Below are positions 1-64,000 of a stretch of DNA of 64,000 nt, one piece after another. The notes under the pieces were generated by a model. The model did not search any database, had not been told where the DNA came from, and was given only the letters and a program-made list of their open reading frames with translations. Where the stretch lies: NCBI RefSeq assembly GCF_003568845.1, contig NZ_CP030127.1:775501-839500 (forward strand), read 5' to 3'. Within the stretch, counting starts at the first letter, position 1, and the number at the start of each line of letters is the position of its first letter. This DNA comes from Indioceanicola profundi. GTDB taxonomy: Bacteria; Pseudomonadota; Alphaproteobacteria; Azospirillales; Azospirillaceae. A program made the translations under genes and the position numbers.

Positions 1-954
1 CGCGTCGTCCTGCGGCCCAAGCAATTGATCCTGGCCACCGGCATGTCCGGCGTGCCGCACATGCCGGACTATCCGGGCATGGACCGGTTCCGCGGACAGC
101 AGCACCATAGCAGCCAGCACCCTGGAGGCGATGCATTCCGCGGCAAGCGCGTGGTGGTGGTCGGCTCCAACAACAGCGCCCACGACATCTGTGCCGACCT
201 CTGGGAAAACGGCGCGGATGTGACCATGGTCCAGCGCTCATCCACCCACATTTCCCGGTCGGAGACGCTGATGGACGTGGTCCTCGGCCCGCTCTATTCG
301 GAGAGTGCCGTGGAGGCCGGCATCACAGCCGAGAAGGCGGACATGATTTTCGCCTCCATCCCCTACAAAATCATGCCGGATTTCCACCGCCCAGCTTTCG
401 AGGAGGTGAAGCGCCGTGACAAGGATTTCTACGAACGCCTTGAAAAGTCGGGGTTCATGCTCGATTTCGGAGATGACGATTCTGGCCTGTTCATGAAGTA
501 TCTGCGACGGGGCTCCGGATACTATATCGATGTCGGCGCTTCGGAGTTGATCGCCGACGGCAAGATCAAGCTGCAACGCGGCAGCATCGACCATATCGAA
601 GAGGACGGCCTTGTCCTTACCGATGGCACCAGACTGCCGGCCGACGTGATTGTCTATGCTACTGGCTTCGGCTCGATGAACGGCTGGGCCGCCAAACTGA
701 TCTCGCAGGAGGTGGCCGACAAGGTCGGCAAGTGCTGGGGCTATGGGTCGGGTACGACCAAGGACCCCGGACCCTGGCAGGGGGAGCTGCGCAACATGTG
801 GAAACCTACCCGGCAGGACGGTCTCTGGTTCCATGGAGGCAATCTGCACCAGTCCCGGCACTATTCCCTTTACCTTGCCCTCCAGCTGAAGGCGCGGATG
901 GAAGGGCTGCCGACCCCCGTCTACAATCTCGCCGAAACCCATCATCGAAGCTGA
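1..954 (+). CDS. Flavin-containing monooxygenase, C-terminal part (5' end outside window)
   Basis: The reading frame is open from the first base, so the start codon and N-terminal FAD-binding fold lie outside the window; 317 residues are visible. The segment LILATGMSG is the ATG motif that closes the first FAD domain of class B flavoprotein monooxygenases. VVVVGSNNSAHD is the second Rossmann loop, which binds NADPH in this family, and VIVYATGFGSM is the late ATG motif. Family members hydroxylate soft nucleophiles or carry out Baeyer-Villiger type oxidations. The substrate cannot be read from the sequence. A strong intrinsic terminator follows directly, and an AcoR-like activator gene starts 300 bp downstream on the same strand. 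Confident for the family, not for the reaction. Confidence 0.85.
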   Translation, partial: RVVLRPKQLILATGMSGVPHMPDYPGMDRFRGQQHHSSQHPGGDAFRGKRVVVVGSNNSAHDICADLWENGADVTMVQRSSTHISRSETLMDVVLGPLYSESAVEAGITAEKADMIFASIPYKIMPDFHRPAFEEVKRRDKDFYERLEKSGFMLDFGDDDSGLFMKYLRRGSGYYIDVGASELIADGKIKLQRGSIDHIEEDGLVLTDGTRLPADVIVYATGFGSMNGWAAKLISQEVADKVGKCWGYGSGTTKDPGPWQGELRNMWKPTRQDGLWFHGGNLHQSRHYSLYLALQLKARMEGLPTPVYNLAETHHRS

Positions 955-996
955 GGACCGGCCCAGACCCAGCTTCCTGAACGGTAATACCGCTCC

Positions 997-1026
997 GCCG
1001 CCGTGCCCCGCACGGCGGCTTTTCTT
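997..1026 (+). terminator. Rho-independent terminator after the monooxygenase
   Basis: A perfect 10-bp GC-rich stem (997-1006 with 1010-1019) and a 3-nt loop are followed by TTTTCTTAT. It lies 43 bp after the monooxygenase stop codon and separates that gene from the activator gene. Confidence 0.85.
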
Positions 1027-1251
1027 ATGCGCACTGGTCCAGGCTGTTGAACTTTGGTCGAGTTGTGACGGTGCAGGGTCCATGCCACGCTGGCAGATCA
1101 ACGGGCCACGCCGAACGGTCACGGCGGCGTGCCGGGTCTGCACAGGCAATAGAAGGAAAGGACCGGAAGCCCCGGACGACGCATGCGGTGGAGGCAGAGC
1201 CGGACAGGGGGGCGCCGCCGGCCGGACAGAATAAGAACACGGGAGGAAGTC

Positions 1252-3240
1252 ATGGGCAGCGCGATCGCACACCATACCGCCCTGATCGCCGCAACGGTGG
1301 AGGGCCGGATCAAAGAAAGCTTGCGCCCGGTGGATCTCACGGTCGCACAGTCCTGGGCGCGCTCGATCAACGCCTACCGCCTGGACCCCGGCCGCACCTC
1401 CGAACCGCGGATATTGAGCCAGGGCTCTCTGCGCCCCTATCGGGACAGGGTCGAACCCCTTCTCCATCTTGCCAGGTCAAGCCTCCTGGCGCTGCACCGG
1501 CAGGTCCGCGACGCCGGTTATGTCGTGCTGATGACCGATGCCGGCGGAATCACCGTGGATTATCTTGGCGATCCGGACAGGGACGGCGAACTCCGCCGGG
1601 CCGGGCTGTATCTCGGATCGCTCTGGTCGGAACCCGAGGAAGGCACCTGCGGCGTCGGAACCTGCATTGTCGAGAAGAAGACCGTTACCATCCACAAGGC
1701 TGAGCATTTCCGTGCGCCGAACATCACATTGACCTGCACGGCCGCACCGGTCCTTGCTCCGGATGGCGAGCTGCTGGCCGTGATTGATGTCTCTTCCCTG
1801 TCTTCTCCTGATGACAAGAGGGCACAGACCCTGGTCCGGCACTTCGTCTCCAGGGCAGCGCTGCTGATTGAAAACTCCAATTTCTGCCGTAGCTTTCCGG
1901 ACCATCTGCTGATCAAAATCAGCAATGACAAGGAGTTGGCGGAGATTCTTCCGGATGGACTTCTGGCAATCGACACGCATGGCCGTGTCGTCGCCGCAAA
2001 CCGATGGGCGACGTCAACACTCCGTGTTCAGGCCGGCGGCAACCTGGAGCAGACGCTCGGGCTGGATCTGGAGCAGGTCCTGAGACGCCATCATGAAGCC
2101 TCGGGACATGCGTTTGAAATCCCTGCTCTTTGTGGGGATCTGCAGCTTCACGCCACGATCCGCAGTCCGCGCTTGGTACAGGCCGTAATACGCCCGAAGG
2201 CCGGCGCAGCCGTCTCAACATCCTGCCGGAACACACCGCCGGAGCATCCCGATCTTGCTGCCCTGGCCGGATCGGATAGGGAGATGCAGAGTAATGTGCA
2301 TCTGGCGCGGCGCATCATGGACCGCGATATCCCCCTCCTTCTCCTGGGAGAGACCGGAACGGGCAAAGAAGCGTTCGCGCGCGCCTTTCATTTGGAGAGC
2401 ACCCGGCGGGCCGGTCCCTTCGTGGCGCTGAACTGCGCCGCCATTCCGGGATCTCTGATCGAAAGCGAGTTGTTCGGCTACAAGGACGGTGCCTTCACCG
2501 GTGCCCGGTCCAAGGGCATGCGAGGTAAAATCCTGCAGGCGAGCGGTGGAACCCTGTTCCTGGATGAGATCGGCGACATGCCGCTCGGGCTTCAGACGCG
2601 GCTCCTCCGCGTTCTCGCCGAGCGTGAGGTCCTGCCGCTGGGCGGGGAAGCGCCGGTGCCGGTCGATGTACAGGTGGTGAGCGCGACGCTGCGCAATCCG
2701 CTGGAGCTGGTGGCGGAGGGACGCTTCCGCGAGGATCTCTACTATCGACTGGCCGGCGCTACGATCAAGCTTCCGGCTGTGCGTGGTCGAACTGACCGGC
2801 GTGACCTTATCCTGTCCCTGTTCGCCGACGAGTGCGGGCGACGCGGCGAAAACCCCAGCCTGCATCCCCACGCGCTGGCCGTGCTCGCCGCCTACGAATG
2901 GCCGGGAAATATCAGGGAGATGCAGAGCATCATACGCCTCGCCCTGGCTATCCGCGATGGCGGGACAGTGCTTCCCCAGCATCTTCCGCCGCACGTATCG
3001 GCCGGGACGGCTAGGTCACATCCCGCCGCGCCGGCCGAAGCGCTGTCCGGTCCCTCCAGTGTCCAGCCACCTCCGGGGCTAGGGCCGATACAGCGCGCCG
3101 AACACCAGACGGTGGTCGAGGTGCTGCGCCGGAACCGCTGGGAGGTGACAGGATCTGCCCGGGAACTTGGTATATGCAGGGCCACGCTGTATCGGAAGAT
3201 GAAGCGGCTGAACATCATTCCGCCGAACGCACAGCCCTGA
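1252..3240 (+). CDS. Sigma-54-dependent Fis-family activator, AcoR-like
   Basis: A 662-residue enhancer-binding protein. The N-terminal third holds a GAF-like sensor domain with the GTCGVGTC-type segment common in AcoR relatives. It is followed by a AAA+ domain with Walker A GETGTGKE near residue 366, the sigma-54 contact loop GAFTGA near residue 413 and Walker B GGTLFLDEIGD near residue 432. A Fis-type helix-turn-helix lies at about 632-656. ATG 1252 is preferred over upstream codons because GGGAGG sits 6 nt before it. AcoR relatives activate acetoin, alcohol or aldehyde catabolic operons. Its target is probably the monooxygenase operon upstream, but that promoter is outside the window. Confidence 0.88.
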   Translation: MGSAIAHHTALIAATVEGRIKESLRPVDLTVAQSWARSINAYRLDPGRTSEPRILSQGSLRPYRDRVEPLLHLARSSLLALHRQVRDAGYVVLMTDAGGITVDYLGDPDRDGELRRAGLYLGSLWSEPEEGTCGVGTCIVEKKTVTIHKAEHFRAPNITLTCTAAPVLAPDGELLAVIDVSSLSSPDDKRAQTLVRHFVSRAALLIENSNFCRSFPDHLLIKISNDKELAEILPDGLLAIDTHGRVVAANRWATSTLRVQAGGNLEQTLGLDLEQVLRRHHEASGHAFEIPALCGDLQLHATIRSPRLVQAVIRPKAGAAVSTSCRNTPPEHPDLAALAGSDREMQSNVHLARRIMDRDIPLLLLGETGTGKEAFARAFHLESTRRAGPFVALNCAAIPGSLIESELFGYKDGAFTGARSKGMRGKILQASGGTLFLDEIGDMPLGLQTRLLRVLAEREVLPLGGEAPVPVDVQVVSATLRNPLELVAEGRFREDLYYRLAGATIKLPAVRGRTDRRDLILSLFADECGRRGENPSLHPHALAVLAAYEWPGNIREMQSIIRLALAIRDGGTVLPQHLPPHVSAGTARSHPAAPAEALSGPSSVQPPPGLGPIQRAEHQTVVEVLRRNRWEVTGSARELGICRATLYRKMKRLNIIPPNAQP

Positions 3241-3262
3241 CCCTGCCCCTCCGCAGGCGCGG

Positions 3263-4498
3263 TCAGCAGGAGGTCTGACGCGGGGTCCGCTCAACCTCCA
3301 GGCCGAAGACCGGACGCAGCCAAGTACCAATCCAGTTGCCGGCAAGAGCAACCACGATCCAGACCCACCCATGCAGGCTGCCGGAGGCGATGCCGCTGAA
3401 ATAAGCGCCGATATTGCACCCGTAGGCCAAGCGCGAGCCGTAGCCGAGCAGGATGCCGCCCACGGCAGCGGCGATCAGGGACCGCATCGGAATGCGCCAC
3501 ACCGGGGCGAACTTGCCGGCCAGCCCGGCCGCCAGGAGGGCGCCCAGGATGATGCCGAAGTTCTGCACGGAGGTGACATCCGCGAACACGCTTGCCTGCA
3601 GGGCTTTCGCCTGCTCCGGCGCCTGCCAGAACGGCCAGCTCGCCACATCGACGCCGAGAGCGGCCAGAGACTTGCTACCCCAGAGGGCGAAGCCGGCGGT
3701 GATGCCCCAAGGACGCCCGGCAAGGGCCAGGGTCGCAAAGTTCAGCAGCGCCAGCGCGACGGCGCCCCAGATCAGGGGCCACGGCCCGCGCAGCAGGCGG
3801 TTCCAGCCAGCCTTATTGCCGGCGGGGCGCTCAATAAGCCGCCCATGCCGCCGCCGTTCCAGCACCTTGGTCAGCGCGTATACGGCGGCGAAAACCGCCA
3901 GGTTCACTGCCAGCGCCGCAGGCCATCCCCAGGCGGCAACCACCGAGACGGGAGCCATGGACGGCTGCGCCTGCCACCAGGGCAGATGATAAGCGCCAAG
4001 AACGGAACCGACGATGAAGAACAGCAGAGTGACGACCATCCGGGTGCTGCCGCCCCCGACTGTATAGAGCGTACCGGAGGCGCACCCGCCGCCTAGCTGC
4101 ATGCCGAGACCGAACAGGAACGCACCCACCAGGACGGACACGCCGACCGGGGCGACCAGGCCTTTGACCGGCATCCCGAACAGTGAACCCGCGGCCAGCG
4201 CCGGGAAGAACAGCGCACAGGCCACCGCGAGCATGATCATCTGCGCGCGGAGACCGGCGCCACGCCGGTCAGAAATGAAGACACGGAACGCCGAGGTAAA
4301 TCCGAACAGAGCATGGTAAAGCACCACACCCAGCGCCCCACCGATCAGGTAAAGCGCCGCCTGCCGGCCGGACACCTCGTCCCCGATCCAGAGAGCACCG
4401 CCAAGAAGCGCCAGGAGCGCTGCCGCGACCACCTTGAGATCAATGTCCGGCACGATGTTCGCCGGGCGTGATACCCGGCCGAGAGATAAGTCAGCCAT
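3263..4498 (-). CDS. YeeE/YedE family transporter (thiosulfate/sulfur uptake type)
   Basis: A 411-residue polytopic membrane protein with about ten hydrophobic segments in two homologous halves. Each half carries the family signature with a conserved cysteine: GGGCASGT in the first and YGCNIGAYFSG in the second. In the characterised member TsuA these cysteines line the thiosulfate path. Many relatives are two short YeeE/YedE proteins; here both halves are in one chain. It converges on the sigma-54 activator gene with a 22-bp gap. A GGAGTG ribosome-binding site precedes the ATG. No TusA-like partner is adjacent, so the exact sulfur species is inference. Confidence 0.85.
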   Translation of the reverse strand: MADLSLGRVSRPANIVPDIDLKVVAAALLALLGGALWIGDEVSGRQAALYLIGGALGVVLYHALFGFTSAFRVFISDRRGAGLRAQMIMLAVACALFFPALAAGSLFGMPVKGLVAPVGVSVLVGAFLFGLGMQLGGGCASGTLYTVGGGSTRMVVTLLFFIVGSVLGAYHLPWWQAQPSMAPVSVVAAWGWPAALAVNLAVFAAVYALTKVLERRRHGRLIERPAGNKAGWNRLLRGPWPLIWGAVALALLNFATLALAGRPWGITAGFALWGSKSLAALGVDVASWPFWQAPEQAKALQASVFADVTSVQNFGIILGALLAAGLAGKFAPVWRIPMRSLIAAAVGGILLGYGSRLAYGCNIGAYFSGIASGSLHGWVWIVVALAGNWIGTWLRPVFGLEVERTPRQTSC

Positions 4499-4816
4499 GC
4501 TGACACTCCATTCTACAAATTCGATGTGCAGAACCAGCGGATCCTACATCAGGCCTGCGTAGGTAGTTCCGTAACCCCCAGGCTGGAACCGTTAGCGGCG
4601 CACATCTGCCTTGCGGCAGCCCAATGGCGATGGGTAGGGCCAGATGGCCACTTTCTTTCGCCTGTACAGTTTCTTGCAGGCTTGGGAAACGGTCGTTTGC
4701 GTTACTCCGCTACTCTGAACAGACCTGTTTTGCATAGGCCGGGATTCCCATGCAGGGACAAACTGCGGGTCCTTATTACCTGATGCTTATCTGGGCACTG
4801 AGTTTGGGCCACTGGC

Positions 4817-4831
4817 TGGCTGCTTTTTTGC
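4817..4831 (+). promoter_or_regulatory. Candidate sigma-54 (-24/-12) promoter
   Basis: TGGCTGCTTTTTTGC has the GG-N10-GC spacing of sigma-54 promoters and matches the TGGC and TTGC halves of the consensus, with two mismatches in the -24 block. Transcription would begin near 4843, just before the palindrome in front of the KfrA-like gene. One such match can arise by chance. Confidence 0.3.
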
Positions 4832-4843
4832 GGCGAATCTGCC

Positions 4844-4884
4844 CGAACGTACGTATACGTATGTTCGCAATCCGTATGTTCGCA
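4844..4884 (+). promoter_or_regulatory. Operator-like palindrome with repeated half-site
   Basis: A 24-bp near-perfect palindrome (4844-4867, one mismatched pair) is built from the half-site CGTATGTTCG. The 12-mer CGTATGTTCGCA occurs at 4858-4869 and again at 4873-4884. The cluster ends 16 bp before the ATG of a KfrA-like DNA-binding protein. Plasmid KfrA proteins repress their own promoters, so autoregulation is the simplest reading. Confidence 0.6.
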
Positions 4885-4900
4885 CCTGCTGAGATCCACT

Positions 4901-5959
4901 ATGGCCGCCGACCAGAAGTTCCCTGACGACCTTATCATCCGTACTGGTGAAGAACTGGAGCGGGAACGTCATGGGCGGGTAACTCCCACAGCCATTCAAA
5001 TCCGAATGGGCGGCGGCAACCGCCAACGTATTGAGAAGGTCTGGACAGCTCACGTCGGAGCTCGGCCCTCATCATCCATGCCCGCTGACGGCAAGCACAT
5101 CGGCGTGCCGGACAGCGATGCCGCAATGCTGATCGAGGAGTTTGCCTCCCAGAGCATGGCCGCGGCCCGACGGCTCATGGAGGAGGCTTTCCGCGCAGGC
5201 TTTGACAAAGCCGAACGTGCGGTTCGGGACGACAGGGAGAGGGCGCAAGCAAAACAGCATATCGCGGCGCTCGAGATGCAGGAGCTGGAAGCAGCGCTCC
5301 GGCACCAGGAGGCTGCCACCGAGGAGGCGCAACGCTCATCCGAACGCCATGCCCAGGAAGCAGCCGATGCCAAGGCGGCATTCCGCGATCTGCAAGCCGA
5401 TATGGCAGTCCTCCGCGAACAGATCCGGTCTCTGACCGAAGCAGTGGCGGAACAGCGGCTTCAGCGTGATACGGCGGAGGCAAGGGCCGCGACCGCTATA
5501 TCGCGTTTGGAGTCCGCACAGGAAAAGATAATGGACCTACGCGAGAGCGCGGCGGTAACCGAAGCTGCATTGGCCGAAACAGAACGTCGTGCGCAGTCGC
5601 TGGACGCACGTTGCAATGTACTGGACGAGACCCTGACCGAAGCACGTTCGGCAAGGATGGAACTGGAGGCCGAACTGGCATCGACACGCGCCCGGAATTC
5701 CGCATTGGAAGGGCAGCTCCGGTCCGCTGAGGAGAGGCAGCAAGCCTGCGAACAATGTCGTGCCGACCTTGCAGAAGAAACGGCACGCCTGTTCAAGGAT
5801 GGCACCGCATCCGCAGCCCGTGCCGCGACATTCGAGGAGCGCTGCGAGGGCCTGAGCCATGAGCTGGCCCGGCTCCGCAGCGAGTTGGACCGTGAACGGG
5901 AGCGACGGATCAGGCTTGAAGCTGCCCAACCAGGGCCGGTGGAGCCGCACCAGGATTAA
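4901..5959 (+). CDS. KfrA-like DNA-binding protein with long coiled coil
   Basis: A 352-residue protein. Residues about 1-50 (FPDDLIIRTGEELERERHGR...) resemble the KfrA N-terminal winged-helix domain that binds operator DNA. The rest, from about 85 to 345, is a nearly unbroken Ala/Glu/Arg-rich alpha-helical coiled coil. KfrA of IncP plasmids is an autoregulator that also helps partition; chromosomal relatives are common and mostly unstudied. The palindrome directly upstream supports self-regulation. No parA, parB or replication gene is in the window, so it is not evidence that this is a plasmid. Confidence 0.75.
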   Translation: MAADQKFPDDLIIRTGEELERERHGRVTPTAIQIRMGGGNRQRIEKVWTAHVGARPSSSMPADGKHIGVPDSDAAMLIEEFASQSMAAARRLMEEAFRAGFDKAERAVRDDRERAQAKQHIAALEMQELEAALRHQEAATEEAQRSSERHAQEAADAKAAFRDLQADMAVLREQIRSLTEAVAEQRLQRDTAEARAATAISRLESAQEKIMDLRESAAVTEAALAETERRAQSLDARCNVLDETLTEARSARMELEAELASTRARNSALEGQLRSAEERQQACEQCRADLAEETARLFKDGTASAARAATFEERCEGLSHELARLRSELDRERERRIRLEAAQPGPVEPHQD

Positions 5960-6054
5960 GACTGATCCAGGATGGCCGCTCGACGTTCCGGCGCGGGAGC
6001 CGTGCTGGAAAGTTCCGTTCGGATCATTACGCCCCGTCGAATCCCAATTGCAGA

Positions 6055-6069
6055 TGCGAATGACTTGCA
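6055..6069 (+). promoter_or_regulatory. Candidate iron-regulator (Fur-type) site
   Basis: TGCGAATGACTTGCA is an imperfect palindrome of TGCAA-type arms about 70 bp upstream of the Bfd start, followed by an AT-rich TTATAGAG. It resembles Fur/Mur-type boxes reported in alphaproteobacteria, and bfd genes are usually iron-repressed. The match is by eye only. Confidence 0.35.
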
Positions 6070-6135
6070 TTATAGAGCAGAGAGCAGCCGGCGTGGACCG
6101 GCAGGTGCCTTCGCCGCATCGGGAGCAAGCTCTTC

Positions 6136-6339
6136 ATGTATGTCTGCGTCTGCAATGCGATCAATTGTAAGACTGTGCGCCGAGCGGCGGAGAACGGGGC
6201 TGGCACCGTGGCCGGCGTTTTCAAATCGGTGGGCAAGACCCCGCAGTGCGGTCGTTGCTTCACCACTATGCGCGGCATGATCGAAGAGCACGCGCCAGCA
6301 TCCTGCGTGCCCGTGCCTGTCGCCGTCGCAGCGGAATAA
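6136..6339 (+). CDS. bfd: Bacterioferritin-associated ferredoxin (Bfd-like [2Fe-2S] protein)
   Basis: A 67-residue protein that starts MYVCVCNAI and ends its core with TPQCGRCFTTM. This gives the C-x-C near the N-terminus and the C-x2-C about 32 residues later that ligate the [2Fe-2S] cluster in Bfd. Bfd delivers electrons to the bacterioferritin heme to release stored iron. No bacterioferritin gene is adjacent. A possible Fur-type site lies upstream. Length and cysteine spacing match the family. Confidence 0.88.
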   Translation: MYVCVCNAINCKTVRRAAENGAGTVAGVFKSVGKTPQCGRCFTTMRGMIEEHAPASCVPVPVAVAAE

Positions 6340-6416
6340 GACCGCCGGAGAATCATGGCGGCAACCGCTCGTCCCCTGTTCTGTTGCCCCTGCATCTACC
6401 GATGCGGAGCAGCGGA

Positions 6417-6683
6417 ATGGCAAAGGATCACGGAAACCAGATCAAGAATGATGCCCAGTACGAGGCGATGCGCGCCAAGGGCATGAGGAAGGAAAGGGCG
6501 GCCCGGATCGCCAATGCCAACGCCCAGGAAGGTGGAAACCCCGCCAGTGAGCGCGGCGGTCATGCCTCGAAGTACGAATCGCGCAGCAAGTCCGATCTTT
6601 ATGATGAGGCCCGGAAGATCGGAATCGAGGGCCGCTCACGGATGAGCAAGGATGAGTTGATCGACGCGCTGCGGCACCATTGA
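6417..6683 (+). CDS. Small Rho-N-domain-like protein (DUF7218-type)
   Basis: An 88-residue hydrophilic protein. The first half is a Lys/Arg/Asn-rich segment (KNDAQYEAMRAKGMRKERAA). The C-terminal part, KSDLYDEARKIGIEGRSRMS followed by KDELIDALRHH, has the helix-extended-loop-helix pattern of the Rho termination factor N-terminal/SAP-like fold. Proteins of this shape are common small conserved proteins in proteobacteria and actinobacteria, with no assigned role. ATG 6417 is chosen because the conserved block MAKDHGNQIKN starts there; the upstream part of the frame looks non-coding. Confidence 0.75.
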   Translation: MAKDHGNQIKNDAQYEAMRAKGMRKERAARIANANAQEGGNPASERGGHASKYESRSKSDLYDEARKIGIEGRSRMSKDELIDALRHH

Positions 6684-6700
6684 CCTGATCCGCACATGTG

Positions 6701-6733
6701 AAAAGGGGCGTAGGTGGCTTCCACCCGCGCCCC
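6701..6733 (-). terminator. Terminator of the liv operon
   Basis: GGGGCG-TA-GGTGG, loop CTT, CCACC-CG-CGCCCC form a stem with one 2-nt internal mismatch. Read on the minus strand it is followed by TTTTC. It lies 22 bp past the binding-protein stop codon, between converging genes. Confidence 0.65.
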
Positions 6734-6754
6734 AACTCATTTCCGCCCTGTACG

Positions 6755-7978
6755 TCAGCCCTTGACCAGCGGGCAGGCGCTCTTTTCCAGCGGCGTATAG
6801 GCATCGTCGCCCGGGATCGTACGGATCAGCTTGTAATAGTCCCAGGGCTGCTTGCTTTCGGTCGGGCTCTTCACCTCGAACAGGTACATGTCCTTGGTCA
6901 TGCGGCCGTCTGCGCGGACCTTGCCGCCATTCTCACCGACGAAGGCATCCTGGACCGGCAGCTCGCGCATCTTCTCCGCCACGGCCTTGCTCTCATCGGT
7001 GCCGGCGGCTTCAACGGCCTTCAGATAGTGCAGCACGGCGGAATAGGTGCCGGCGTGGATCATGTTGGGCATGCGGCCCATTTTCTCGAAGTAACGCTTC
7101 GACCACTCCCGCGACTGGTCATTGCGGTCCCAGTAGAAGCCTTCCGTCAGGGTCAGACCCTGCGCGGTCTTCAGGCCGAGCGCATGGGCGTCGGTCAGGG
7201 TGAACAGCAGACCGGCAAGCTTCTGACCGCCCTGGACGATGCCGAACTCCGCTGCCTGCTTGATGGCGTTCGTGGTGTCCGTGCCGGCATTGGCCAGCCC
7301 GATCACCTCGGCCCCGGAGGATTGCGCCTGCAGCAGGAAGGAGCTGAAATCGGATGTGTTCAGCGGGTGGCGCACAGCCCCCACCACCTTGCCGCCGGCA
7401 GCCTTCACGAACTCGCCGGTATCCTTCTCAAGCTGGTGGCCGAAGGCATAATCGGCGGTCAGGAAGTACCAGCTCTTGCCGCCGGCCTCCACGACTGCGC
7501 CGCCGGTGCCGCGCGACAGCGCATAGGTGTCGTAGGCCCAGTGAAAGCCCGTGGGAGAACAGGCATCGCCGGTCAGGCGGGAGGTAGCCGCACCGGTCAC
7601 GATGTCGATCTTTCCCCGCTCCTTCGCCAGTTCCTGCACGGCAAGAGCCACTGAGGAGGTCGTCAGCTCTGCAATCATGTCGACGCCTTCGGCATCGAAC
7701 CATTGGCGGGCGGTGGACACGCCGATGTCAGGCTTGTTCTGGTGGTCGGCATTGAGCAGTTCGATTTTCTTGCCCAGTACGGTGCCGCCGACTTCATCAA
7801 TGGCCATCTGCGCGGCCACGACGGAGCCCTTGCCGCCGAAGTCGGCATAGGGGCCGGACTGGTCGTTCAGAACGCCGATCTTGACCACATCGCCGGACAC
7901 CTGCGCGGCGGCGGCGGATGCGCCGAACGCCAGGGCGATGCCGGCGGCGGCGGCGAGGCAGCGAGACTTGAGATTCAT
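6755..7978 (-). CDS. Branched-chain amino acid type ABC transporter substrate-binding protein
   Basis: A 407-residue periplasmic type I binding protein. A cleavable signal peptide is clear at residues 1-25 (hydrophobic core then ASAAAAQ). The mature part starts VKIGVLNDQSGPYADFGG, the typical opening of the Leu/Ile/Val-amide family. ATG 7978 fits the signal peptide and is preceded by GGGAGGA. It is the last gene of the operon, 65 bp after livM. Its closest-looking relatives bind diverse ligands (amino acids, amides, aromatic acids), so the substrate is not fixed by the sequence. Confidence 0.88.
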   Translation of the reverse strand: MNLKSRCLAAAAGIALAFGASAAAAQVSGDVVKIGVLNDQSGPYADFGGKGSVVAAQMAIDEVGGTVLGKKIELLNADHQNKPDIGVSTARQWFDAEGVDMIAELTTSSVALAVQELAKERGKIDIVTGAATSRLTGDACSPTGFHWAYDTYALSRGTGGAVVEAGGKSWYFLTADYAFGHQLEKDTGEFVKAAGGKVVGAVRHPLNTSDFSSFLLQAQSSGAEVIGLANAGTDTTNAIKQAAEFGIVQGGQKLAGLLFTLTDAHALGLKTAQGLTLTEGFYWDRNDQSREWSKRYFEKMGRMPNMIHAGTYSAVLHYLKAVEAAGTDESKAVAEKMRELPVQDAFVGENGGKVRADGRMTKDMYLFEVKSPTESKQPWDYYKLIRTIPGDDAYTPLEKSACPLVKG

Positions 7979-8043
7979 GAAAATCCTCCCAGAGATGTTC
8001 TCAGCGCCATTGTCATGGGGCCGGCGCTTTTGCCCCCTGCGGA

Positions 8044-9063
8044 TCAGAGCTTTATCTTCAGCCAGTGGGCAATCTCGCCCATGATGCCCCGGCGGAACAC
8101 CAGCACGCAGAAGACGAAGACCAGGCCGATGACCACGGTCACCGGCAGGTTCATGGTGGCGAGGTAGTTCTGAAGCATGACGACGATGAAGGCTCCGACC
8201 ACCGGACCCGTCATGGTGCCGATCCCGCCCAGCAAGGTCATCAGCACCACCTCGCCCGACATCTGCCACTGCACGTCGGTAAGAGTCGCAAGCTGGAACA
8301 CCAGCGCCTTGGTTCCCCCTGCCAGACCGGCCAGAGCCGCCGAAAGGACGAAGGCGCCCAGCTTGTACTTTGCGACATCGTAGCCGAGCGAGATCGCCCG
8401 CTGCTCATTCTCGCGGATCGCCTTCAGCACCTGCCCGAAGGGCGAATGGACGATGCGGTAGATGAACAGCGCCCCGCCGGCGAAGATGGCCAGCGTAGTG
8501 AAGTACATGGCGTAGGGATTGTACAGGTTGATCAGCCCGAACAGGTGCCCGCGCGGCACGCCCTGGATACCATCCTCACCACCCGTGAAGGGAGCCTGCA
8601 GGAAAACGAAGAAGACCATTTGCGACAGCGCCAGCGTGGTCATGGCGAAATAGATGCCCTGCCGCCGGATGGCCAGCCCCCCGAAAGCCAGCCCCATCAC
8701 TGCCGCCGCGGCTGTACCGGTCAGCAGCGCCAACTCCGGGGTCAGCCCCCAGACCTTGGCCGCATGGGCGGTGACATAGGCGGCTCCCCCGAAGAAGGCG
8801 GCATGGCCGAAGCTGAGAAGGCCGCCGAAACCGATCAGGAGATTGAAGGCGCAGGCGAACAGCGCGAAACACAGCGCCTTCATCAGGAAAACCGGGTAGA
8901 CGAAGAACGGGGCCGCCGCCAGCAGGATCAGTCCGGCCGCGGCAACCACCAGGAGCGCCCGTTCACCACCCCGGGATTGCGCAGCGCCGGCCCCCGCGGG
9001 AACCGTCGAATGGTCGGCGGCCTTGCGCGCGGGCGCTTCCTCCGTCGTGTGCTGCACCACCAT
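8044..9063 (-). CDS. livM: Branched-chain amino acid ABC transporter permease LivM
   Basis: A 339-residue inner-membrane permease with about ten hydrophobic segments. The family signatures LIGFGGLLSFGHAAFFG and the cytoplasmic loop IRENEQRAISLGYDV, which contacts the ATPases, are visible. The N-terminal 30 residues are a hydrophilic, Ala-rich tail before the first membrane segment. Its ATG overlaps the livH stop codon in ATGA, so the two permeases are translationally coupled. Confidence 0.9.
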   Translation of the reverse strand: MVVQHTTEEAPARKAADHSTVPAGAGAAQSRGGERALLVVAAAGLILLAAAPFFVYPVFLMKALCFALFACAFNLLIGFGGLLSFGHAAFFGGAAYVTAHAAKVWGLTPELALLTGTAAAAVMGLAFGGLAIRRQGIYFAMTTLALSQMVFFVFLQAPFTGGEDGIQGVPRGHLFGLINLYNPYAMYFTTLAIFAGGALFIYRIVHSPFGQVLKAIRENEQRAISLGYDVAKYKLGAFVLSAALAGLAGGTKALVFQLATLTDVQWQMSGEVVLMTLLGGIGTMTGPVVGAFIVVMLQNYLATMNLPVTVVIGLVFVFCVLVFRRGIMGEIAHWLKIKL

Positions 9064-9950
9064 CAGGCCGCCCTCCCGAACAGGCCGGCCGGCTTCACCA
9101 GAAGCACGATGGCCATGATGACGAAGATCACGATGTTCGCGGCCTCCGGGTAGAAGACCTTGGTCAGCCCTTCCACCATCCCCAGCCCGAAGCCGGTCAC
9201 CACCGCGCCCAGGATCGAACCCATGCCGCCGATCACGACCACGGCAAAGACCACGATGATCAGGTTCGATCCCATGAGCGGGTTCACCTGGTACATGGGT
9301 GCCGCCAGAACGCCGGCGAACCCGGCCAGCGCCACGGCTGCGGCGAAGGTGCCGGTGACCAGAAGAGGCACGTTGATGCCGAAGGCCTGCACCAGCTGCG
9401 GACGTTCTGTGGCTGCGCGGAGATAGCTGCCCAGCTTAGTGCGCTCGATCGCGTACCAAGTGCCTATACAGACGACGAGGCTCGCCGCCACCACCCAGGC
9501 CCGGTATGTGGGCAGGTACATGAAGCCCAGATTATTGCCGCCCTGCAGCAGCTCAGGCACGGGATAGGGCTGGCCGGAAACACCGTAGTAGTGGCGGAAC
9601 AGCCCTTCGATGACCAGCGCCAGGCCGAAGGTCAGCAACAGCCCGTAGAGCGGGTCCATGCGGGCGATCCGACGCAGCATCGTCCGCTCGATCACCACCC
9701 CGAGGGCGGCGAGGATCAGCGGCGCCAGGATCAGCGCCGGCCAGTAGCCGATGCCGAAATACTCCAGCAGCAGCAGGGCTGCGAAAGCGCCCACCATGTA
9801 CAGCGCGCCATGGGCGAAGTTGATCACCCCCAGCATGCCGAAGATCACCGCCAGCCCCAGGCTGAGCAAGGCGTAGAAGGCCCCGTTGATCAGGCCCAGC
9901 AGCAACTGACCGAACAGCGCCTGGGGCGGAATGCCCAGAAGCTCGAACAT
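9063..9950 (-). CDS. livH: Branched-chain amino acid ABC transporter permease LivH
   Basis: A 295-residue inner-membrane permease. The N-terminal LLLGLINGAFYALLSLGLAV and the GVINFAHGALYMVGA segment are diagnostic of LivH. The EAA-like loop near residue 190 (RAATERPQLVQAFGINV) contacts LivF/LivG. AGGGAGGAA lies 5 nt before the ATG at 9950. This ribosome-binding site is complementary over 9 nt to the candidate small RNA at 43.94-44.02 kb. Confidence 0.9.
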   Translation of the reverse strand: MFELLGIPPQALFGQLLLGLINGAFYALLSLGLAVIFGMLGVINFAHGALYMVGAFAALLLLEYFGIGYWPALILAPLILAALGVVIERTMLRRIARMDPLYGLLLTFGLALVIEGLFRHYYGVSGQPYPVPELLQGGNNLGFMYLPTYRAWVVAASLVVCIGTWYAIERTKLGSYLRAATERPQLVQAFGINVPLLVTGTFAAAVALAGFAGVLAAPMYQVNPLMGSNLIIVVFAVVVIGGMGSILGAVVTGFGLGMVEGLTKVFYPEAANIVIFVIMAIVLLVKPAGLFGRAA

Positions 9951-9977
9951 ATATGTTCCTCCCTGCTCGGACCGGGA

Positions 9978-10682
9978 TCAAACGCCCAGGTACCGCGCCA
10001 GCTTTTCGGACTCGGCCTCAAGCCGGTCGTTCGGGATCATGTCCACAACGCGCCCCTCCTCCATCACGTAATGACGGTCGGCGACGGTGGAGGCGAAGTG
10101 GAAATTCTGCTCCACCAGCAGGATGGTGAAGCCCTTGCGCTTCAGCTCGGCGATGATGCTGCCGATATGCTGGACGATCACGGGCGCCAGCCCTTCCGTC
10201 GGCTCGTCCATCAGAAGCATGGTGGCGCCGGTTCGGAGCACCCTGGCAATCGACAGCATCTGCTGCTCACCGCCCGACAGCTTGGTGCCCTGGCTCTTCC
10301 GCCGCTCCTTCAGCCGTGGGAACAGGCTGTAGACCTCCTCCACGGAGAGGGCGCCCGGCTTCACGACCGGAGGCAGCATCAGGTTCTCCTCCACCGTCAG
10401 GCTGGCGAAGATGCCGCGGTCGTCCGGCACATAGCCTACGCCCTGTCGGGCGATGCGGTCCGGCCGGAGGCCGGTCAGCTCCTGCCCGTTGAGGCGGATC
10501 GAGCCTTCCTGCCGGTCCAGCAGGCCCATGATGGCTTTCAGCGTGGTGGTCTTGCCGACGCCGTTGCGGCCGATCAAGGTGACGACCTCCCCGGCTTCCA
10601 CATCGAACGCGACGTCGTGGAGGATGTGACTTTCTCCGTAGAACCCTTTGAGGTTCCGGACCGACAGCATGGTATCAGGCAT
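9978..10682 (-). CDS. livF: Branched-chain amino acid ABC transporter ATP-binding protein LivF
   Basis: A 234-residue ATPase: Walker A GRNGVGKTT, signature LSGGEQQMLSIARVL, Walker B LLMDEPTEGLAP and the switch His in LLVEQN. The length is that of LivF. The first ATG at 10682 overlaps the end of livG by 8 bp; a second ATG at 10670 (MLSVRNLKGFYG) also fits family starts. Confidence 0.9.
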   Translation of the reverse strand: MPDTMLSVRNLKGFYGESHILHDVAFDVEAGEVVTLIGRNGVGKTTTLKAIMGLLDRQEGSIRLNGQELTGLRPDRIARQGVGYVPDDRGIFASLTVEENLMLPPVVKPGALSVEEVYSLFPRLKERRKSQGTKLSGGEQQMLSIARVLRTGATMLLMDEPTEGLAPVIVQHIGSIIAELKRKGFTILLVEQNFHFASTVADRHYVMEEGRVVDMIPNDRLEAESEKLARYLGV

Positions 10683-11427
10683 GTCCGGTCCCCATATAGG
10701 CGTCGCGCACCTCCGGATTGGACGACACCTCCGAATAGGTGCCCTCCGCCAGGATTTCGCCGCGTTGCAGGACAGTGATGCGGTCGGACAGGTCGGCGAC
10801 GACGGACAGATTGTGTTCCACCATCACCACCGTACGCCCCTGCGCCACCCGCCGGATCAACTCGGCCACCCGTCCCACATCCTCATGGCCCATCCCGGCC
10901 ATCGGCTCGTCCAGCAGCAGGGTGTCGGGGTCAAGGGCCAGCGTGGTCGCGATCTCGAGCGCCCGCTTCCGGCCGTAGGGCAGCTCACCGGCCAGGGCAT
11001 GTTCCCAGGGAAGCAGTCCGACCTGATCCAGCAATTCCCGCGCACGGTCGTTCAGCCGGTCGAGCGAGCGTTCCGACCGCCAGAACTGGAATGTCGTATC
11101 GGTATGACGCTGCAAGGCGACCCGCACGTTTTCGAGCACCGTCAGGTGCGGGAACACGGCGGATATCTGGAAGGACCGGACCACCCCCTTGCGGGCGATC
11201 GCGGCCGGGGGAACATGGGTAATGTCCTCCCCGTGATAATAGATGTGGCCCGACGTGGGGATCAGGAACTTGGTCAGCAGATTGAACACGGTCGTCTTAC
11301 CGGCCCCGTTCGGCCCGATAAGCGCGTGGATGGTGCCCCGCGCGACCTTGAAGTCCAGCTTGTTGACCGCTGTAAATCCCTTGAACTCTTTCGTCAGGCC
11401 TCTCGTCTCGAGCACATAATCGGTCAT
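10675..11427 (-). CDS. livG: Branched-chain amino acid ABC transporter ATP-binding protein LivG
   Basis: A 250-residue ATPase and first gene of the five-gene operon. Walker A is GPNGAGKTT, the signature-like segment ELPYGRKRALEIA has the degenerate form usual for LivG, and Walker B is LLLDEPMAGMGHED. ATG 11427 is chosen over the long upstream extension because MTDYVLETRGLTKEF is the usual family start and AGGGAGGA precedes it by a few bases. Expression probably starts from the promoter at 11495-11524. Confidence 0.9.
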   Translation of the reverse strand: MTDYVLETRGLTKEFKGFTAVNKLDFKVARGTIHALIGPNGAGKTTVFNLLTKFLIPTSGHIYYHGEDITHVPPAAIARKGVVRSFQISAVFPHLTVLENVRVALQRHTDTTFQFWRSERSLDRLNDRARELLDQVGLLPWEHALAGELPYGRKRALEIATTLALDPDTLLLDEPMAGMGHEDVGRVAELIRRVAQGRTVVMVEHNLSVVADLSDRITVLQRGEILAEGTYSEVSSNPEVRDAYMGTGHA

Positions 11428-11494
11428 CTCTCCTCCCTGTTCGGGGGCTTCTTGAATGGCCCCTCGTTGAAGACAGATCGCACCTGTAGGCGGC

Positions 11495-11524
11495 ATACTA
11501 ATGTGGGAACGGCTTGCAAAACAA
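11495..11524 (-). promoter_or_regulatory. Candidate promoter of the liv operon
   Basis: On the minus strand TTGTTT (11524-11519) and TAGTAT (11500-11495) are separated by 18 nt. Transcription would start near 11488, about 60 nt before livG and after the terminator of the upstream esterase gene. Confidence 0.4.
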
Positions 11525-11651
11525 CTTCTTATGAGATGCGGGCCGGAAGCGTTCGGGGGTCTACCCCGTCCGCGCCAGAATGGCGGAAAGGGCCGGAACA
11601 TGGATGGGCACGCCCGGCCGTTTGCTGTCCGCACCATGATAATCCGTAATG

Positions 11652-11686
11652 AAAAAGGGCTCCGCCAAGTGATGGCGGAGCCCTTT
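11652..11686 (-). terminator. Rho-independent terminator of the esterase gene
   Basis: A perfect 14-bp inverted repeat (11654-11667 with 11673-11686) and a 5-nt loop. On the minus strand the stem ends in CCCTTTTTC, giving a U-tract. It lies 20 bp beyond the stop codon of the esterase gene and isolates it from livG. Confidence 0.9.
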
Positions 11687-11706
11687 CCCTGCTGCCCTGT
11701 CCAGGA

Positions 11707-13362
11707 TCAGAACAGCCAGTCCGATGAGGTGCCGGACGACTGCCCGATCACCTCGGCCACGGAGTCGGCCAGCCGGTCGGCCACCATTCCATAGCCCTTG
11801 TTGTTGAAGTGGATGTTGTCATGCGCCGGGGCGTCGTGGGTGCGGGCCCCGTGATAGACATAGTCCAACTGGTCGATCAGGCTCTTCTGGGCATTGCGCA
11901 TCGTGGAGAGCGCGCCGGTCGGGCCGTTCAGCCAGGCATTGGTCTCCGGAAATACGCCCAGTTCCTGGATGAAGACCGGAACGTCGCCGAACTCCTTACG
12001 GAGATATTCGAAGACGGAACGGGTCGCCTCCTTGAAGTTGGACACGACTTCCGCGTCGTTGCTGCGGTTGCCGTTGAGCAGCCGCGCATCGTCTTCACCC
12101 TGTGCCCAGATGAAGCCGTCGAGGTCACGCCCGGCCCCCAAGGCGGACTTGATCTGCGACACGGCGTTCAGGAGCGCAGGTCCTGGCTTGTCCCTCACCA
12201 CGTCCCACCAGTAATTGCTGCCGTCGGCAAACTGGTTGGAGCCGCTGCCGCTGCTGGCCCCGTTGATCGCGGTGATCTTGCCGACGTCGAGCAACTTCGC
12301 CAGTTCCGCCTCGAAGACATCGTTGCCCAGGCGTCCGCCGCTGGAGTCGCCGCCGCGCTTGAAAAAGTGGCCGGCCGCATTTGATTGACCGACAAAGGCG
12401 AACATGTCGATGTCGGACCCGGACGGAGCCGGTGCAGGCGGCGGAGAGGGAGGCGGAGTTGGTGTATCCGCCTGCGGGGGGTTCGGCACACTACCGCCGG
12501 AGCCCGGCTTCGCGGCACTGACATCCAGATAGTCTAGCCGGGCATATTCCCCGCCATCCCGCGTACCCTGGACGCTGATGACGTCACCCGGATCGAGGTC
12601 CAGTTCCACGCTCCGCGTCACGAAGCTGTTGCTGCCGCCGGTGCCGCTCCAGCTCTCCACCACCTTGCCATTGACCAGGATCTTCCATCCCGCGGCCCCG
12701 TCATTCTCATTAGCATAGCCCACCGTCAGGCTATAGCTGCCGGCATCGCCGGTGAATGTGCCGCTGGCGGTTCCGGTGCCATAGGTCACCACATTTTGGT
12801 CGCCGGATACGTCGCGGTTCTGCTCCAGCCTGTAGTTTGACAGGCGCATCTCTTCCGCCTCGGTCCGCCCTAGGCCGATGTCGCCCCGCTGGCCCGCTTG
12901 CGGTTGCGGTTGCGGCGCCTCCGGTTCGGGACGAGGCGTCGGCGCCGGGGAAGTCGGCTCCTGGGTCGGCGAGACCGCGGTCAGATCGACGTAGTCCAGG
13001 CGCGCATATTCCCCACCACTGCGTACGCCCTGGACCGCGATGACGTCGCCAGCATCGAGCTTCAAGGAGAAGGTACGCCCGACGAAGCTGTTGCTGCCGC
13101 CGGTGCCGCTCCAGCTCTCGACCACCGTGCCGTTGACCAGGACCTTCCATCCCGCAACGCCATCATTCTCGTTGGCGTAACCCACCGTCATCTCATAGGT
13201 GCCGGCCGCACCGGTGAAAGTCCCGCTGGCAGTGCCCGCGCCATAGGTAAGGACGTCCTTGCCGCCCGATGCATCCCGATGGCTTTCCAGCCTGTAATTC
13301 TTCAGATCGAGTGCTTCAACTTCGGTTCTGCCAGGGCCGATCCCCACCGTCGAATTGCTCAC
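11707..13362 (-). CDS. SGNH esterase with two duplicated carbohydrate-binding-like modules
   Basis: A 551-residue protein in three parts. Residues about 5-125 and 165-285 are near-identical beta-rich modules (shared GTASGTFTG, VGYANENDG, VESWSGTGGSNSFV, GGEYARLDY) that resemble CBM6/CBM35-type sugar-binding domains. Pro-rich linkers follow each. From about residue 315 a sialate-O-acetylesterase-like SGNH domain has FVGQSNAAGHF (nucleophile Ser), WAQGEDDAR and a late HDNIHFN with the Asp/His pair. It probably removes acyl groups from a polysaccharide. There is no classical signal peptide; type I or other export is possible. The start is GTG, with GAGGGGG upstream. Confidence 0.72.
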   Translation of the reverse strand: MSNSTVGIGPGRTEVEALDLKNYRLESHRDASGGKDVLTYGAGTASGTFTGAAGTYEMTVGYANENDGVAGWKVLVNGTVVESWSGTGGSNSFVGRTFSLKLDAGDVIAVQGVRSGGEYARLDYVDLTAVSPTQEPTSPAPTPRPEPEAPQPQPQAGQRGDIGLGRTEAEEMRLSNYRLEQNRDVSGDQNVVTYGTGTASGTFTGDAGSYSLTVGYANENDGAAGWKILVNGKVVESWSGTGGSNSFVTRSVELDLDPGDVISVQGTRDGGEYARLDYLDVSAAKPGSGGSVPNPPQADTPTPPPSPPPAPAPSGSDIDMFAFVGQSNAAGHFFKRGGDSSGGRLGNDVFEAELAKLLDVGKITAINGASSGSGSNQFADGSNYWWDVVRDKPGPALLNAVSQIKSALGAGRDLDGFIWAQGEDDARLLNGNRSNDAEVVSNFKEATRSVFEYLRKEFGDVPVFIQELGVFPETNAWLNGPTGALSTMRNAQKSLIDQLDYVYHGARTHDAPAHDNIHFNNKGYGMVADRLADSVAEVIGQSSGTSSDWLF

Positions 13363-13949
13363 GCGCTACCCCCTCGCTGCTTGCGATTGTCTCCTCGCGG
13401 AAGAACTCGCCTGCACCGGGGCCAAGCCATCCGGCGGCAGACGTCTATGGCGGCAAGGGATAACCTCTGCTGGACTGCATAGAAATCGCAAATAAGTTTG
13501 ATGGGTTGGCTCATCGTCATTAGAAAATCAGACTTGCGAACACCATATTGCATCATCTAAAGTCGTAAATACTTCAACTGGCTGTAGGTGATTATTCTCC
13601 TGACATAGCAAAGCTTTCATCGTGTGACAAAATAATTCCTTTATGCCTCGGCGGCAATGAATCGAAATGTGCGCCGCAGCGGATTTCCCGACCAAGCCGG
13701 TGCAGATCGAAGGCTGGTCTTGCGCCTCTTATAAGAATCGTCTGATTTTTCTGAGGGTCTGATGAAAGCCCATCCGCATCACGGATCGTTCTGATCCCTT
13801 CGCTCTGGCGATATGATGCAGCGGAAGGCCGGCCAGGGGGAAGAGTCCCAGGCACTCGTCGGTCACGCTGCTTCACCGGTGGGCATGCTTTACGCCGCGG
13901 GTTAGGAACCTTCTCCCGACCGGCTCCAACTGAATCGAGCCGGCTCCTC
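13363..13949. other. Gene-less stretch of 587 bp
   Basis: No credible reading frame. Composition is visibly more AT-rich than its surroundings from about 13480 to 13660. It should hold the promoter of the esterase gene and the 3' end of the GH13 transcript. Inverted arms CCGGCTC/GAGCCGG around 13919-13943 form only a weak stem without a T-tract. Confidence 0.5.
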
Positions 13950-15524
13950 TCAAAAGGCGACCAACACTCCCTCGCCCGGGCGAAGTGTATCGCTGGGTAC
14001 CTGGTCGGCATGGTCCAGATGGGTCGAAAGCAGTATTCGCCCAGCGGATGCCGTCGGCGGCATCGGCCTCCCCTGCATGCAGAGATTGAGAGCTATCAGC
14101 AGGCGGCGGTCACCGTGTCTGCGCTCATAGGCCAGAACATCCGGCCCGGCCGCCACCTGATGATAGCTCCCGACCGACAGCGCCGGCTCCGCGCGGCGGG
14201 TCGCGATCAGGCGGCGGTAGAGATTGAGGATGGATGTCGGCTCCTCCGACATGGTCGCGACATTGCGCGCTTTGAAGTCGGCGCTCAGCGGCAACCAGGG
14301 TTCGCCGGCGGTGAAGCCGGCGCCAGGGCCGCCGTCCCATTGCATGGGCGTGCGCTCCGGATCGCGGTTGAAGCCCAGTCCGGGCTCGTTCTTCTCCCAC
14401 GGGTCCTGCACGCGTTCCGGCGGGATGGGGACAGCGGGCATGCCAAGCTCATCGCCATAGTAAAGCGTGGGCGTGCCGCGTAACGTCAGCAACAGCATGG
14501 CGGCAACCCGCGCCTGCGGCTCCCCGACACGCGCCGCGATGCGGGGCCGATCGTGATTTCCCAGCACCCAGTTGGGCCAGCCGCCCTGCGGCAGAGCCTG
14601 TTCATATTCCTCTATCAGGGTCGTCAGCGCGTCGGCACGCCAGGGGGCCTGAAGAAGCTGGAAATTGAAGGGCAGATGCGCGCCCTCGAGATTTTCCCCG
14701 TAGTAGGCCATCAGCCGCTCCAGCGGCAGATAAAGCTCGCCGATCAGCACCCGCTCCGGGTACTCGTCCAGAACAGACCGCATCTCCCTGACCACTTCCT
14801 GCACTTCCGGCTGGTCTGCCGAATAGACCTGCAGAAGGCGGTCGATCTCCGGCTGGCCGGGTTGATAGCCGGGGTTGGGCGGGTTGTCGCGGAACTGCGC
14901 GTCCTTGATCAGATGCCAGATCACATCCACTCGGAACCCGTCCACGCCGCGCTCCAACCAGAAGCGCAGGGTGTCGTACATGGCGGCCCGGACCTCCAGG
15001 TTCCGCCAGTTCAGGTCCGGCTGTTCCTTCAAGAAGGCGTGATAGTAGTACTGACCGGTCGCCTCGTCCCATTGCCAGGCGCTGCCGCCGAAGTTGCTTA
15101 TCCAGTTGTTCGGTGGGCCGCCATCCGGCTTGGCGTCGCGCCAGATATACCAGTCGCGCTTGGGATTAGTCCGGGATGACCGGCTTTCCAGGAACCATGG
15201 ATGCTGGTCGGACGTGTGATTGGGAACGAAGTCGAGGATGACCCGGAGGTTCCGCCCATGCGCCGCTTCAAGCAGCCGGTCGAAATCCGACAGGGTTCCG
15301 AACATCGGGTGGATGCCGCAGTAATCGGCCACGTCATAGCCGAAATCGGCCATGGGAGAGGGATAGATCGGGGAAACCCAGATCGCGTCCACGCCTAGAT
15401 TCTGCAGATAATCCAGACGCCGGGTGATGCCGTTCAGGTCCCCTACCCCGTCCCCGTTCGTATCCTGAAAGGACCGGGGATAAATCTGGTAGACGATGCC
15501 GTGCTGCCACCAGAGATCACCCAT
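13950..15524 (-). CDS. GH13 alpha-glucosidase / oligo-1,6-glucosidase type
   Basis: A 524-residue cytoplasmic GH13 enzyme (no signal peptide). The conserved regions appear in order: DFVPNHTS (region I), GFRVDVIWHL with the nucleophile Asp (region II), IGELYLP with the acid/base Glu (region III) and VLGNHDRPR with the stabilising Asp (region IV). The start GIVYQIYPRSFQDTNGDG is typical of the alpha-glucosidase/oligo-glucosidase/trehalulose subfamilies. It should split or transfer alpha-linked glucose from short oligosaccharides. It stands alone: no maltose transporter or regulator is adjacent. A candidate small RNA ends 130 bp upstream on the same strand. Confidence 0.88.
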   Translation of the reverse strand: MGDLWWQHGIVYQIYPRSFQDTNGDGVGDLNGITRRLDYLQNLGVDAIWVSPIYPSPMADFGYDVADYCGIHPMFGTLSDFDRLLEAAHGRNLRVILDFVPNHTSDQHPWFLESRSSRTNPKRDWYIWRDAKPDGGPPNNWISNFGGSAWQWDEATGQYYYHAFLKEQPDLNWRNLEVRAAMYDTLRFWLERGVDGFRVDVIWHLIKDAQFRDNPPNPGYQPGQPEIDRLLQVYSADQPEVQEVVREMRSVLDEYPERVLIGELYLPLERLMAYYGENLEGAHLPFNFQLLQAPWRADALTTLIEEYEQALPQGGWPNWVLGNHDRPRIAARVGEPQARVAAMLLLTLRGTPTLYYGDELGMPAVPIPPERVQDPWEKNEPGLGFNRDPERTPMQWDGGPGAGFTAGEPWLPLSADFKARNVATMSEEPTSILNLYRRLIATRRAEPALSVGSYHQVAAGPDVLAYERRHGDRRLLIALNLCMQGRPMPPTASAGRILLSTHLDHADQVPSDTLRPGEGVLVAF

Positions 15525-15653
15525 GACCTAGTCTCTCCATCATTCTCCGCGGGACACCTCCCCAACTGCGGGAACGCGAAGCGGTTCCTGATGTCGTACG
15601 GCGGCCGGAAAGGGAGCGGCAGGCTGGATGGCTCTGCCCACACGGGGAGGCCC

Positions 15654-15720
15654 AAAAAGAAAAGGACCGCCAACCGGCGGCCCTGAGTTTAGGGAGGATC
15701 GCCCCGCAAGGGGCGCTGCA
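15654..15720 (-). ncRNA. Candidate anti-Shine-Dalgarno small RNA, copy 1
   Basis: Read on the minus strand there is a 6-bp hairpin with a UUGC loop (15715-15700). It is followed by an unpaired UCCUCCCUAAACUCAGG (15698-15682) and an 8-bp terminator stem including one GU pair (15683-15664) with TTTTCTTTTT. The 17-nt middle block is identical in the second copy near 43.98 kb. A possible promoter TTGCCC-N17-TACCTT (15755-15727) gives an RNA of about 67 nt. Unpaired CCUCC motifs mark several alphaproteobacterial sRNA families that block ribosome binding. I do not recognise this as a named family. Confidence 0.62.
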
Positions 15721-15794
15721 CGAACAAAGGTAATCCCGTGCCTCAGTCCGGGCAATGCGCCCGCCCGTCATATCGCCTCGATAGGAGAGCAGAA

Positions 15795-15824
15795 ATTGTG
15801 CAGCTCGCGTCCATATTGTGCAGC
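15795..15824 (-). repeat. Tandem 10-bp repeat upstream of small RNA copy 1
   Basis: ATTGTGCAGC occurs at 15795-15804 and 15815-15824, 20 bp apart (two helical turns). It lies 40 to 70 bp upstream of the possible -35 of the minus-strand small RNA, where an activator could bind. No regulator can be assigned. Confidence 0.5.
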
Positions 15825-16064
15825 GCCAAGCCCGCAGAAGCGTATTCATCAGCCGAAACGATGTGGACGCGAAACAAATACCGCATCCACGCGCCGCCAC
15901 GGACAGAAATGTGCCTGCTCATGAGGCATCTGCATATGGGGTTCCCAGACAGGCCATGGCTCTGCCCATTTCCGCGGCAGCAGGTAATCGACATTCGCGT
16001 CCGTCACGCTGCCCCCCGATCTCTGTTGACGGGTGGACGCCTCTTTACCAGCCGGAGAGATGAG

Positions 16065-16238
16065 ATGACGGACCGCCGTGACCCGGACCAGATCCACCAG
16101 AATGTGAACAGCAAGAACCAGGACCCCAACCGTAAGGCCGACCCGCAGAAGGACAAGGATCAGGTCGGCCATGTCGGCGCCGACCGTCCTGTCGGCCCGC
16201 TCGGTTCCGAGAGCAATCCGAATACGACGGCAACCTGA
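16065..16238 (+). CDS. Small hydrophilic protein, 57 aa
   Basis: A 57-residue Asp/Lys/Asn/Gln-rich protein (MTDRRDPDQIHQNVNSKNQD...). It has no membrane segment and probably little fixed structure. GGAGAG lies 6 nt before ATG 16065, and the 12-bp inverted repeat at 16283-16314 could end the transcript. Short charged proteins of this kind are often stationary-phase or stress related in alphaproteobacteria; I do not recognise the family. The gene call rests on the ribosome-binding site and the residue composition. Confidence 0.55.
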   Translation: MTDRRDPDQIHQNVNSKNQDPNRKADPQKDKDQVGHVGADRPVGPLGSESNPNTTAT

Positions 16239-16282
16239 CACCAGCGACACACGCAGCTATTTTCGCACAGCGAAACATCGTT

Positions 16283-16314
16283 CCGCGCCCGTTGACGCAT
16301 ACCAACGGGCGCGG
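16283..16314. terminator. Strong inverted repeat between the 57-aa gene and the dehydrogenase
   Basis: CCGCGCCCGTTG (16283-16294) and CAACGGGCGCGG (16303-16314) form a perfect 12-bp stem with an 8-nt loop. No T-tract follows on either strand, so it may be a weak or Rho-assisted terminator. Confidence 0.45.
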
Positions 16315-16376
16315 TAGGGTCGGCCTTGCCTTGAAGCAGCACCATCGAGAGAGCTGCACCGGCAGGGAGGAAGTGC

Positions 16377-17528
16377 ATGGCCCTGGATGCCGAAACGTTG
16401 CGCCAACTGGTGGAGACTGTAGACCGGTTCGCCCGCGAACGGCTGATTCCGGCGGAACATCAGGTCGCCGAAACCGACGCAATCCCCGACGACATTGTGG
16501 CCGAGATGCGCGAGATGGGCCTGTTCGGCATGTCGGTGCCGGAGGCCTATGGGGGCCTTGGGCTCCGCATGTCGGAGGAGGTGCAGGTCGTTTTCGCCCT
16601 TTGCCAAGCATCGCCGGCCTTCCGTTCCCTCATCGGGACCAATAACGGCATCGGCTCCCAAGGCATCGTCATGGACGGGACGGAGGAGCAGAAGAGGCGT
16701 TGGCTGCCTCGGCTGGCGGCTGGCGAGATCATCGCCTCGTTCGCACTGACGGAGCCGGAAGCCGGGTCGGATGCCGCCAGCCTGCGCGCCAGCGCCCGCC
16801 GGGACGGCAATTGCTATGTCTTAAATGGTACGAAGCGCTTCATCACCAACGCCCCGCGCGCTGGCCTGTTCACTGTGATGGCCCGTACCGACCCGTCGGT
16901 GGCTGGCGCCGGCGGCATCTCCGCCTTCCTGGTGGAGGCGGGCACGCCCGGACTTCATATGGGATTGCCCGACCGCAAGATGGGCCAGAAGGGCGCCCTG
17001 ACCGCCGACATCATATTCGAGGACTGCCGCGTGCCGGCCGATGCCCTGCTGGGCGGGGTGGAAGGCCAGGGGTTCCGGACCGCGATGAAGGTGCTGGACC
17101 GTGGCCGTTTACATATTGCCGCCGTCTGCGTCGGGATCGCGGAGCGCCTGATCCGGGACAGTGTCTGTTATGCCCTGGAACGGCGGCAGTTCGGCAAGCC
17201 CATCGCGGAATTCCAGCTTGTCCAGGCCATGCTGGCCGACAGCCGGATGGAGGCCTATGCCGCACGCTGCATGGTCATGGATGCTGCGGGCAAGCTGGAT
17301 GCCGGCCAGCCGATTTCCACGGAAGCGGCCTGCTGCAAGCTGTTCGCCAGCGAAATGGTGGGACGCGTGGCGGACCGGGCCGTGCAGGTCCATGGAGGAG
17401 CCGGCTACATCGCCGATTACGGCATCGAACGCTTCTACCGCGATGTGCGTCTGTTCCGGCTCTACGAAGGCACCAGCCAGATCCAGCAGATCGTCATCGC
17501 CCGCAACATGCTGCGCGACGCTGTCTAA
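16377..17528 (+). CDS. Acyl-CoA dehydrogenase
   Basis: A 383-residue FAD enzyme of beta-oxidation type. Visible signatures are FALTEPEAGSDAASL (FAD/substrate loop), RFITNAP, and near the C-terminus YEGTSQIQQIVIARN, whose Glu is the usual catalytic base. VHGGAGYIADYGIERFYRD is the second ACAD signature. AGGGAGGAA lies 4 nt before the ATG. It is followed after 15 bp by a PcaF-type thiolase, which suggests a substrate degraded via 3-oxoadipyl-CoA or a related dicarboxyl-CoA. Chain-length specificity cannot be read directly. Confidence 0.9.
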   Translation: MALDAETLRQLVETVDRFARERLIPAEHQVAETDAIPDDIVAEMREMGLFGMSVPEAYGGLGLRMSEEVQVVFALCQASPAFRSLIGTNNGIGSQGIVMDGTEEQKRRWLPRLAAGEIIASFALTEPEAGSDAASLRASARRDGNCYVLNGTKRFITNAPRAGLFTVMARTDPSVAGAGGISAFLVEAGTPGLHMGLPDRKMGQKGALTADIIFEDCRVPADALLGGVEGQGFRTAMKVLDRGRLHIAAVCVGIAERLIRDSVCYALERRQFGKPIAEFQLVQAMLADSRMEAYAARCMVMDAAGKLDAGQPISTEAACCKLFASEMVGRVADRAVQVHGGAGYIADYGIERFYRDVRLFRLYEGTSQIQQIVIARNMLRDAV

Positions 17529-17543
17529 CCAGGAGATCCGAAT

Positions 17544-18749
17544 GTGACCGAGGTTTTCATCTGCGACGCCGTCCGCACGCCCATCGGCCGGTACGGCGGC
17601 GCCCTCTCCTCCATCCGGGCGGACGACCTCGGCGCGGTGCCACTGAGGGCGCTGATGGCCCGCCACCCGGGGCTGGACTGGGAGGCTGTGGACGAGGTGG
17701 TGTTCGGCTGCGCCAATCAGTCCGGCGAGGACAATCGGAATGTCGCCCGCATGGCCCTGTTGCTGGCGGGACTGCCCCAGGCGGTGCCGGGCAGCACCAT
17801 CAACCGGCTCTGCGGCTCGGGCATGGACGCAATCGCCATTGCCGCCCGTTCCATCCGGGCCGGCGAGGCGGATCTGGTCATCGCCGGCGGCGTAGAGAGC
17901 ATGAGCCGGGCGCCTTATGTGGTCGCCAAGGCGGACAGCGCCTTCTCCCGCTCTGTGACCATGGAGGATACGACCATCGGCTGGCGGTTCGTCAATCCGC
18001 TGATGGAGAGAACCTACGGCATCGACAGCATGCCGGAGACAGCGGAGAACGTGGCCGCCGAGTTCGGCGTCTCCCGCGCTGATCAGGATGCGTTCGCCTA
18101 CCGCTCCCAGATGCGGGCCGCCGCGGCGACCAAGGCCGGGCGGTTTGTAGAGGAGATCGTACCGGTGCCGGTTCCCGGACGGAAAGGAGCCGTGACGGAG
18201 GTAGCGGCCGATGAACATCCTCGCCCGGACACCTCGCCAGACAGCCTTGCAAGGCTGCCGACGCCCTTCCGCGCCGGTGGAACGGTCACGGCGGGCAATG
18301 CGTCGGGTGTGAATGACGGCGCCTGCGCCCTGATCGTCGCCAGCGCAGCGGCGGTGGAGCGCCATCGGCTGGTCCCGCGGGCCCGCGTCGTGGGTGCGGC
18401 CACCGCAGGCGTACCTCCCCGCATCATGGGCATCGGCCCGGTGCCGGCAACCCGCAAGCTGCTGACCAGAACCGGTCTCTCCATCCGCGATATGGACGTG
18501 ATCGAACTGAATGAGGCTTTCGCGGCCCAGGCACTCGCCTGCCTGCGTGAACTGGGACTGCCGGACGACGCCCCGCAAGTGAACCCCAATGGCGGCGCTA
18601 TCGCGCTGGGCCATCCGCTGGGGATGAGCGGGGCGCGGCTGGTAACTACGGCGGTTTATGAGCTGCAACGCCGGGATGCGCGCTTCGCCTTGTGCACCAT
18701 GTGCATCGGCGTCGGCCAGGGAATCGCCATGGTGATCGAGCGGGTGTGA
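17544..18749 (+). CDS. pcaF: 3-oxoadipyl-CoA thiolase-type acetyl-CoA acyltransferase
   Basis: A 401-residue thiolase starting at GTG (the overlapping ATG is out of frame). [10 protein letters not shown] holds the acyl-accepting Cys, [14 protein letters not shown] the conserved His, and [10 protein letters not shown] the second Cys. [20 protein letters not shown] is the segment characteristic of PcaF/PaaJ thiolases, which cleave 3-oxoadipyl-CoA to succinyl-CoA and acetyl-CoA. It is coupled with the acyl-CoA dehydrogenase upstream; together they resemble part of a dicarboxylate or aromatic degradation route. The other enzymes are not in the window. Confidence 0.8.
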
Positions 18750-18764
18750 ACCGCTGAACGGAAA

Positions 18765-18794
18765 CCGCCCGTCACGCCAAAGGCGGACGGGCGG
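18765..18794. terminator. Terminator-like hairpin between converging genes
   Basis: CCGCCCGTC-A-CGCC, loop AAA, GGCG-GACGGGCGG: a 13-bp stem with one bulge. It lies between the converging thiolase and chemoreceptor genes and could serve both. There is no long T-tract. Confidence 0.55.
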
Positions 18795-18813
18795 AAGTCG
18801 GGATTGTGAACGG

Positions 18814-20832
18814 TCAGGCGGCGCGGACGTTGGCCAGGAACTTCGCCACCTCGGTTCGCAGCCCCTCCGCGTTCCGGGCCAGTTCGTCCGACGCACCAAG
18901 CACCTGCTCCGCCGCAGCGCCCGTCTCGGCCGCGGCTTGGTTCACGCCCACGATGTTGCCGGAGACGTCGTGCGTACCGCGCGCCGCCTGCTGGACATTG
19001 GCGGCGATGTCCTGGGTAGCGGCCCCCTGCTCCTCCACGGCGGCGGCAATGCCGGACGCGATCTCGCTGATTCGGGTTACGGTGGAGCCGATCCCCTCCA
19101 CCGCGCGCTGCGCACCGCCGGTAGCGGCCTGGATTTCCGCCACCTTCGCCTGGATCTCCTCCGTGGCCTTTGCGGTCTGGTTGGCCAGGGCCTTTACCTC
19201 GGAGGCAACGACGGCGAAGCCCTTGCCGGCTTCGCCAGCACGGGCCGCCTCGATGGTGGCGTTGAGCGCCAGCAGGTTCGTCTGGCCGGCGATGCTCTGG
19301 ATCAGGTCCACCACGTTGCCGATCTCCGCTGCGGCCCGGACCAGCCCTTCGATGGTCTCTGCCGTGCGGCCGGACTCCAGGACCGCTTCGCCGGCAATGT
19401 TGCTGGACTGCGCCACCTGTCGGGCGATCTCCTGGATGGAGGCGGACAGCTCCTCCGTCGCACCGGCCACGGTGTTGACGTTGGCGCTCGCCTGTTCCGC
19501 CGCTGCGGCCACGGCCGTGGACTGGGCGCTGGCCTGCTGCGCGGTGGCCGACATGGCGGAGGCGGCGGAACGCATTTCCGTGGCAGCAGACGCAACGCTC
19601 TCCACAACGCCCTTAACCGAGGCTTCGAACTCGTTGGCCATGCGCAGCTGCGCCTCGCGCTGTTCGCGCCGCGACCGCTCCTCGGCCTCCTTGGCGGCGG
19701 CCTCCATCTCGCGGTTCTTGATCATGTTCTGCTTGAAGACCAGCACCGACTGCGCCATCGCGCCGACCTCGTCGCCGCGGCCGGTCGCCGGCACTTTCGT
19801 CGAGAGATCACCGTCAGCCAATTGGCGCATAGCCCCAGTCAGACCCTGGATCGGCCGGGTCACGGAGCGCGAAACCAGCAGCAGCACGACAAAGAGGACC
19901 ACGCCAATTGCGGCGAGCGCCCCCAGGACCGTGCGGCGGGCTTCAATGCTTTCGGAAAGAATATCTTCCAGCATCGCCGTTTTGGCAGCGGAGGCATTCT
20001 GAACGAAGCTCTCCACCCCCTCGATCACCTTGGTCCGGGTCGGATCAATGCTGGATGTGCGCACCTCAGAGATCTTGACGCCGAAATCGCCCAGCGTTCT
20101 GCACAGGGCGACATAGTTCGTCAGCGCCTCCGTCGCCGCCGCAGCCGAATCCGCCATGACCGGCGACTGCGCCAGCTCGTTGAGGATGCTGAAGGCTTCG
20201 TCGCTGGATTTCGCAATCCGCTCCAGAACCTTGGGATTTCCCTCGGTCAGGTAGCGCAGGATGGCGCCTCGGGCGTCGTTGTAGAGTTCGGTTACGCGGG
20301 CGGCCTTCGGTCCGGCTCCGGCGGGCGCAGCCTGCTCGGACGCCGCCTCCGACAGGTGCCGCAGCTTTTCGGCCACCTTGGGGCCAATCCCGAAGAACTG
20401 GTTCTGCCTGACGTCGAGCCGTTCCACCGTCAGGCTGGTCACCTCCGCCAGCGCCTTCCGGTGTTCCTCCCAGACCTGCGCAACCTGCTTCAGACGATCC
20501 CGGTGTTCGGCATCGGTGGTCTCGATGATCTGCTTCAGGATCTGCGCCGTCCGCGCCGCCTCGGCCGCCGTGGCTTCGCCCGCCTTCGCGGCATCGTCCG
20601 GATTCGCCGTCATGTACATGTCGCGCAACAGCGTGGCGCTCTGCCGGACGGCCGCCTTGGCCTCGTTCGCTAGGTCCGCCGCCTGCGTCGCTTCCTGCAC
20701 TTCGCCCGCACTCTCGATGGTGTGAGCCAGGTTCGTGTTCGTAATCGCACCCAGACCCGCCATCATGACGACGGTGAGGATGGAGCTTCCCAGAAGCCGA
20801 GCGGTGATCGAAGTGTTGAGCAAACGTCGCAT
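18814..20832 (-). CDS. Methyl-accepting chemotaxis protein
   Basis: A 672-residue chemoreceptor. The N-terminal membrane helix is at about residues 10-32, then a helical periplasmic sensor of about 270 residues. The second membrane helix ([19 protein letters not shown]) is near residue 300, a HAMP domain follows ([19 protein letters not shown]), then a cytoplasmic signalling helix bundle whose tip reads [20 protein letters not shown]. There is no CheR-tethering pentapeptide at the C-terminus. The sensor looks like a helical-bundle type; the ligand is unknown. It is a single gene with no che genes nearby. Confidence 0.92.
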
Positions 20833-21044
20833 AAGTCGTCCCGTTCTTGTGATCCGCCGACATGGAACAGACGCGCCTTTGGCTAATCCGGCCGACGATT
20901 CATCCGACTACGCCTTATGCGCAGTTAAAATAGGGTTACAATTTTTACTTAATCGCGGGTTGATACCGTTCATCCGGCACTTGTTTGCCGACCGATCCCA
21001 TTGAGCTTTAATTCATATGTCAATGGCTTGCCGTCCAGGCCTCA

Positions 21045-21755
21045 TCAGTCCGCGCCGAGCCGGATGTAGGCCGGGGGCAGCGATGATAGGAAATCCATGA
21101 AGGTATCGCCTTGGATCGCGATGTGGGCCATCATCGCCGCCCGTGCGCCCGGACCGTCGCCGGACCGGATAGCTTCCAGAATGGCTCCATGTTCAGCCCA
21201 GGAGCGTTGCGTCCGCCCGCGGTGGCGGAGTTGGAGACGCCGGTACGGCGCCACCCGGTTGCGGAGACTGCGGGTTGTCTCCTCAAGGAACCGGTTTCGG
21301 CTGGCGGCATAAAGCGCCTCGTGGAAGCGCCGGTTCTCGGCGTAATACCCATCGGGATCGCCGGCTGCCGCCAGGGCTCCGCACCGCTCATGCACCTGTT
21401 CCAGTTCGGCCAGCTCCTCCGCGGTGATCCGTCGGGCCGCCAACTCGACGCACAGCCCTTCCAGGGACGCCATCACCTCAAACATCTCCAGTATATCCTG
21501 GACCGTCGGGCTCGCCACAATGGCCCCTTGCCGCGGCCGGATTTCCACCAGCCCGGCGGAAGCGAGCTGCATCAAGGCCTCCCGCACCGGTGTCCGGCTG
21601 ACATTGTAGCGCTGGGCCAGCAGTGGTTCCTCAAGCCGGAAACCGGGGGGATACTCGCCGGAGATGATGGCCTGCTCGATCCGGTCCCGAAGCTGATCGG
21701 TCCGGTTCCCCCTCGCCTCTCCCTGCCGGGAGGCCTTGCTGCCGTCATAAGTCAT
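21045..21755 (-). CDS. GntR-family regulator with FCD domain
   Basis: A 236-residue regulator. Residues about 12-80 are a winged helix with NRTDQLRDRIEQAIISGEYPP and VSRTPVREALMQLASAGLVE, typical of the FadR/VanR branch. The rest is an all-helical FCD effector domain with the metal-ligand pattern near ENRRFHEALY and AEHGAILEAI. It is divergent from the TRAP transporter and malonyl-CoA decarboxylase genes, so it probably controls them, in the way MatR controls malonate genes in rhizobia. Start 21755 is chosen because the winged helix follows at once; the upstream frame is not protein-like. Confidence 0.85.
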   Translation of the reverse strand: MTYDGSKASRQGEARGNRTDQLRDRIEQAIISGEYPPGFRLEEPLLAQRYNVSRTPVREALMQLASAGLVEIRPRQGAIVASPTVQDILEMFEVMASLEGLCVELAARRITAEELAELEQVHERCGALAAAGDPDGYYAENRRFHEALYAASRNRFLEETTRSLRNRVAPYRRLQLRHRGRTQRSWAEHGAILEAIRSGDGPGARAAMMAHIAIQGDTFMDFLSSLPPAYIRLGAD

Positions 21756-21814
21756 GGGGGCCCACGAAATATACGTGGAAGTTGAGCCTTCGCGCATGCG
21801 CAAATAAATGCTGC

Positions 21815-21852
21815 CATGCACAATGACCGAATGTGCATGCACAATGTACATT
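21815..21852 (+). promoter_or_regulatory. Cluster of overlapping palindromes upstream of dctP
   Basis: Inverted arms CATGCACA (21815-21822) and TGTGCATG (21832-21839), the perfect palindrome TGTGCATGCACA (21832-21843) and the perfect palindrome AATGTACATT (21843-21852) abut the probable -35 element. GntR/FCD proteins bind short palindromes of this kind, so this is the likely operator of the adjacent regulator. Confidence 0.6.
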
Positions 21853-21853
21853 C

Positions 21854-21882
21854 TTGCATACATACAGACAAGCGCGTATAAG
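21854..21882 (+). promoter_or_regulatory. Candidate promoter of the TRAP operon
   Basis: TTGCAT (21854-21859), 17 nt, TATAAG (21877-21882). The start would be near 21889, about 50 nt before dctP. The palindromes lie directly upstream. Confidence 0.5.
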
Positions 21883-21941
21883 CTCTCTTGAAGAGACCGC
21901 AATGTTTCCACCACAAAAGATAAAATGCCAGGGAGGCACCC

Positions 21942-22937
21942 ATGAAGACGATGCTGAAAGGGCTCTGCACGATTGGATTTCTGCTGGCCGGCGCTGCCAT
22001 GCCGGTCCAGGCGGAAACCTGGAAGGCTTCGCACCAGTGGCCGCAGGGCACCGGCGATTTCCGCGCTGAAATGGTCGAAATGATCGCGAATGAGGTGAAT
22101 GCCGCCAACGTCGGTCTGGAGATCAAGATCTTCCCCGGCGCCGCGCTGGTGAAGCCTCGGGAACAGTGGAACGCCGTCACGCGGGGCCAGATCGAGATGA
22201 CCCTGTTCCCGCTGGACTACGCCTCCGGCAAGTTCCCGCAATTCAGCGCCACGCTGATGCCGGGCCTGGTCAAGAACCATGAGCATGCGAAGCGGCTGTC
22301 CAAGTCGCCCTTCATGGACAAGATCAAGGCGATCATCGAAGAGAACGGCGCCATGGTGCTGGCCGATGGCTGGCTGGCCGGCGGCTTCGCCTCCAAGAAG
22401 AACTGCATCCTAGCGCCCGAGGACATCAAGGGTCAGGTGACCCGCGCCGCCGGACCGATGTTCGAGAAGATGCTGGTCGGGGCGGGCGCCTCGATCTCCT
22501 CCATGCCGTCGTCGGAAATCTACACCGGCATGCAGACCGGCGTTCTGGACGCCGCCAACACCTCTTCGGAGAGCTTCACCTCCTACCGCCTGTATGAGCA
22601 GGTCACCTGCATGACCCCGCCGGGCGAGCATGCCCTGTGGTTCATGTACGAGCCGATCATCGTCAACAAGCGCGCCTTCGACAGCCTGGACGACAAGCAG
22701 AAGAAGGCGGTGCTGGATGCCGCCAAGAAGGCGGAGGATTTCGGCTTCGAGCGGGCTGCCGCGGCCGACACCGCGATGGTCGAGACCTTCCAGAAGGCGG
22801 GCGTCAAGATCGTCTACATGACCGCGGATCAGGCCAAGGCCTGGCGCGAAATCGCTACCATGACCTCCTATAAGGACTTCGAAGCCTCCGTGCCCAATGG
22901 CAAGGAGCTGATCGACGCGGCGCTGGCCGTCGAATAA
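21942..22937 (+). CDS. TRAP transporter substrate-binding protein DctP-type
   Basis: A 331-residue periplasmic binding protein. Residues 1-24 are a signal peptide ending PVQAE. The mature start TWKASHQWPQGTGDFRAEMV is typical of DctP proteins, and the ligand-binding Arg region (QVTRAAGPMFEKML, preceding SEIYTGMQTGVLDA) is recognisable. AGGGAGG precedes the ATG. Followed by DctQ, DctM and malonyl-CoA decarboxylase, it probably binds malonate or another small dicarboxylate. Confidence 0.88.
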   Translation: MKTMLKGLCTIGFLLAGAAMPVQAETWKASHQWPQGTGDFRAEMVEMIANEVNAANVGLEIKIFPGAALVKPREQWNAVTRGQIEMTLFPLDYASGKFPQFSATLMPGLVKNHEHAKRLSKSPFMDKIKAIIEENGAMVLADGWLAGGFASKKNCILAPEDIKGQVTRAAGPMFEKMLVGAGASISSMPSSEIYTGMQTGVLDAANTSSESFTSYRLYEQVTCMTPPGEHALWFMYEPIIVNKRAFDSLDDKQKKAVLDAAKKAEDFGFERAAAADTAMVETFQKAGVKIVYMTADQAKAWREIATMTSYKDFEASVPNGKELIDAALAVE

Positions 22938-23031
22938 TCGCAGCGTGCGGCCGGCACAGGCCGGCTGCGGAATCGGCAGGGTGGTGCGGGCGCGGCGGTG
23001 CCGCGTCCGCATCGTCAAAGAAGGGTGCCGC

Positions 23032-23673
23032 ATGGACAGTTTCATCAAGGGAGTCGCCGCCGTTTCCAGGGCGCTGGGAGTGGTTGCCGCCCTTCTGATC
23101 GCCGTCTCGGTGCTCGTCGTCTGTCATATGGTCTTCGTGCGCTACGTGCTTGGGCACACGACGATCTGGCAGACCGAGTTCGTGACCTACGCCATCATCG
23201 CCGCCACGCTCATAGGCAGCCCCTATGTGCTGCTGAAACGGGGCCATGTGAATGTGGACCTGGTTCCGCTGTGGGCGTCGCTGAAGCTGCGCTGGTGGCT
23301 CCACGTGCTGTCCAGCATCATCACCATTGTCTTCGTGGGCTACATCGCCTTCGTGGGCGCGGAGTTGTGGTGGGAGTCGTGGCACCTGAACTGGCATTCG
23401 GACACGGTATGGCGCGTCCCGCTGTGGATTCCCTATGCCGCTCTGCCGATCGGCATGGCCATCCTCACGCTACAGGCCATAGCGGATCTGCTGTCCATGC
23501 TGACCGGCCGGACAAAGCCGTTCGGCCTGCCCGACGCGGTGGGTTTCGAAGCTGCGAACGAACTCGGCGTGGTGGCGGACCACGCACATGATGTGCCGCT
23601 GACCGCCGCGGCGGCATCGCCAGCCGCCCTCCATACCGACAACCATGGCCCGCGCAGGGAGGCCGGACGATGA
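23032..23673 (+). CDS. TRAP transporter small permease DctQ-type
   Basis: A 213-residue membrane protein with four hydrophobic helices and the DctQ-like WQTEFVTYAIIAATLIGSPY segment. It has an unusually long hydrophilic C-terminal tail of about 50 residues (GLPDAVGFEAANELGVVADH...). ATG 23032 is used because the family start MDSFIKGVAAVSRAL is there and AAGAAGGG precedes it. Its stop overlaps the DctM start in ATGA. Confidence 0.85.
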   Translation: MDSFIKGVAAVSRALGVVAALLIAVSVLVVCHMVFVRYVLGHTTIWQTEFVTYAIIAATLIGSPYVLLKRGHVNVDLVPLWASLKLRWWLHVLSSIITIVFVGYIAFVGAELWWESWHLNWHSDTVWRVPLWIPYAALPIGMAILTLQAIADLLSMLTGRTKPFGLPDAVGFEAANELGVVADHAHDVPLTAAAASPAALHTDNHGPRREAGR

Positions 23674-24986
23674 GTGCGCTGACCATTGGCCTGGGAGTCC
23701 TTGGCCTCACCGTGATGATGCTGGCCAGCGGGGCGCCTGTGGCCTTCGCACTCGGCCTCACCGCCATCGTGGCGTTGATCCTGTTCGAAGGGCCGGGCAG
23801 CCTGATCGGCATCGGCGAGGTGTTCTTCGCCGGGCTGGAAGACTTCACCCTGGTCTCCATCCCCATGTTCGTGCTGATGGGCGCGGCGGTCGCCTGCTCC
23901 CGCGCCGGTTCGGACCTGTACGAGGCGCTGGACCGCTGGCTCTATCGGGTGCCGGGCGGGCTGGTGATCTCCAACCTCGGCGCCTGCGCCACCTTCGCAG
24001 CCCTCACGGGGTCGAGCCCGGCCACCTGCGCCGCCATCGGCAAGATGGGCATCCCTGAGATGCGGCGCCGGGGATATCCGGATGAGATCGCCTGCGGTTC
24101 CATTGCCGCCGGCGGCACGCTCGGCATCCTGATCCCGCCCAGCCTGACCTTCATCCTGTACGGCATCGCGACCGAGACCTCCATCGGGCGGCTGTTCCTG
24201 GCCGGCGTGGTGCCGGGCATTCTGCTTACCACCATCTTCATGGCATGGACTTGGTTCGCTGTGCGCCGGTCCGGGTTCCAGAGCCATGCGCCCGGCTTCC
24301 GCTATACGATGGCGGAAAAGTTCCGGGCTCTGCCCAAGGTGCTGCCCTTCCTCGCCATCGTCGTCGCGGTGATGGTGGCGCTCTATGGCGGCATCGCCAC
24401 CCCGTCGGAGGCGGCAGGAGTCGGCGCCTTCTTCTGCGTCGTGCTGGCCGTTCTCTTCTACAGGCTCTGGCGGGCCGAGGATCTGTGGCGGATCTTCGGC
24501 GACACGACCAAGGAGTCGGTGATGATTCTGATGATCATCGGCGCCTCCGTCCTGTTCGGCTACATGCTGACCTCGCTGTTCATCACCCAGTCCCTGGCGA
24601 ACTGGATCGCCGGGCTGGACGTGAACCGCTGGGTGCTGATGGGGATGATCAACGTTTTCCTGCTGGTCGCCGGGTGTTTCCTGCCGCCGGCCGCCATCAT
24701 TCTGATGACCGCCCCGATCCTGCTGCCCATCATCACCGCGGCCGGGTTCGATCCCGTCTGGTTTGGCGTGATCCTGACCATCAATATGGAGATCGGGCTG
24801 ATCACGCCGCCGGTGGGGCTGAACCTCTACGTCATCAACGGCATCGCGCCGGAGGTGCCGTTGAAGCGTGTTCTTTGGGGGGCGATGCCCTATGTGCTTT
24901 GCATGGTCGTCGCGATCCTTATCCTGTCGGTATTCCCCGGCCTCGTCACCTGGCTTCCCGATCTGGTGATGGGCCCGGCAATCTGA
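23670..24986 (+). CDS. TRAP transporter large permease DctM-type
   Basis: A 438-residue polytopic membrane protein with about 12 hydrophobic helices. Family motifs such as SIPMFVLMGAAV, LTGSSPATCAAIGKMGIPEM and NMEIGLITPPVGLNLYV are visible. It is the Na+-coupled transport channel of the TRAP system and pairs with the DctQ encoded just upstream (4-bp overlap). The malonyl-CoA decarboxylase gene begins 24 bp downstream. Confidence 0.92.
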   Translation: MSALTIGLGVLGLTVMMLASGAPVAFALGLTAIVALILFEGPGSLIGIGEVFFAGLEDFTLVSIPMFVLMGAAVACSRAGSDLYEALDRWLYRVPGGLVISNLGACATFAALTGSSPATCAAIGKMGIPEMRRRGYPDEIACGSIAAGGTLGILIPPSLTFILYGIATETSIGRLFLAGVVPGILLTTIFMAWTWFAVRRSGFQSHAPGFRYTMAEKFRALPKVLPFLAIVVAVMVALYGGIATPSEAAGVGAFFCVVLAVLFYRLWRAEDLWRIFGDTTKESVMILMIIGASVLFGYMLTSLFITQSLANWIAGLDVNRWVLMGMINVFLLVAGCFLPPAAIILMTAPILLPIITAAGFDPVWFGVILTINMEIGLITPPVGLNLYVINGIAPEVPLKRVLWGAMPYVLCMVVAILILSVFPGLVTWLPDLVMGPAI

Positions 24987-25010
24987 CACCCTTGCATCAA
25001 GGAGGGCGCG

Positions 25011-26597
25011 ATGAGCGAGTTCTGGACCAGCGGACTCATCGACCTGTCGCTGCAGCGGCTGACATCGCTGTGGCGGGACGTATCTGACCGGTCAGGCGGA
25101 GGCCAGTCGCTGAAGCTGCGCGGCCCCGACCTGGAGGGCGGCGACATGGAGGTGGTCCGCCGCCACATGCACACCTGCCTGGAGGGGCGCGGCGGCGAGG
25201 TGTCCGCCCGCGCCCGCGCGGCTGTGCTGGGCCAGTCCTACCTGCGCCTGTCGCCCGTGGGCCGCACCCGCTTCCTGAGCCTGCTGGCCAGCGAGTTCGG
25301 TCCCAACCATGAGGAGGTGCTGGCCTCGTCCGCCGCCCTGGCCGCCGCGGGCACCGATGCGAGCGCCGTCCATGCGGCGGAGCGCCGTCTTCGCAAGGCG
25401 CTGAACGCCCCCCGTGTGCGCCTGCTCACCCAGCTCAACAGCCTGCCGGAGGGGGTGAAGTTCCTGGTCGATCTGCGGCGCGACCTGCTGGGCGTGATGG
25501 ACAAGGACCCGGCCTTGAAGGCGCTGGACGACGATCTGCGCCACCTTCTGACCGCTTGGTTCGACGTCGGCTTCCTGGAGATGCGCACCATCACCTGGGA
25601 CAGCCCGGCCTCCCTGCTGGAAAAGCTGGTGGCCTATGAGGCGGTGCATGCGGTGCGGTCCTGGTCCGACCTGAAGAACCGGCTGGACAGCGACCGGCGC
25701 ATCTACGCCTTCTTCCATCCGCGCATGCCGACGGAGCCGTTGATCTTCGTCCAGGTCGCCTTCACCCAGGGGCTGGCCGGCAATGTGCAGAACCTGCTGG
25801 ACGAGACCGCGCCCGTGCTGGATCCGGCCAAGGCGGACACGGCGATCTTCTATTCCATCTCCAACACCCAGGACGGGTTGCGCGGGATCAGCTTCGGCAA
25901 TTTCCTGATCAAGCGTGTGGTGGAGGATCTGACGTCCACCGTGCCGCACATCCGCACCTTCTCCACCCTGTCCCCCATTCCCGGTTTCCGGCGCTGGCTG
26001 GGGCAGGCCGGCGCGAAGACGCTGGATCGGGTCCTGGGCAACGAGGCGGACGAGGATGCCGTGTCGGCGGCGGACATCCTGGAAGCGTTGGACCGGCCGG
26101 ACTGGTTCCTGGATGAGGAGCAGGCGGAACGGCTGCGCCGCCCCTTGCTCCAGCTCTGCGCCCACTACCTGCTGAAGGCTGGGGATGACAAGCGCCAGCC
26201 GGACCCGGTGGCCCGCTTCCATCTCGGCAACGGCGCCCGGGTGGAGCGGCTGAACTGGCTGGGCGACACCTCGCCCAAGGGATTGACCCAGTCCGCCGGG
26301 CTGATGGTCAACTATCTCTACGACCTGCGGGAGATCGAGGACAACCACGAGCGCTTTGCAGAGGGCACCGTCGTGGCCGCCAGCGGCGTCACCTCCCTGC
26401 TCGACCGGAGGTCCAGCGGGCGACTGCGCCGGCGGCTGGGCCTTCGCCAGGGCCGGAAATCCCAGCCGGAAGCGGCGGAGCCCGTCCGTCCGGCCCTACC
26501 CGCCCCGGCCAAGGACCAGGCCGAAGCGGCGGAGCCGGAGAGTGATGCTCCCTCCACCCCCGCCAGGAACTCGGCCGCACCGGCCGATGCTGAATAA
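25011..26597 (+). CDS. Malonyl-CoA decarboxylase
   Basis: A 528-residue enzyme that releases CO2 from malonyl-CoA to give acetyl-CoA. The segments HPRMPTEPLIFVQVAF, FYSISNTQDGLRGISFGNFL and STLSPIPGFRRWL are diagnostic. The putative catalytic Ser lies in SISNTQ and the His in RFHLGNGA. The C-terminal 60 residues are a low-complexity Arg/Ala/Pro tail. In rhizobial mat operons it sits with a malonate transporter and malonyl-CoA synthetase; here the transporter is of TRAP type and no synthetase gene follows. Confidence 0.93.
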   Translation: MSEFWTSGLIDLSLQRLTSLWRDVSDRSGGGQSLKLRGPDLEGGDMEVVRRHMHTCLEGRGGEVSARARAAVLGQSYLRLSPVGRTRFLSLLASEFGPNHEEVLASSAALAAAGTDASAVHAAERRLRKALNAPRVRLLTQLNSLPEGVKFLVDLRRDLLGVMDKDPALKALDDDLRHLLTAWFDVGFLEMRTITWDSPASLLEKLVAYEAVHAVRSWSDLKNRLDSDRRIYAFFHPRMPTEPLIFVQVAFTQGLAGNVQNLLDETAPVLDPAKADTAIFYSISNTQDGLRGISFGNFLIKRVVEDLTSTVPHIRTFSTLSPIPGFRRWLGQAGAKTLDRVLGNEADEDAVSAADILEALDRPDWFLDEEQAERLRRPLLQLCAHYLLKAGDDKRQPDPVARFHLGNGARVERLNWLGDTSPKGLTQSAGLMVNYLYDLREIEDNHERFAEGTVVAASGVTSLLDRRSSGRLRRRLGLRQGRKSQPEAAEPVRPALPAPAKDQAEAAEPESDAPSTPARNSAAPADAE

Positions 26598-26605
26598 GGA
26601 CCGCC

Positions 26606-27265
26606 ATGCGGCTGTACAGCTTCTATCGTTCCTCCGCCGCCTACCGGGTGCGGCTGGCCCTCGCCCTGAAGGGGATCGAGCATGAGATCGTGCCCATCCA
26701 TCTGCGCCGCCGCGACCAGGAGCAGCCGGCCTACCGCGCCCTGAACCCGCAAGGGTTGGTGCCGGCGCTGGAGGTGGATGGACGGGTGATCGGCCAGTCG
26801 CTGGCGATCCTGGAATATCTGGAGGAGCGGTTCCCCGGGACCCCGCTCCTCCCCGCCGATCTGATGGATCGGGCGTGGGTCCGCTCCCTGGCCCAGGCCA
26901 TGGCGGTGGACATCCATCCGCTGAACAATCTGCGGGTCATGCGCTATCTGCTGCGGGTGCTGAAGCTCGAGGATGCCGCGAAGGACGCCTGGGTGGCGCA
27001 CTGGTCGGCTGCCGGGCTCGCCACGGTGGAGCGGATGCTGACGGAGGATTCCCGGACGGGCCGCTTCTGCCACGGCGACACGCCGACCCTGGCGGATGTC
27101 TGCCTGCTGCCGCAGGTCCGCCACGCCCAATGGGCCGGGCTGGACGTTTCCCCCTACCCGACTGCGGTGCGCATCGCGGACGAACTCGCCCGGCTGGACC
27201 GTGTCGCCGCCGCCCATCCGGCGGCGCAGCCGGATGCCGATCCCGAGGACATCTCCTGCCGCTGA
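26606..27265 (+). CDS. maiA: Maleylacetoacetate isomerase (zeta-class glutathione S-transferase)
   Basis: A 219-residue GST. The N-terminal thioredoxin fold has YRSSAAYRVRLALALKG, a variant of the SSCSWRVR motif of maleylacetoacetate/maleylpyruvate isomerases in which Cys is replaced by Ala. NPQGLVPALEVDG and QSLAILEYLEE are the glutathione-binding segments, and the C-terminal helical domain is complete. It lies 8 bp after malonyl-CoA decarboxylase and is probably cotranscribed. The link to malonate is not obvious; zeta-class relatives also isomerise other cis double bonds. Confidence 0.82.
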   Translation: MRLYSFYRSSAAYRVRLALALKGIEHEIVPIHLRRRDQEQPAYRALNPQGLVPALEVDGRVIGQSLAILEYLEERFPGTPLLPADLMDRAWVRSLAQAMAVDIHPLNNLRVMRYLLRVLKLEDAAKDAWVAHWSAAGLATVERMLTEDSRTGRFCHGDTPTLADVCLLPQVRHAQWAGLDVSPYPTAVRIADELARLDRVAAAHPAAQPDADPEDISCR

Positions 27266-27272
27266 GCGGCAG
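27256..27272. terminator. Inverted repeat across the maiA stop codon
   Basis: CTGCCGC-TGA-GCGGCAG: a perfect 7-bp stem whose loop is the stop codon. There is no T-tract. It lies between converging genes and may slow or end transcription. Confidence 0.35.
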
Positions 27273-27300
27273 GCCCTGAACCCGGCGCGGCGGTTCGGGA

Positions 27301-28287
<987 letters not shown>

Positions 28288-28460
28288 CGCTGAATGTCCT
28301 GTTCCGGGCGGTTCCGCCATCAACCGGGCGCTTGGCGGGCTGTTCCGCCGTCGCATGCATGGGAGGGTGGCAGCAACCGGCCCGTTCCCACTGTTGATCC
28401 GGGCGGCGAACTGGCGCACTCCGGTTCGTTCCGACCGCCCGCCCTGGAGAACAGCGCCCG

Positions 28461-30491
28461 ATGATCCTGCCCGGTCCACGGGATTTCGTCTTTTCCGCCA
28501 AGACCTTCGCGGCCGCGATGCTGGCGGTGTTCATCGCCTTCGCCATCGGGCTGCCGCATCCTGCCTGGGCGATGCTGACGGTCTATATCGTGGCCAGCCC
28601 CTTCGCCGGCATGGTGCAGTCCAAGGCCCTGTACCGCACTGCCGGCTCCATCATTGGGGCGAGCGCGGCCGTGGTCGGCGTGACGCTCTTCATCGACATG
28701 CAGGAGCTGCTCTGCCTGTTCCTGGCCTGCTGGGTGGGTTTGTGCATCTACATGGCGCTGCTGGTGCGGCCGCCGCGCAACTATGCCTATCTGCTGGCCG
28801 GCTACACCGCGGCCCTGGTGGGGTTTCCCAGCGTGGACCAGCCGCAGGCGATATTCGACACGGCGGTGACGCGGGTCGAGGAAATCGTGCTGGGCCTGAT
28901 CTGCCTGAGCTTGGTGAACCGGCTGGTTTTCCCGCAGCGGGTGGGGCCCGTGCTGCGGCGGCGGATCGACGATTATCTGGAGGCGGCCCGGCTCTGGACC
29001 CGCGACGTGCTGACCGGCCATGGCGAGGATGCGACCGGCAAGGTGGACCGGCATCGCTTCGTGCTCGATGCGGCATCGCTGGACGCGCTTCGCGTCCACG
29101 CCGCCTACGACACGCCGGAACTGCGCGCGGCGGAGGGGCATGTGCGGCGGTTGCAGCAGCGCTTGCAGGCCCTGTTCTCCGTCCTGGTCGCCATCGAGGA
29201 CCGGATCACAACCCTCAGGCGGCTGCCGGGCGTCGCCGATGGCTTGGAGCCGCTGCTGCTGATGCTGGCCCGGCGTTTCGAGGAGGCGGGAGCTGGGACG
29301 GATGATCGTGCCCTGCTGGCCGAGATTGATCGCCTCCAGCCAACCGCGACAGCGATCCGCGCGGACAGGAACGCGCTGCTGCTGGCCACGCTCCTGGCGC
29401 GGCTGCGCGATCTTTTGAGCCTGTGGGCGGAATGCCGGGAACTGCGGGCCGCCATCGCGGAGGGCCGACCGGCCAGCGGTCGGGCACCGGCGGTGGAGTT
29501 GCACAAAGACCATCTGACGGCGGCCCTGGCCGGCCTGTCGGCGGCGGCCGGCATCCTGACATGCACCAGCTTCTGGATCGCGTCCGACTGGCCCTATGGC
29601 GGGATCGCCACCATGATGGTGGCGGTGGCGTGCAGCCTGTTCGCCGCACTCGACAATCCAGCCGCGGTCGCCCGCGGCTTCATGCGGATGTCGGCCGTCG
29701 CGATCCTCGTCGGGGCGGTCTATGTGTTCGGCATCTTCCCGCGGATTGACAGCTTCGTGCTGCTAGCCATTGTTCTCGCACCATTTTTTATGGCGGCAGG
29801 GGCGGCCCTGGCCATTCCGCCGCTGATCGGCACCGCCCTGCCGCTGCTGGTCACGACGGTCGCGGTGATGGAATTGCAGAATGAACGGGTGATCGACTTC
29901 GCGGCCTTCACGAATGCCGGCATCGCGCAGCTCGTGGGCATCGGCCTTGGCGTCGCGGTCCAGTCGCTTTCGCGGCCGATGGGACCGCCCTGGGCGATCC
30001 GCCGGCTGAAGGTCGCGGTGAACCGTGATCTTGCCCGGCTCGCGGCCGGCAACAGCGGCATGGACCGCATCCGGTTCGAGAACCGCATGTTCGACCGCCT
30101 GCACGGGCTGGCCCTGCGGCTCGCCGGCGACAGGCCCGACCGCGGCGCGATCCTGAACGATGCGCTGATGACCCTGCGCATCGGGCTGAACCTGATTGCA
30201 CTTCGACAGGTGCTCCGCCACATGCCGGAGCAGGCGGTGCAGGCGCTCACAACAGCGCTGGAGGCGCTGGAGCGGAGCTTCCGTGCCCAGGCGGACGATA
30301 GGGTCACTGAAAACCCGCTGCCTGTGCTGGATCGCGCCCTGGCGGAGGTATCGGCCCTTCCACCCTCGCCCGATACCGACCAGGCGCTGCTCTCCCTCGC
30401 CGGTATCCGCCATGCGCTGTCGCTTCATGGCAGGATCGGCGGCCAAGCAGCTGAACCAAATGCCATCGCATTGGCGGGAGCAGGCGGATGA
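28461..30491 (+). CDS. FUSC-family aromatic acid efflux permease (AaeB-like)
   Basis: A 676-residue inner-membrane protein. Two hydrophobic blocks of several helices (about 15-165 and 355-510) are separated and followed by helical cytoplasmic domains, the AaeB/FUSC layout. AaeB of E. coli exports hydroxybenzoic acids with AaeA. It is followed with a 4-bp overlap by a DUF1656 protein and then an HlyD-type adaptor, the usual trio. No outer-membrane channel gene is in the cluster. Confidence 0.88.
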
Positions 30492-30685
30492 CGGGTGAAT
30501 ATGATCTCGCCGGCGTATTGGTCGCCCCGATGCTGGTCTGGGCGCTTCTGGCATTCGTGATCTGTCTCGGCATCTACCGGGTGCTGGGTGCGGTCGGCGC
30601 CTACCGGTTCGTCTGGCACCGCAGCCTGTTCAACACCGCCCTCTATGTCCTTGTCCTCGGGACCATCGCCGCCGCCGTCTCCTGA
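30488..30685 (+). CDS. DUF1656 small membrane protein (AaeX-like)
   Basis: A 65-residue protein with two membrane helices (VAPMLVWALLAFVICLGIYR and LFNTALYVLVLGTIAAAVS). The size and position between a FUSC permease and an HlyD adaptor are those of AaeX. It probably forms part of the pump complex. Its ATG overlaps the permease stop codon. Confidence 0.85.
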   Translation: MTGEYDLAGVLVAPMLVWALLAFVICLGIYRVLGAVGAYRFVWHRSLFNTALYVLVLGTIAAAVS

Positions 30686-30700
30686 TCCCAAGGCTGAAGC

Positions 30701-31591
30701 ATGAAAGCTATCCAGTTGATCGTCCGTGTCCTGATCACGGCCGCAATCGTCGCCCTGGCCCTGGTGGTCGGCTGGTACCTCTGGGACTATTACATGAATG
30801 AGCCCTGGACCCGTGACGGGCGGGTGCGGGCGGAAGTCGTCGAGATCGCGCCGGACGTGTCGGGCACGGTAACTGGAGTGCATGTCGCCGACAATCAGGC
30901 GGTCCGTGCCGGCGAGCCGCTGTTCACCATCGACGCCAGCCGGTTCCGCCTGGCTGTCGATCAGGCGGAGGCGCTGGTGCAGAGCCGGCTCGCCGCCCTC
31001 CAACTCGCCCGGCGGGAGTCGGAGCGGTCGCACTCCCTGAGCAGCAGTGCCGTGAGCGTGGCCCAGCAGGAACGCACGGAGTCCGAACTCCGGATCGCGG
31101 CCGCCAGCCACCAGCAGGCCATGGCCGATCTGGAGGTGGCACGGCTGAACCTGGAGCGCACCACGGTGCGCGCACCGGTGGACGGATTCGTCACCAACCT
31201 GCAGCTCGACGCCGGCGACTATGCGGCCGCCGGACAGCCCGTTGTCGCGCTGGTGGACCGGAACTCCTTCCATGTCATCGGCTATTTCGAGGAGACGCGG
31301 CTCCCCCGCATCCAGGTCGGCGATCCGGTGCAGGTGCAACTCATGAGCGGCGGTCCGGCGCTGGCCGGCCGTGTCGACAGCATTGCCAGCGGCATCTTGG
31401 ACCGGGAACAGACATCCACCACCGGCCTGCTGGCGAACGTCAATCCGACCTTCAACTGGGTGCGGCTGGCGCAACGCATCCCTGTCCGTGTCACTCTGGA
31501 CCAGATTCCGGAAGGTGTTCGTCTGGTCAATGGCCTGACCGCCACGGTGCGGATCGAACCGGCGGAGCCCGCGCAAGAGCGTGCCGAATAG
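30701..31591 (+). CDS. HlyD-family periplasmic adaptor (AaeA-like)
   Basis: A 296-residue membrane fusion protein. A single N-terminal membrane anchor spans residues about 7-27. A first half-lipoyl block (EIAPDVSGTVTGVHVADNQAV) is followed by a coiled-coil hairpin of about 75 residues, then the second lipoyl block (TVRAPVDGFVTNLQLDAGDY) and a beta-barrel. It links the FUSC permease to an outer-membrane channel encoded elsewhere. Confidence 0.9.
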   Translation: MKAIQLIVRVLITAAIVALALVVGWYLWDYYMNEPWTRDGRVRAEVVEIAPDVSGTVTGVHVADNQAVRAGEPLFTIDASRFRLAVDQAEALVQSRLAALQLARRESERSHSLSSSAVSVAQQERTESELRIAAASHQQAMADLEVARLNLERTTVRAPVDGFVTNLQLDAGDYAAAGQPVVALVDRNSFHVIGYFEETRLPRIQVGDPVQVQLMSGGPALAGRVDSIASGILDREQTSTTGLLANVNPTFNWVRLAQRIPVRVTLDQIPEGVRLVNGLTATVRIEPAEPAQERAE

Positions 31592-31679
31592 ACCGGGTCC
31601 CAGTCGTTACCAGCTTATATTAGCAGGGACATCGCGGGCGCATCCCTGTTGGACCTCCGTTCCTAGCGGCGGAGTTCCC

Positions 31680-32162
31680 ATGCCAGACGCACCCGACACC
31701 TTGGCCGTCAGGCTGACCATCAACGGTCAGCCCAGGGTCCTGAACCTGGCCCCCTGGACCAGCCTTCTGGATGCCCTGCGGCTCCATCTCGACCTCACCG
31801 GCACCAAGAAGGGCTGCGACCACGGCCAGTGCGGGGCCTGCACCGTGCTGGCGGATGGCAAGCGGATCAATTCCTGCCTGACGCTCGCGGTGATGCAGGA
31901 AGGGAAGGAAATCACCACCATCGAGGGGCTGGCTGCCGGGGATGAGTTGCATCCCATGCAGGAGGCCTTCATCGAACATGACGCCTTCCAGTGCGGCTAC
32001 TGTACGCCGGGCCAGATCTGCTCGGCCGTCGGCATGCTAAACGAAGGCACGGCCCGCACCGCCGACGATATCCGTGAGCAGATGAGCGGGAATATCTGCC
32101 GTTGCGGCGCCTATCCCAACATCGTGGCCGCCATCGAGCAGGTCATGGAGGGCGGGCGATGA
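31680..32162 (+). CDS. Aldehyde oxidoreductase 2Fe-2S subunit (PaoA/YagT-like)
   Basis: A 160-residue xanthine-oxidase-family iron-sulfur subunit. [22 protein letters not shown] ligates the plant-type cluster in part, and [11 protein letters not shown] with GNICRCG ligates the second. E. coli PaoA has an N-terminal Tat signal of about 50 residues; here the protein starts directly with the ferredoxin domain, so the enzyme should be cytoplasmic. It forms an operon with overlapping B and C subunits. Confidence 0.9.
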
Positions 32163-33172
32163 GAAGCTTCAGCTACGCCCGTGCCGAGAGCCTGGACAAA
32201 GCCGTCGGCGAGATCGCGGCGAACCGCGCCGCCGATCCGGCGACCGCCACCGTGAAGGTGATCGCCGGCGGCACCAACCTGCTGGATTTGATGAAGGCCG
32301 ACGTGATGCGGCCCACCCGGCTGGTGGACATCACGCATCTGGCCCTGCGCACCATCGAGGATTTGCCGGACGGCGGCCTGCGCCTGGGCTCCCTGGCGAC
32401 CAACGCCGACACGGCCTGGGATGAGCGGGTGGTGAGCCGTTATCCGGCGCTGCACAAGGCCATCCTGGCCGGTGCCTCCGCCCAGCTCCGCAACATGGCC
32501 ACCAATGGCGGGAACATGTTGCAGCGGACCCGCTGCTACTATTTCTACGATACCGGAACGCCCTGCAACAAGCGGGAGCCGGGGGCGGGCTGCGGCGCCT
32601 TGATCGGGGTGAACCGCATCCATGCCATCCTGGGCGCCAGTGAGCATTGCATCGCCACGCACCCGTCCGACATGGCGGTGGCGCTGGCCGCCCTGGACGC
32701 AACGGTGCAGGTCACGGGGCCGAAGGGGGAACGGTCCATTCCCTTTGTCGACTTCCACCGGCTGCCCGGCGATACGCCGCATATCGAGTCCAATCTCGTG
32801 GCCGATGAGATCATCACGGCCATCGACCTGCCCCCGAACCGATTTGCCGCCCATTCCACCTATCTGAAGGCGCGGGATCGCGCTTCCTACGCCTTCGCCC
32901 TGGTCTCCGCCGCGGTCGCGCTGGACATTGAGGACGGGCAGATCCGGGAGGCGCGGCTGGCGCTGGGCGGGGTGGCCCACAAGCCATGGCGCGACAAGGG
33001 GGCGGAGGCCGCGCTTGCCGGAAAGCCCGCTGATAAGAACAGCTTCCGCGCCTTGGCTGATGCAGTGCTGCAGGATGCCAAGGGCTACGAGCACAACCGA
33101 TTCAAGATCGACCTTGCGCGCAGCGTGATCGTACGCGCCATGGAAGAAGCCGCCGGACTGGAGCCGTCATGA
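32159..33172 (+). CDS. Aldehyde oxidoreductase FAD-binding subunit (PaoB/YagS-like)
   Basis: A 337-residue CO-dehydrogenase/xanthine-oxidase flavoprotein. [15 protein letters not shown] and [13 protein letters not shown] are the FAD-binding segments. Between residues about 120 and 165 it carries an insert with four cysteines (RCYYF, TPCNK, GAGCGA, EHCIA), which in E. coli PaoB binds an extra [4Fe-4S] cluster. This places the complex in the PaoABC branch rather than with CO or xanthine dehydrogenases. The ATG overlaps the A-subunit stop. Confidence 0.9.
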
Positions 33173-35457
33173 TCCCGAAGCCACGCATGCCCGACCTTCT
33201 GCATGGCCCCTCCACGCAGATCGGCAAACCCGTCCGCCGGGTGGATGGCCGCCTGAAGGTGACCGGTGCCGCCAAATATGCCGGCGAGTTCAATGTGCCC
33301 GGCCTCTTGTACGGCTATATCGTCTCCAGCACCATCGCGAAGGGCCGCATCGCCCGGCTCGACACATCGGAGGCGATGAAGCTGCCGGGCGTAATCCATG
33401 TCTTCACCCATGAGAACCGGCCGGATCTGGCTTGGCTGGACCGGAAATGGAAGGACCAGGACTCGCCCAGGGGTTCCCCCTTCCGGCCGCTCTATGACGA
33501 CCGCATCCTGCATTCGCTTCAGCCCGTGGCGCTGGTGGTGGCGGAAAGCCTTGAGCTCGCCCGCTATGGCGCCCGGCTGGTGGAGGTCGAGTATGAGGCG
33601 GAGCCACACCAGACCAGCTTGGTCATGAACCGGGACATCACCTTCGCGCCCGGCAAGGAAAAGGGCGGCTTCGAGCCGCCACCGCCACCACGCGGCGATC
33701 CCGACGGGGCGCTGGCCGGGGCGGAGGTGAAGGTGGACGTGGAATTCACACAGGCCCCGGAATTCCATAATCCCATGGAGCTGTTCGCCAGCACCGTGGT
33801 CTACCACGATGACGGCACGCTGACGGTCTATGACAAGACCCAGGGCGTCCTGAACACCCAGAGCTATATCACCAAAGTGTTCAACCTGCCGAGTTCCGGC
33901 GTGCGCGTCCTCTCGCCCTTCGTCGGCGGGGCGTTCGGGTCCGGCCTGCGGCCGCAGCACCAGCTCTTCATGGCCGTCATGGCGTCCACCGTGCTGAAGC
34001 GGTCGGTGCGGGTGGAGATGTCGCGCCCGCAGATGTTCAGCTTCGGCCACCGGCCGGAAACCTGGCAGCGGGTGGCGCTGGGGGCGAAGCGGGACGGCAT
34101 CCTGACGGCCATGATCCATGAGGCCGTGCAGGAATGCTCCCAGTTCGAGAACTATGTGGAGATCGTCGTCAACTGGTCCGGCCAGCAGTACAAATGCGAC
34201 AATGTCCGGCTGGACTACAAGCTGTCCCGGCTGGACGTCCATACGCCACTCGACCAGCGCGCCCCCGGAGCTGCCACCGGCGTTCCAGCGCTGGAAATCG
34301 CGATGGACGAGCTGGCCTACCAGTTGCGGATGGACCCGGTCGACCTCAGGCTGAAGAACTATGCCGAGATCGATCCGAACACCGGAAAACCATTCTCAAG
34401 CAAGGAGTTGCGCGCCTGCTTTGAAAAAGGCGCTGAACGGTTCGGCTGGTACAGGCGGCAACTGGAACCACGCTCCATGCGCGAAGGGCGGGAGCTGATC
34501 GGCTGGGGTATGGCGGCCGGGGTATGGGATGCCATGCAGGGGCAAGCCTCCGCCAAGGCGGTGCTGGGCGTGGACGGCAAGCTGGTGGTGTCCAGCGCCA
34601 CGGCCGACATCGGCACCGGCACCTATACGGTGATGACCCAGATCGCCGCCGACCTGATGGGCCTCCCCATCGAGGATGTGACCTTCGAGCTTGGCGATTC
34701 CTCCCTGCCGCAATCCCCCATCGAGGGCGGGTCCTGGACCGTGTCCACGGTCGGGTCTGCGGTGAAGGCAGTGTGCGACATCATCCGCAGCCGGCTCATC
34801 GCTCTGGCCGGCAAGATGAACGGCTCATCCCTCGGCGGGGCGTCGGAGGATGAGGTGATGTTCGCCGAGGGCCACATCATCGTGAAGGACGATCCAGGCC
34901 GGCGCGTCGCCATCAAGGATGTGATGCGCGCCGCAGAGCTGACAGTGATCGAGGAGAAGGCGCTATCCGTTCCCTATGCCCTTGCCCGTATGAAACACAC
35001 GCTGGGCACCCACTCCGCAATCTTCGCGGAGGTGCGGGTGGATGAGGAGCTGGGCACGGTGCGGGTCACCCGTGTCGTCAGCGCCGTCGCCGCGGGGCGG
35101 ATCATCAACCCGAAGACCGCGGGCAGCCAGATCTCCGGCGCCGTCGTCTGGGGGCTGGGCATGGCGCTGGAGGAGGAGGGGCTGACCGACCATGTACTGG
35201 GCCGCTACATGAACCACGATCTGGCCGAGTACCATGTGCCGGTGAATGCGGACATCCACGACATCGACGTGATCTTCGTGGAGGAGCATGATGAAGTCGT
35301 GAACCCGCTGGGGGCCAAGGGCGTGGGTGAGATCGGCATCGTCGGCGTGCCGGCCGCCATCTCCAACGCCATCTTCCATGCCACCGGGGTACGTGTCCGC
35401 GACTTCCCCATCACGGTGGACAAGATCCGGGCCGGCATGCGCCTGCACCTGATGTAG
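33169..35457 (+). CDS. Aldehyde oxidoreductase molybdenum-binding subunit (PaoC/YagR-like)
   Basis: A 762-residue large subunit. [22 protein letters not shown] is the usual opening. The cofactor-binding segments [11 protein letters not shown] and [14 protein letters not shown] (the usual QRAPG-x-E/A site) are present. [15 protein letters not shown] near the C-terminus holds the catalytic Glu. The complex oxidises aromatic and aliphatic aldehydes to acids with water as oxygen source. No XdhC/PaoD-type maturation gene follows, so that factor must be encoded elsewhere. Confidence 0.92.
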
Positions 35458-35483
35458 GCACAGGCGGGCCGATGGGCCGAGGC

Positions 35484-36365
35484 CTAAGTGCCCCGGCCGT
35501 TCCGGTGGGCGATCTCCAGATACAGCGCGCTGTGGTCCCGGCCGCCCTCGCCACGGCTGTCGAGATCGCGGAACAGGTCGCGCCCGAGGGCGGAGAAGGG
35601 CAATCGCAGGCCGAATTCCTCCGCCACTTGAACAATGGTCGCCATGTCCTTGAGCTGCGTAGATACTTTGCCGCCGGGGACGAAAGTACGATCCAGCATC
35701 CGCTGCCCGTGGACCTGGAGGATGCGACTGTCCGCGAAGCCACCCATCAGGGCCTGACGCACCGCCGCGGCATCCGCCCCCGCAGCCTCCGCAAGCAGCA
35801 CGGCTTCCGCCACCGCACCGATGGTGATGCCGACGATGGCCTGGTTGCAAAGCTTGGCGATCTGGCCGGACCCAGCGGGGCCGACATGCACGGCCTTGCC
35901 CAAAGCTGCGAAGACGCCCTCCGCCCTGGCGAAATCCTCCGCCTTGCCACCGGCCATGATGGCCAGGGTGCCGGCCTTGGCGCCGACCTCCCCGCCACTG
36001 ACCGGCGCGTCCAGATACCCCGCGTGTTGGCCGGCCAGCCGTTCGGCATGCGCCTTGGCCAGAGCCGGCGGGATGCTGGACATGTCGATGACCAAGCAGC
36101 CGGGCATCAGGGCCCCGATGACCCCGCTTTCCAGCAGCACTGCATCCACTGTAGGCCCGTCGGCCAGCATGGTGATCAGCACGTCGGCGTCCTGCGCCGC
36201 CATGGCCGGGTCGGCGGCAAGACTGGCGCCGCGCTCCACCAGGGGCTGGGCCTTGTCCGCCGTTCGGTTCCAGACGGTAAGCGGGAACCCGGCATCGAGA
36301 AGGCGCCCCGCCATGGGGGCGCCCATGATACCCGTGCCCAGGAAGGCGATCCGGGGCCGCGTCAC
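35484..36365 (-). CDS. NAD(P)-dependent 3-hydroxyisobutyrate dehydrogenase-family oxidoreductase
   Basis: A 293-residue beta-hydroxyacid dehydrogenase. IAFLGTGIMGAPMA is the dinucleotide-binding loop, DAPVSGGEVGAKAGTLAIMAGG the substrate loop, and GSGQIAKLCNQ holds the catalytic Lys. Family members act on 3-hydroxyisobutyrate, tartronate semialdehyde or threonate. It begins at GTG 36365 in a GTGA overlap with the SAF-domain gene, the last gene of a GntR-led operon. Confidence 0.85.
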   Translation of the reverse strand: MTRPRIAFLGTGIMGAPMAGRLLDAGFPLTVWNRTADKAQPLVERGASLAADPAMAAQDADVLITMLADGPTVDAVLLESGVIGALMPGCLVIDMSSIPPALAKAHAERLAGQHAGYLDAPVSGGEVGAKAGTLAIMAGGKAEDFARAEGVFAALGKAVHVGPAGSGQIAKLCNQAIVGITIGAVAEAVLLAEAAGADAAAVRQALMGGFADSRILQVHGQRMLDRTFVPGGKVSTQLKDMATIVQVAEEFGLRLPFSALGRDLFRDLDSRGEGGRDHSALYLEIAHRNGRGT

Positions 36366-37687
36366 TGGGCCGCCCTCGCCAATTGCGGAGCGAAGCGGCT
36401 TTCCATCTCCCGCCTCACCCGCACGGCCTCGCTGTCCAGCACCTCCACATCGCTCCACCGGACGATCTGGCCGGCGGGCACGTCGCGCAGCAGCTTGACC
36501 TTGTGGGCAAGCCCGATGGGGAGCGCGCCTTCCTCGGCGCTGCGCTGGGCCGGGATCACTTTGCCCCAGACGGTGTAGCCGCCCTCCCCATCCAGCATCT
36601 CGCCAGCCTTCAGCGGCCGCTTGGCGACCGAGGCGACATCGCCCACCCAGGCGCGGGTCTGGCCCGTCGGTTCCCCGCGCAGGGCGGCGGACAGGACGCT
36701 GATGCCAAGCTCCAGCCCGATCAGATGATAAGGCTTGTACATAGCGGCGTAGCGGCCGGTGCTGTCCGTCTTCAGCCCATATTGCCGGAAGCAGGCCGTT
36801 GCGTAATCGTTGGGCGCCTTCAGCACCACATAGACGCCCCAGCGCAGATCGCGGAAGACCGGCCGGCCGTCCCGCTCCAGGCTGCTGACCACCTCGACCA
36901 TGCCGTCACGCGGCAGAATGCCCCCAGCCTCACGCGCGCGCAGCACATGGGGCAGGTCGTCGACACCGCAGGGCGGAAAGCTGAGACCGTCGTCCGGCAC
37001 CGCCAACTCGCAGGCATTGGCGATGGCGGCCATTTCAATCGCCGACTTCGTTCCATCCAGGAAGCTGTTGAACATCTGGGCATTCATGCCACCGCGCCTG
37101 GCCTCCTCCGGCGTCAGGCCGTAATGGGACCAGACATCGTCGGGGGTGACGGCATGGTAAATCGGCAGGTACTTGGTGCCCTTGCCGGCCGCCGCCACCT
37201 CGAACCCGGTGGCGCGCGCCCAGTCCACCAGTTCCGAGGTGAGGGCCGGCTGGTCGCCATAGGCCATGGAGTAGACAACGCCCTTCGCCCGCGCCTCTTC
37301 CGCCAGAAGCGGGCCAGCCAGGACATCCGCCTCCACATTCACCATCACCACATGCTTGCCGGCCTGGATGCAGGCCTGGGCATGGGCGATGCCGGCGGCG
37401 GGGTGGCCGGTCGCCTCCACCACCACTTCCACATCAGGGTGTTGGCAGAGGGCCTTGCCATCCTGCAGGAACTCCGTCCGCTCTATGCGGGCGGCGTCCC
37501 ACCCCACGGTGGCGCAGGCGGAGCGGGCCCGGTCGGGGTCGAGGTCGGCGATGGCGGCGACCTCCAGCCCCGGCGTGGTCGGCACCTGGGACAGGAACAT
37601 GGAGCCGAACTTGCCGGCCCCGATCAACCCGACACGGACCGGCCTTCCCTTGGCGGCGCGCTCTTGCAAGAGGCGGTATAGGTTCAT
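36362..37687 (-). CDS. Predicted homoserine-dehydrogenase-like oxidoreductase with C-terminal SAF domain
   Basis: A 441-residue protein of the COG4091 type. The N-terminal Rossmann fold is VRVGLIGAGKFGSMFLSQV. The middle part has VVVEATGHPAAG, AGKHVVMVNVEADV, GDQPALTSELVDWA and AAGKGTKYLPIYH. The C-terminal part from about residue 370 is SAF-like (RPLKAGEMLDGEGGYTVWGK through LLRDVPAGQIVRWSDVEV). The true substrate of this group is not settled; it is not a normal homoserine dehydrogenase. It is flanked by an EctD-like dioxygenase and a hydroxyacid dehydrogenase, which points to catabolism of a small polyol, hydroxyacid or amino acid derivative. Confidence 0.75.
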   Translation of the reverse strand: MNLYRLLQERAAKGRPVRVGLIGAGKFGSMFLSQVPTTPGLEVAAIADLDPDRARSACATVGWDAARIERTEFLQDGKALCQHPDVEVVVEATGHPAAGIAHAQACIQAGKHVVMVNVEADVLAGPLLAEEARAKGVVYSMAYGDQPALTSELVDWARATGFEVAAAGKGTKYLPIYHAVTPDDVWSHYGLTPEEARRGGMNAQMFNSFLDGTKSAIEMAAIANACELAVPDDGLSFPPCGVDDLPHVLRAREAGGILPRDGMVEVVSSLERDGRPVFRDLRWGVYVVLKAPNDYATACFRQYGLKTDSTGRYAAMYKPYHLIGLELGISVLSAALRGEPTGQTRAWVGDVASVAKRPLKAGEMLDGEGGYTVWGKVIPAQRSAEEGALPIGLAHKVKLLRDVPAGQIVRWSDVEVLDSEAVRVRREMESRFAPQLARAAQ

Positions 37688-37714
37688 GCGCTGTCTCTCC
37701 CTGTTTTCTTATTG

Positions 37715-38518
37715 TTATTCGGCGGCTAGGACCGGTTGTTGCCGTGCCAGTTGAAGCAGGGCGTCGTCGCTCGACGGCTCGATCGGCGTGAAGTCGCGGT
37801 GCGCGATCCAGTCCGGCCGGGTCGGAGTTCGAATGTAGTTCGAAACGGCGTTGAGCGTCAGATAGACAATGGTGCGGCCATAGGGGGTGATGTTGCCGGC
37901 GCTACCATGGACCAGGTTGCCATGGAACATCAGCACGCCGCCCGGCTTGCCGACCGGGGCAACGATCCCGCCCTCCTCCACCAGACGCGTCACCGTGGCC
38001 TGATCCAGCGTCCAGAGCGGGTAGGAGGTAGTCTGAAGGTCGTGGCCCGCCGGCAGCACGCCTTCCTTATGGCTCTTCGGAACCAGCATCAGAGGGCCGT
38101 TGATCGGCATCACCTCGTCGATGAAGACGGCGATGTTCATGGCCTTCGGCTCCGGCATGCCGTCGTCGCGCGCCCAGGTGCCGTAATCCTGGTGCCATTG
38201 CCAGACATCGCCGTTGAAGGCTGCCTTGGCGTTCACCTTGAACTGGTGCATGTACAGCTTCTCGCCGAAAAGCTGCTCCACCGGTTCGATCAGGCGCGGG
38301 TGCCGGCCCAGGATGCCGAAGGCGTCATTGTAGGTGTGGGCGGCGAAGGCGGTGCGGGGTGCGCCCGATTTCTCCCGCCAAACCTCCTGCCGGTCGGTGG
38401 CGTAGATGGCCTGCGCCTCGCGGCGGAGCAGGGCCACCTCCTCCTCCGAGAAGCATTCGGGCAGGAACAGCCAGCCCTGCTCATCGAAGTCGGCGAGCTG
38501 CTGAGGGGAAAGCTTCAT
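37715..38518 (-). CDS. Phytanoyl-CoA dioxygenase-family hydroxylase, ectoine hydroxylase-like
   Basis: A 267-residue Fe(II)/2-oxoglutarate dioxygenase. GDVWQWHQDYGTWARDDGMP contains the HxD iron ligands, and FHGNLVHGSAGN with YGRTIVYLTLNAVSN the distal His and 2-oxoglutarate Arg. These segments and TSYPLWTLD and PDWIAHRDFTPI closely resemble ectoine 5-hydroxylase EctD, but no ectABC genes are nearby and the operon looks catabolic. GGAGG precedes ATG 38518. The substrate is unknown. Confidence 0.8.
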   Translation of the reverse strand: MKLSPQQLADFDEQGWLFLPECFSEEEVALLRREAQAIYATDRQEVWREKSGAPRTAFAAHTYNDAFGILGRHPRLIEPVEQLFGEKLYMHQFKVNAKAAFNGDVWQWHQDYGTWARDDGMPEPKAMNIAVFIDEVMPINGPLMLVPKSHKEGVLPAGHDLQTTSYPLWTLDQATVTRLVEEGGIVAPVGKPGGVLMFHGNLVHGSAGNITPYGRTIVYLTLNAVSNYIRTPTRPDWIAHRDFTPIEPSSDDALLQLARQQPVLAAE

Positions 38519-38579
38519 GGCGTGAATCCTCCGTCTATCCGGCTCTTGACGGCCGTGATGGGTTGGAGCGGCCGCCTTC

Positions 38580-39281
38580 TCAAGCAGCGGTCCGCCGGGA
38601 CAGGCGCAACACGGTTTCGTTCCGTGCACGGTCGGTATGGCGGCGGGCGGCCTCCGCCGCCCTGTCGCCATCCCCCGCCAGGATAGCGAAGAGGATGGCG
38701 GCGTGTTCCGCCCAGATAACGGGCCGGCCGGCGGCATCCGCCAGCACCATGCCCATGGACCGTTTCAGGTGCGGCCACTGAGCCGCCACCGTCTCCTCCA
38801 CGGCGCTGTTGCCGCTGAGACGGTAGATAGCGCTGTGAAAGGCTACGTCCGCCTCAATATAGGACCCGACGCCGGCCTCGGGCCCGAGCTCCTGACCGGC
38901 GGCCAGGGCAGTACGGACGGCATCGACCTCCGCCGCCGCGGCGGCCTTGCGCGCCACCCGCTCCGCCGCCAATCGGGCGGCAAGCTGCTCGATCACCGTG
39001 CGCACCTGATAGAGGTCGTTGATGCGGGCAGCCTCCACATGGGCCACGATCAGGCCTCGCTTCCCGGACTGTTCCAGCAGGCGCTCCCGCCTCAGCAGTT
39101 GCAAAGCATGGCTGATCGGCTGGCGGGAGACGCCCAGCATCTCCGCCAACTCCCCCTGGCGGATGCGGTGCCCCGCCGGCAGGGTGCCATCGACTATGGC
39201 CGTCAGGAGCCGCTGATGAACCTGATTGATCAGAATCGGCTGGTTGCCAAGTGGCTCCATCAGCGGCCCTGCCCTGAACAT
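38580..39281 (-). CDS. GntR-family regulator with FCD domain
   Basis: A 233-residue regulator. The winged helix spans about 15-80 (NQVHQRLLTAIVDGTLPAGH, LGVSRQPISHALQLL) and a helical FCD domain follows. It is upstream of, and probably controls, the EctD-like/SAF/hydroxyacid dehydrogenase operon. The ATG at 39281 touches a perfect 16-bp palindrome; starting at ATG 39260 would leave that site 24 bp upstream, which is more natural, so the start is uncertain. Confidence 0.82.
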   Translation of the reverse strand: MFRAGPLMEPLGNQPILINQVHQRLLTAIVDGTLPAGHRIRQGELAEMLGVSRQPISHALQLLRRERLLEQSGKRGLIVAHVEAARINDLYQVRTVIEQLAARLAAERVARKAAAAAEVDAVRTALAAGQELGPEAGVGSYIEADVAFHSAIYRLSGNSAVEETVAAQWPHLKRSMGMVLADAAGRPVIWAEHAAILFAILAGDGDRAAEAARRHTDRARNETVLRLSRRTAA

Positions 39282-39284
39282 GGA

Positions 39285-39300
39285 ATTCGGAATTCCGAAT
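39285..39300. promoter_or_regulatory. Perfect 16-bp palindrome, probable GntR operator
   Basis: ATTCGGAATTCCGAAT is fully self-complementary and lies immediately upstream of the GntR gene. It is also less than 200 bp from the phosphate transporter start on the other strand. Autoregulation by the adjacent FCD-type regulator is the likeliest role. Confidence 0.6.
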
Positions 39301-39466
39301 GCGAAGACAGTGTCACCTTGCCGCGGCTTTGGTCAAGTCTGCCCGGCGTCAGCAGCGGCGGCAATTAAGGGTGAGCTCCGCTCCGATACTGCCCTCTTTT
39401 TAGGTGCTGCGCGAACCAGAGCCGGGAAATCAGCGTTGAACGGCGTTGGCGAAGAGGGAGTGCAGG

Positions 39467-40987
39467 TTGGCTCAGCTTTCCCCATCACTGAAGAAGCATG
39501 CCTTGGAGCAGGATCGGCGCGGGCCGGCGAAGGGTTTCAAACCGGGCGTATCCGGGTTCCTTCCAATCGGGTTGAGCCTGGGATTCCTGGCACTCGTCGC
39601 AGCTGTCGCAGCAAGCAGCGCTGGCTCGGTGACTGGCAGCTGGCTGATCGTCGGGGCGGCTGTGATCGGCGGCTACATGGCGCTGAACATCGGGGCCAAC
39701 GATGTTGCTAATAACATGGCCCCGGTGGTTGCCGCGCGTGCGCTGACCATGGGCGGAGCGCTGGCCGTTGCCGCGGTGTTCGAGGCCGCCGGCGCCCTGC
39801 TGGCCGGAGCCGACGTGGTGGAGACGGTGAGCCGGGGCATCATCAACCCCGCCGGCATCGCCACGAGCGGCATCTTCGTGGCGGTGATGATGGCAGCCCT
39901 GCTCGGGGCGGCACTATGGCTCAACCTTGCGACCTATGTGGGCGCTCCGGTCTCGACCACCCACTCCATCGTCGGGGGCGTACTGGGCGCCGGACTGGCG
40001 GCCGCCGGGCTGGAGGTGGTGAACTGGCCGGTGCTGGCCGCCATTGTGGCAAGTTGGGTTGTATCACCGGTGCTGGGCGGCATCCTGGCCGCCTTGCTGC
40101 TGGCCGTCCTGAACAGGCTGATCCTGCAGGCGCAGGACCGCATCGCCGCATCCAGGTTTTGGGTGCCGGTCGTGGTCGGAGCCACGGCAGCGACATTCGC
40201 CGCCTATCTGATCCAGAAGGGTCTATCGCGGGTATGGAAGCCTGACACGATCCTAATGTTGGCCTTGGTGGCAGGGATCTTCGTGCTGGTCGCCTGGATT
40301 GCCCGCATGCTGGTCGACCGTCAGGCGCCGTTGTTGGAGAACAGTAAAAAGGGGGTGGGAACCCTGTTCGCGATTCCGTTGATCGTGTCCGCGGCCATCC
40401 TCTCCTTCGCCCATGGCGCAAACGATGTGGCCAATGCCATCGGTCCGCTGGCCGCCATCGTTTCCTCCGTCCAGGGCACGGTGGGTGAGAAGGTCCAGGT
40501 ACCGGGCTGGATCATGGTCATCGGCGCCCTGGGCCTGTCGGCGGGCCTTGCCCTGTTCGGCCCGCGGCTGATCCACATGGTGGGGCAGCAGATCACACGA
40601 CTGACGCCGGTGCGGGCCTTCTGCGTGGCTGTGGCCGCCGCGGCTACGGTGCTTGCCGCCTCGGCTCTAGGGCTCCCCGTCAGCTCCACCCACATCGCCG
40701 TCGGGGCGATCTTCGGGGTAGGGCTGGCGCGGGAATATTACGGCAGTCGTGGCGGGCACCTGAAGCGCGCCCGTCGGGAACGGGAGGCATCGCTGTCGAC
40801 ATCGGTCGCCCAGATTTCCGCCCTTCCCGCCGCCCCGGGGAAGGAGAAGCGGCGCCGGCGGAAACTGGTCCGCCGACGCCATCTGCTCACCATTGTCACG
40901 GCATGGCTGGTTACGGTGCCGCTGACGGCGCTGCTGAGCGCCGTGCTATTCCATGTGACGCGACTGCTGACCGGCCCTGTTTCTTGA
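39467..40987 (+). CDS. Inorganic phosphate transporter, Pit family
   Basis: A 506-residue polytopic membrane protein. The two Pit signatures GANDVANNMAPVV and FAHGANDVANAIGPLAA are present in the two halves, with GAPVSTTHSIVGG and GLPVSSTHIAVGAIFG. A hydrophilic cytoplasmic segment near residues 425-470 is rich in Arg. TTG 39467 is proposed as start because GAGGGAG lies 6 nt before it; TTG 39446 would add 7 residues. PhoU-like partners are absent. It imports metal-phosphate with protons. Confidence 0.88.
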   Translation: MAQLSPSLKKHALEQDRRGPAKGFKPGVSGFLPIGLSLGFLALVAAVAASSAGSVTGSWLIVGAAVIGGYMALNIGANDVANNMAPVVAARALTMGGALAVAAVFEAAGALLAGADVVETVSRGIINPAGIATSGIFVAVMMAALLGAALWLNLATYVGAPVSTTHSIVGGVLGAGLAAAGLEVVNWPVLAAIVASWVVSPVLGGILAALLLAVLNRLILQAQDRIAASRFWVPVVVGATAATFAAYLIQKGLSRVWKPDTILMLALVAGIFVLVAWIARMLVDRQAPLLENSKKGVGTLFAIPLIVSAAILSFAHGANDVANAIGPLAAIVSSVQGTVGEKVQVPGWIMVIGALGLSAGLALFGPRLIHMVGQQITRLTPVRAFCVAVAAAATVLAASALGLPVSSTHIAVGAIFGVGLAREYYGSRGGHLKRARREREASLSTSVAQISALPAAPGKEKRRRRKLVRRRHLLTIVTAWLVTVPLTALLSAVLFHVTRLLTGPVS

Positions 40988-40993
40988 AGCCGG

Positions 40994-42448
40994 TCAGGCG
41001 GCGGTGGCGACGGGATTGGCCGTGGCAGCCTGGGCCTTGCGGCGCAGGTAGGTATGAATGTGTTCCGCCACGTCGCGGCCGTCGCGGATTCCCCAGACCA
41101 CCAGACTGGCCCCCCGCACGATGTCTCCAGCCGCGAAGACGCCGTCCAGGCTGGTCATCATGGTGCGGAAATCGATGGATACGGTGCCCCATCGGGTGAC
41201 CTTCAGATTGGCGTCCCCGAACAGAATCGGCAGATCCTCCGGCTCGAAGCCCAGAGCTTTGATGACCAGATCGGCCGGGAGGGTGAATTCCGATCCCGGC
41301 ACCGGTTGCGGGGTCTGCCGGCCGGCGGCATCGACGACGCCGAGATGGATGCGGGACGCCAGCATGCCCTGCACCCGGCTGTCGCCGTGGAAGGCCTCAG
41401 GCGCGGTTTGCCAGACCAGCTCCACGCCTTCCTCCTCCGCATGGGACACCTCGCGCTGGGAGCCCGGCATGTTTCTGCGGTCACGGCGGTAGACGCATTT
41501 CACCGATTTGGCGCCCTGACGGATCGCTGTGCGGACGCAGTCCATGGCCGTGTCGCCGCCGCCGATCACCACCACATCCTTGCCGGCTGCCTTCAGGCGA
41601 CCGCTCTCATAATCCACCACCGTGTCGCCCAACCCAACCCGGTTATTGGCGATCAGGTAGTCCAGAGCCGGCACGATCCCGTCCAGCGTGCTGCCCGGCG
41701 CGCGAATGTCGCGCGCTTTGTAGACGCCGGTGGCGATCAACACCGCATCATGCCGCTGCCTCAGTTCCGCGAGGGTAATATTGCGTCCGACATCGGTGCC
41801 GGGGTGAAAGCGTACCCCCTGCTCCTCCAGCCACGCGATCCGGCGGAGTACGATGAACTTCTCCAGCTTGAAGCTGGGGATACCGTAGATCATCAGCCCG
41901 CCCATGCGGTCGTGCCGGTCATAGACATCAACGCTGTAGCCCTTGGCCCGCAGCATCTCCGCCGCCGCCAGCCCGGCCGGGCCGGCGCCGATGATTCCGA
42001 CCGACTGGTCGCGCTCTCGCAAAGGCAGGCGCGGCTTCACCCACCCCTTCTCGAAGGCCGTGTCGGTGATGTAGCGCTCAATGGTGCCGATGGTCACGGT
42101 GCCGTGGCGGGACTGCTCAATCGTGCAGTTGCCCTCACACAGCCGGTCCTGCGGGCAGATGCGGCCGCAGATTTCCGGAAATGTATTGGTCGCGGAGGCG
42201 ATCTCATAGGCCTCCTCCAGCCGCCCCTCCGCCGTGAAGCGCAGCCAGTCGGGAATGTTGTTGTGCAGCGGGCAGTGCACCTGACAGAAGGGCACTCCGC
42301 ATTGGGAGCAGCGTCCGGCCTGTTCACCAGCTCGGTCCTGGTGAAAGCCGGGATAGATTTCGTTGAAGTCGTGCCGACGCTCTTCGGCCGACCGCTTGTC
42401 GGGCATCCTCATCTCGGTATGGACGAAACCGAGCATTCTGTGCGCCAT
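40994..42448 (-). CDS. gltD: Glutamate synthase small subunit (GltD-type)
   Basis: A 484-residue FAD/NADPH oxidoreductase. The N-terminal double cluster domain has CSQCGVPFCQVHCPLHNN and CGRICPQDRLCEGNCTIEQ, then GIIGAGPAGLAAAE (FAD) and VIGGGDTAMDCVRTA (NADPH). Family members feed electrons to GltB for glutamate synthesis. No gltB is adjacent in this window, and the genes on both sides are unrelated, so this may be a second, stand-alone copy that reduces another partner. Confidence 0.88.
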   Translation of the reverse strand: MAHRMLGFVHTEMRMPDKRSAEERRHDFNEIYPGFHQDRAGEQAGRCSQCGVPFCQVHCPLHNNIPDWLRFTAEGRLEEAYEIASATNTFPEICGRICPQDRLCEGNCTIEQSRHGTVTIGTIERYITDTAFEKGWVKPRLPLRERDQSVGIIGAGPAGLAAAEMLRAKGYSVDVYDRHDRMGGLMIYGIPSFKLEKFIVLRRIAWLEEQGVRFHPGTDVGRNITLAELRQRHDAVLIATGVYKARDIRAPGSTLDGIVPALDYLIANNRVGLGDTVVDYESGRLKAAGKDVVVIGGGDTAMDCVRTAIRQGAKSVKCVYRRDRRNMPGSQREVSHAEEEGVELVWQTAPEAFHGDSRVQGMLASRIHLGVVDAAGRQTPQPVPGSEFTLPADLVIKALGFEPEDLPILFGDANLKVTRWGTVSIDFRTMMTSLDGVFAAGDIVRGASLVVWGIRDGRDVAEHIHTYLRRKAQAATANPVATAA

Positions 42449-42487
42449 CAGCCGCTCCTCTTCTGCGCTCGCGTGCTGGAGACCCGC

Positions 42488-42733
42488 TTAAGATTCGCCC
42501 CTACGGGTGGGATCGGTCACCAGATGGGACGTGGTGCTGGCCGGCGGGTGCGGCACGGCGTTATCCCGGCCCCGGTTCACATCGGCGCTCTCCGGAGCGA
42601 TATCGGCGACGGCGTCATGGTCGAGGCGCTTTGCCTCTTCAATCAGTTCCCGGCCCTGGGGATCGCCCTGCTTGAGCTTGCGGGCGCCCTCCTCGGCCAT
42701 TTCTCTCGCTTGGTCGATATTGTCTTCGGCCAT
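42488..42733 (-). CDS. Small hydrophilic conserved-looking protein, 81 aa
   Basis: An 81-residue acidic, mostly helical protein (MAEDNIDQAREMAEEGARKL...) with a flexible C-terminus. GGAGG lies 8 nt before ATG 42733, and the frame ends 39 bp before gltD. No membrane segment or known motif. I do not recognise the family; it may be a general stress protein of the small charged kind seen elsewhere in this window. Confidence 0.6.
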   Translation of the reverse strand: MAEDNIDQAREMAEEGARKLKQGDPQGRELIEEAKRLDHDAVADIAPESADVNRGRDNAVPHPPASTTSHLVTDPTRRGES

Positions 42734-42937
42734 TGCAGGATCCTCCACCCGTCAAACCAGCAGCAACAGGCTCTGGCCGGGGTTGTTCCCCCTGCTTGGG
42801 CCAGGGATGGTGCAGCGCACGCGACACCGGCCGATGTTGTTGGTTTCCGTACACGGCTGTAAGCGCCGATTTTTCCGGAATGGAAGCTTCCAGGCCTTTT
42901 GTACTTCGCAGGATCGAACAGCAGGACGGATCGAGAG

Positions 42938-43732
42938 ATGAAGATCGAGCTGAACGGTAAGACCGCCATCATCACCGGCTCCACCGCGGGCATCGGCTAT
43001 GCGATTGCAAAGGGCTTGGCCGGGGCCGGAGCATCAGTAGTCCTGAACGGACGCAGGCAGGACACGGTGGATGAGGCGGTCGGCCGACTGACGAGCGAAG
43101 TGGCGGACGTGGAAGCGCGCGGCATTGCCGCCGACCTCGGCACGGCGGAGGGCTGCAACGCCCTTGTCTCCGCCGTTCCGGACGCGGACATCCTGGTCAA
43201 CAATGTCGGAATCTTCGGCCCACAGGATTTCTTCGACACGCCCGATGAGGTGTGGGAGCGGTTCCTGGCAGTGAACGTGCTGTCCGGCGTGCGGCTTTCA
43301 CGGGCCTATCTGCCCGGAATGGTGAAGCGGGGTTGGGGCCGGGTGCTGTTCCTGTCGTCGGAATCGGCGCTGAACATCCCGGCCGACATGATCCATTACG
43401 GGGTCACCAAGACCGCGGACTTGTCATTGGCGCGCGGTCTTGCCAAGCGGATGGCGGGCACTGGCGTCACGGTGAACGCCATTCTGCCCGGCCCGACCCT
43501 GTCCGACGGTCTGGAGGCCATGCTGAAGGAGGAGCAGGAAAAATCCGGAAAGCCGATTGAGCAGGTAGCCGCCGACTTTGTGATGGCCAACCGCCCCAGC
43601 TCCATTATCCGCCGCGCGGCGACAGTAGAGGAAGTGGCGAACCTCGCCGTCTATGTGGCTTCCCCCCTCTCCTCTGCCACGACGGGCGCTGCCTTGCGCG
43701 TGGATGGCGGAGTGGTGGAGACGCTCGCTTAG
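42938..43732 (+). CDS. Short-chain dehydrogenase/reductase
   Basis: A 264-residue classical SDR. TGSTAGIGYAIAKGL is the NAD(P) loop, NNVGIFG the NNAG-type motif, and the Ser-Tyr-Lys triad appears as SSESA and YGVTK. LPGPTLSDG follows. Residues about 190-220 hold a longer helical insert (LEAMLKEEQEKSGKPIEQVA). The Asn/Arg after the second strand (LNGRRQD) suggests NADP(H). The substrate is unknown; 3-oxoacyl reductase annotations are common for such proteins. Single gene with GAGAG before ATG. Confidence 0.88.
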   Translation: MKIELNGKTAIITGSTAGIGYAIAKGLAGAGASVVLNGRRQDTVDEAVGRLTSEVADVEARGIAADLGTAEGCNALVSAVPDADILVNNVGIFGPQDFFDTPDEVWERFLAVNVLSGVRLSRAYLPGMVKRGWGRVLFLSSESALNIPADMIHYGVTKTADLSLARGLAKRMAGTGVTVNAILPGPTLSDGLEAMLKEEQEKSGKPIEQVAADFVMANRPSSIIRRAATVEEVANLAVYVASPLSSATTGAALRVDGGVVETLA

Positions 43733-44045
43733 CCGGTCGGTACCGCTGCACTGGCCGCAAGGGAGCATTGCTGCATCTGCAAAGACCGCGATGCAACATT
43801 ACGGCGCCTTTCTGAAAGCCGCAGGATTCCAAGGTTCTCCGAGGTTTGGGTGGGATTTCCTTGCTGGATCGTCATTTCAGAAACCGAATGGTTCGAGAAA
43901 AAAGGGCTTCCCATGCTGCGGTGCAATACGTAATGTCTGTCTCGCGGCGTTCGCGCCGCACGCCTTCTTGGGCGTTTCCTCCCTAAACTCAGGCCGCCGT
44001 TACTGGCGGCCTTTTTTCTTTTCAGGGTTCTGGCAGGCAGCGAAC
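43733..44045. other. Intergenic region of 313 bp
   Basis: No protein gene. The right half contains the second candidate small RNA and its possible promoter. Its terminator could also end the SDR transcript and faces the LysR gene. Confidence 0.6.
43943..44022 (+). ncRNA. Candidate anti-Shine-Dalgarno small RNA, copy 2
   Basis: Hairpin GCGGCG-UUCG-CGCCGC (43944-43959) is followed by a 5-bp hairpin (43960-43975), an unpaired UUCCUCCCUAAACUCA (43976-43991) and a 7-bp terminator stem (43992-43998 with 44005-44011) ending TTTTTTCTTTT. The 17-nt block TCCTCCCTAAACTCAGG (43977-43993) is identical to copy 1 on the other strand at 15682-15698. The possible promoter TTCCCA-N17-TAATGT (43908-43936) is weak. 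The stable UUCG tetraloop hairpin and shared loop argue for an RNA gene rather than only the terminator of the SDR gene. Confidence 0.65.
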
Positions 44046-44987
44046 TCAGCCCGGATCGGCCCTTCCCTTCATCCCGGCCAGTTCGGCCCGGATGAACTCG
44101 CGGAAGACGCGCACACGGGCCGGCATCTCCCGGCCGCCCAGACTGATGGCGTGCAGCTTCGCCTCCAGCCATGTCCAGCCAGGCAGAACCTGGACCAGAC
44201 TCCCAGATGCGACCGAGGCCGCCGCAACGACGTCCGGCACCGGGCCGATTCCTCCGCCAGCGGCGACGATCCGCAGAACGCTGGAAAAGTCGGTCGTGCG
44301 GATCACCGGACGGGCCAGCACCTGCTCCATCCGCCCTTTCCGGTCGCTGAGGCCGATCTGCATCGCACCTACGGCGCCATGGGCCAGGACGAGATCATGG
44401 CCGGAGAGGTCGGCCGGCATCTGCGGTTCCCCCCGCGCGGCGAGATAGACGGGAGAGGCATAGAGGCTGGCGCAGAAGGTGGCGAGTTCGGACGCGCGGT
44501 AGCCCATGTCGGGCAAGGCGGTGGAGGAGGCGCGCAAGGCCAAGTCGATTCGGTTCGCCGCGAGGTCAAGCGGGGAGTCGGTCAGCAGCAACTCCACCAT
44601 GATCTGCGGATGCAGTGCGCGGAAGCGGACCACGAGTTCTGACAGCACCTCAAGCCCGATATCCAGCGAGGCCGTCACGCGAAGATGACCGGATGGTACG
44701 GAGCGGGAGGATCGCGCCCCCTCCGCCGCGTCGTCCAGCAGCCGGAGGCCATCGCGGGCCTTGATGTAGAAGGCCGCACCCTCCTCGGTGGGAGTCACGG
44801 CCCGCGGCGTGCGTGCCAGCAGCCCGACGCCGAGATGCCGCTCCAGCCGCGATACTCGCCGGCTAACCCCGCCCTTGGTTTCCCCCAGTAGCCGTGCCGC
44901 TGCCGACACAGTGCCGAACTCCACGACAGCGCAGAAGGCGCGTATATCGTCCAATGACCCGCCGATGGTTTCCGCTTCGTCAACCAT
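44046..44987 (-). CDS. LysR-family transcriptional regulator
   Basis: A 313-residue regulator. The helix-turn-helix (AFCAVVEFGTVSAAARLLGE then KGGVSRRVSRLERHLGVGLL) is at about residues 17-70, followed by a type 2 periplasmic-binding-like effector domain (LRVTASLDIGLEVLSELVVRF). It is divergent from the DoxX and DODA-type dioxygenase genes with 101 bp between them, so these are its likely targets. Confidence 0.88.
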   Translation of the reverse strand: MVDEAETIGGSLDDIRAFCAVVEFGTVSAAARLLGETKGGVSRRVSRLERHLGVGLLARTPRAVTPTEEGAAFYIKARDGLRLLDDAAEGARSSRSVPSGHLRVTASLDIGLEVLSELVVRFRALHPQIMVELLLTDSPLDLAANRIDLALRASSTALPDMGYRASELATFCASLYASPVYLAARGEPQMPADLSGHDLVLAHGAVGAMQIGLSDRKGRMEQVLARPVIRTTDFSSVLRIVAAGGGIGPVPDVVAAASVASGSLVQVLPGWTWLEAKLHAISLGGREMPARVRVFREFIRAELAGMKGRADPG

Positions 44988-45066
44988 GTGTTCCAAACCA
45001 GCCGTCTCCCGCGCTCCCGGAAACCATAGCACATTCAGGCCCAGACAACGGCGCGATCCGCAGCGC

Positions 45067-45079
45067 CCATTTAAAATGG
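45067..45079. promoter_or_regulatory. Short palindrome in the LysR/DoxX spacer
   Basis: CCATTTAAAATGG is symmetrical around a central A and lies just before the doxX ribosome-binding site. It may be part of a LysR site or of the -10 region. Confidence 0.3.
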
Positions 45080-45088
45080 AGACCTGAC

Positions 45089-45559
45089 ATGACCGCTTCC
45101 ACCATCTTCCAATCCGCTCCCACCGGCCTGACCGCAATCGCTGACAAGGCGGCCCCGCTGGCCTACCCCCTGGTGCGCGCCACCGCCGGACTGCTGCTGA
45201 TCCCGCACGGGGCGCAGAAGCTGTTCGGCTGGTTCGGCGGCTACGGGCTGAGCGCGACGGGTGAGTTCTTCGCGACCCAACTCGGGATGCAGCCGGGATG
45301 GCTGTTCGCACTCGGCGCCGGCATGGTGGAGTTCTTCGGCGGTCTGGCTCTGGTCCTCGGCCTTCTGACCCGGCCTGCGGCACTGGCCATTGCCGTCCTG
45401 ATGGCGGTGGCTGTCTTCTCCGTCCACTTGCCCAACGGCTTTTTCTGGACCGATGGCGGTTACGAGTATCCTCTGATGTGGGGCCTGATCGCGATTGCCA
45501 TCTTCCTGCAGGGCGGCGGCCGCTACTCCCTGGACCGCCGGTTGGGCCTGCCGGTCTGA
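45089..45559 (+). CDS. DoxX-family membrane protein
   Basis: A 156-residue protein with four membrane helices. LVRATAGLLLIPHGAQKLFGWFGG and GMVEFFGGLALVLGLLTRPAA are the DoxX/SURF4-like signatures. Such proteins are often encoded with LysR regulators and redox or aromatic-ring enzymes; their biochemical role is not established. GGAGACC precedes ATG 45089. It is followed by a DODA-type dioxygenase 78 bp downstream. Confidence 0.88.
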   Translation: MTASTIFQSAPTGLTAIADKAAPLAYPLVRATAGLLLIPHGAQKLFGWFGGYGLSATGEFFATQLGMQPGWLFALGAGMVEFFGGLALVLGLLTRPAALAIAVLMAVAVFSVHLPNGFFWTDGGYEYPLMWGLIAIAIFLQGGGRYSLDRRLGLPV

Positions 45560-45637
45560 AGTGAGTATAAGGGGCGCGGCCGGTCCGGCGGACCGCTGCG
45601 TCCCGATGATTTCCTGCCGTTCATGAGGGACTTCAAG

Positions 45638-46450
45638 ATGACGGACAAGCTGCCCACCCTCTTCGTGCCGCATGGCGGCGGTCCCTGCTTCTTCATGGAG
45701 TGGAACCCGCCGGATGCCTGGAACCGCATGGGCGACTGGCTGCGCGGCGTATCCGGCCTGATAGGCGCGCGGCCCAAGGCGGTGCTGGTCGTCTCCGGCC
45801 ATTGGGAGGAGCCGTCCTTCACCGTGAATGCCCAGGCCGCCCCGCCCCTGCTCTACGACTATAACGGCTTTCCGGAACACACCTACCGCCTGACCTACCC
45901 GGCTCCTGGCTCCCCGGCCCTGGCGGCCCAGGTGCGGGAACTGCTGTCCAAGGCAGGGTCTCCTACGGCGGAGGATCACCGGCGCGGGCTGGATCATGGG
46001 GTGTTCATCCCCTTCAAGCTGATCTACCCGGATGCCGACATCCCGGTGGTGCAGCTCTCCCTCCGCACTGGGCTGGACCCGGCGGAGCATATCGCCATGG
46101 GCCGGGCCTTGGAGCCGTTGCGCGAGCAGGGCGTGCTGATCGTCGGCTCCGGCATGAGCTTCCATAATATGCGGCGCTTCCGCTGGGACGGCTCCTCGCT
46201 GGACCCGGACTCGGTGCGCTTCGATTCCTGGCTGGCCGAAACGGTGGAGGCGGAACCGGCGGAACGTGAGCGGCGGCTGACCGCCTGGGCGGACGCGCCG
46301 AGCGGCCGCGTTTCCCACCCGCGTGAGGAGCATCTGCTGCCGCTGCATGTGGTGGCTGGCGCGGCGGGCGGCGATCTCGGGCACCGGGTGTTCGAGGACC
46401 GCGTGCTGGGCAGCGCCCAGTCCGCCTTCCTGTTCGGCAAGGCGGCATGA
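45638..46450 (+). CDS. Class III extradiol (DODA/YgiD-type) dioxygenase
   Basis: A 270-residue LigB-superfamily protein. Metal ligands lie in LFVPHGGGPCFF and VVSGHWEEPSF, and the conserved LDHGVFIPFKLIYPDADIPV contains the catalytic His. HVVAGAAGG supplies a later His. YgiD of E. coli opens L-DOPA; relatives open other catechols. ATG 45638 is preferred over 45623 because GAGGGA lies 8 nt before it. Probably in one operon with doxX under the divergent LysR. Confidence 0.85.
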   Translation: MTDKLPTLFVPHGGGPCFFMEWNPPDAWNRMGDWLRGVSGLIGARPKAVLVVSGHWEEPSFTVNAQAAPPLLYDYNGFPEHTYRLTYPAPGSPALAAQVRELLSKAGSPTAEDHRRGLDHGVFIPFKLIYPDADIPVVQLSLRTGLDPAEHIAMGRALEPLREQGVLIVGSGMSFHNMRRFRWDGSSLDPDSVRFDSWLAETVEAEPAERERRLTAWADAPSGRVSHPREEHLLPLHVVAGAAGGDLGHRVFEDRVLGSAQSAFLFGKAA

Positions 46451-46457
46451 CCCGGAC

Positions 46458-48275
46458 CTAGAGCTGGGCGGCCTCTGCGAAGGCGCCGCTCTGCAGTTCC
46501 CACAACTTGGCGAAGGCGCTGCCCTTGCGGCGCAGCAGGTCGACGGGCCGGCCCTGTTCCACCAGCCGGCCGCCGCGCATCAGCACCACATGGTCGGCAT
46601 CGCGGATGGTGCTGAGACGGTGCGCGATGACGATGATGGTGATTGTCCCGGCAAGCGCGCCGAGCGCATCCTGGATCAGGCTTTCCGAAAGACTGTCCAG
46701 GGCGCTCGTCGCCTCGTCCAGGATCAGGATATCCGGCCTGCACAGCAGCGCCCGAGCCAAGCCGATACGCTGGCGCTGCCCGGCGGAAAGTTGCAGGCCG
46801 CGGTCCCCGACCGGCGTGTCGAGGCCCTGGGGCAGCCTCTCGATGAACTCCGCCGCATGGGCCTTGCGGGCGGCTTCCATCACCTCTTCTCGCCGGGCGT
46901 CCGGGCGTCCATAGGCGATGGCGTCGAAGATGGTGTCACCCAGCAGATCGGCGTCCTGGCCTGCGAAGGCCAGCCGCGCCCGCCACCCCTGCAACTCCAG
47001 CTCCCGCAACGGCACGCCATCCACCCGGATGTCGCCCCTGTCGGGATCGTAAAGCCGGCAGAGCAGGTTCAACAGCGTGCTCTTCCCCGCCCCGGACTCG
47101 CCCACCAGGGCGGTAACCCTGTTCCGGGCGATCTCGAAGCTCACATCCGTGATCGCCGCGCGCCTGCCCTCGCCGTAGGAGAAGCAGACATTGTCGAAGA
47201 CGATGCTTTCCCGCATGCCGCTGTACGGAATTGGGCCGGAGACAATGTAGGGTTTCTCGTCGCGGCGGAGCAGGCCCACGATCTGCTGCACCGCCGGCAA
47301 CAGGGCAGCGATTTCCACCCTTATATGGTCCAGTCGTCTGGCATGGGGCTGCAGCCGGTAGAGAAGAACCAGAAAGGCGATCAGGGTCGGGAAGGCAACG
47401 CTGGCGGACCAGGCGAACAGAAGGATACCCAGGAACAGCGGCCCGTACAGCATCTCCGTCGCCGGCTGGATCATGGCTCCCGCCAGTTCCACCTTGAGGC
47501 TGGCCGCCCGGTCCCGCTCCGCCGCCTCGGCGAAGCGGCGATGCTCCCGATCCTGCTGACTGAATAGGCGGATGACCCGCATGGCGCCCAGCGCCTCAAT
47601 AGTGCGCTTGGACAGCGCGGCGGAGCTTTCAACCGTCTCCGCTCCCAGCCGACCGACACGCCGCGCCACCACGCGAACCAGCAGCGTAATGGCGATGCCG
47701 CCCAGCGCTGCCGCCAAGGTCAGACCGGGAGAGATCAGGAGAAGCAGCCCCCCGAACACGGCGACGGCACAGATACTGATCATGGCGCGCGACAGCAGCA
47801 GGATAAACTCCCCTACCAGCCAGGTTTCCCCGCGCACCATGTCGAAAAGGCGTCCCTGGTCCCGACTGGCGAAGAAGGCGTAGCCGACATCCATGAGTTG
47901 GCGGAAAAGGGCCAGCCGCAGGCGATGAATCATGTGCCCGCTGAACCAGATCGACAGCGCTTCGTACCCGTACTGGACCAGGGATTTCAGCACGATCAGT
48001 CCCATGATCGTGCCGGCCAGCAAGGCGATGCGCCCCTCCTGTCCCAGCCCGGCCCCGAACCAGTCGAACAACGCGGTGAAGACGCCCGCCTCCTGCCCCG
48101 TCTCGAACAACGATGCGAAGAGCGGGATCATCATGCCGATTCCCAACCCTTCGGTCAGCGCAGTGAGCAGGCCCAGCACCACCAGGACTGGAAGTGCCCA
48201 ACGGCGTCCCTCCGTATGGAGATAGACGGTGTGGATCAGTTGAGGGTCCATTGCCGCCGGGGATTGGTCCTGCAC
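46458..48275 (-). CDS. ABC exporter (fused membrane and ATPase domains), MsbA-like
   Basis: A 605-residue half-transporter. Residues about 25-330 form six membrane helices and the C-terminal 240 residues form the ATPase: Walker A GESGAGKSTL, signature LSAGQRQRIGLARAL, Walker B ILILDEATSALD. As the last gene of an operon of glycosyltransferases it probably flips or exports a lipid-linked glycan. It overlaps nothing; the gap to the preceding glycosyltransferase is 2 bp. Confidence 0.88.
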   Translation of the reverse strand: MQDQSPAAMDPQLIHTVYLHTEGRRWALPVLVVLGLLTALTEGLGIGMMIPLFASLFETGQEAGVFTALFDWFGAGLGQEGRIALLAGTIMGLIVLKSLVQYGYEALSIWFSGHMIHRLRLALFRQLMDVGYAFFASRDQGRLFDMVRGETWLVGEFILLLSRAMISICAVAVFGGLLLLISPGLTLAAALGGIAITLLVRVVARRVGRLGAETVESSAALSKRTIEALGAMRVIRLFSQQDREHRRFAEAAERDRAASLKVELAGAMIQPATEMLYGPLFLGILLFAWSASVAFPTLIAFLVLLYRLQPHARRLDHIRVEIAALLPAVQQIVGLLRRDEKPYIVSGPIPYSGMRESIVFDNVCFSYGEGRRAAITDVSFEIARNRVTALVGESGAGKSTLLNLLCRLYDPDRGDIRVDGVPLRELELQGWRARLAFAGQDADLLGDTIFDAIAYGRPDARREEVMEAARKAHAAEFIERLPQGLDTPVGDRGLQLSAGQRQRIGLARALLCRPDILILDEATSALDSLSESLIQDALGALAGTITIIVIAHRLSTIRDADHVVLMRGGRLVEQGRPVDLLRRKGSAFAKLWELQSGAFAEAAQL

Positions 48276-48277
48276 GG

Positions 48278-49366
48278 CTACCTCCCGGCCGGCGACGCAA
48301 GGCTGCGCCAGCCGGAAGCAAAGGCCAACCGCCGGGCGGCGGTCGGCGGCGTTGATGTGGGCAGGTCAAGCCCATCGCGGGGGGCCAGCTCCAGGAAGGC
48401 AGGGCCGGGCGCGTCAGGGGCCATGATGGAATTTCCAGCAGCAGATCCCGACCGCAGCGCCTTGCGCAAGGCAATGGAGAGGGCGTGCAGGGTGCGGCGG
48501 CGCAGCAGTGCGCCTGGATCGCGGACCAGCGTTCCGGCCAGTTGGCGCAATCCCCGCTCCATCTGACCTGCATAAAGCGCCTCCGTCGCCAACCAAGCCC
48601 GGCATTCCCCCTCCGCCCAGCGGAGCAGGCGAGCCGGCAGTCGGGGACAGGAGGTGCGCAGTTCCTCCAGTACGAGCTGCTGGGAGCGGAGCATGGCGGC
48701 GGCGTTGCCGGACATGCTGGCGCCGGTGCGGCGGTAGCCCATCAGGAACTCCTCCGCGACGCCCACCTCCCAGCGGGCAGCGATGGACAGGAAGAGCTTG
48801 ATATCCTCTGCTCCCTCCGCCCGATGGCTGCGCAGTCCGGGATCGAAGCCGCCCGTTCCTTCCAGCGCCGACCTGCGGATCAGAGCAGCACTGCCACCGC
48901 CGATGAAATTGCACAGCACCAATAAACCGAAGACATCGCCTTGATAGGGCGGCAGGGCCGGACTGCGCAGCACTTGGCCGGCCGCGTCGATCTCCCGGTA
49001 CCGGCAATAGACCAGCCCGCACCGGCTGCCGCCCCTGCGCATGACCTCCATCTGCCGTTCGATCTTGGTCGGGTGCCAGATATCATCGGCATCCAGCAGC
49101 GCAATGTAATCGCCTCGGGTCTCGCCGATGGCCCGGTTGCGGGCGGCTGCCACCCCGGCATTGGCCTGACGCACCAGCCACACCCGCGGGTCCGCGGCGG
49201 CCAAGCCGGCGACGATCTCCGCCGTCCCGTCGCGGGAGCCGTCATCCACGACGACGACTTCCAGCATGGGGTAGGTCTGGTCCAGTGCGGAGCGCACCGC
49301 CTCGCCGATGAACGCCTGCGCATTGTAGGCCGGTATGATGACGGAGACGAGATCGGCCATACTCAT
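48278..49366 (-). CDS. GT2-family glycosyltransferase
   Basis: A 362-residue inverting glycosyltransferase. VSVIIPAYNAQAFIGEAV, the VVVDDGSRDGT segment and LLDADDIWHP (DxD metal site) form the GT-A core; the C-terminal 130 residues are helical. It resembles the first gene of the operon (52992-54152) along its whole length, so the two are paralogues. ATG 49366 overlaps the stop of the upstream gene in ATGA. Confidence 0.88.
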   Translation of the reverse strand: MSMADLVSVIIPAYNAQAFIGEAVRSALDQTYPMLEVVVVDDGSRDGTAEIVAGLAAADPRVWLVRQANAGVAAARNRAIGETRGDYIALLDADDIWHPTKIERQMEVMRRGGSRCGLVYCRYREIDAAGQVLRSPALPPYQGDVFGLLVLCNFIGGGSAALIRRSALEGTGGFDPGLRSHRAEGAEDIKLFLSIAARWEVGVAEEFLMGYRRTGASMSGNAAAMLRSQQLVLEELRTSCPRLPARLLRWAEGECRAWLATEALYAGQMERGLRQLAGTLVRDPGALLRRRTLHALSIALRKALRSGSAAGNSIMAPDAPGPAFLELAPRDGLDLPTSTPPTAARRLAFASGWRSLASPAGR

Positions 49367-50274
49367 GACGGCGCTCCCGCCCCCAGGAGCTGCCCAATGG
49401 CCCTGCGCCCGATCCGCTCAACCCGGCTCATCCATGGATAGCGGTAGGGCCGCAAAGCCCGCCGGGTGAGCCGCCATACCGGTGTCCCCGTCAATTCCCG
49501 CCCACGCAGATACTCCTCAAACCAGTGAAGAAAGCGGCTGCGGTGCAGGTTGTAGGATGCGCCGGTCAGATCGACCTGCATGCTGGAACCCGGCCGTTGC
49601 CGGTACAGGTCCCAACAGGCTGCGGAGACATAGACAGGCGTGGCGAGATAGATTTTGGTCAGGAACGCCTGATCCTCATAAGCAACGCGGAAGCTGTTCT
49701 CCCAACCGCCGACCCGGTCCACCACGTCGGCCCGCACCAGGACCGTGTTCATGGAGGGCGCCGCCCCGCCGGCCAGGGGATAGAGCAGCTCCAGCAGGTG
49801 CGGCGGCGCGTAGACTTTGTCCGGCGGAGCCCCGATAGCGACCACACGGTCCTTGGCGGCATCCTCCGCCCGACCGGTCCAGCCATGCCAGTATCGGCTG
49901 GCGCCGATGACCAGCCCCACCTCCGGATGACGGCTTAATATCTCCATCTGCTCTGCCAGCTTGCCGGCCAGCCAGACATCGTCGCCGTCCAAGCTGGCAA
50001 TCCAGCGCCCGCGGGCATGTCGGCGTCCAAGATTCCGCGATGCGCTGATCCCTAGGTTGGCATGGCCGGGATGCTCGACCCGGCGGATGCGTCCGGGGTG
50101 CCGTTCCGCATATCGCTTCGCGATTTCCGTGCTGCCATCGGACGAGCCATCATCCACCAGGATCAGTTCCCAATCCTGGAAGCTCTGCGCAAGCACGCTC
50201 TCCACCGCCTCCGCCAGAAAACGCTCGAGGTTGAGGAAGGGGATGATCACGCTGATCAGGGGCCCGGTGGTCAT
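49363..50274 (-). CDS. GT2-family glycosyltransferase
   Basis: A 303-residue GT-A glycosyltransferase: ISVIIPFLNLERFLAEAV, ILVDDGSSDGS and ASLDGDDVWLAGK. The sequence after residue 200 (GGWENSFRVAYEDQAFLTKI) carries the ED motif expected for the catalytic base. The donor and acceptor sugars are unknown. It is translationally coupled to the next glycosyltransferase. Confidence 0.88.
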   Translation of the reverse strand: MTTGPLISVIIPFLNLERFLAEAVESVLAQSFQDWELILVDDGSSDGSTEIAKRYAERHPGRIRRVEHPGHANLGISASRNLGRRHARGRWIASLDGDDVWLAGKLAEQMEILSRHPEVGLVIGASRYWHGWTGRAEDAAKDRVVAIGAPPDKVYAPPHLLELLYPLAGGAAPSMNTVLVRADVVDRVGGWENSFRVAYEDQAFLTKIYLATPVYVSAACWDLYRQRPGSSMQVDLTGASYNLHRSRFLHWFEEYLRGRELTGTPVWRLTRRALRPYRYPWMSRVERIGRRAIGQLLGAGAPS

Positions 50275-50285
50275 AGCGCCTTCCT

Positions 50286-51308
50286 TCAGTAGAGATCGCC
50301 GGTGGCGAGCCGGCGGGCCAGCTCCGCTCCGGACCAGTCCTGCATCGGTATGCGTGGCAGGCGGAAAGAGTCCGTGCCCCGGTGCAAAGGGCCGGCCATA
50401 GTGACGCAGGCGGCCGTGAAGCCGGCCATGCGGACCAGCTCCGGCGTCTGCGGGCCATGGTCGCCATAGGGATAGGCGAAGCTATGGACATGGCGCCCGG
50501 CGATCTCCTCACAGGCCGATCGCCCATCTCGGATTTCCCGGAGCTGGCAGCCGGTATCCTGGGCCGGCAGGGTCGGATGGGTCAGGGTATGGCCCCCGAT
50601 TTCGGCCATGGGGGATGCAGCCAGACGCGCCGCCTCATCCCGGTCCATCGGCCGGTTGCGAATGTCACGCGCAGGAACGCCGCCGGTCTGCTCAGCTAAT
50701 TCCGCCAGCATGGCCTGTCGCCGGTAATGGGGCAGCGGACGCAGGCGGGACCAGAGGTCGAGATACAGTGCGTGCCGGGGCGTGGGCGGCGGCTCCCACA
50801 CGCGCCAGCCGCGGTGCCGTTCCTCATCCTCCGGCGACAGGGTCGCGGCGGCGCCGAATTCGACCGGATCGGTCCATTCGCGTAGGGCCGGTCGGGACGG
50901 GATGGTGCCGGGCCGCAGCAGAATTGCCGCAAGCTCGTCCCACCAGAATGGCGTCCGCCCGTCCAGCAACCCCGGAGCTAGGAAGAAGGTTGCCGGTACG
51001 CCTGCCCGCTCCAACCGCGGCAGGGCGTTCAGCAGATTGTCGGCATAGCCGTCATCGAAGGTCACGGCGATTGCCCGGCGCGGCAAGGTTCCGTCCGCAT
51101 GGCGGAGCGCCATCTCTCCCAGCGTCATGCAGGGGCCGTAACCGCTGAGCACCTGGAGGTGTTCGGCGAATCGGTCCGGCGTCACGGCCAGCCCCCAGGG
51201 GTCACGATCCAGCCGCTCCACCCGATGGTACATCAGCACATATCGGCCGCCGAGGCTGGCCTGGACCTGGCGTTTGAAGCGGCCGGCCATGCAGCGCAGC
51301 CGGTTCAT
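50286..51308 (-). CDS. Polysaccharide deacetylase (CE4, NodB-like)
   Basis: A 340-residue protein. VTFDDGYADNLLNALP holds the conserved Asp pair and EIGGHTLTHPTL the H-x3-H metal site of CE4 deacetylases; FAYPYGDHGPQT is motif 3. There is no signal peptide, so it may act on a lipid-linked glycan on the cytoplasmic side. The start is ATG 51308, overlapping the stop of the GT2-methyltransferase gene. Confidence 0.85.
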   Translation of the reverse strand: MNRLRCMAGRFKRQVQASLGGRYVLMYHRVERLDRDPWGLAVTPDRFAEHLQVLSGYGPCMTLGEMALRHADGTLPRRAIAVTFDDGYADNLLNALPRLERAGVPATFFLAPGLLDGRTPFWWDELAAILLRPGTIPSRPALREWTDPVEFGAAATLSPEDEERHRGWRVWEPPPTPRHALYLDLWSRLRPLPHYRRQAMLAELAEQTGGVPARDIRNRPMDRDEAARLAASPMAEIGGHTLTHPTLPAQDTGCQLREIRDGRSACEEIAGRHVHSFAYPYGDHGPQTPELVRMAGFTAACVTMAGPLHRGTDSFRLPRIPMQDWSGAELARRLATGDLY

Positions 51309-52978
51309 GCCGGGCCTGCCTTGACCGCCCGCGCGGTCACGATGACCGGATACGCCGGGTCCTTGGTCCCCAGCTCCGCGGGCGTCAGCTCCTGTGCCGA
51401 GAGGCCCTGGAGGAAGGCGGTCGCGCTGAGGACATTGCCATGGCTTTCCACCTCCAGGCCCGACCAGTCCTCCGCCAGCAGGCGACGAACGGCGGCCGGG
51501 GTGAGCGCCCAGTACCAGGATTCGCCCCATTCCCCGCGGTCGATCTGGCTGATCCCCGGCACGGTCAGCAGCAGCACGCCGCCGGGCTTCAGTATCCGGT
51601 GCAGGGTCGCAACAGCGCGGGGCATGTCGAAAATCAGATGCAAGGTCTGGGTCAGCACCACGCAGTCGAAAGCATCGGACGGAATATGCTCCGCGTCGGT
51701 GAGGTCGCCGACGAAGGTCGCCAGCGGATTGGCGTCGGACACATGCAGGATGTCGCTCTGCCTGACGCGGCTGCCCCCGAACAGCATGGTGTAGGCATTG
51801 TCCCCCACCTCCAACACGCGGCCGGAGATGTCTGCGGCGCGGCTGTGCAGGAACGCTTCGATATAATGCCGGTCCACGGGCAGACCGCGGCCGAAGCCGA
51901 AATCGGGGTCGATGGGCGCCGTACGGCGCAGATCGCCGAAAGTCACCTCCCCGACGGGCGGGATCAGGAGCTTGCCGGAAGCCTTGCGCATTACCCGGCG
52001 AAAGCCGGTGGGAAGCCGCCGTTCCAGCCGCCGAACCGCCGCCCTTGCCAGCGCCGCAGCGGCTGGCGGAAAGGCGCGGGGTGCGGTGCGTACAGCCAGC
52101 GCAAGATGCCGCCGCGCTTCCTCCCGCCGCCCTAGATCGGCCAAGCCCTTCAGCGCCTGGAGGATCAAGGGCAGCCCGTAGGAGCGCTGGTAGAAGACCA
52201 GACCGCGCGCCAGGGCGCCTGCATGTTCTGGATCGACCGCATAGCGTTGCTGGGCTTTCAGGACGGTGAGCGCGGTAGTCAGCATGCGCTCCGGATCGCG
52301 GGACATGTTGGCGTCATGCTGCCGGTATTCGGCAATGACTCCGCTGTGGCAGGCAATGGGATGGCGGCGCGCAAGGCGAAGATAGACGTCGTAATCCTCA
52401 CATGCCCGCAGCCCCTCATCGAACCCGCCGGCATCCAGCAGCAGGCAGCGGCGGTAGAGCACGGTGGCATGCATGCCGATCACGTTGGCTGCCAGAAGGG
52501 CGCGGTAGCTGGCTTCCTCCGCCTGGGCCCGGACTTCCCACAAGGGTGCGCGCCTCTCATCCACGCCGAGATGCCCGCCATAGACGAAGGCGCAATCCGG
52601 ACGGGCGGCGAAGGTGTCCAGCCCTTTCTCCAACGCCTGGGGCAACAGCAGGTCATCCGCGTCAAGGAACGCGACGAAATCTGAAGCAGCGGCGCGCAGC
52701 CCCGTATTGCGGGCCGCACTCAGCCCTGCATTGTCCTGCCGGATGTACCGTATCTCCGCATAAAGACGGGCAACCTCCTCCGTATTGTCGGTGGAACCGT
52801 CATCCACCACGATGATCTCTGCCGCTGGAACGGTTTGCGCCAGCACGCTGTCAATTGCCGCCGCAAGGAAGCGTCCGTGATTAAAGCAGGTGATGATTAC
52901 GGCGGCCGACGCCCGGTCTGTCCGCCCGGCGGGTGCCTCGGATTGCGGGGCGGGCAGGACTGCAACATTGCTGACCAT
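51305..52978 (-). CDS. GT2 glycosyltransferase fused to a SAM-dependent methyltransferase
   Basis: A 557-residue two-domain protein. Residues about 20-240 are a GT2 domain (AVIITCFNHGRFLAAAIDSV, IIVVDDGSTDNT, AFLDADDLLLP). After a helical linker, residues about 360-555 are a class I methyltransferase (GRVLEVGDNAYTMLFGG, DCVVLTQTLHLIFDMP, ILKPGGVLLLTVPG). It would add a sugar and then O-methylate, or methylate a chain end. ATG 52978 is used because the GT2 domain follows; the upstream frame is not protein-like. Confidence 0.85.
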   Translation of the reverse strand: MVSNVAVLPAPQSEAPAGRTDRASAAVIITCFNHGRFLAAAIDSVLAQTVPAAEIIVVDDGSTDNTEEVARLYAEIRYIRQDNAGLSAARNTGLRAAASDFVAFLDADDLLLPQALEKGLDTFAARPDCAFVYGGHLGVDERRAPLWEVRAQAEEASYRALLAANVIGMHATVLYRRCLLLDAGGFDEGLRACEDYDVYLRLARRHPIACHSGVIAEYRQHDANMSRDPERMLTTALTVLKAQQRYAVDPEHAGALARGLVFYQRSYGLPLILQALKGLADLGRREEARRHLALAVRTAPRAFPPAAAALARAAVRRLERRLPTGFRRVMRKASGKLLIPPVGEVTFGDLRRTAPIDPDFGFGRGLPVDRHYIEAFLHSRAADISGRVLEVGDNAYTMLFGGSRVRQSDILHVSDANPLATFVGDLTDAEHIPSDAFDCVVLTQTLHLIFDMPRAVATLHRILKPGGVLLLTVPGISQIDRGEWGESWYWALTPAAVRRLLAEDWSGLEVESHGNVLSATAFLQGLSAQELTPAELGTKDPAYPVIVTARAVKAGPA

Positions 52979-52991
52979 GATCCGGCGGCTC

Positions 52992-54152
52992 CTAGGCGGA
53001 ACGTTTGCGGCGGGTGCGCACGGAACGGCTCGGTGCGGTCGGGCTGATCCCATCCGCTCCGTCCGCAGGCGGCGTGCAGTGCACGGCTTTGGCTACGGCC
53101 TGACGGTGGTTTTCCCACGCCTCCGGAAGCCCCCCATCCAGGCAGGCAGGGTCCATATCGCCGAAATGGGCCAGGGGCCGGCGGATGCGCCCGCGCAGGC
53201 GATCCGCGCAACGGCTGAGCACCGGTTTGACCCCCAGCCGCTGCGCCAATCGCGCGGTCAGGATTTCCACCAGTGTGGCCAGCATGCCGGGGCGCAGCGT
53301 CGCCGGGTCCTCCACGGCCGAACGGGCGAGCAGGGTAAGACCCGTCCCGACCTGTCCGTAGCTCAAGGTGTTGAAGCCCAGCCAACGATGGAAGTTGCCG
53401 GCCGCCCAGTTGAACAGCCACACCGGGATCTCCGGATGGCGCGCCTTGACCTCCTCCATCACCATGAGCCATGAGCGCTGCATCAGTACCGCATTGGCGG
53501 ACATGCCGGACCGGCTGACCCGGTATCCGACCAGATATTCCGGGCAGAGTTCGAACCGGCAGCGCTCCGCCAGCATGAGATAGAGCTTCAGATCCTCGCA
53601 GCCCTGCGCGCCGCGCTCCCGCAGCGACCGGTCATAGCCTCCGACCGCCTCCAACTCACGGCGGCGGATCAGCGGGATGCTGGCGGAACGGATGAAGTTG
53701 CTGAGCAACAGCGTCGTGAAGACATCACCGGTCCGCTGGCCGGGCGGCAATGTTTCCACCACCTGATCGGCCTTGTCGATCAGCCGTGTGTAGCAATAGA
53801 CGACCCCAACCTCCAGCCCGGCGGCGGTCAGCAGCGCCAGTTGCTTTTCTATCTTCGTCGGATGCCAGATATCGTCGGCATCCATCGGGGCGATGTAGGC
53901 GCCGGACGAAATGGCGATGCCGGCATTCCGGGCGGCCGCCACGCCGGCATTGGACTGATAGACGTATCGGATACGCGGATCCTGCCGCGCCATCGCCACC
54001 ACGCGCACACCGGTCCCGTCGGTGGACCCGTCATCGATGACCACCACCTCAAGCGCCGCATGGGTCTGGGCGAGTACGGAAGCCAGCGTGGCTTCGATCG
54101 TAGAGGCCGCGTTGTGGGCTGGAACGATGACCGAGACCAGATCTTCGCGCAT
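52992..54152 (-). CDS. GT2-family glycosyltransferase, first gene of the glycan operon
   Basis: A 386-residue glycosyltransferase: MREDLVSVIVPAHNAAST, VVIDDGSTDGT, APMDADDIWHPTKIEK. The C-terminal 130 residues are helical with a basic end. It is the paralogue of the gene at 48278-49366. GGAGGATTG precedes ATG 54152. The promoter should lie in the 535-bp gene-less stretch upstream. Confidence 0.88.
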   Translation of the reverse strand: MREDLVSVIVPAHNAASTIEATLASVLAQTHAALEVVVIDDGSTDGTGVRVVAMARQDPRIRYVYQSNAGVAAARNAGIAISSGAYIAPMDADDIWHPTKIEKQLALLTAAGLEVGVVYCYTRLIDKADQVVETLPPGQRTGDVFTTLLLSNFIRSASIPLIRRRELEAVGGYDRSLRERGAQGCEDLKLYLMLAERCRFELCPEYLVGYRVSRSGMSANAVLMQRSWLMVMEEVKARHPEIPVWLFNWAAGNFHRWLGFNTLSYGQVGTGLTLLARSAVEDPATLRPGMLATLVEILTARLAQRLGVKPVLSRCADRLRGRIRRPLAHFGDMDPACLDGGLPEAWENHRQAVAKAVHCTPPADGADGISPTAPSRSVRTRRKRSA

Positions 54153-54687
54153 CAATCCTCCAACGGGACACAAGTTCGGCGCCTCCGCGACAGGTCCGCG
54201 GAGCTTCCACCATTCGGCATTCAAGAGCGTCAGGCTCCGGGCCAGTTGAGCCTGGAGAAGGGATATCAGGTCAGACGCCGCCCTATTCGCGGCTCTACGG
54301 CAAAACACCCACAGCACATGCGCCGCTGGCGTTACTGATACCCCTCTTTCATCTGCGCGGTTCAGGCGCTTCGTCTTGTTCTACACGACGGCTCTCTTCA
54401 TCGCTTGGCTCACGCCAGACGCCAGCTTCGATCAGCATTTTCGAAAGCGGCATAGCTGCGCGAATATTCCTGCGCAAAAGGCCGGTTTTCCACCGAATAT
54501 AAGGCCAAGAGATAAGCAAGTTCGGAGAGCCCGAATGGGCGAAGCCGCCCTACCGGACGTATAGGCCCGATGCGAAAGAAGTGCTTTTTGATTCAGCGGG
54601 CAGAGCGCCGGCAAGCTAGGCAGAGCACCCCCAGGGCAGCCCCCCGCGAATCTGCCCAGCCCCCGACCTGCTGAAAGCAACGAAAGC
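54153..54687. other. Gene-less stretch of 535 bp
   Basis: No credible gene. It should contain the promoter of the glycan operon (minus) and the 3' end of the ChrR transcript. Two adjacent hairpins, TTCGG-AGAGC-CCGAA and GGGCG-AAGC-CGCCC, lie at about 54520-54552, with no T-tract. I see nothing else in it. Confidence 0.5.
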
Positions 54688-55380
54688 TCAGCTATCGTGC
54701 TGTTCGGAATGGGCAGCTTCAGCCGCGTCGCCTTCCAGGAATTCGAGTTCGCCATCGAGAAGAAACAGACAGACACAATCCTCGGTCCCTGTTCCGACCG
54801 CGTGGTGAAGCGAAGCCGGCTCGTATGTCACCACGTCGCCCTTGGCATAGGAGCCATATTCATCCCGGAAGGTTCCAGTCAGGAGAAGCAGCCCTTCCAG
54901 CGCAGTATGGCGGTGAGCCGGAACAACCCCACCCGGCGCCATACGGAGCAGGCACACACGGCTCCCGGAGGCCTCATAAGCCCATTCGGACAGGCTGACG
55001 CCCTGCGCGATATCGGTCCAGTTGCCCTTATCGGTAAAGCCACGGTAACTGCGGAGCGGTTCCGGAACCCATTGCGCGGGAGCAAACGCCGGGTCCTTGC
55101 GCGCCGCCGCATCCACTTGGGCACTGGACGGGGCTTCAGGCTCGTCAAGCCGACCGAGCAGGTCGGCGAGCAGCGCTTCCATCCCATTGTCTTCCATAGT
55201 CGGCGCGATATCCGCGAGCCACTGGCCGCAGCTTTCCTCATAGGCGCGCACACGGGCTCGGCAGGCCGGGCAATAGGCCAGGTGCGTGGCGACAAACAGC
55301 GCCTTCACCTCGAACAGCGATCCGCTCGCATATGCGAACAGCAGATCGTCATCGGGGTGGTGGTCGGGTAACCGGCTCAC
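54688..55380 (-). CDS. chrR: ChrR-family zinc-binding anti-sigma factor with cupin domain
   Basis: A 230-residue protein. The N-terminal anti-sigma domain has HLAYCPAC, the HxxxCxxC zinc motif. The C-terminal cupin (residues about 115-215) has PAHRHTALEG and LHHAVG, and the DCVCLF pair matches the two cysteines conserved in Rhodobacter ChrR. In Rhodobacter, ChrR releases RpoE when singlet oxygen is present. It overlaps the sigma factor gene in ATGA, which fixes its start. Confidence 0.9.
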   Translation of the reverse strand: MSRLPDHHPDDDLLFAYASGSLFEVKALFVATHLAYCPACRARVRAYEESCGQWLADIAPTMEDNGMEALLADLLGRLDEPEAPSSAQVDAAARKDPAFAPAQWVPEPLRSYRGFTDKGNWTDIAQGVSLSEWAYEASGSRVCLLRMAPGGVVPAHRHTALEGLLLLTGTFRDEYGSYAKGDVVTYEPASLHHAVGTGTEDCVCLFLLDGELEFLEGDAAEAAHSEQHDS

Positions 55381-56003
55381 GCGCAGGTCTCCATCAATTC
55401 CCTCATACGCTTCAGCGCGAGACGGGTTCTCGATTTTACAGTTCCAAGCGGCACACCTAGCATTTCGGCGATGTCCGTCTGGCTCCGATGCTCGTAATAC
55501 GCAAGCCGGAGCACTTCGGATTGCTCACTCGGCAAAAGTTTCAGTGCCGCAGCCATATTGCGGACCTGATCCGCCTCCAGCGCCTCCTCCTCCGGCGTCC
55601 GAGGGGCGGCAACCTCCATCGCTGGATCGGAAATGTCGGGCTCGGGCCGAAGCTCTCCCCGGAACCGGTCGATGAAACGATTACGGCCGATTGCGAAGAT
55701 CCAGGCGGATGCCGTTCCCGCGGCCGGGTCGAAGCTGTCGGCACGGCGCCAGACGGCCAGCATGGCCTCCTGCGCAATCTCCTGCGCCTGAGCGGGCGGA
55801 GCGCCAAGGCGTTGACAATAAGCAGCCAGCCGGGGCGCAAAGCTGCGGAACAGCTCTGCAAATGCCCCCTTGTCCTTTTCGCATGCCACGGCCAGGAGCA
55901 GGCGTTGCAGCCGCACACTGTCTGCAACGCCCGCCTCGTCCCGCGCCAGCCCAGGCGTTGCATCCGCAGGGGCTTCGGTTTCCGCCATTGGCACCGTCCG
56001 CAT
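55377..56003 (-). CDS. ECF sigma factor, RpoE/ECF11-like
   Basis: A 208-residue sigma factor. Region 2 (AFAELFRSFAPRLAAYCQR, AQEIAQEAMLAVWRRADSFDP, AWIFAIGRNRFIDRFRG) and region 4 (LLPSEQSEVLRLAYYEHRSQ, GVPLGTVKSRTRLALKRMRE) are complete. Paired with a ChrR-type anti-sigma factor it should respond to singlet oxygen or related stress. ATG 56003 or 55988 are both possible; neither has a strong ribosome-binding site. A hairpin (56016-56032) is just upstream. The usual neighbours of this group, photolyase and cfa genes, are not here. Confidence 0.9.
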   Translation of the reverse strand: MRTVPMAETEAPADATPGLARDEAGVADSVRLQRLLLAVACEKDKGAFAELFRSFAPRLAAYCQRLGAPPAQAQEIAQEAMLAVWRRADSFDPAAGTASAWIFAIGRNRFIDRFRGELRPEPDISDPAMEVAAPRTPEEEALEADQVRNMAAALKLLPSEQSEVLRLAYYEHRSQTDIAEMLGVPLGTVKSRTRLALKRMRELMETCA

Positions 56004-56338
56004 CCACCCTGTACTGGCGCTTCTGCAGCGCCGTTCATTTGATGCCTATTCTAACCCACCCGAATTAAAACTTAAGCAGATAAGCGATGTCCCGGCCACT
56101 AAGCAGATATCCCTCGAGTTTGGCGGCCAGCGTTCTCCGCGCACTCCGGTCGCTACGACGCCACCGGGCAACCCACTTCCCGCACGGGGCGGACAGTTGC
56201 CTCGATGGCATGCTGCTATGCGAAAAGCACAAGGGGCATATCAATTCCGTAATATTGTTGTCACGTGGCGTATAGAGATATCACTTCCTTGCCTAGGCGG
56301 ATCGCCCGGTCAAAAATACGCTGGCAGGGAGAAGCTCT
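56004..56338. other. Divergent intergenic region, 335 bp
   Basis: It should hold the sigma factor promoter (minus) and that of the 55-aa ORF (plus). GGCGCT-TCTGC-AGCGCC (56016-56032) is a 6-bp hairpin just before the sigma factor start. I do not find a clear ECF-type promoter by eye. Confidence 0.45.
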
Positions 56339-56506
56339 ATGTCCATCTACTCGGTTCAGCATATCGGTCCCGAGCAGCCGTGGGGACGCCCCGTCCTGCG
56401 GAGCTACTGCACCACCGATATTGCCGACGCCAGAAAGGTCCACCGCGACTGGAGCGGCGGCGCAGCCGCCGAGGATGAGGTGCGGCTGATCGAAGAGGAG
56501 ATGTGA
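56339..56506 (+). CDS. Small ORF, 55 aa, unknown
   Basis: A 55-residue frame starting ATG 56339 with AGGGAGA 6 nt before it (MSIYSVQHIGPEQPWGRPVL, then a middle segment, ending RLIEEEM). It is divergent from the ECF sigma factor. One Cys, no membrane segment, acidic C-terminus. No family is recognised. The good ribosome-binding site is the main evidence. Confidence 0.45.
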   Translation: MSIYSVQHIGPEQPWGRPVLRSYCTTDIADARKVHRDWSGGAAAEDEVRLIEEEM

Positions 56507-56533
56507 GCGGCGTCCCGGCCAAATACCGGCCCG

Positions 56534-57097
56534 TCAGACGACGGACGGGCCAATCGTTTTTCCCATCCGGATCAGGGGTACGATGGCCCGGCCGGCCGGG
56601 CCAGCCATAGTCCGCTCTATCTCCTGGTAACCGCAGGCGCGGTACAAGGGTTCTCCCGCCATGGTCGCCATCAGCTCGACCCGGCCGAATCCTTCCGCCG
56701 CCGCAGCAGCTTCGCTCAAGTGAAGAAGCAGGCGTCCGACGCCACGGCGCGTATATGCGGGATGGGTGTACATTGCCCGGACCCTGGCCGCATCACGCGT
56801 GGGGTCGAGCAGGGCGGCGTTTCGAACATCCCCGCTGTGATCCCCGCCATAGAGCGTGGCCCGCCGACTCCATCCGCCGCAGCCGGCCATATCCCCGCCG
56901 ATCTCCACTATGAAATAGGTCCGATCAAGGACGAGCTGCGTATCCAGCCCCATGATGGAACGGCTGGCCTCGATCTCGGCAGGGCTGAGGAAACCCTGTT
57001 GAAGCTGGTCGATGGACAGGCCCATCAGTTCCCGGAGGGCAGGCAGATCATCTTCCGTTGCCAACCGGCCCGTCAGAGCGGCAAGTGCGTGTTCCAT
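56534..57097 (-). CDS. GNAT-family N-acetyltransferase
   Basis: A 187-residue acetyltransferase. RAMYTHPAYTRRGVGRLLLH carries the acetyl-CoA-binding R/Q-x2-G-x-G loop, and AGEPLYRACGYQEIER is the usual motif B. The N-terminal part (LATEDDLPALRELM) is standard for the fold. ATG 57097 follows GGGGAAAGG. The substrate is unknown; single gene. Confidence 0.88.
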   Translation of the reverse strand: MEHALAALTGRLATEDDLPALRELMGLSIDQLQQGFLSPAEIEASRSIMGLDTQLVLDRTYFIVEIGGDMAGCGGWSRRATLYGGDHSGDVRNAALLDPTRDAARVRAMYTHPAYTRRGVGRLLLHLSEAAAAAEGFGRVELMATMAGEPLYRACGYQEIERTMAGPAGRAIVPLIRMGKTIGPSVV

Positions 57098-57233
57098 CAC
57101 CTTTCCCCGTCCAGCCGTCTACCTGGAGATGGTATTGTGCAGTGCAAAAAGTGGCAATCGGTCCGGAACGGAGGACGCGCAACAGATCTCCCGTTCCGCT
57201 TGTTGGCGTCCCGCACTTTGGAAGGGAAGCTCA

Positions 57234-57905
57234 ATGGCCATCGAGGCGGTGATATTCGATGTCGACGGAACGCTGATCGACACAGTGGATCTGCACGCCG
57301 CCTCCTGGCGTGAGGCGTTGCACCGATGGGGCGTTGATGTTCCGCATGCCGAGGTGCGCGCCCAGATCGGCAAGGGCGGAGACCAGCTCATGCCGGTGTT
57401 CCTGCCGAAGGAGCTTGTCGAGAAGGAAGGCGAAGAGATCGAAGCCTTCCGCAAGCAGCTCTTCATGTCGGATTACCTGCCCCGCGCCCGGCCATTTCCG
57501 AAGGTGCGCGACCTGTTCGTTCGGCTGCGGGAAGACCGGAAGAAGATCGTGCTCGCCTCCTCCGCCAAGGGAGACGAGTTGGAGCGCTATATCGAGCTGG
57601 CGAACATCAAGGACATCATCCAGGGCGCTACCAGCTCCAGCGACGCAGAACGCTCCAAACCATACCCCGACATTTTCCTGGCGGCGCTTGAGGAGGTCGC
57701 TCCCTTCACGGCCGAGCAAAGCGTCGTGATCGGCGACACCCCATACGACGCGCAGGCAGCGGGAAAGGCGGGCCTGCGCACGATCGGCGTACTTGCCGGC
57801 GGCTTCCCCGCAGAGGAGCTGAGACAGGCCGGTTGTGCGGACCTGTACTGGGACGCGGCGGACCTGCTGGAGAAATACGCGGATTCGCCATTGGCGAGGG
57901 GATAA
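57234..57905 (+). CDS. HAD-superfamily phosphatase (phosphoglycolate phosphatase/beta-phosphoglucomutase-like)
   Basis: A 223-residue HAD protein. VIFDVDGTLIDTVDLHAASW is motif I with the nucleophile Asp, LASSAKGDELERY motif II, SKPYPDIFLAALE motif III (Lys) and VVIGDTPYDAQAAGKAG motif IV. The cap is helical (subclass IA). Relatives hydrolyse phosphoglycolate or sugar phosphates. ATG 57234 follows GAAGGGA. Confidence 0.88.
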   Translation: MAIEAVIFDVDGTLIDTVDLHAASWREALHRWGVDVPHAEVRAQIGKGGDQLMPVFLPKELVEKEGEEIEAFRKQLFMSDYLPRARPFPKVRDLFVRLREDRKKIVLASSAKGDELERYIELANIKDIIQGATSSSDAERSKPYPDIFLAALEEVAPFTAEQSVVIGDTPYDAQAAGKAGLRTIGVLAGGFPAEELRQAGCADLYWDAADLLEKYADSPLARG

Positions 57906-57921
57906 AGCCAGTGTCGGCGGC

Positions 57922-58455
57922 TCAATGTTCCAGCATGACCGTGACCGTGTCGAAATAGCCGCCGACCCGGCGGTTCTGGCCGCCCGGCAGACGGCCATAG
58001 ATAGTGTAGGTCCGGCTGACCTGTCTTTGCGGCCTGGAGATCGTCAGGATGTCCTCCAGAACGTAGGAGCCGGCAGTGCCGTCTCCCAAGGGTTTGGTTC
58101 TGGCCGGATCACGGAACAACGCATAATCCAGCCGTTGGCCCGCCTGCGCCAGTTTCCGGGAGGTGGGATTTCCGGACAGGCCGGCATCGAAGAACAGCCG
58201 TATGTCCACCTCATAGACGTAGTTGCCGGCCGGTTCGAAGGTGAGATCGCAGGTCACGGTCACGATCGTGGTGGCCTCGCGGGCGGTGAAATCGAAGGGC
58301 GATCCGCCTGCGAAATCCAGTGTGTCCGCCGCCACGGTGCAGACGCAGAGCCAGGAACAGGAAGGGGCCGCCCGTGCCGTCCCGGTTGGCACGCTCAAGC
58401 CGAGCGTGAGGACGACCAGCAGCAAACTCAGCCTGATTGCCGCGCCCAGGCGCAT
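57922..58455 (-). CDS. Csu-type spore coat U-domain protein, probable pilus tip subunit
   Basis: A 177-residue secreted protein. Signal peptide at residues about 1-32. The mature part opens with APSCSWLCVCTV, a cluster of three Cys that is unusual for the family, followed by a single SCPU beta domain ending RRVGGYFDTVTVMLEH. It is the last gene of the pilus operon, where CsuE-type tip adhesins normally sit, but is about half the length of a typical two-domain CsuE. The start overlaps the usher stop. Confidence 0.72.
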   Translation of the reverse strand: MRLGAAIRLSLLLVVLTLGLSVPTGTARAAPSCSWLCVCTVAADTLDFAGGSPFDFTAREATTIVTVTCDLTFEPAGNYVYEVDIRLFFDAGLSGNPTSRKLAQAGQRLDYALFRDPARTKPLGDGTAGSYVLEDILTISRPQRQVSRTYTIYGRLPGGQNRRVGGYFDTVTVMLEH

Positions 58456-60743
58456 CACGCGGCCTCCCTGCAGACCAGCGGGCCGATGAGCGGCAAAGCT
58501 TCGTCCAGCGGAGGTGCCGGGACGAGAACGGTGCACCCTCCGCCCGTCCAGTGGACGGTCAGTTCCGCTTCCCCCGTCAGGTCGGGCAGGAATACCTCGC
58601 CGCCATGGCCGACCGGCTGCGGCGGCCCGCCAGAAAGGTTCGCGCGCGCGCCGAGCGGAACCGGTTCGCCATTCGACCGCACCAGCCGGAGCCGAACACC
58701 CCGCTCAACCGTGATCGCGAAGTCCAGGCGAAGGCCAGAGCGATAGTAGGGAACCGCCGCCCGGTCGGACTCGGCCACCGTGCTTTCAAGGGGCAGATCG
58801 GTCGGATCAAGCTGAACGTTGGTCTGCTCATAGGCCCTGAGGCCGGTGACGAGAGCGAGGCCGCGCGCATCGGTGCGCGCCACCTTGCGGCCATTGGCGC
58901 GGATGTCCATTCCTTCCAGCCCGCCGGCATCGACCACCGCGAATCCGTCCTGGATGATGCGGGCGGCGAACAGGTTCCCTTCCGCCCAGACAATGCTTCC
59001 GGCCGCTTGCAGTCGTACGTCCGTTTCCCCGCCGAACCGGGCGGCCTCGCCCGAAACGGTGGCCCACATGGAGTTGGCGGAGAGTCCTGCAACCGTCCGT
59101 CCGCCATCTCCTTGGGTGTGCAGAAGACGCCAGCCGGTACCCTCCACTGGGTCGGCGCTGCGCTGCGCCTGCACGGTCGCGCGCTGACGTCCGGCTTGGC
59201 TGGTTATCGAGGCCCCCGCCGTGATGCCGCCTCCCAGGGGCATGACGAAGGACAAACCGAAGACGGCGTCCCCCTGTGCCGGCTCATAGTTCGCAGACAC
59301 AGACAGGAAACCCCTTGCTTCCGTGCGGACGCTTGCCGTGGCGCCCAGCAGGGTGATATCCCCGCCATCGACGCGCCCGCCCAGATGGGTCGCCGACAGC
59401 CCCAGGCTCAGCCCATCCGTCGGGATCAGCCCGGCGCGTGCCTGGATACGGCGACGGTAGGAATGGTCGGGGTCGTCGCCGATCTGCCGGAAGCGCCTGC
59501 TGGACCATTCCACCAGCCCGCCGAAAGACAGGACCCGCCCCGCCCTGTCGATGCCCAGACTTCCCAGCACGCCGTCGCCATCATCGGACCGGCTGGCGGC
59601 GAGCGCGGCCGTGACGGTTCCCAGTGCCGATCCCGTAACTACACCCAATCCAGCCGTCACATGGTCCGGCCCTGCCTCCCCATGCGCTTCCGCCGTGAGC
59701 CATTCCGTGATGCCTCCCCGCGCCGTCCCGGTGGCGAAGAGATCGCCATAGCTCATGCTGCGACGGCCATACTCCTCCCGCAACGCCCCGGCCTGCACCG
59801 CGAAGTCGGTCAGGCCGGGGCGCAGAAGTCCCTGCGTGGTGGTGTACTGCGCGGTGATCACCTGTTCCCGTCCCAACAGATCGCGGATCACCAGTTGAAC
59901 GTCACCGCCCGGTCCCACCTGCGGCACATCCTCCACCACGAAGGGGCCGGCGGGCACCTCCGCCCGCCGTTGGAACACGCCATCCACATAGAGGTCCACG
60001 GTGGAGGGAAGCTCGGCGGCGCCCATCGCATCCAATGTCGGCGTCGTCACGAATCCCGGAACCACATCGAACGCCCGCCCGATCTGCAGACCGCCGAACC
60101 GCACCGGCCTGCCCCAGCTCGAACCGCGGGAGATGCTGTCGCCCAGGCGCCAGCGAACCCAGTTCCCGGTATCGTCATGGGTCATGCTGGTATCCAGCCT
60201 GACCATGGCCGGCCCGCTTCCATGCGTGGAAAGCCGGCCGGTGCTGGTAGCGAAGAGACTGCCCCCGTAACCGGCGAGTTCCAGAAGCCCCGCCCCCTCC
60301 GTATCGCCAGCGGTGTGGCCGGCCAGCAGATCATAATTGAGATACAACCCGCGGCTACCGGACATAGGGCCGGCAACAGCATCATCACGGGCGCTGAGCC
60401 GGGTGGTGCGGAACAGCTCCGGCCTGGCGTTGAGGATGAGAAGCTGGGCTGCGTCATCGATCTGCCAGGACAGGCCGCTAAAGCCGGAAAGGCGATAATA
60501 GAAGGTTCCTTCATGCTCGGCAGCCGGGGCGCCGGAATAAGTGAAACGCAGGCTTTCCAGCAGCGCGGCGGGGGCAAGCACCTCCCCCTGCTCCACAAGG
60601 AACAGCTCCACCCGTCCGGTCCGGGTGCCGTTCAACTCCACTTCCAGGAAGTGGCTCCGCGGGGCGGAGCCTGCCGCGTCAGCGGCCATCGTCCAGGTCA
60701 GGAAGCAGAGCCACGTCGCCATGCGGGCGAGCCAGCCTTTCAT
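58455..60743 (-). CDS. Outer-membrane usher, archaic (CsuD-like) type
   Basis: A 762-residue outer-membrane protein. The N-terminal domain is near FLEVELNGTRTGRVELFLVE, a long beta-barrel follows (GSRGLYLNYDLLAGH...), and a plug-like segment has VDLYVDGVFQRRAEVPAGPF and VEDVPQVGPGGDVQLVIRDL. The C-terminal domains follow. ATG 60743 after GAGGGCGG is preferred over GTG 60749; it overlaps the chaperone gene by 65 bp. It secretes and assembles pilin subunits. Confidence 0.88.
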   Translation of the reverse strand: MKGWLARMATWLCFLTWTMAADAAGSAPRSHFLEVELNGTRTGRVELFLVEQGEVLAPAALLESLRFTYSGAPAAEHEGTFYYRLSGFSGLSWQIDDAAQLLILNARPELFRTTRLSARDDAVAGPMSGSRGLYLNYDLLAGHTAGDTEGAGLLELAGYGGSLFATSTGRLSTHGSGPAMVRLDTSMTHDDTGNWVRWRLGDSISRGSSWGRPVRFGGLQIGRAFDVVPGFVTTPTLDAMGAAELPSTVDLYVDGVFQRRAEVPAGPFVVEDVPQVGPGGDVQLVIRDLLGREQVITAQYTTTQGLLRPGLTDFAVQAGALREEYGRRSMSYGDLFATGTARGGITEWLTAEAHGEAGPDHVTAGLGVVTGSALGTVTAALAASRSDDGDGVLGSLGIDRAGRVLSFGGLVEWSSRRFRQIGDDPDHSYRRRIQARAGLIPTDGLSLGLSATHLGGRVDGGDITLLGATASVRTEARGFLSVSANYEPAQGDAVFGLSFVMPLGGGITAGASITSQAGRQRATVQAQRSADPVEGTGWRLLHTQGDGGRTVAGLSANSMWATVSGEAARFGGETDVRLQAAGSIVWAEGNLFAARIIQDGFAVVDAGGLEGMDIRANGRKVARTDARGLALVTGLRAYEQTNVQLDPTDLPLESTVAESDRAAVPYYRSGLRLDFAITVERGVRLRLVRSNGEPVPLGARANLSGGPPQPVGHGGEVFLPDLTGEAELTVHWTGGGCTVLVPAPPLDEALPLIGPLVCREAA

Positions 60744-61425
60744 CCACACCGCCCTCGTCTGTGGTCGCGCTCACGCGCAGCTCTCCTCCTGCCGCGCCGG
60801 CTTGGTCGGGGCCGATGCGGAACCGCCGTTCGGAGCCGGGAAGCACGTAGACGAGCCCGCCGAGACTCCTGTCGCCGCCAGTGTCGGTGATGCGCAGGTT
60901 CCGGAGCTTTTCGTGTGACGCGCCATCGTTCCGCACCGCCAGTTGCAGCTCGCGTCCGGTGGAGATCAGCTCCCAGGACAGGTTTGGCTCTCCTGGGGAA
61001 CCGACACGCGCAAAGACTGGGAGGGAGATGCGCAGCGGCAGCGAGAGGGCCTGACCAGCCTGCCTGTCAGCCGATGGAATCTCGTCCAGCAGCAATCGGT
61101 AGCTGTACTCGCCCGCGGTTGCAGGCATGGAGCGCAGCCCGACGCGCACAATCTGGGTCCGACCCGGTTCCAGCTCGAAAATCGGCGGACTTGCGATCAA
61201 TTCGGTCGTGTCGGCCAGCCGGTCGTTGCCCCCCTCCTGGCTCCACCGGAACCCGCGCACCTGGACAGTCACCGGCTGGCGGCCCGAATTCAGCACCTTG
61301 AGCGCAGTGACGCGCGCGTCCGGCCTCAGGTCGAGCCGGGTGGGAGATATCTCAAGCTGGCCGGCAAAGGCCGGCGCTCCAGCCAGAAGGCCCGCCAGCG
61401 CCGCGACCGCACCCCAACCTCGCAT
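60679..61425 (-). CDS. Pilus periplasmic chaperone (CsuC/PapD-like)
   Basis: A 248-residue secreted protein. Signal peptide about 1-21 (LLAGAPAFAGQ). LEISPTRLDLRPDARVTALKVLNSG is the usual first immunoglobulin strand, and the G1 region near LSLPLRISLPVFAR carries the alternating hydrophobic donor residues. It stabilises pilin by donor-strand complementation. Its 3' end overlaps the usher start. Confidence 0.85.
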   Translation of the reverse strand: MRGWGAVAALAGLLAGAPAFAGQLEISPTRLDLRPDARVTALKVLNSGRQPVTVQVRGFRWSQEGGNDRLADTTELIASPPIFELEPGRTQIVRVGLRSMPATAGEYSYRLLLDEIPSADRQAGQALSLPLRISLPVFARVGSPGEPNLSWELISTGRELQLAVRNDGASHEKLRNLRITDTGGDRSLGGLVYVLPGSERRFRIGPDQAGAAGGELRVSATTDEGGVDERLARPHGDVALLPDLDDGR

Positions 61426-61435
61426 GCCACCCTCC

Positions 61436-61933
61436 TCAGAAGGTCACATGGACGGTGATCGTGTCGGAATATATCCCTACCGCACTGTACTGTCCGGCGG
61501 GGATGCGGCCATAGATCGCGTAGGATTGTGCTGCGCCCGTTCCGGTCCCTGCCTGGGCATTGGCTTCTGCCATTCCCCAGAGTTGGGTTCGCTGCGCATC
61601 TTGATAGAGGCCGTAGCCCAGGCTGCGGCCACCATTCATCATACGGCGATCGTTAACGGTGGCGCCGGTGCCAATCCCCTGATCCAGGCCGATCTGGTAG
61701 CCCGCGCCGTCCGAGCAGGTCACCGTCACGCTGGTGGCGGCCTCGACCGGACTTTCCTCACTCGCGACATAAGCCCCGAAGCTCAGATCATTAGCGGAAA
61801 CGCTGCATGCGGCCTCGACGGTCGCGGTTACCTGGAAGCTGGTGGTGGCGGAGCCCGCCAGGGCAGCCGTGCCGCCGCCCGTACAGAACAGGGTCGCCAG
61901 GACCAAGGATTTTGACAGGCGGACTCGACGCAT
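61436..61933 (-). CDS. Csu-type pilin (spore coat U domain)
   Basis: A 165-residue secreted protein. Signal peptide about 1-26 (ending ALAGSATTS). The mature part has the SCPU fold with VEAACSVSANDLSFGAY, the later Cys in VTCSDGAGYQIGLD, and the C-terminal YSAVGIYSDTITVHVTF. It is the likely rod subunit and first gene of a four-gene operon (pilin, chaperone, usher, tip). GGAGGAAGG precedes the ATG. The operon has one major pilin, against three small ones in Acinetobacter csu. Confidence 0.82.
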   Translation of the reverse strand: MRRVRLSKSLVLATLFCTGGGTAALAGSATTSFQVTATVEAACSVSANDLSFGAYVASEESPVEAATSVTVTCSDGAGYQIGLDQGIGTGATVNDRRMMNGGRSLGYGLYQDAQRTQLWGMAEANAQAGTGTGAAQSYAIYGRIPAGQYSAVGIYSDTITVHVTF

Positions 61934-62250
61934 GGGCCTTCCTCCGTCAGCAGATTCTGGAACAAGAGGCCGGTCTCAGCTCGAGTACCGGCCCGAACAG
62001 CGGATCCAGCCGCTTCAGGAAAAATTAACCCTTATTTGAGCGCAATTACAGGGAGCTTGCGGATTGAATCGAATCCGAGGTGGTAGATGGTGGTGCGACA
62101 GCAAGCCCGTAGGACTCGCGCATCCGCCCCGACAGGCTATACCTCTTTTGGCGAGACCTCAGCGGATTGTTAATCCGGCCGCCGTAATTGCGGGCCAAGG
62201 AGCTTGGCTTGTGTCCGTAGCCGATATGGCATCCAGGCTGCCGCCCCAAC
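61934..62250. other. Intergenic region of 317 bp upstream of the pilin gene
   Basis: No gene. It should hold the pilus promoter on the minus strand. An AT-rich patch around 62020-62045 could supply a -10 region, but no clear pair of boxes is visible. Confidence 0.4.
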
Positions 62251-62631
62251 TCATCCGCCGCGGCCCTCTATCTGGCGAGTGATTGCATCGGCAAAGGCGT
62301 CCACGCCCGGCCAGCTCGTTATCCGACCGCGAAGCCTGTGTCCCTTGAAGACCAGGAACACCGGAATTCCGTGCAATCCGAACCGGTTCGCCAAATCGAA
62401 GTCGTCATAGACGTTGTCGTGCAGCCAGCGAACTTGTGGCCAGCGGAGCCGGCCCGCCGCGTCCAGGATCTCCCGCTTTGCAATGTCGCAATTCGGACAG
62501 TCCCGTCCCCAGAGGAAGAGCACTGTCACGAGATCCCTGCCGGCCTCTGCCAACTTATCGTCCAGCGAACTGCTGGTTACACGCTCCATAGGGAAGCGCT
62601 GGAAGAATTCGGGAACCATAATCTCAGCCAT
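62251..62631 (-). CDS. Thioredoxin-fold protein with CPNC active site
   Basis: A 126-residue protein. FLWGRDCPNCDIAKREI carries a CxxC active site after the first beta strand, and GLHGIPVFLVFKGHRLRGR holds the cis-Pro. There is no signal peptide, so it is cytoplasmic. CPNC differs from the CGPC of true thioredoxins. It is divergent from a membrane protein gene; the partner is unknown. Confidence 0.85.
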   Translation of the reverse strand: MAEIMVPEFFQRFPMERVTSSSLDDKLAEAGRDLVTVLFLWGRDCPNCDIAKREILDAAGRLRWPQVRWLHDNVYDDFDLANRFGLHGIPVFLVFKGHRLRGRITSWPGVDAFADAITRQIEGRGG

Positions 62632-62814
62632 GCGCGCCTGTTCCTTCCGGGCCGGATCATTGGCCGTTGAAGGCCGTAGTACGTATGTGACGTTTGGACG
62701 GATCGGTCAGCCCTATTTTTGTCCGCATTCCAGAGCAGATTTCAGCGTCCGAGCCGGGGACAAAACAGCCTGCACGCCCGTTATGACGCGGGCAACATTG
62801 TGCAGAGCAACAAA

Positions 62815-64000
62815 ATGGCGGCAACCAGCGAGGCCTATTCGGGAGTGGTCCGCCCGGTCAGGGCGACGTCGCTCTCCACAGGGATTCTGACGGCTTTTAC
62901 CTTCTTCCTGATCGTGCTCTCGGCTCTGCCGCTGCTGATTACCGATTCCCCCCCGGTCTTCGATTACCCCAATCACCTCGCACGAGTTCATATCCTGGCG
63001 CATCTGGACGAGGTCCCCGCCTTCGCGGCCAACTTTACCCTGGACAGTCTTTTCCTTCCGAATGTGCTGGCGGATTTGATCCTGCTGGCCCTCGAACCGT
63101 TCCTGGGAATCGAGCTGGCGGGTAAGGTTCTCCTTCTCCTTCTGGTGACCCTGACCGTTTCGGGAACGGTGGCGCTGGGCACGGCCGCCGCTGGCCGCCG
63201 CACCGTCTGGCCCCTGCTGGTCGCAGCGCTGGTCTGGAACGAGGTGATGGTCTGGGGCTTTCTGAATTATGTGCTGGGCGTCGGACTACTGCTCTGGGCC
63301 CTGGCCGCGTGGCTCCACCTCGATCGTGTTTCCAGGACGGGACAGCTTGCCTCGGGTGTGGTGTTCGGGCTGTTGCTGTTCCTGGCGCACATGGTCGCTT
63401 TCGGACTTTTTGCCGTGGCCATTGCCGTTCTGGAACTGGCGCGGGCCTGGACGCGCAGACAGGAAGGGCTCGCTCCGGTCATGCGGCGGCTGGTCGTCTC
63501 CGCCCTGATCTTCGTGCCGGCACTGGCGCTGTTCTGGATCAGCAGTCCGGCCAGCGGTCTGCCGATGGAGTTCCGCTTCGCCTTTACCGCGTGGCAGAAA
63601 TTCTCGCCCTTCACCCGCCTGCTTTCCACCGGCAACACCGTGCTGGATGTGGCAACGCTGGCCCTGGTGGTTGCAACCATCTGCATCCTGCTGTCCAGCC
63701 GGCGGGTCAAGCTGCATCCCGGACTGGGGCTGGTCGCGTTGGCCTTCGTCGTGATGGTGCTGACGCTGCCCTACTCCGCCATGGGCTCCTACTTCCTGGA
63801 CAGCCGCATCGCACCGGCTGCGGTGATCCTGCTGACAGCGGCATTGATCCCGGCGCGGCCATCCCCCCGGCTTGCCGCAGCGTTCTGTCTGGCGCTGGTG
63901 GCGGTGGTGGGAACCCGGGGCGTCGTCATGGCCCGTGACTGGGCGCCGCAGGATCAGCGCATTGCCGCAATCAAGCAAACGCTCCAGCAACTTCCCTCCG
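62815..64000 (+). CDS. Multi-spanning membrane protein, 3' end outside window
   Basis: The frame is open from ATG 62815 to the window end (395 residues visible). About ten hydrophobic segments are seen, with the first after a 25-residue hydrophilic N-terminus. The short loop after the first helix reads PPVFDYPNHLARVHIL, with an Asp in the position where GT-C glycosyltransferases keep their catalytic acidic residue. That suggests a GT-C-like lipid-linked sugar transferase, but this is inference. No family is recognised with confidence. Confidence 0.6.
   Translation, partial: MAATSEAYSGVVRPVRATSLSTGILTAFTFFLIVLSALPLLITDSPPVFDYPNHLARVHILAHLDEVPAFAANFTLDSLFLPNVLADLILLALEPFLGIELAGKVLLLLLVTLTVSGTVALGTAAAGRRTVWPLLVAALVWNEVMVWGFLNYVLGVGLLLWALAAWLHLDRVSRTGQLASGVVFGLLLFLAHMVAFGLFAVAIAVLELARAWTRRQEGLAPVMRRLVVSALIFVPALALFWISSPASGLPMEFRFAFTAWQKFSPFTRLLSTGNTVLDVATLALVVATICILLSSRRVKLHPGLGLVALAFVVMVLTLPYSAMGSYFLDSRIAPAAVILLTAALIPARPSPRLAAAFCLALVAVVGTRGVVMARDWAPQDQRIAAIKQTLQQLPS

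Follow-up and report, generated by a model that had tools for sequence, protein, structure and literature searches.

A GntR-PhyH-DRL gene set in Indioceanicola profundi, a candidate catabolic operon with a DXR-II-like oxidoreductase that fits group DLO2

Main finding and proposed pathway

The window (the 64,000-nucleotide stretch of Indioceanicola profundi DNA analyzed here) carries four minus-strand genes which are proposed, with a probability of about 0.5, to form a locally controlled catabolic operon, repressed by a GntR regulator, in which a PhyH-family dioxygenase hydroxylates a small carboxylate, a DXR-II-like oxidoreductase (DRL) converts the product, and a dehydrogenase of the 3-hydroxyisobutyrate dehydrogenase (HIBADH) type finishes the conversion. 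The regulator would bind a palindrome located at positions 39285 to 39300 and repress the operon until its ligand is present. PhyH would hydroxylate a small carboxylate of an amino-acid-like or cyclic imino-acid-like nature, following which DRL would use NAD(P) to convert the hydroxylated compound, in a simple dehydrogenation or in an oxidation coupled to a shift of the carbon skeleton. The HIBADH-type enzyme may then act on the resulting beta-hydroxyacid or semialdehyde, the order of these steps and their redox direction being presumptive. The compound broken down is probably a small organic acid. Because the GntR-PhyH-DRL set occurs widely in Bradyrhizobium, and in Skermanella and others as well, this compound may be supplied by plants or soil.

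Operon layout and co-occurrence of PhyH and DRL

The four genes, first recognized in a reading made from the sequence alone, were verified as correctly placed and in the order then given (35484 to 39260). They encode a GntR/FCD transcriptional regulator (38580 to 39260; 226 amino acids from the ATG at 39260, or 233 if the ATG at 39281, which is also possible, is used); PhyH, an Fe(II)/2-oxoglutarate dioxygenase of the EctD/GriE/proline-hydroxylase H11 group (37715 to 38518; 267 amino acids); DRL (36362 to 37687; 441 amino acids); and a beta-hydroxyacid dehydrogenase of the HIBADH or tartronate semialdehyde reductase type (35484 to 36365; 293 amino acids). The GTG start of the last gene overlaps the DRL stop by four bases (GTGA), as had been noticed earlier and is visible in the sequence. 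No transporter is encoded inside the operon.

Among the 398 genomes of a phylum sample, PhyH (at least 55% identity) was detected in 18 and DRL (at least 46% identity) in 36. All 18 PhyH genomes also carry DRL; in 17 the two genes are neighbors, and in the remaining one, G213, they are 6.4 kb apart (Fisher p 1.4e-21, uncorrected for relatedness; 10 of 10 when nine genomes of a single genus are collapsed). The co-conservation of PhyH with the COG4091 protein, the lack of which had been named in advance as a refuting outcome, thus withstood this test. The 66 adjacent pairs, some of whose loci are repeats, are without exception encoded on the same strand, with gaps of -32 to 215 bases, and the PhyH and DRL distances of 28 nonredundant pairs are strongly correlated (Mantel r 0.93), as shared vertical inheritance would also produce. 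Among the 80 loci of the genome_contigs set, PhyH is present in 51, 45 of which also have GntR, while the other 29 harbor DRL without PhyH (two of these have fewer than 300 bases upstream); PhyH of at least 60% identity occurs elsewhere in 3 of the 28 genomes carrying a PhyH-less DRL. PhyH, therefore, occurs almost only with DRL, and not conversely, and because DRL is also found without PhyH, it is probable that PhyH feeds DRL by supplying its input. No evident shared pathway genes were seen in the DRL-PhyH interval of G213 or beside unlinked PhyH copies.

The DRL oxidoreductase

DRL combines a Rossmann domain with DRL_cat (Pfam, 4.9e-59) and SAF (7e-06) domains, an architecture shared with the DXR-II of Brucella abortus (3upl/3upy), which it matches by sequence (4.4e-59) and over its whole length by fold (Z 48.2 over 413 residues, 32% identity). 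The COG4091 family assignment of the sequence-only reading was, therefore, borne out, whereas its description as a dehydrogenase of unknown substrate was too generic for a protein with a full-length DXR-II match. Since the fold is that of a reductoisomerase, DRL may catalyze isomerization in addition to hydride transfer; the two oxidations previously envisaged were a guess. It is conceivable, though unlikely, that DLO2 proteins, the DXR-II-like group considered below, are catabolic oxidoisomerases which run DXR/ketol-acid-reductoisomerase chemistry oxidatively on an unphosphorylated hydroxycarboxylate, the hydroxyl introduced by PhyH enabling the skeleton shift. D-Apionate oxidoisomerase represents a chemical analogue. 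Literature on the latter as an analogue yielded nothing useful among the matches listed, and no catabolic route of such a PhyH-oxidoisomerase kind was found in the literature searched.

At the residue level, Lys191 of DXR-II corresponds to Lys169 of DRL in the sequence alignment, and Lys193 to Thr171 or Lys172, depending on the alignment. The fosmidomycin-anchoring Thr229 of DXR-II, which is Thr in all three DXR-II-like rows, is replaced by Ser215. PMC3847144 gives Pro, Ser, or Ala at this position for DLO2, and one of these three residues is present in 38/38 DLO2-like rows. DRL further contains an extra stretch (approximately residues 184 to 192) in which Trp186 is present in the same 38 rows and aligned to a gap in the three DXR-II-like rows. 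In the tree, from which L084 and L103 (no DRL anchor in the gene calls) and the unused L249 were left out, a 63-row DRL group (support 100/99) stands apart from the DXR-II-like L246 to L248. DRL thus fits DLO2, a label based on the residue rule and on the genera listed for the group (Bradyrhizobium, Rhodospirillum, and Pelagibacter [PMC3847144]), the sequences named in that paper lying outside our tree. The available text of PMC3847144 assigns DLO2 neither a function nor operon partners, and the partnership with PhyH and GntR represents an addition to the group as defined there. None of the matches listed reports a DLO2 function since that definition in 2013, and the literature searched contained no substrate, activity, or phenotype for the DRL group or for a PhyH of this type.

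The PhyH dioxygenase

PhyH (Pfam, 1.5e-29; AlphaFold2 model pLDDT, 94.1) displays the HxD...H iron ligands H109, D111, and H204 and the 2-oxoglutarate-binding arginine R215, all of which are invariant across 36 aligned rows, their roles being assigned by homology. When the model was compared using VIA-align, the best fold matches were the leucine 5-hydroxylase GriE (5nci; Z 36.9) and the trans-3/4-proline hydroxylase H11 (7e07 and 8h81; Z 35.9), with rmsd values of 1.4 to 1.9; these are also the closest solved enzymes by sequence (42% identity for H11 and 34% for GriE). EctD (4q5o and 4mhr) followed with a Z of 33.2 and 37 to 38% identity over 242 to 243 residues. The iron ligands and EctD-like segments noted at the outset were confirmed, and the similarity reaches the residues reported to contact 5-hydroxyectoine in EctD, five of six being identical and the sixth being Ile for Leu (Q92, H109, T114, W115, R234, and I238 in PhyH, with R234 occupying the position of the product-contacting R280). 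The position of EctD Thr149 is likewise Thr (T114) in PhyH, whereas it is Phe in H11 and Val in GriE; the PhyH pocket is, therefore, not theirs.

The HIBADH-type dehydrogenase

The last enzyme of the operon (Pfam NAD_binding_2, 1.5e-48; NAD_binding_11, 2.9e-30) resembles the tartronate semialdehyde reductase/3-hydroxyisobutyrate dehydrogenase family represented by 4dll (E 8.6e-84) and 1yb4. It differs from that family in scoring below the cutoff of its best NCBIfam match, the tartronate semialdehyde reductase equivalog TIGR01505 (271.9 versus 340.75 bits), and in grouping within a separate, DRL-linked clade. Of the 12 rows in this clade, 11 (the window and 10 others) are adjacent to DRL, and several are TRAP linked; its support (93/87) is just below the value at which the tool considers a branch firm. 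A gene of this type was found in none of the 80 stretches fetched for the genome_contigs loci (tblastn, 1e-8), five of which extend for fewer than 900 bases past DRL, and it accompanies the PhyH-DRL operon in three genomes only, those of the window, G027, and G484. It is, therefore, not the envisaged set of four genes that is conserved across species but a unit of three, GntR-PhyH-DRL. This absence of the fourth gene, the diversity of DRL partners elsewhere, and the lack of a transporter all count against the catabolic operon proposed above.

Alternative explanations

That PhyH hydroxylates imported ectoine is very unlikely despite the near identity of its product-contact residues to those of EctD, as its score against the EctD equivalog TIGR02408 (167.8 bits) is half of the curated cutoff (336.5 bits) and its operon is a different one. 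Ectoine synthase, correctly anticipated to be missing, has no match in the whole window genome and is present in 3 and absent in 20 of 23 carrier genomes, such that PhyH is generally not encoded in an ectoine producer, while ectoine hydrolase EutD exceeds its cutoff in 3/23 carriers, not including the window's own. Ectoine biosynthesis or catabolism was accordingly rejected as a general role, and the compatible-solute role of the sequence-only reading was, as far as ectoine is concerned, not sustained, the nearest solved enzymes being proline and leucine hydroxylases. A role of DRL as a DXR-II which backs up isoprenoid synthesis would agree with its whole-length match to the Brucella enzyme but is scarcely credible, and was rejected, given that DXR-I is encoded in all 23 carriers (the window's genome included), that Ser215 takes the place of Thr229, that drl shares its operon with genes for a dioxygenase and a regulator, and that, as reported in PMC3847144, a DXR mutant was not complemented by four DLO1/DLO2 proteins. 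It is possible, if doubtful, that PhyH acts on a free amino or imino acid (of the proline, leucine, or pipecolate type) and that DRL handles the hydroxy-amino acid in the manner of a homoserine dehydrogenase. The proximity of H11 and GriE, an amidohydrolase gene located after those of the operon in two genomes from a single family, and a Mesorhizobium Rid-family gene overlapping DRL would suit such a route, as would homoserine dehydrogenases among the DRL fold matches (Z 17.8 to 18.7), but DXR enzymes match that fold equally well or better, T114 sets the PhyH pocket apart, and the operon has no aminotransferase or deaminase.

A tentative case can also be made for DRL and the HIBADH-type enzyme as a module for sugar acids or hydroxyacids, in which PhyH would be one of several makers of its input and relatives would rely on TRAP import or a lactonase. 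DRL has diverse close partners in other species, including a lactonase, an IlvD/Edd dehydratase, a class II aldolase, a Rid protein, an enoyl-coenzyme A hydratase, an alpha/beta hydrolase, and EamA; these partners were for the most part tool checked or annotated. Most other neighbor names in the survey, some loci of which were read in part, are our own reading of protein starts, and the neighbors at the AT-rich loci L219 and L243 were read from open reading frame lists. Three annotated plasmid clusters combine DRL with an ABM protein (annotated as a putative quinol monooxygenase) and a HIBADH-type dehydrogenase; all three contain sugar ABC transporter, PfkB or ribokinase, and MurR/RpiR genes, those of Limimaricola and Sinorhizobium contain TRAP genes, and it is with the dehydrogenases of these ABM/TRAP clusters that the window's enzyme groups. 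A Phaeobacter cluster encodes a dehydrogenase, IlvD/Edd, DRL, and SMP-30, and in Roseibium a class II aldolase gene lies 26 bases ahead of DRL. However, the TRAP-linked and IlvD-linked DRLs belong to other subclades with different pocket positions (GKGMN, GRGHK, and GKGTK), and their substrates may, therefore, differ; the dehydrogenases of both IlvD-linked clusters are not members of the DRL-linked clade, and the nearest solved relatives of PhyH use amino acids, imino acids, and ectoine rather than sugar acids. The diversity of partners is compatible with more than one chemistry for the pathway. It would also be in keeping with an operon that repairs or detoxifies metabolites instead of supporting growth on a carbon source, as would the missing transporter and the single close operator-like site, but such a role is quite improbable, given that catabolic genes are the usual targets of FCD-type GntR regulators and that the TRAP-linked DRLs appear catabolic.

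Some leads from the literature may be placed beside the proposed catabolic operon. A presumed locus tag, blr7815, was encountered in the literature only in a gene list (PMC6321122). None of the residue terms sought occurs in PMC5924519, and searching the literature by structure codes retrieved no paper about them. Rhizobium PhyH and GntR proteins are named, though not linked to each other, in the available text of PMC7950203. Homoserine catabolism was retained only as a lead, as the accessible parts of PMC10228743 and PMC3333776, which concern a plasmid-encoded homoserine dehydrogenase of Rhizobium leguminosarum, do not tie that enzyme to COG4091.

The regulator and its upstream palindrome

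The regulator possesses a GntR winged helix (Pfam, 5.6e-12) and an FCD domain (1.6e-23), which places it in the FCD subfamily. Just upstream of gntR is a perfect 16-bp operator-like palindrome, ATTCGGAATTCCGAAT (39285 to 39300), which a genome search allowing up to three mismatches returned without mismatch at its own place (positions 814785 to 814800 of contig C2); the 12 other matching places each have three mismatches, and the 14-bp core is present at a single place in the genome. Because the palindrome has no other close copy, the regulator appears to be local to the operon. A 16-bp palindrome with seven or eight of eight pairs is found in the approximately 80 bases preceding gntR in 54 of 57 gntR-phyH loci, which are not independent of one another, compared with 40 of 1,140 base-shuffled sequences reaching the same criterion. 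The recurring partner, the local regulator, and the operator-like site make the orphan DLO2 family testable, as the ligand of GntR should be, and probably is, the substrate or an intermediate of the pathway. No larger regulon was found on inspection of four off-operon sites, two matching the core (G007) and two being near-matches (G025); by our own reading of the neighboring proteins, most of these sites are near genes without an evident link, while one precedes another GntR-like gene.

Conservation of the PhyH-DRL pair

The locus at positions 35484 to 39300 comprises four genes on the minus strand, which encode a GntR/FCD regulator, a PhyH dioxygenase, a DRL/SAF protein (COG4091) and a beta-hydroxyacid dehydrogenase, in the position and order that had been assigned to them by the sequence-only reading. 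The PhyH and DRL genes are separated by 27 bases, and the previously noted overlap between the last two genes amounts to 4 bases, the GTG start of the dehydrogenase gene overlapping the DRL stop codon. The operon is opposed by a convergent gene for a molybdopterin-binding dehydrogenase, the stop of which is located at 35457.

The co-conservation of COG4091 and PhyH, for which a survey had been suggested, was assessed in a phylum sample of 398 genomes and was borne out. A PhyH match at 1e-30 was present in 38 genomes, and the 18 with a match of at least 55% identity (next best, 44%) were counted as PhyH genomes. DRL matches at the same threshold occurred in 50 genomes, 36 with a copy of at least 46%; the other 14, with copies of 29 to 40% only, were left out of the count. 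DRL was detected in all 18 PhyH genomes, or in 10 of 10 when the nine belonging to a single genus are counted once, and was adjacent to PhyH in 17; in genome G213, the two genes lie 6.4 kb apart on opposite strands. All 66 adjacent pairs, two being repeat fetches of loci L032 and L033, were codirectional. PhyH and DRL distances were correlated (r, 0.93; permutation P, 0.0001; 28 nonredundant pairs), which could be explained by common descent alone.

Among the best 80 of at least 528 DRL-relative loci in genome_contigs, a sample containing many Bradyrhizobium loci, PhyH was present in the fetched stretch of 51, with GntR also present in 45 of these, and was not seen in 29, two of which (L058 and L077) had fewer than 300 bases upstream. 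Of 28 genomes in which DRL lacks an adjacent PhyH, 8 possess any PhyH match at 0.001 (3 at 60% or above), and linkage to PhyH, found on 20 of the 69 rows of the DRL tree, changed at least five times over well-supported branches. PhyH was thus always accompanied by DRL in the genomes checked, whereas DRL often occurs without PhyH, and it is for this reason that PhyH is placed upstream of DRL in the route proposed below.

Structural features of DRL and PhyH

The predicted DRL model (pLDDT, 95.9) resembles Brucella DXR-II over nearly its whole length (Z, 48.2; rmsd, 1.7; 413 residues; 32% identity). PMC3847144 defines the DXR-II, DLO1 and DLO2 groups and describes four DLO1/DLO2 proteins as unable to replace DXR; DLO2 carries Pro, Ser or Ala at the Thr229 position (PMC3847144). 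This position was occupied by Ser (27), Pro (6) or Ala (5) in all 38 DLO2-like rows and by Thr in the three DXR-II-like rows. COG4091 serves to model DXR-II in PMC10663253, and the literature searched, which covered few subscription papers, yielded no functional study of DLO/DXR-II-like proteins or of their link to PhyH and GntR.

PhyH was also modeled with confidence (pLDDT, 94.1), the top matching solved structures being GriE (Z, 36.9; rmsd, 1.4; 253 residues; 34% identity), the proline hydroxylase H11 (Z, 35.9; rmsd, 1.9; 254 residues; 42% identity) and EctD (Z, 33.2; rmsd, 1.5; 243 residues; 37% identity). The EctD residues surrounding 5-hydroxyectoine, given in PMC6890836 as Gln127, His144, Thr149, Trp150, Arg280 and Leu284, align with Q92, H109, T114, W115, R234 and I238 of the window PhyH (alignment numbering, printed chain number minus 8). 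While T114 retains the Thr149 of EctD, this position is Phe in H11 and Val in GriE; no variation at R234 was seen across the 36 aligned rows.

DRL copies 73 to 77% identical to that of the window occur in records titled Terriglobia MAG (L035), Dehalococcoides MAG (L077) and Frankia sp. (L068). Two of the three fall among alphaproteobacterial rows of the DRL tree, and all are likely mis-binned contigs or mislabeled records.

The fourth gene

The proposal of a four-gene set held for GntR, PhyH and DRL but did not extend to the dehydrogenase gene, which was not found in the fetched stretch of any of the 80 genome_contigs loci (5 stretches end less than 900 bases after DRL) and was seen within PhyH-DRL operons of three genomes, namely, that of the window, G027 and G484. 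Its product resembles tartronate semialdehyde reductase, scoring under that model's cutoff. In a 35-row tree of such dehydrogenases (30 of 53 matches in 11 genomes, four plasmid sequences and L120), the window enzyme falls in a 12-row clade (support, 93/87), 11 members of which adjoin a DRL gene, the exception being L263. Eight of these 11 derive from PhyH-less DRL clusters with some of the LysR, ABM and TRAP genes, as named by annotation for some clusters and by our reading of the proteins for other genomes. The window thus unites two DRL partners mostly seen apart.

Two DRL-adjacent dehydrogenases of IlvD-type clusters branch outside this clade. A Phaeobacter inhibens plasmid (L254, 5402 to 10375) carries a tight cluster of an HIBADH-type enzyme, an IlvD/Edd dehydratase, DRL and an SMP-30 lactonase, with overlaps around DRL, and genome G050 (L120) has a similar set of DRL, IlvD/Edd and HIBADH type; both couple a reductoisomerase-fold enzyme with one of the dihydroxyacid dehydratase family. 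In Mesorhizobium sp. J18 (L057, 7415 to 9096), a Rid-family gene overlaps DRL by 4 bases, with a leuB-like gene immediately following. A DRL gene (46% identity) in a 1.2-Mb AT-rich genome (L243, 7980 to 10159) overlaps an EamA transporter gene by one base, and retention of a DLO2-like gene in so small a genome hints at a useful function.

Predicted function

Ectoine metabolism was rejected as the general role: three of the 23 carrier genomes contain ectoine synthase, that of the window not being among them, in agreement with the earlier statement that ectoine genes are absent, and EutD exceeded the cutoff in 3 of 23. A DXR (isoprenoid) role for DRL was likewise rejected, as DXR-I is present in all 23. 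It is proposed instead that PhyH would hydroxylate a small carboxylate, that DRL would convert the product with NAD(P), and that the dehydrogenase would act on a beta-hydroxyacid or semialdehyde. The acid made here by PhyH may be that imported in the TRAP-linked relatives, and the candidate substrates include both hydroxy-amino acids and sugar-acid-like compounds; the diversity of DRL partners disfavors overly precise claims on function.

In two genomes belonging to the same family (L229, 5346 to 6869; L230, 6308 to 7993), the GntR-PhyH-DRL(-HIBADH) genes are directly followed by an Amidohydro_3-family amidohydrolase gene, which possibly specifies a substrate-releasing step.

Regulation

A palindrome 5' of gntR recurs among the loci, its sequence shifting by lineage: ATTCGGAATTCCGAAT in the window and Skermanella aerolata (L032), ATACGGAATTCCGTAT in most Bradyrhizobium loci and the core TCTGTATACAGA in genomes G257, G364, G484 and G497. 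Seven or eight of the eight palindrome pairs were present in 54 of 57 loci, many being close relatives, versus 40 of 1,140 shuffles. The 14-bp core occurs at exactly one place in 12 of 16 genomes, in each case approximately 0.75 to 0.85 kb upstream of phyH, corresponding to the gntR position. The other four genomes are G007, G016, G027 and G030: in G007, the core lies at two places elsewhere and the site at gntR is a variant, G016 has a variant, and the G027 contig starts inside gntR. The window's genome contains 12 other near-sites, all with 3 mismatches (the reversed control pattern gives 2). The regulator thus appears to act locally, and we infer that it binds the palindrome, with autoregulation and repression.

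Elsewhere in the window, the plus strand at 43955 to 44027 matches the Rfam suhB/mmgR small RNA (56.8 bits; cutoff, 41), the sole RNA family above its gathering score in the window.
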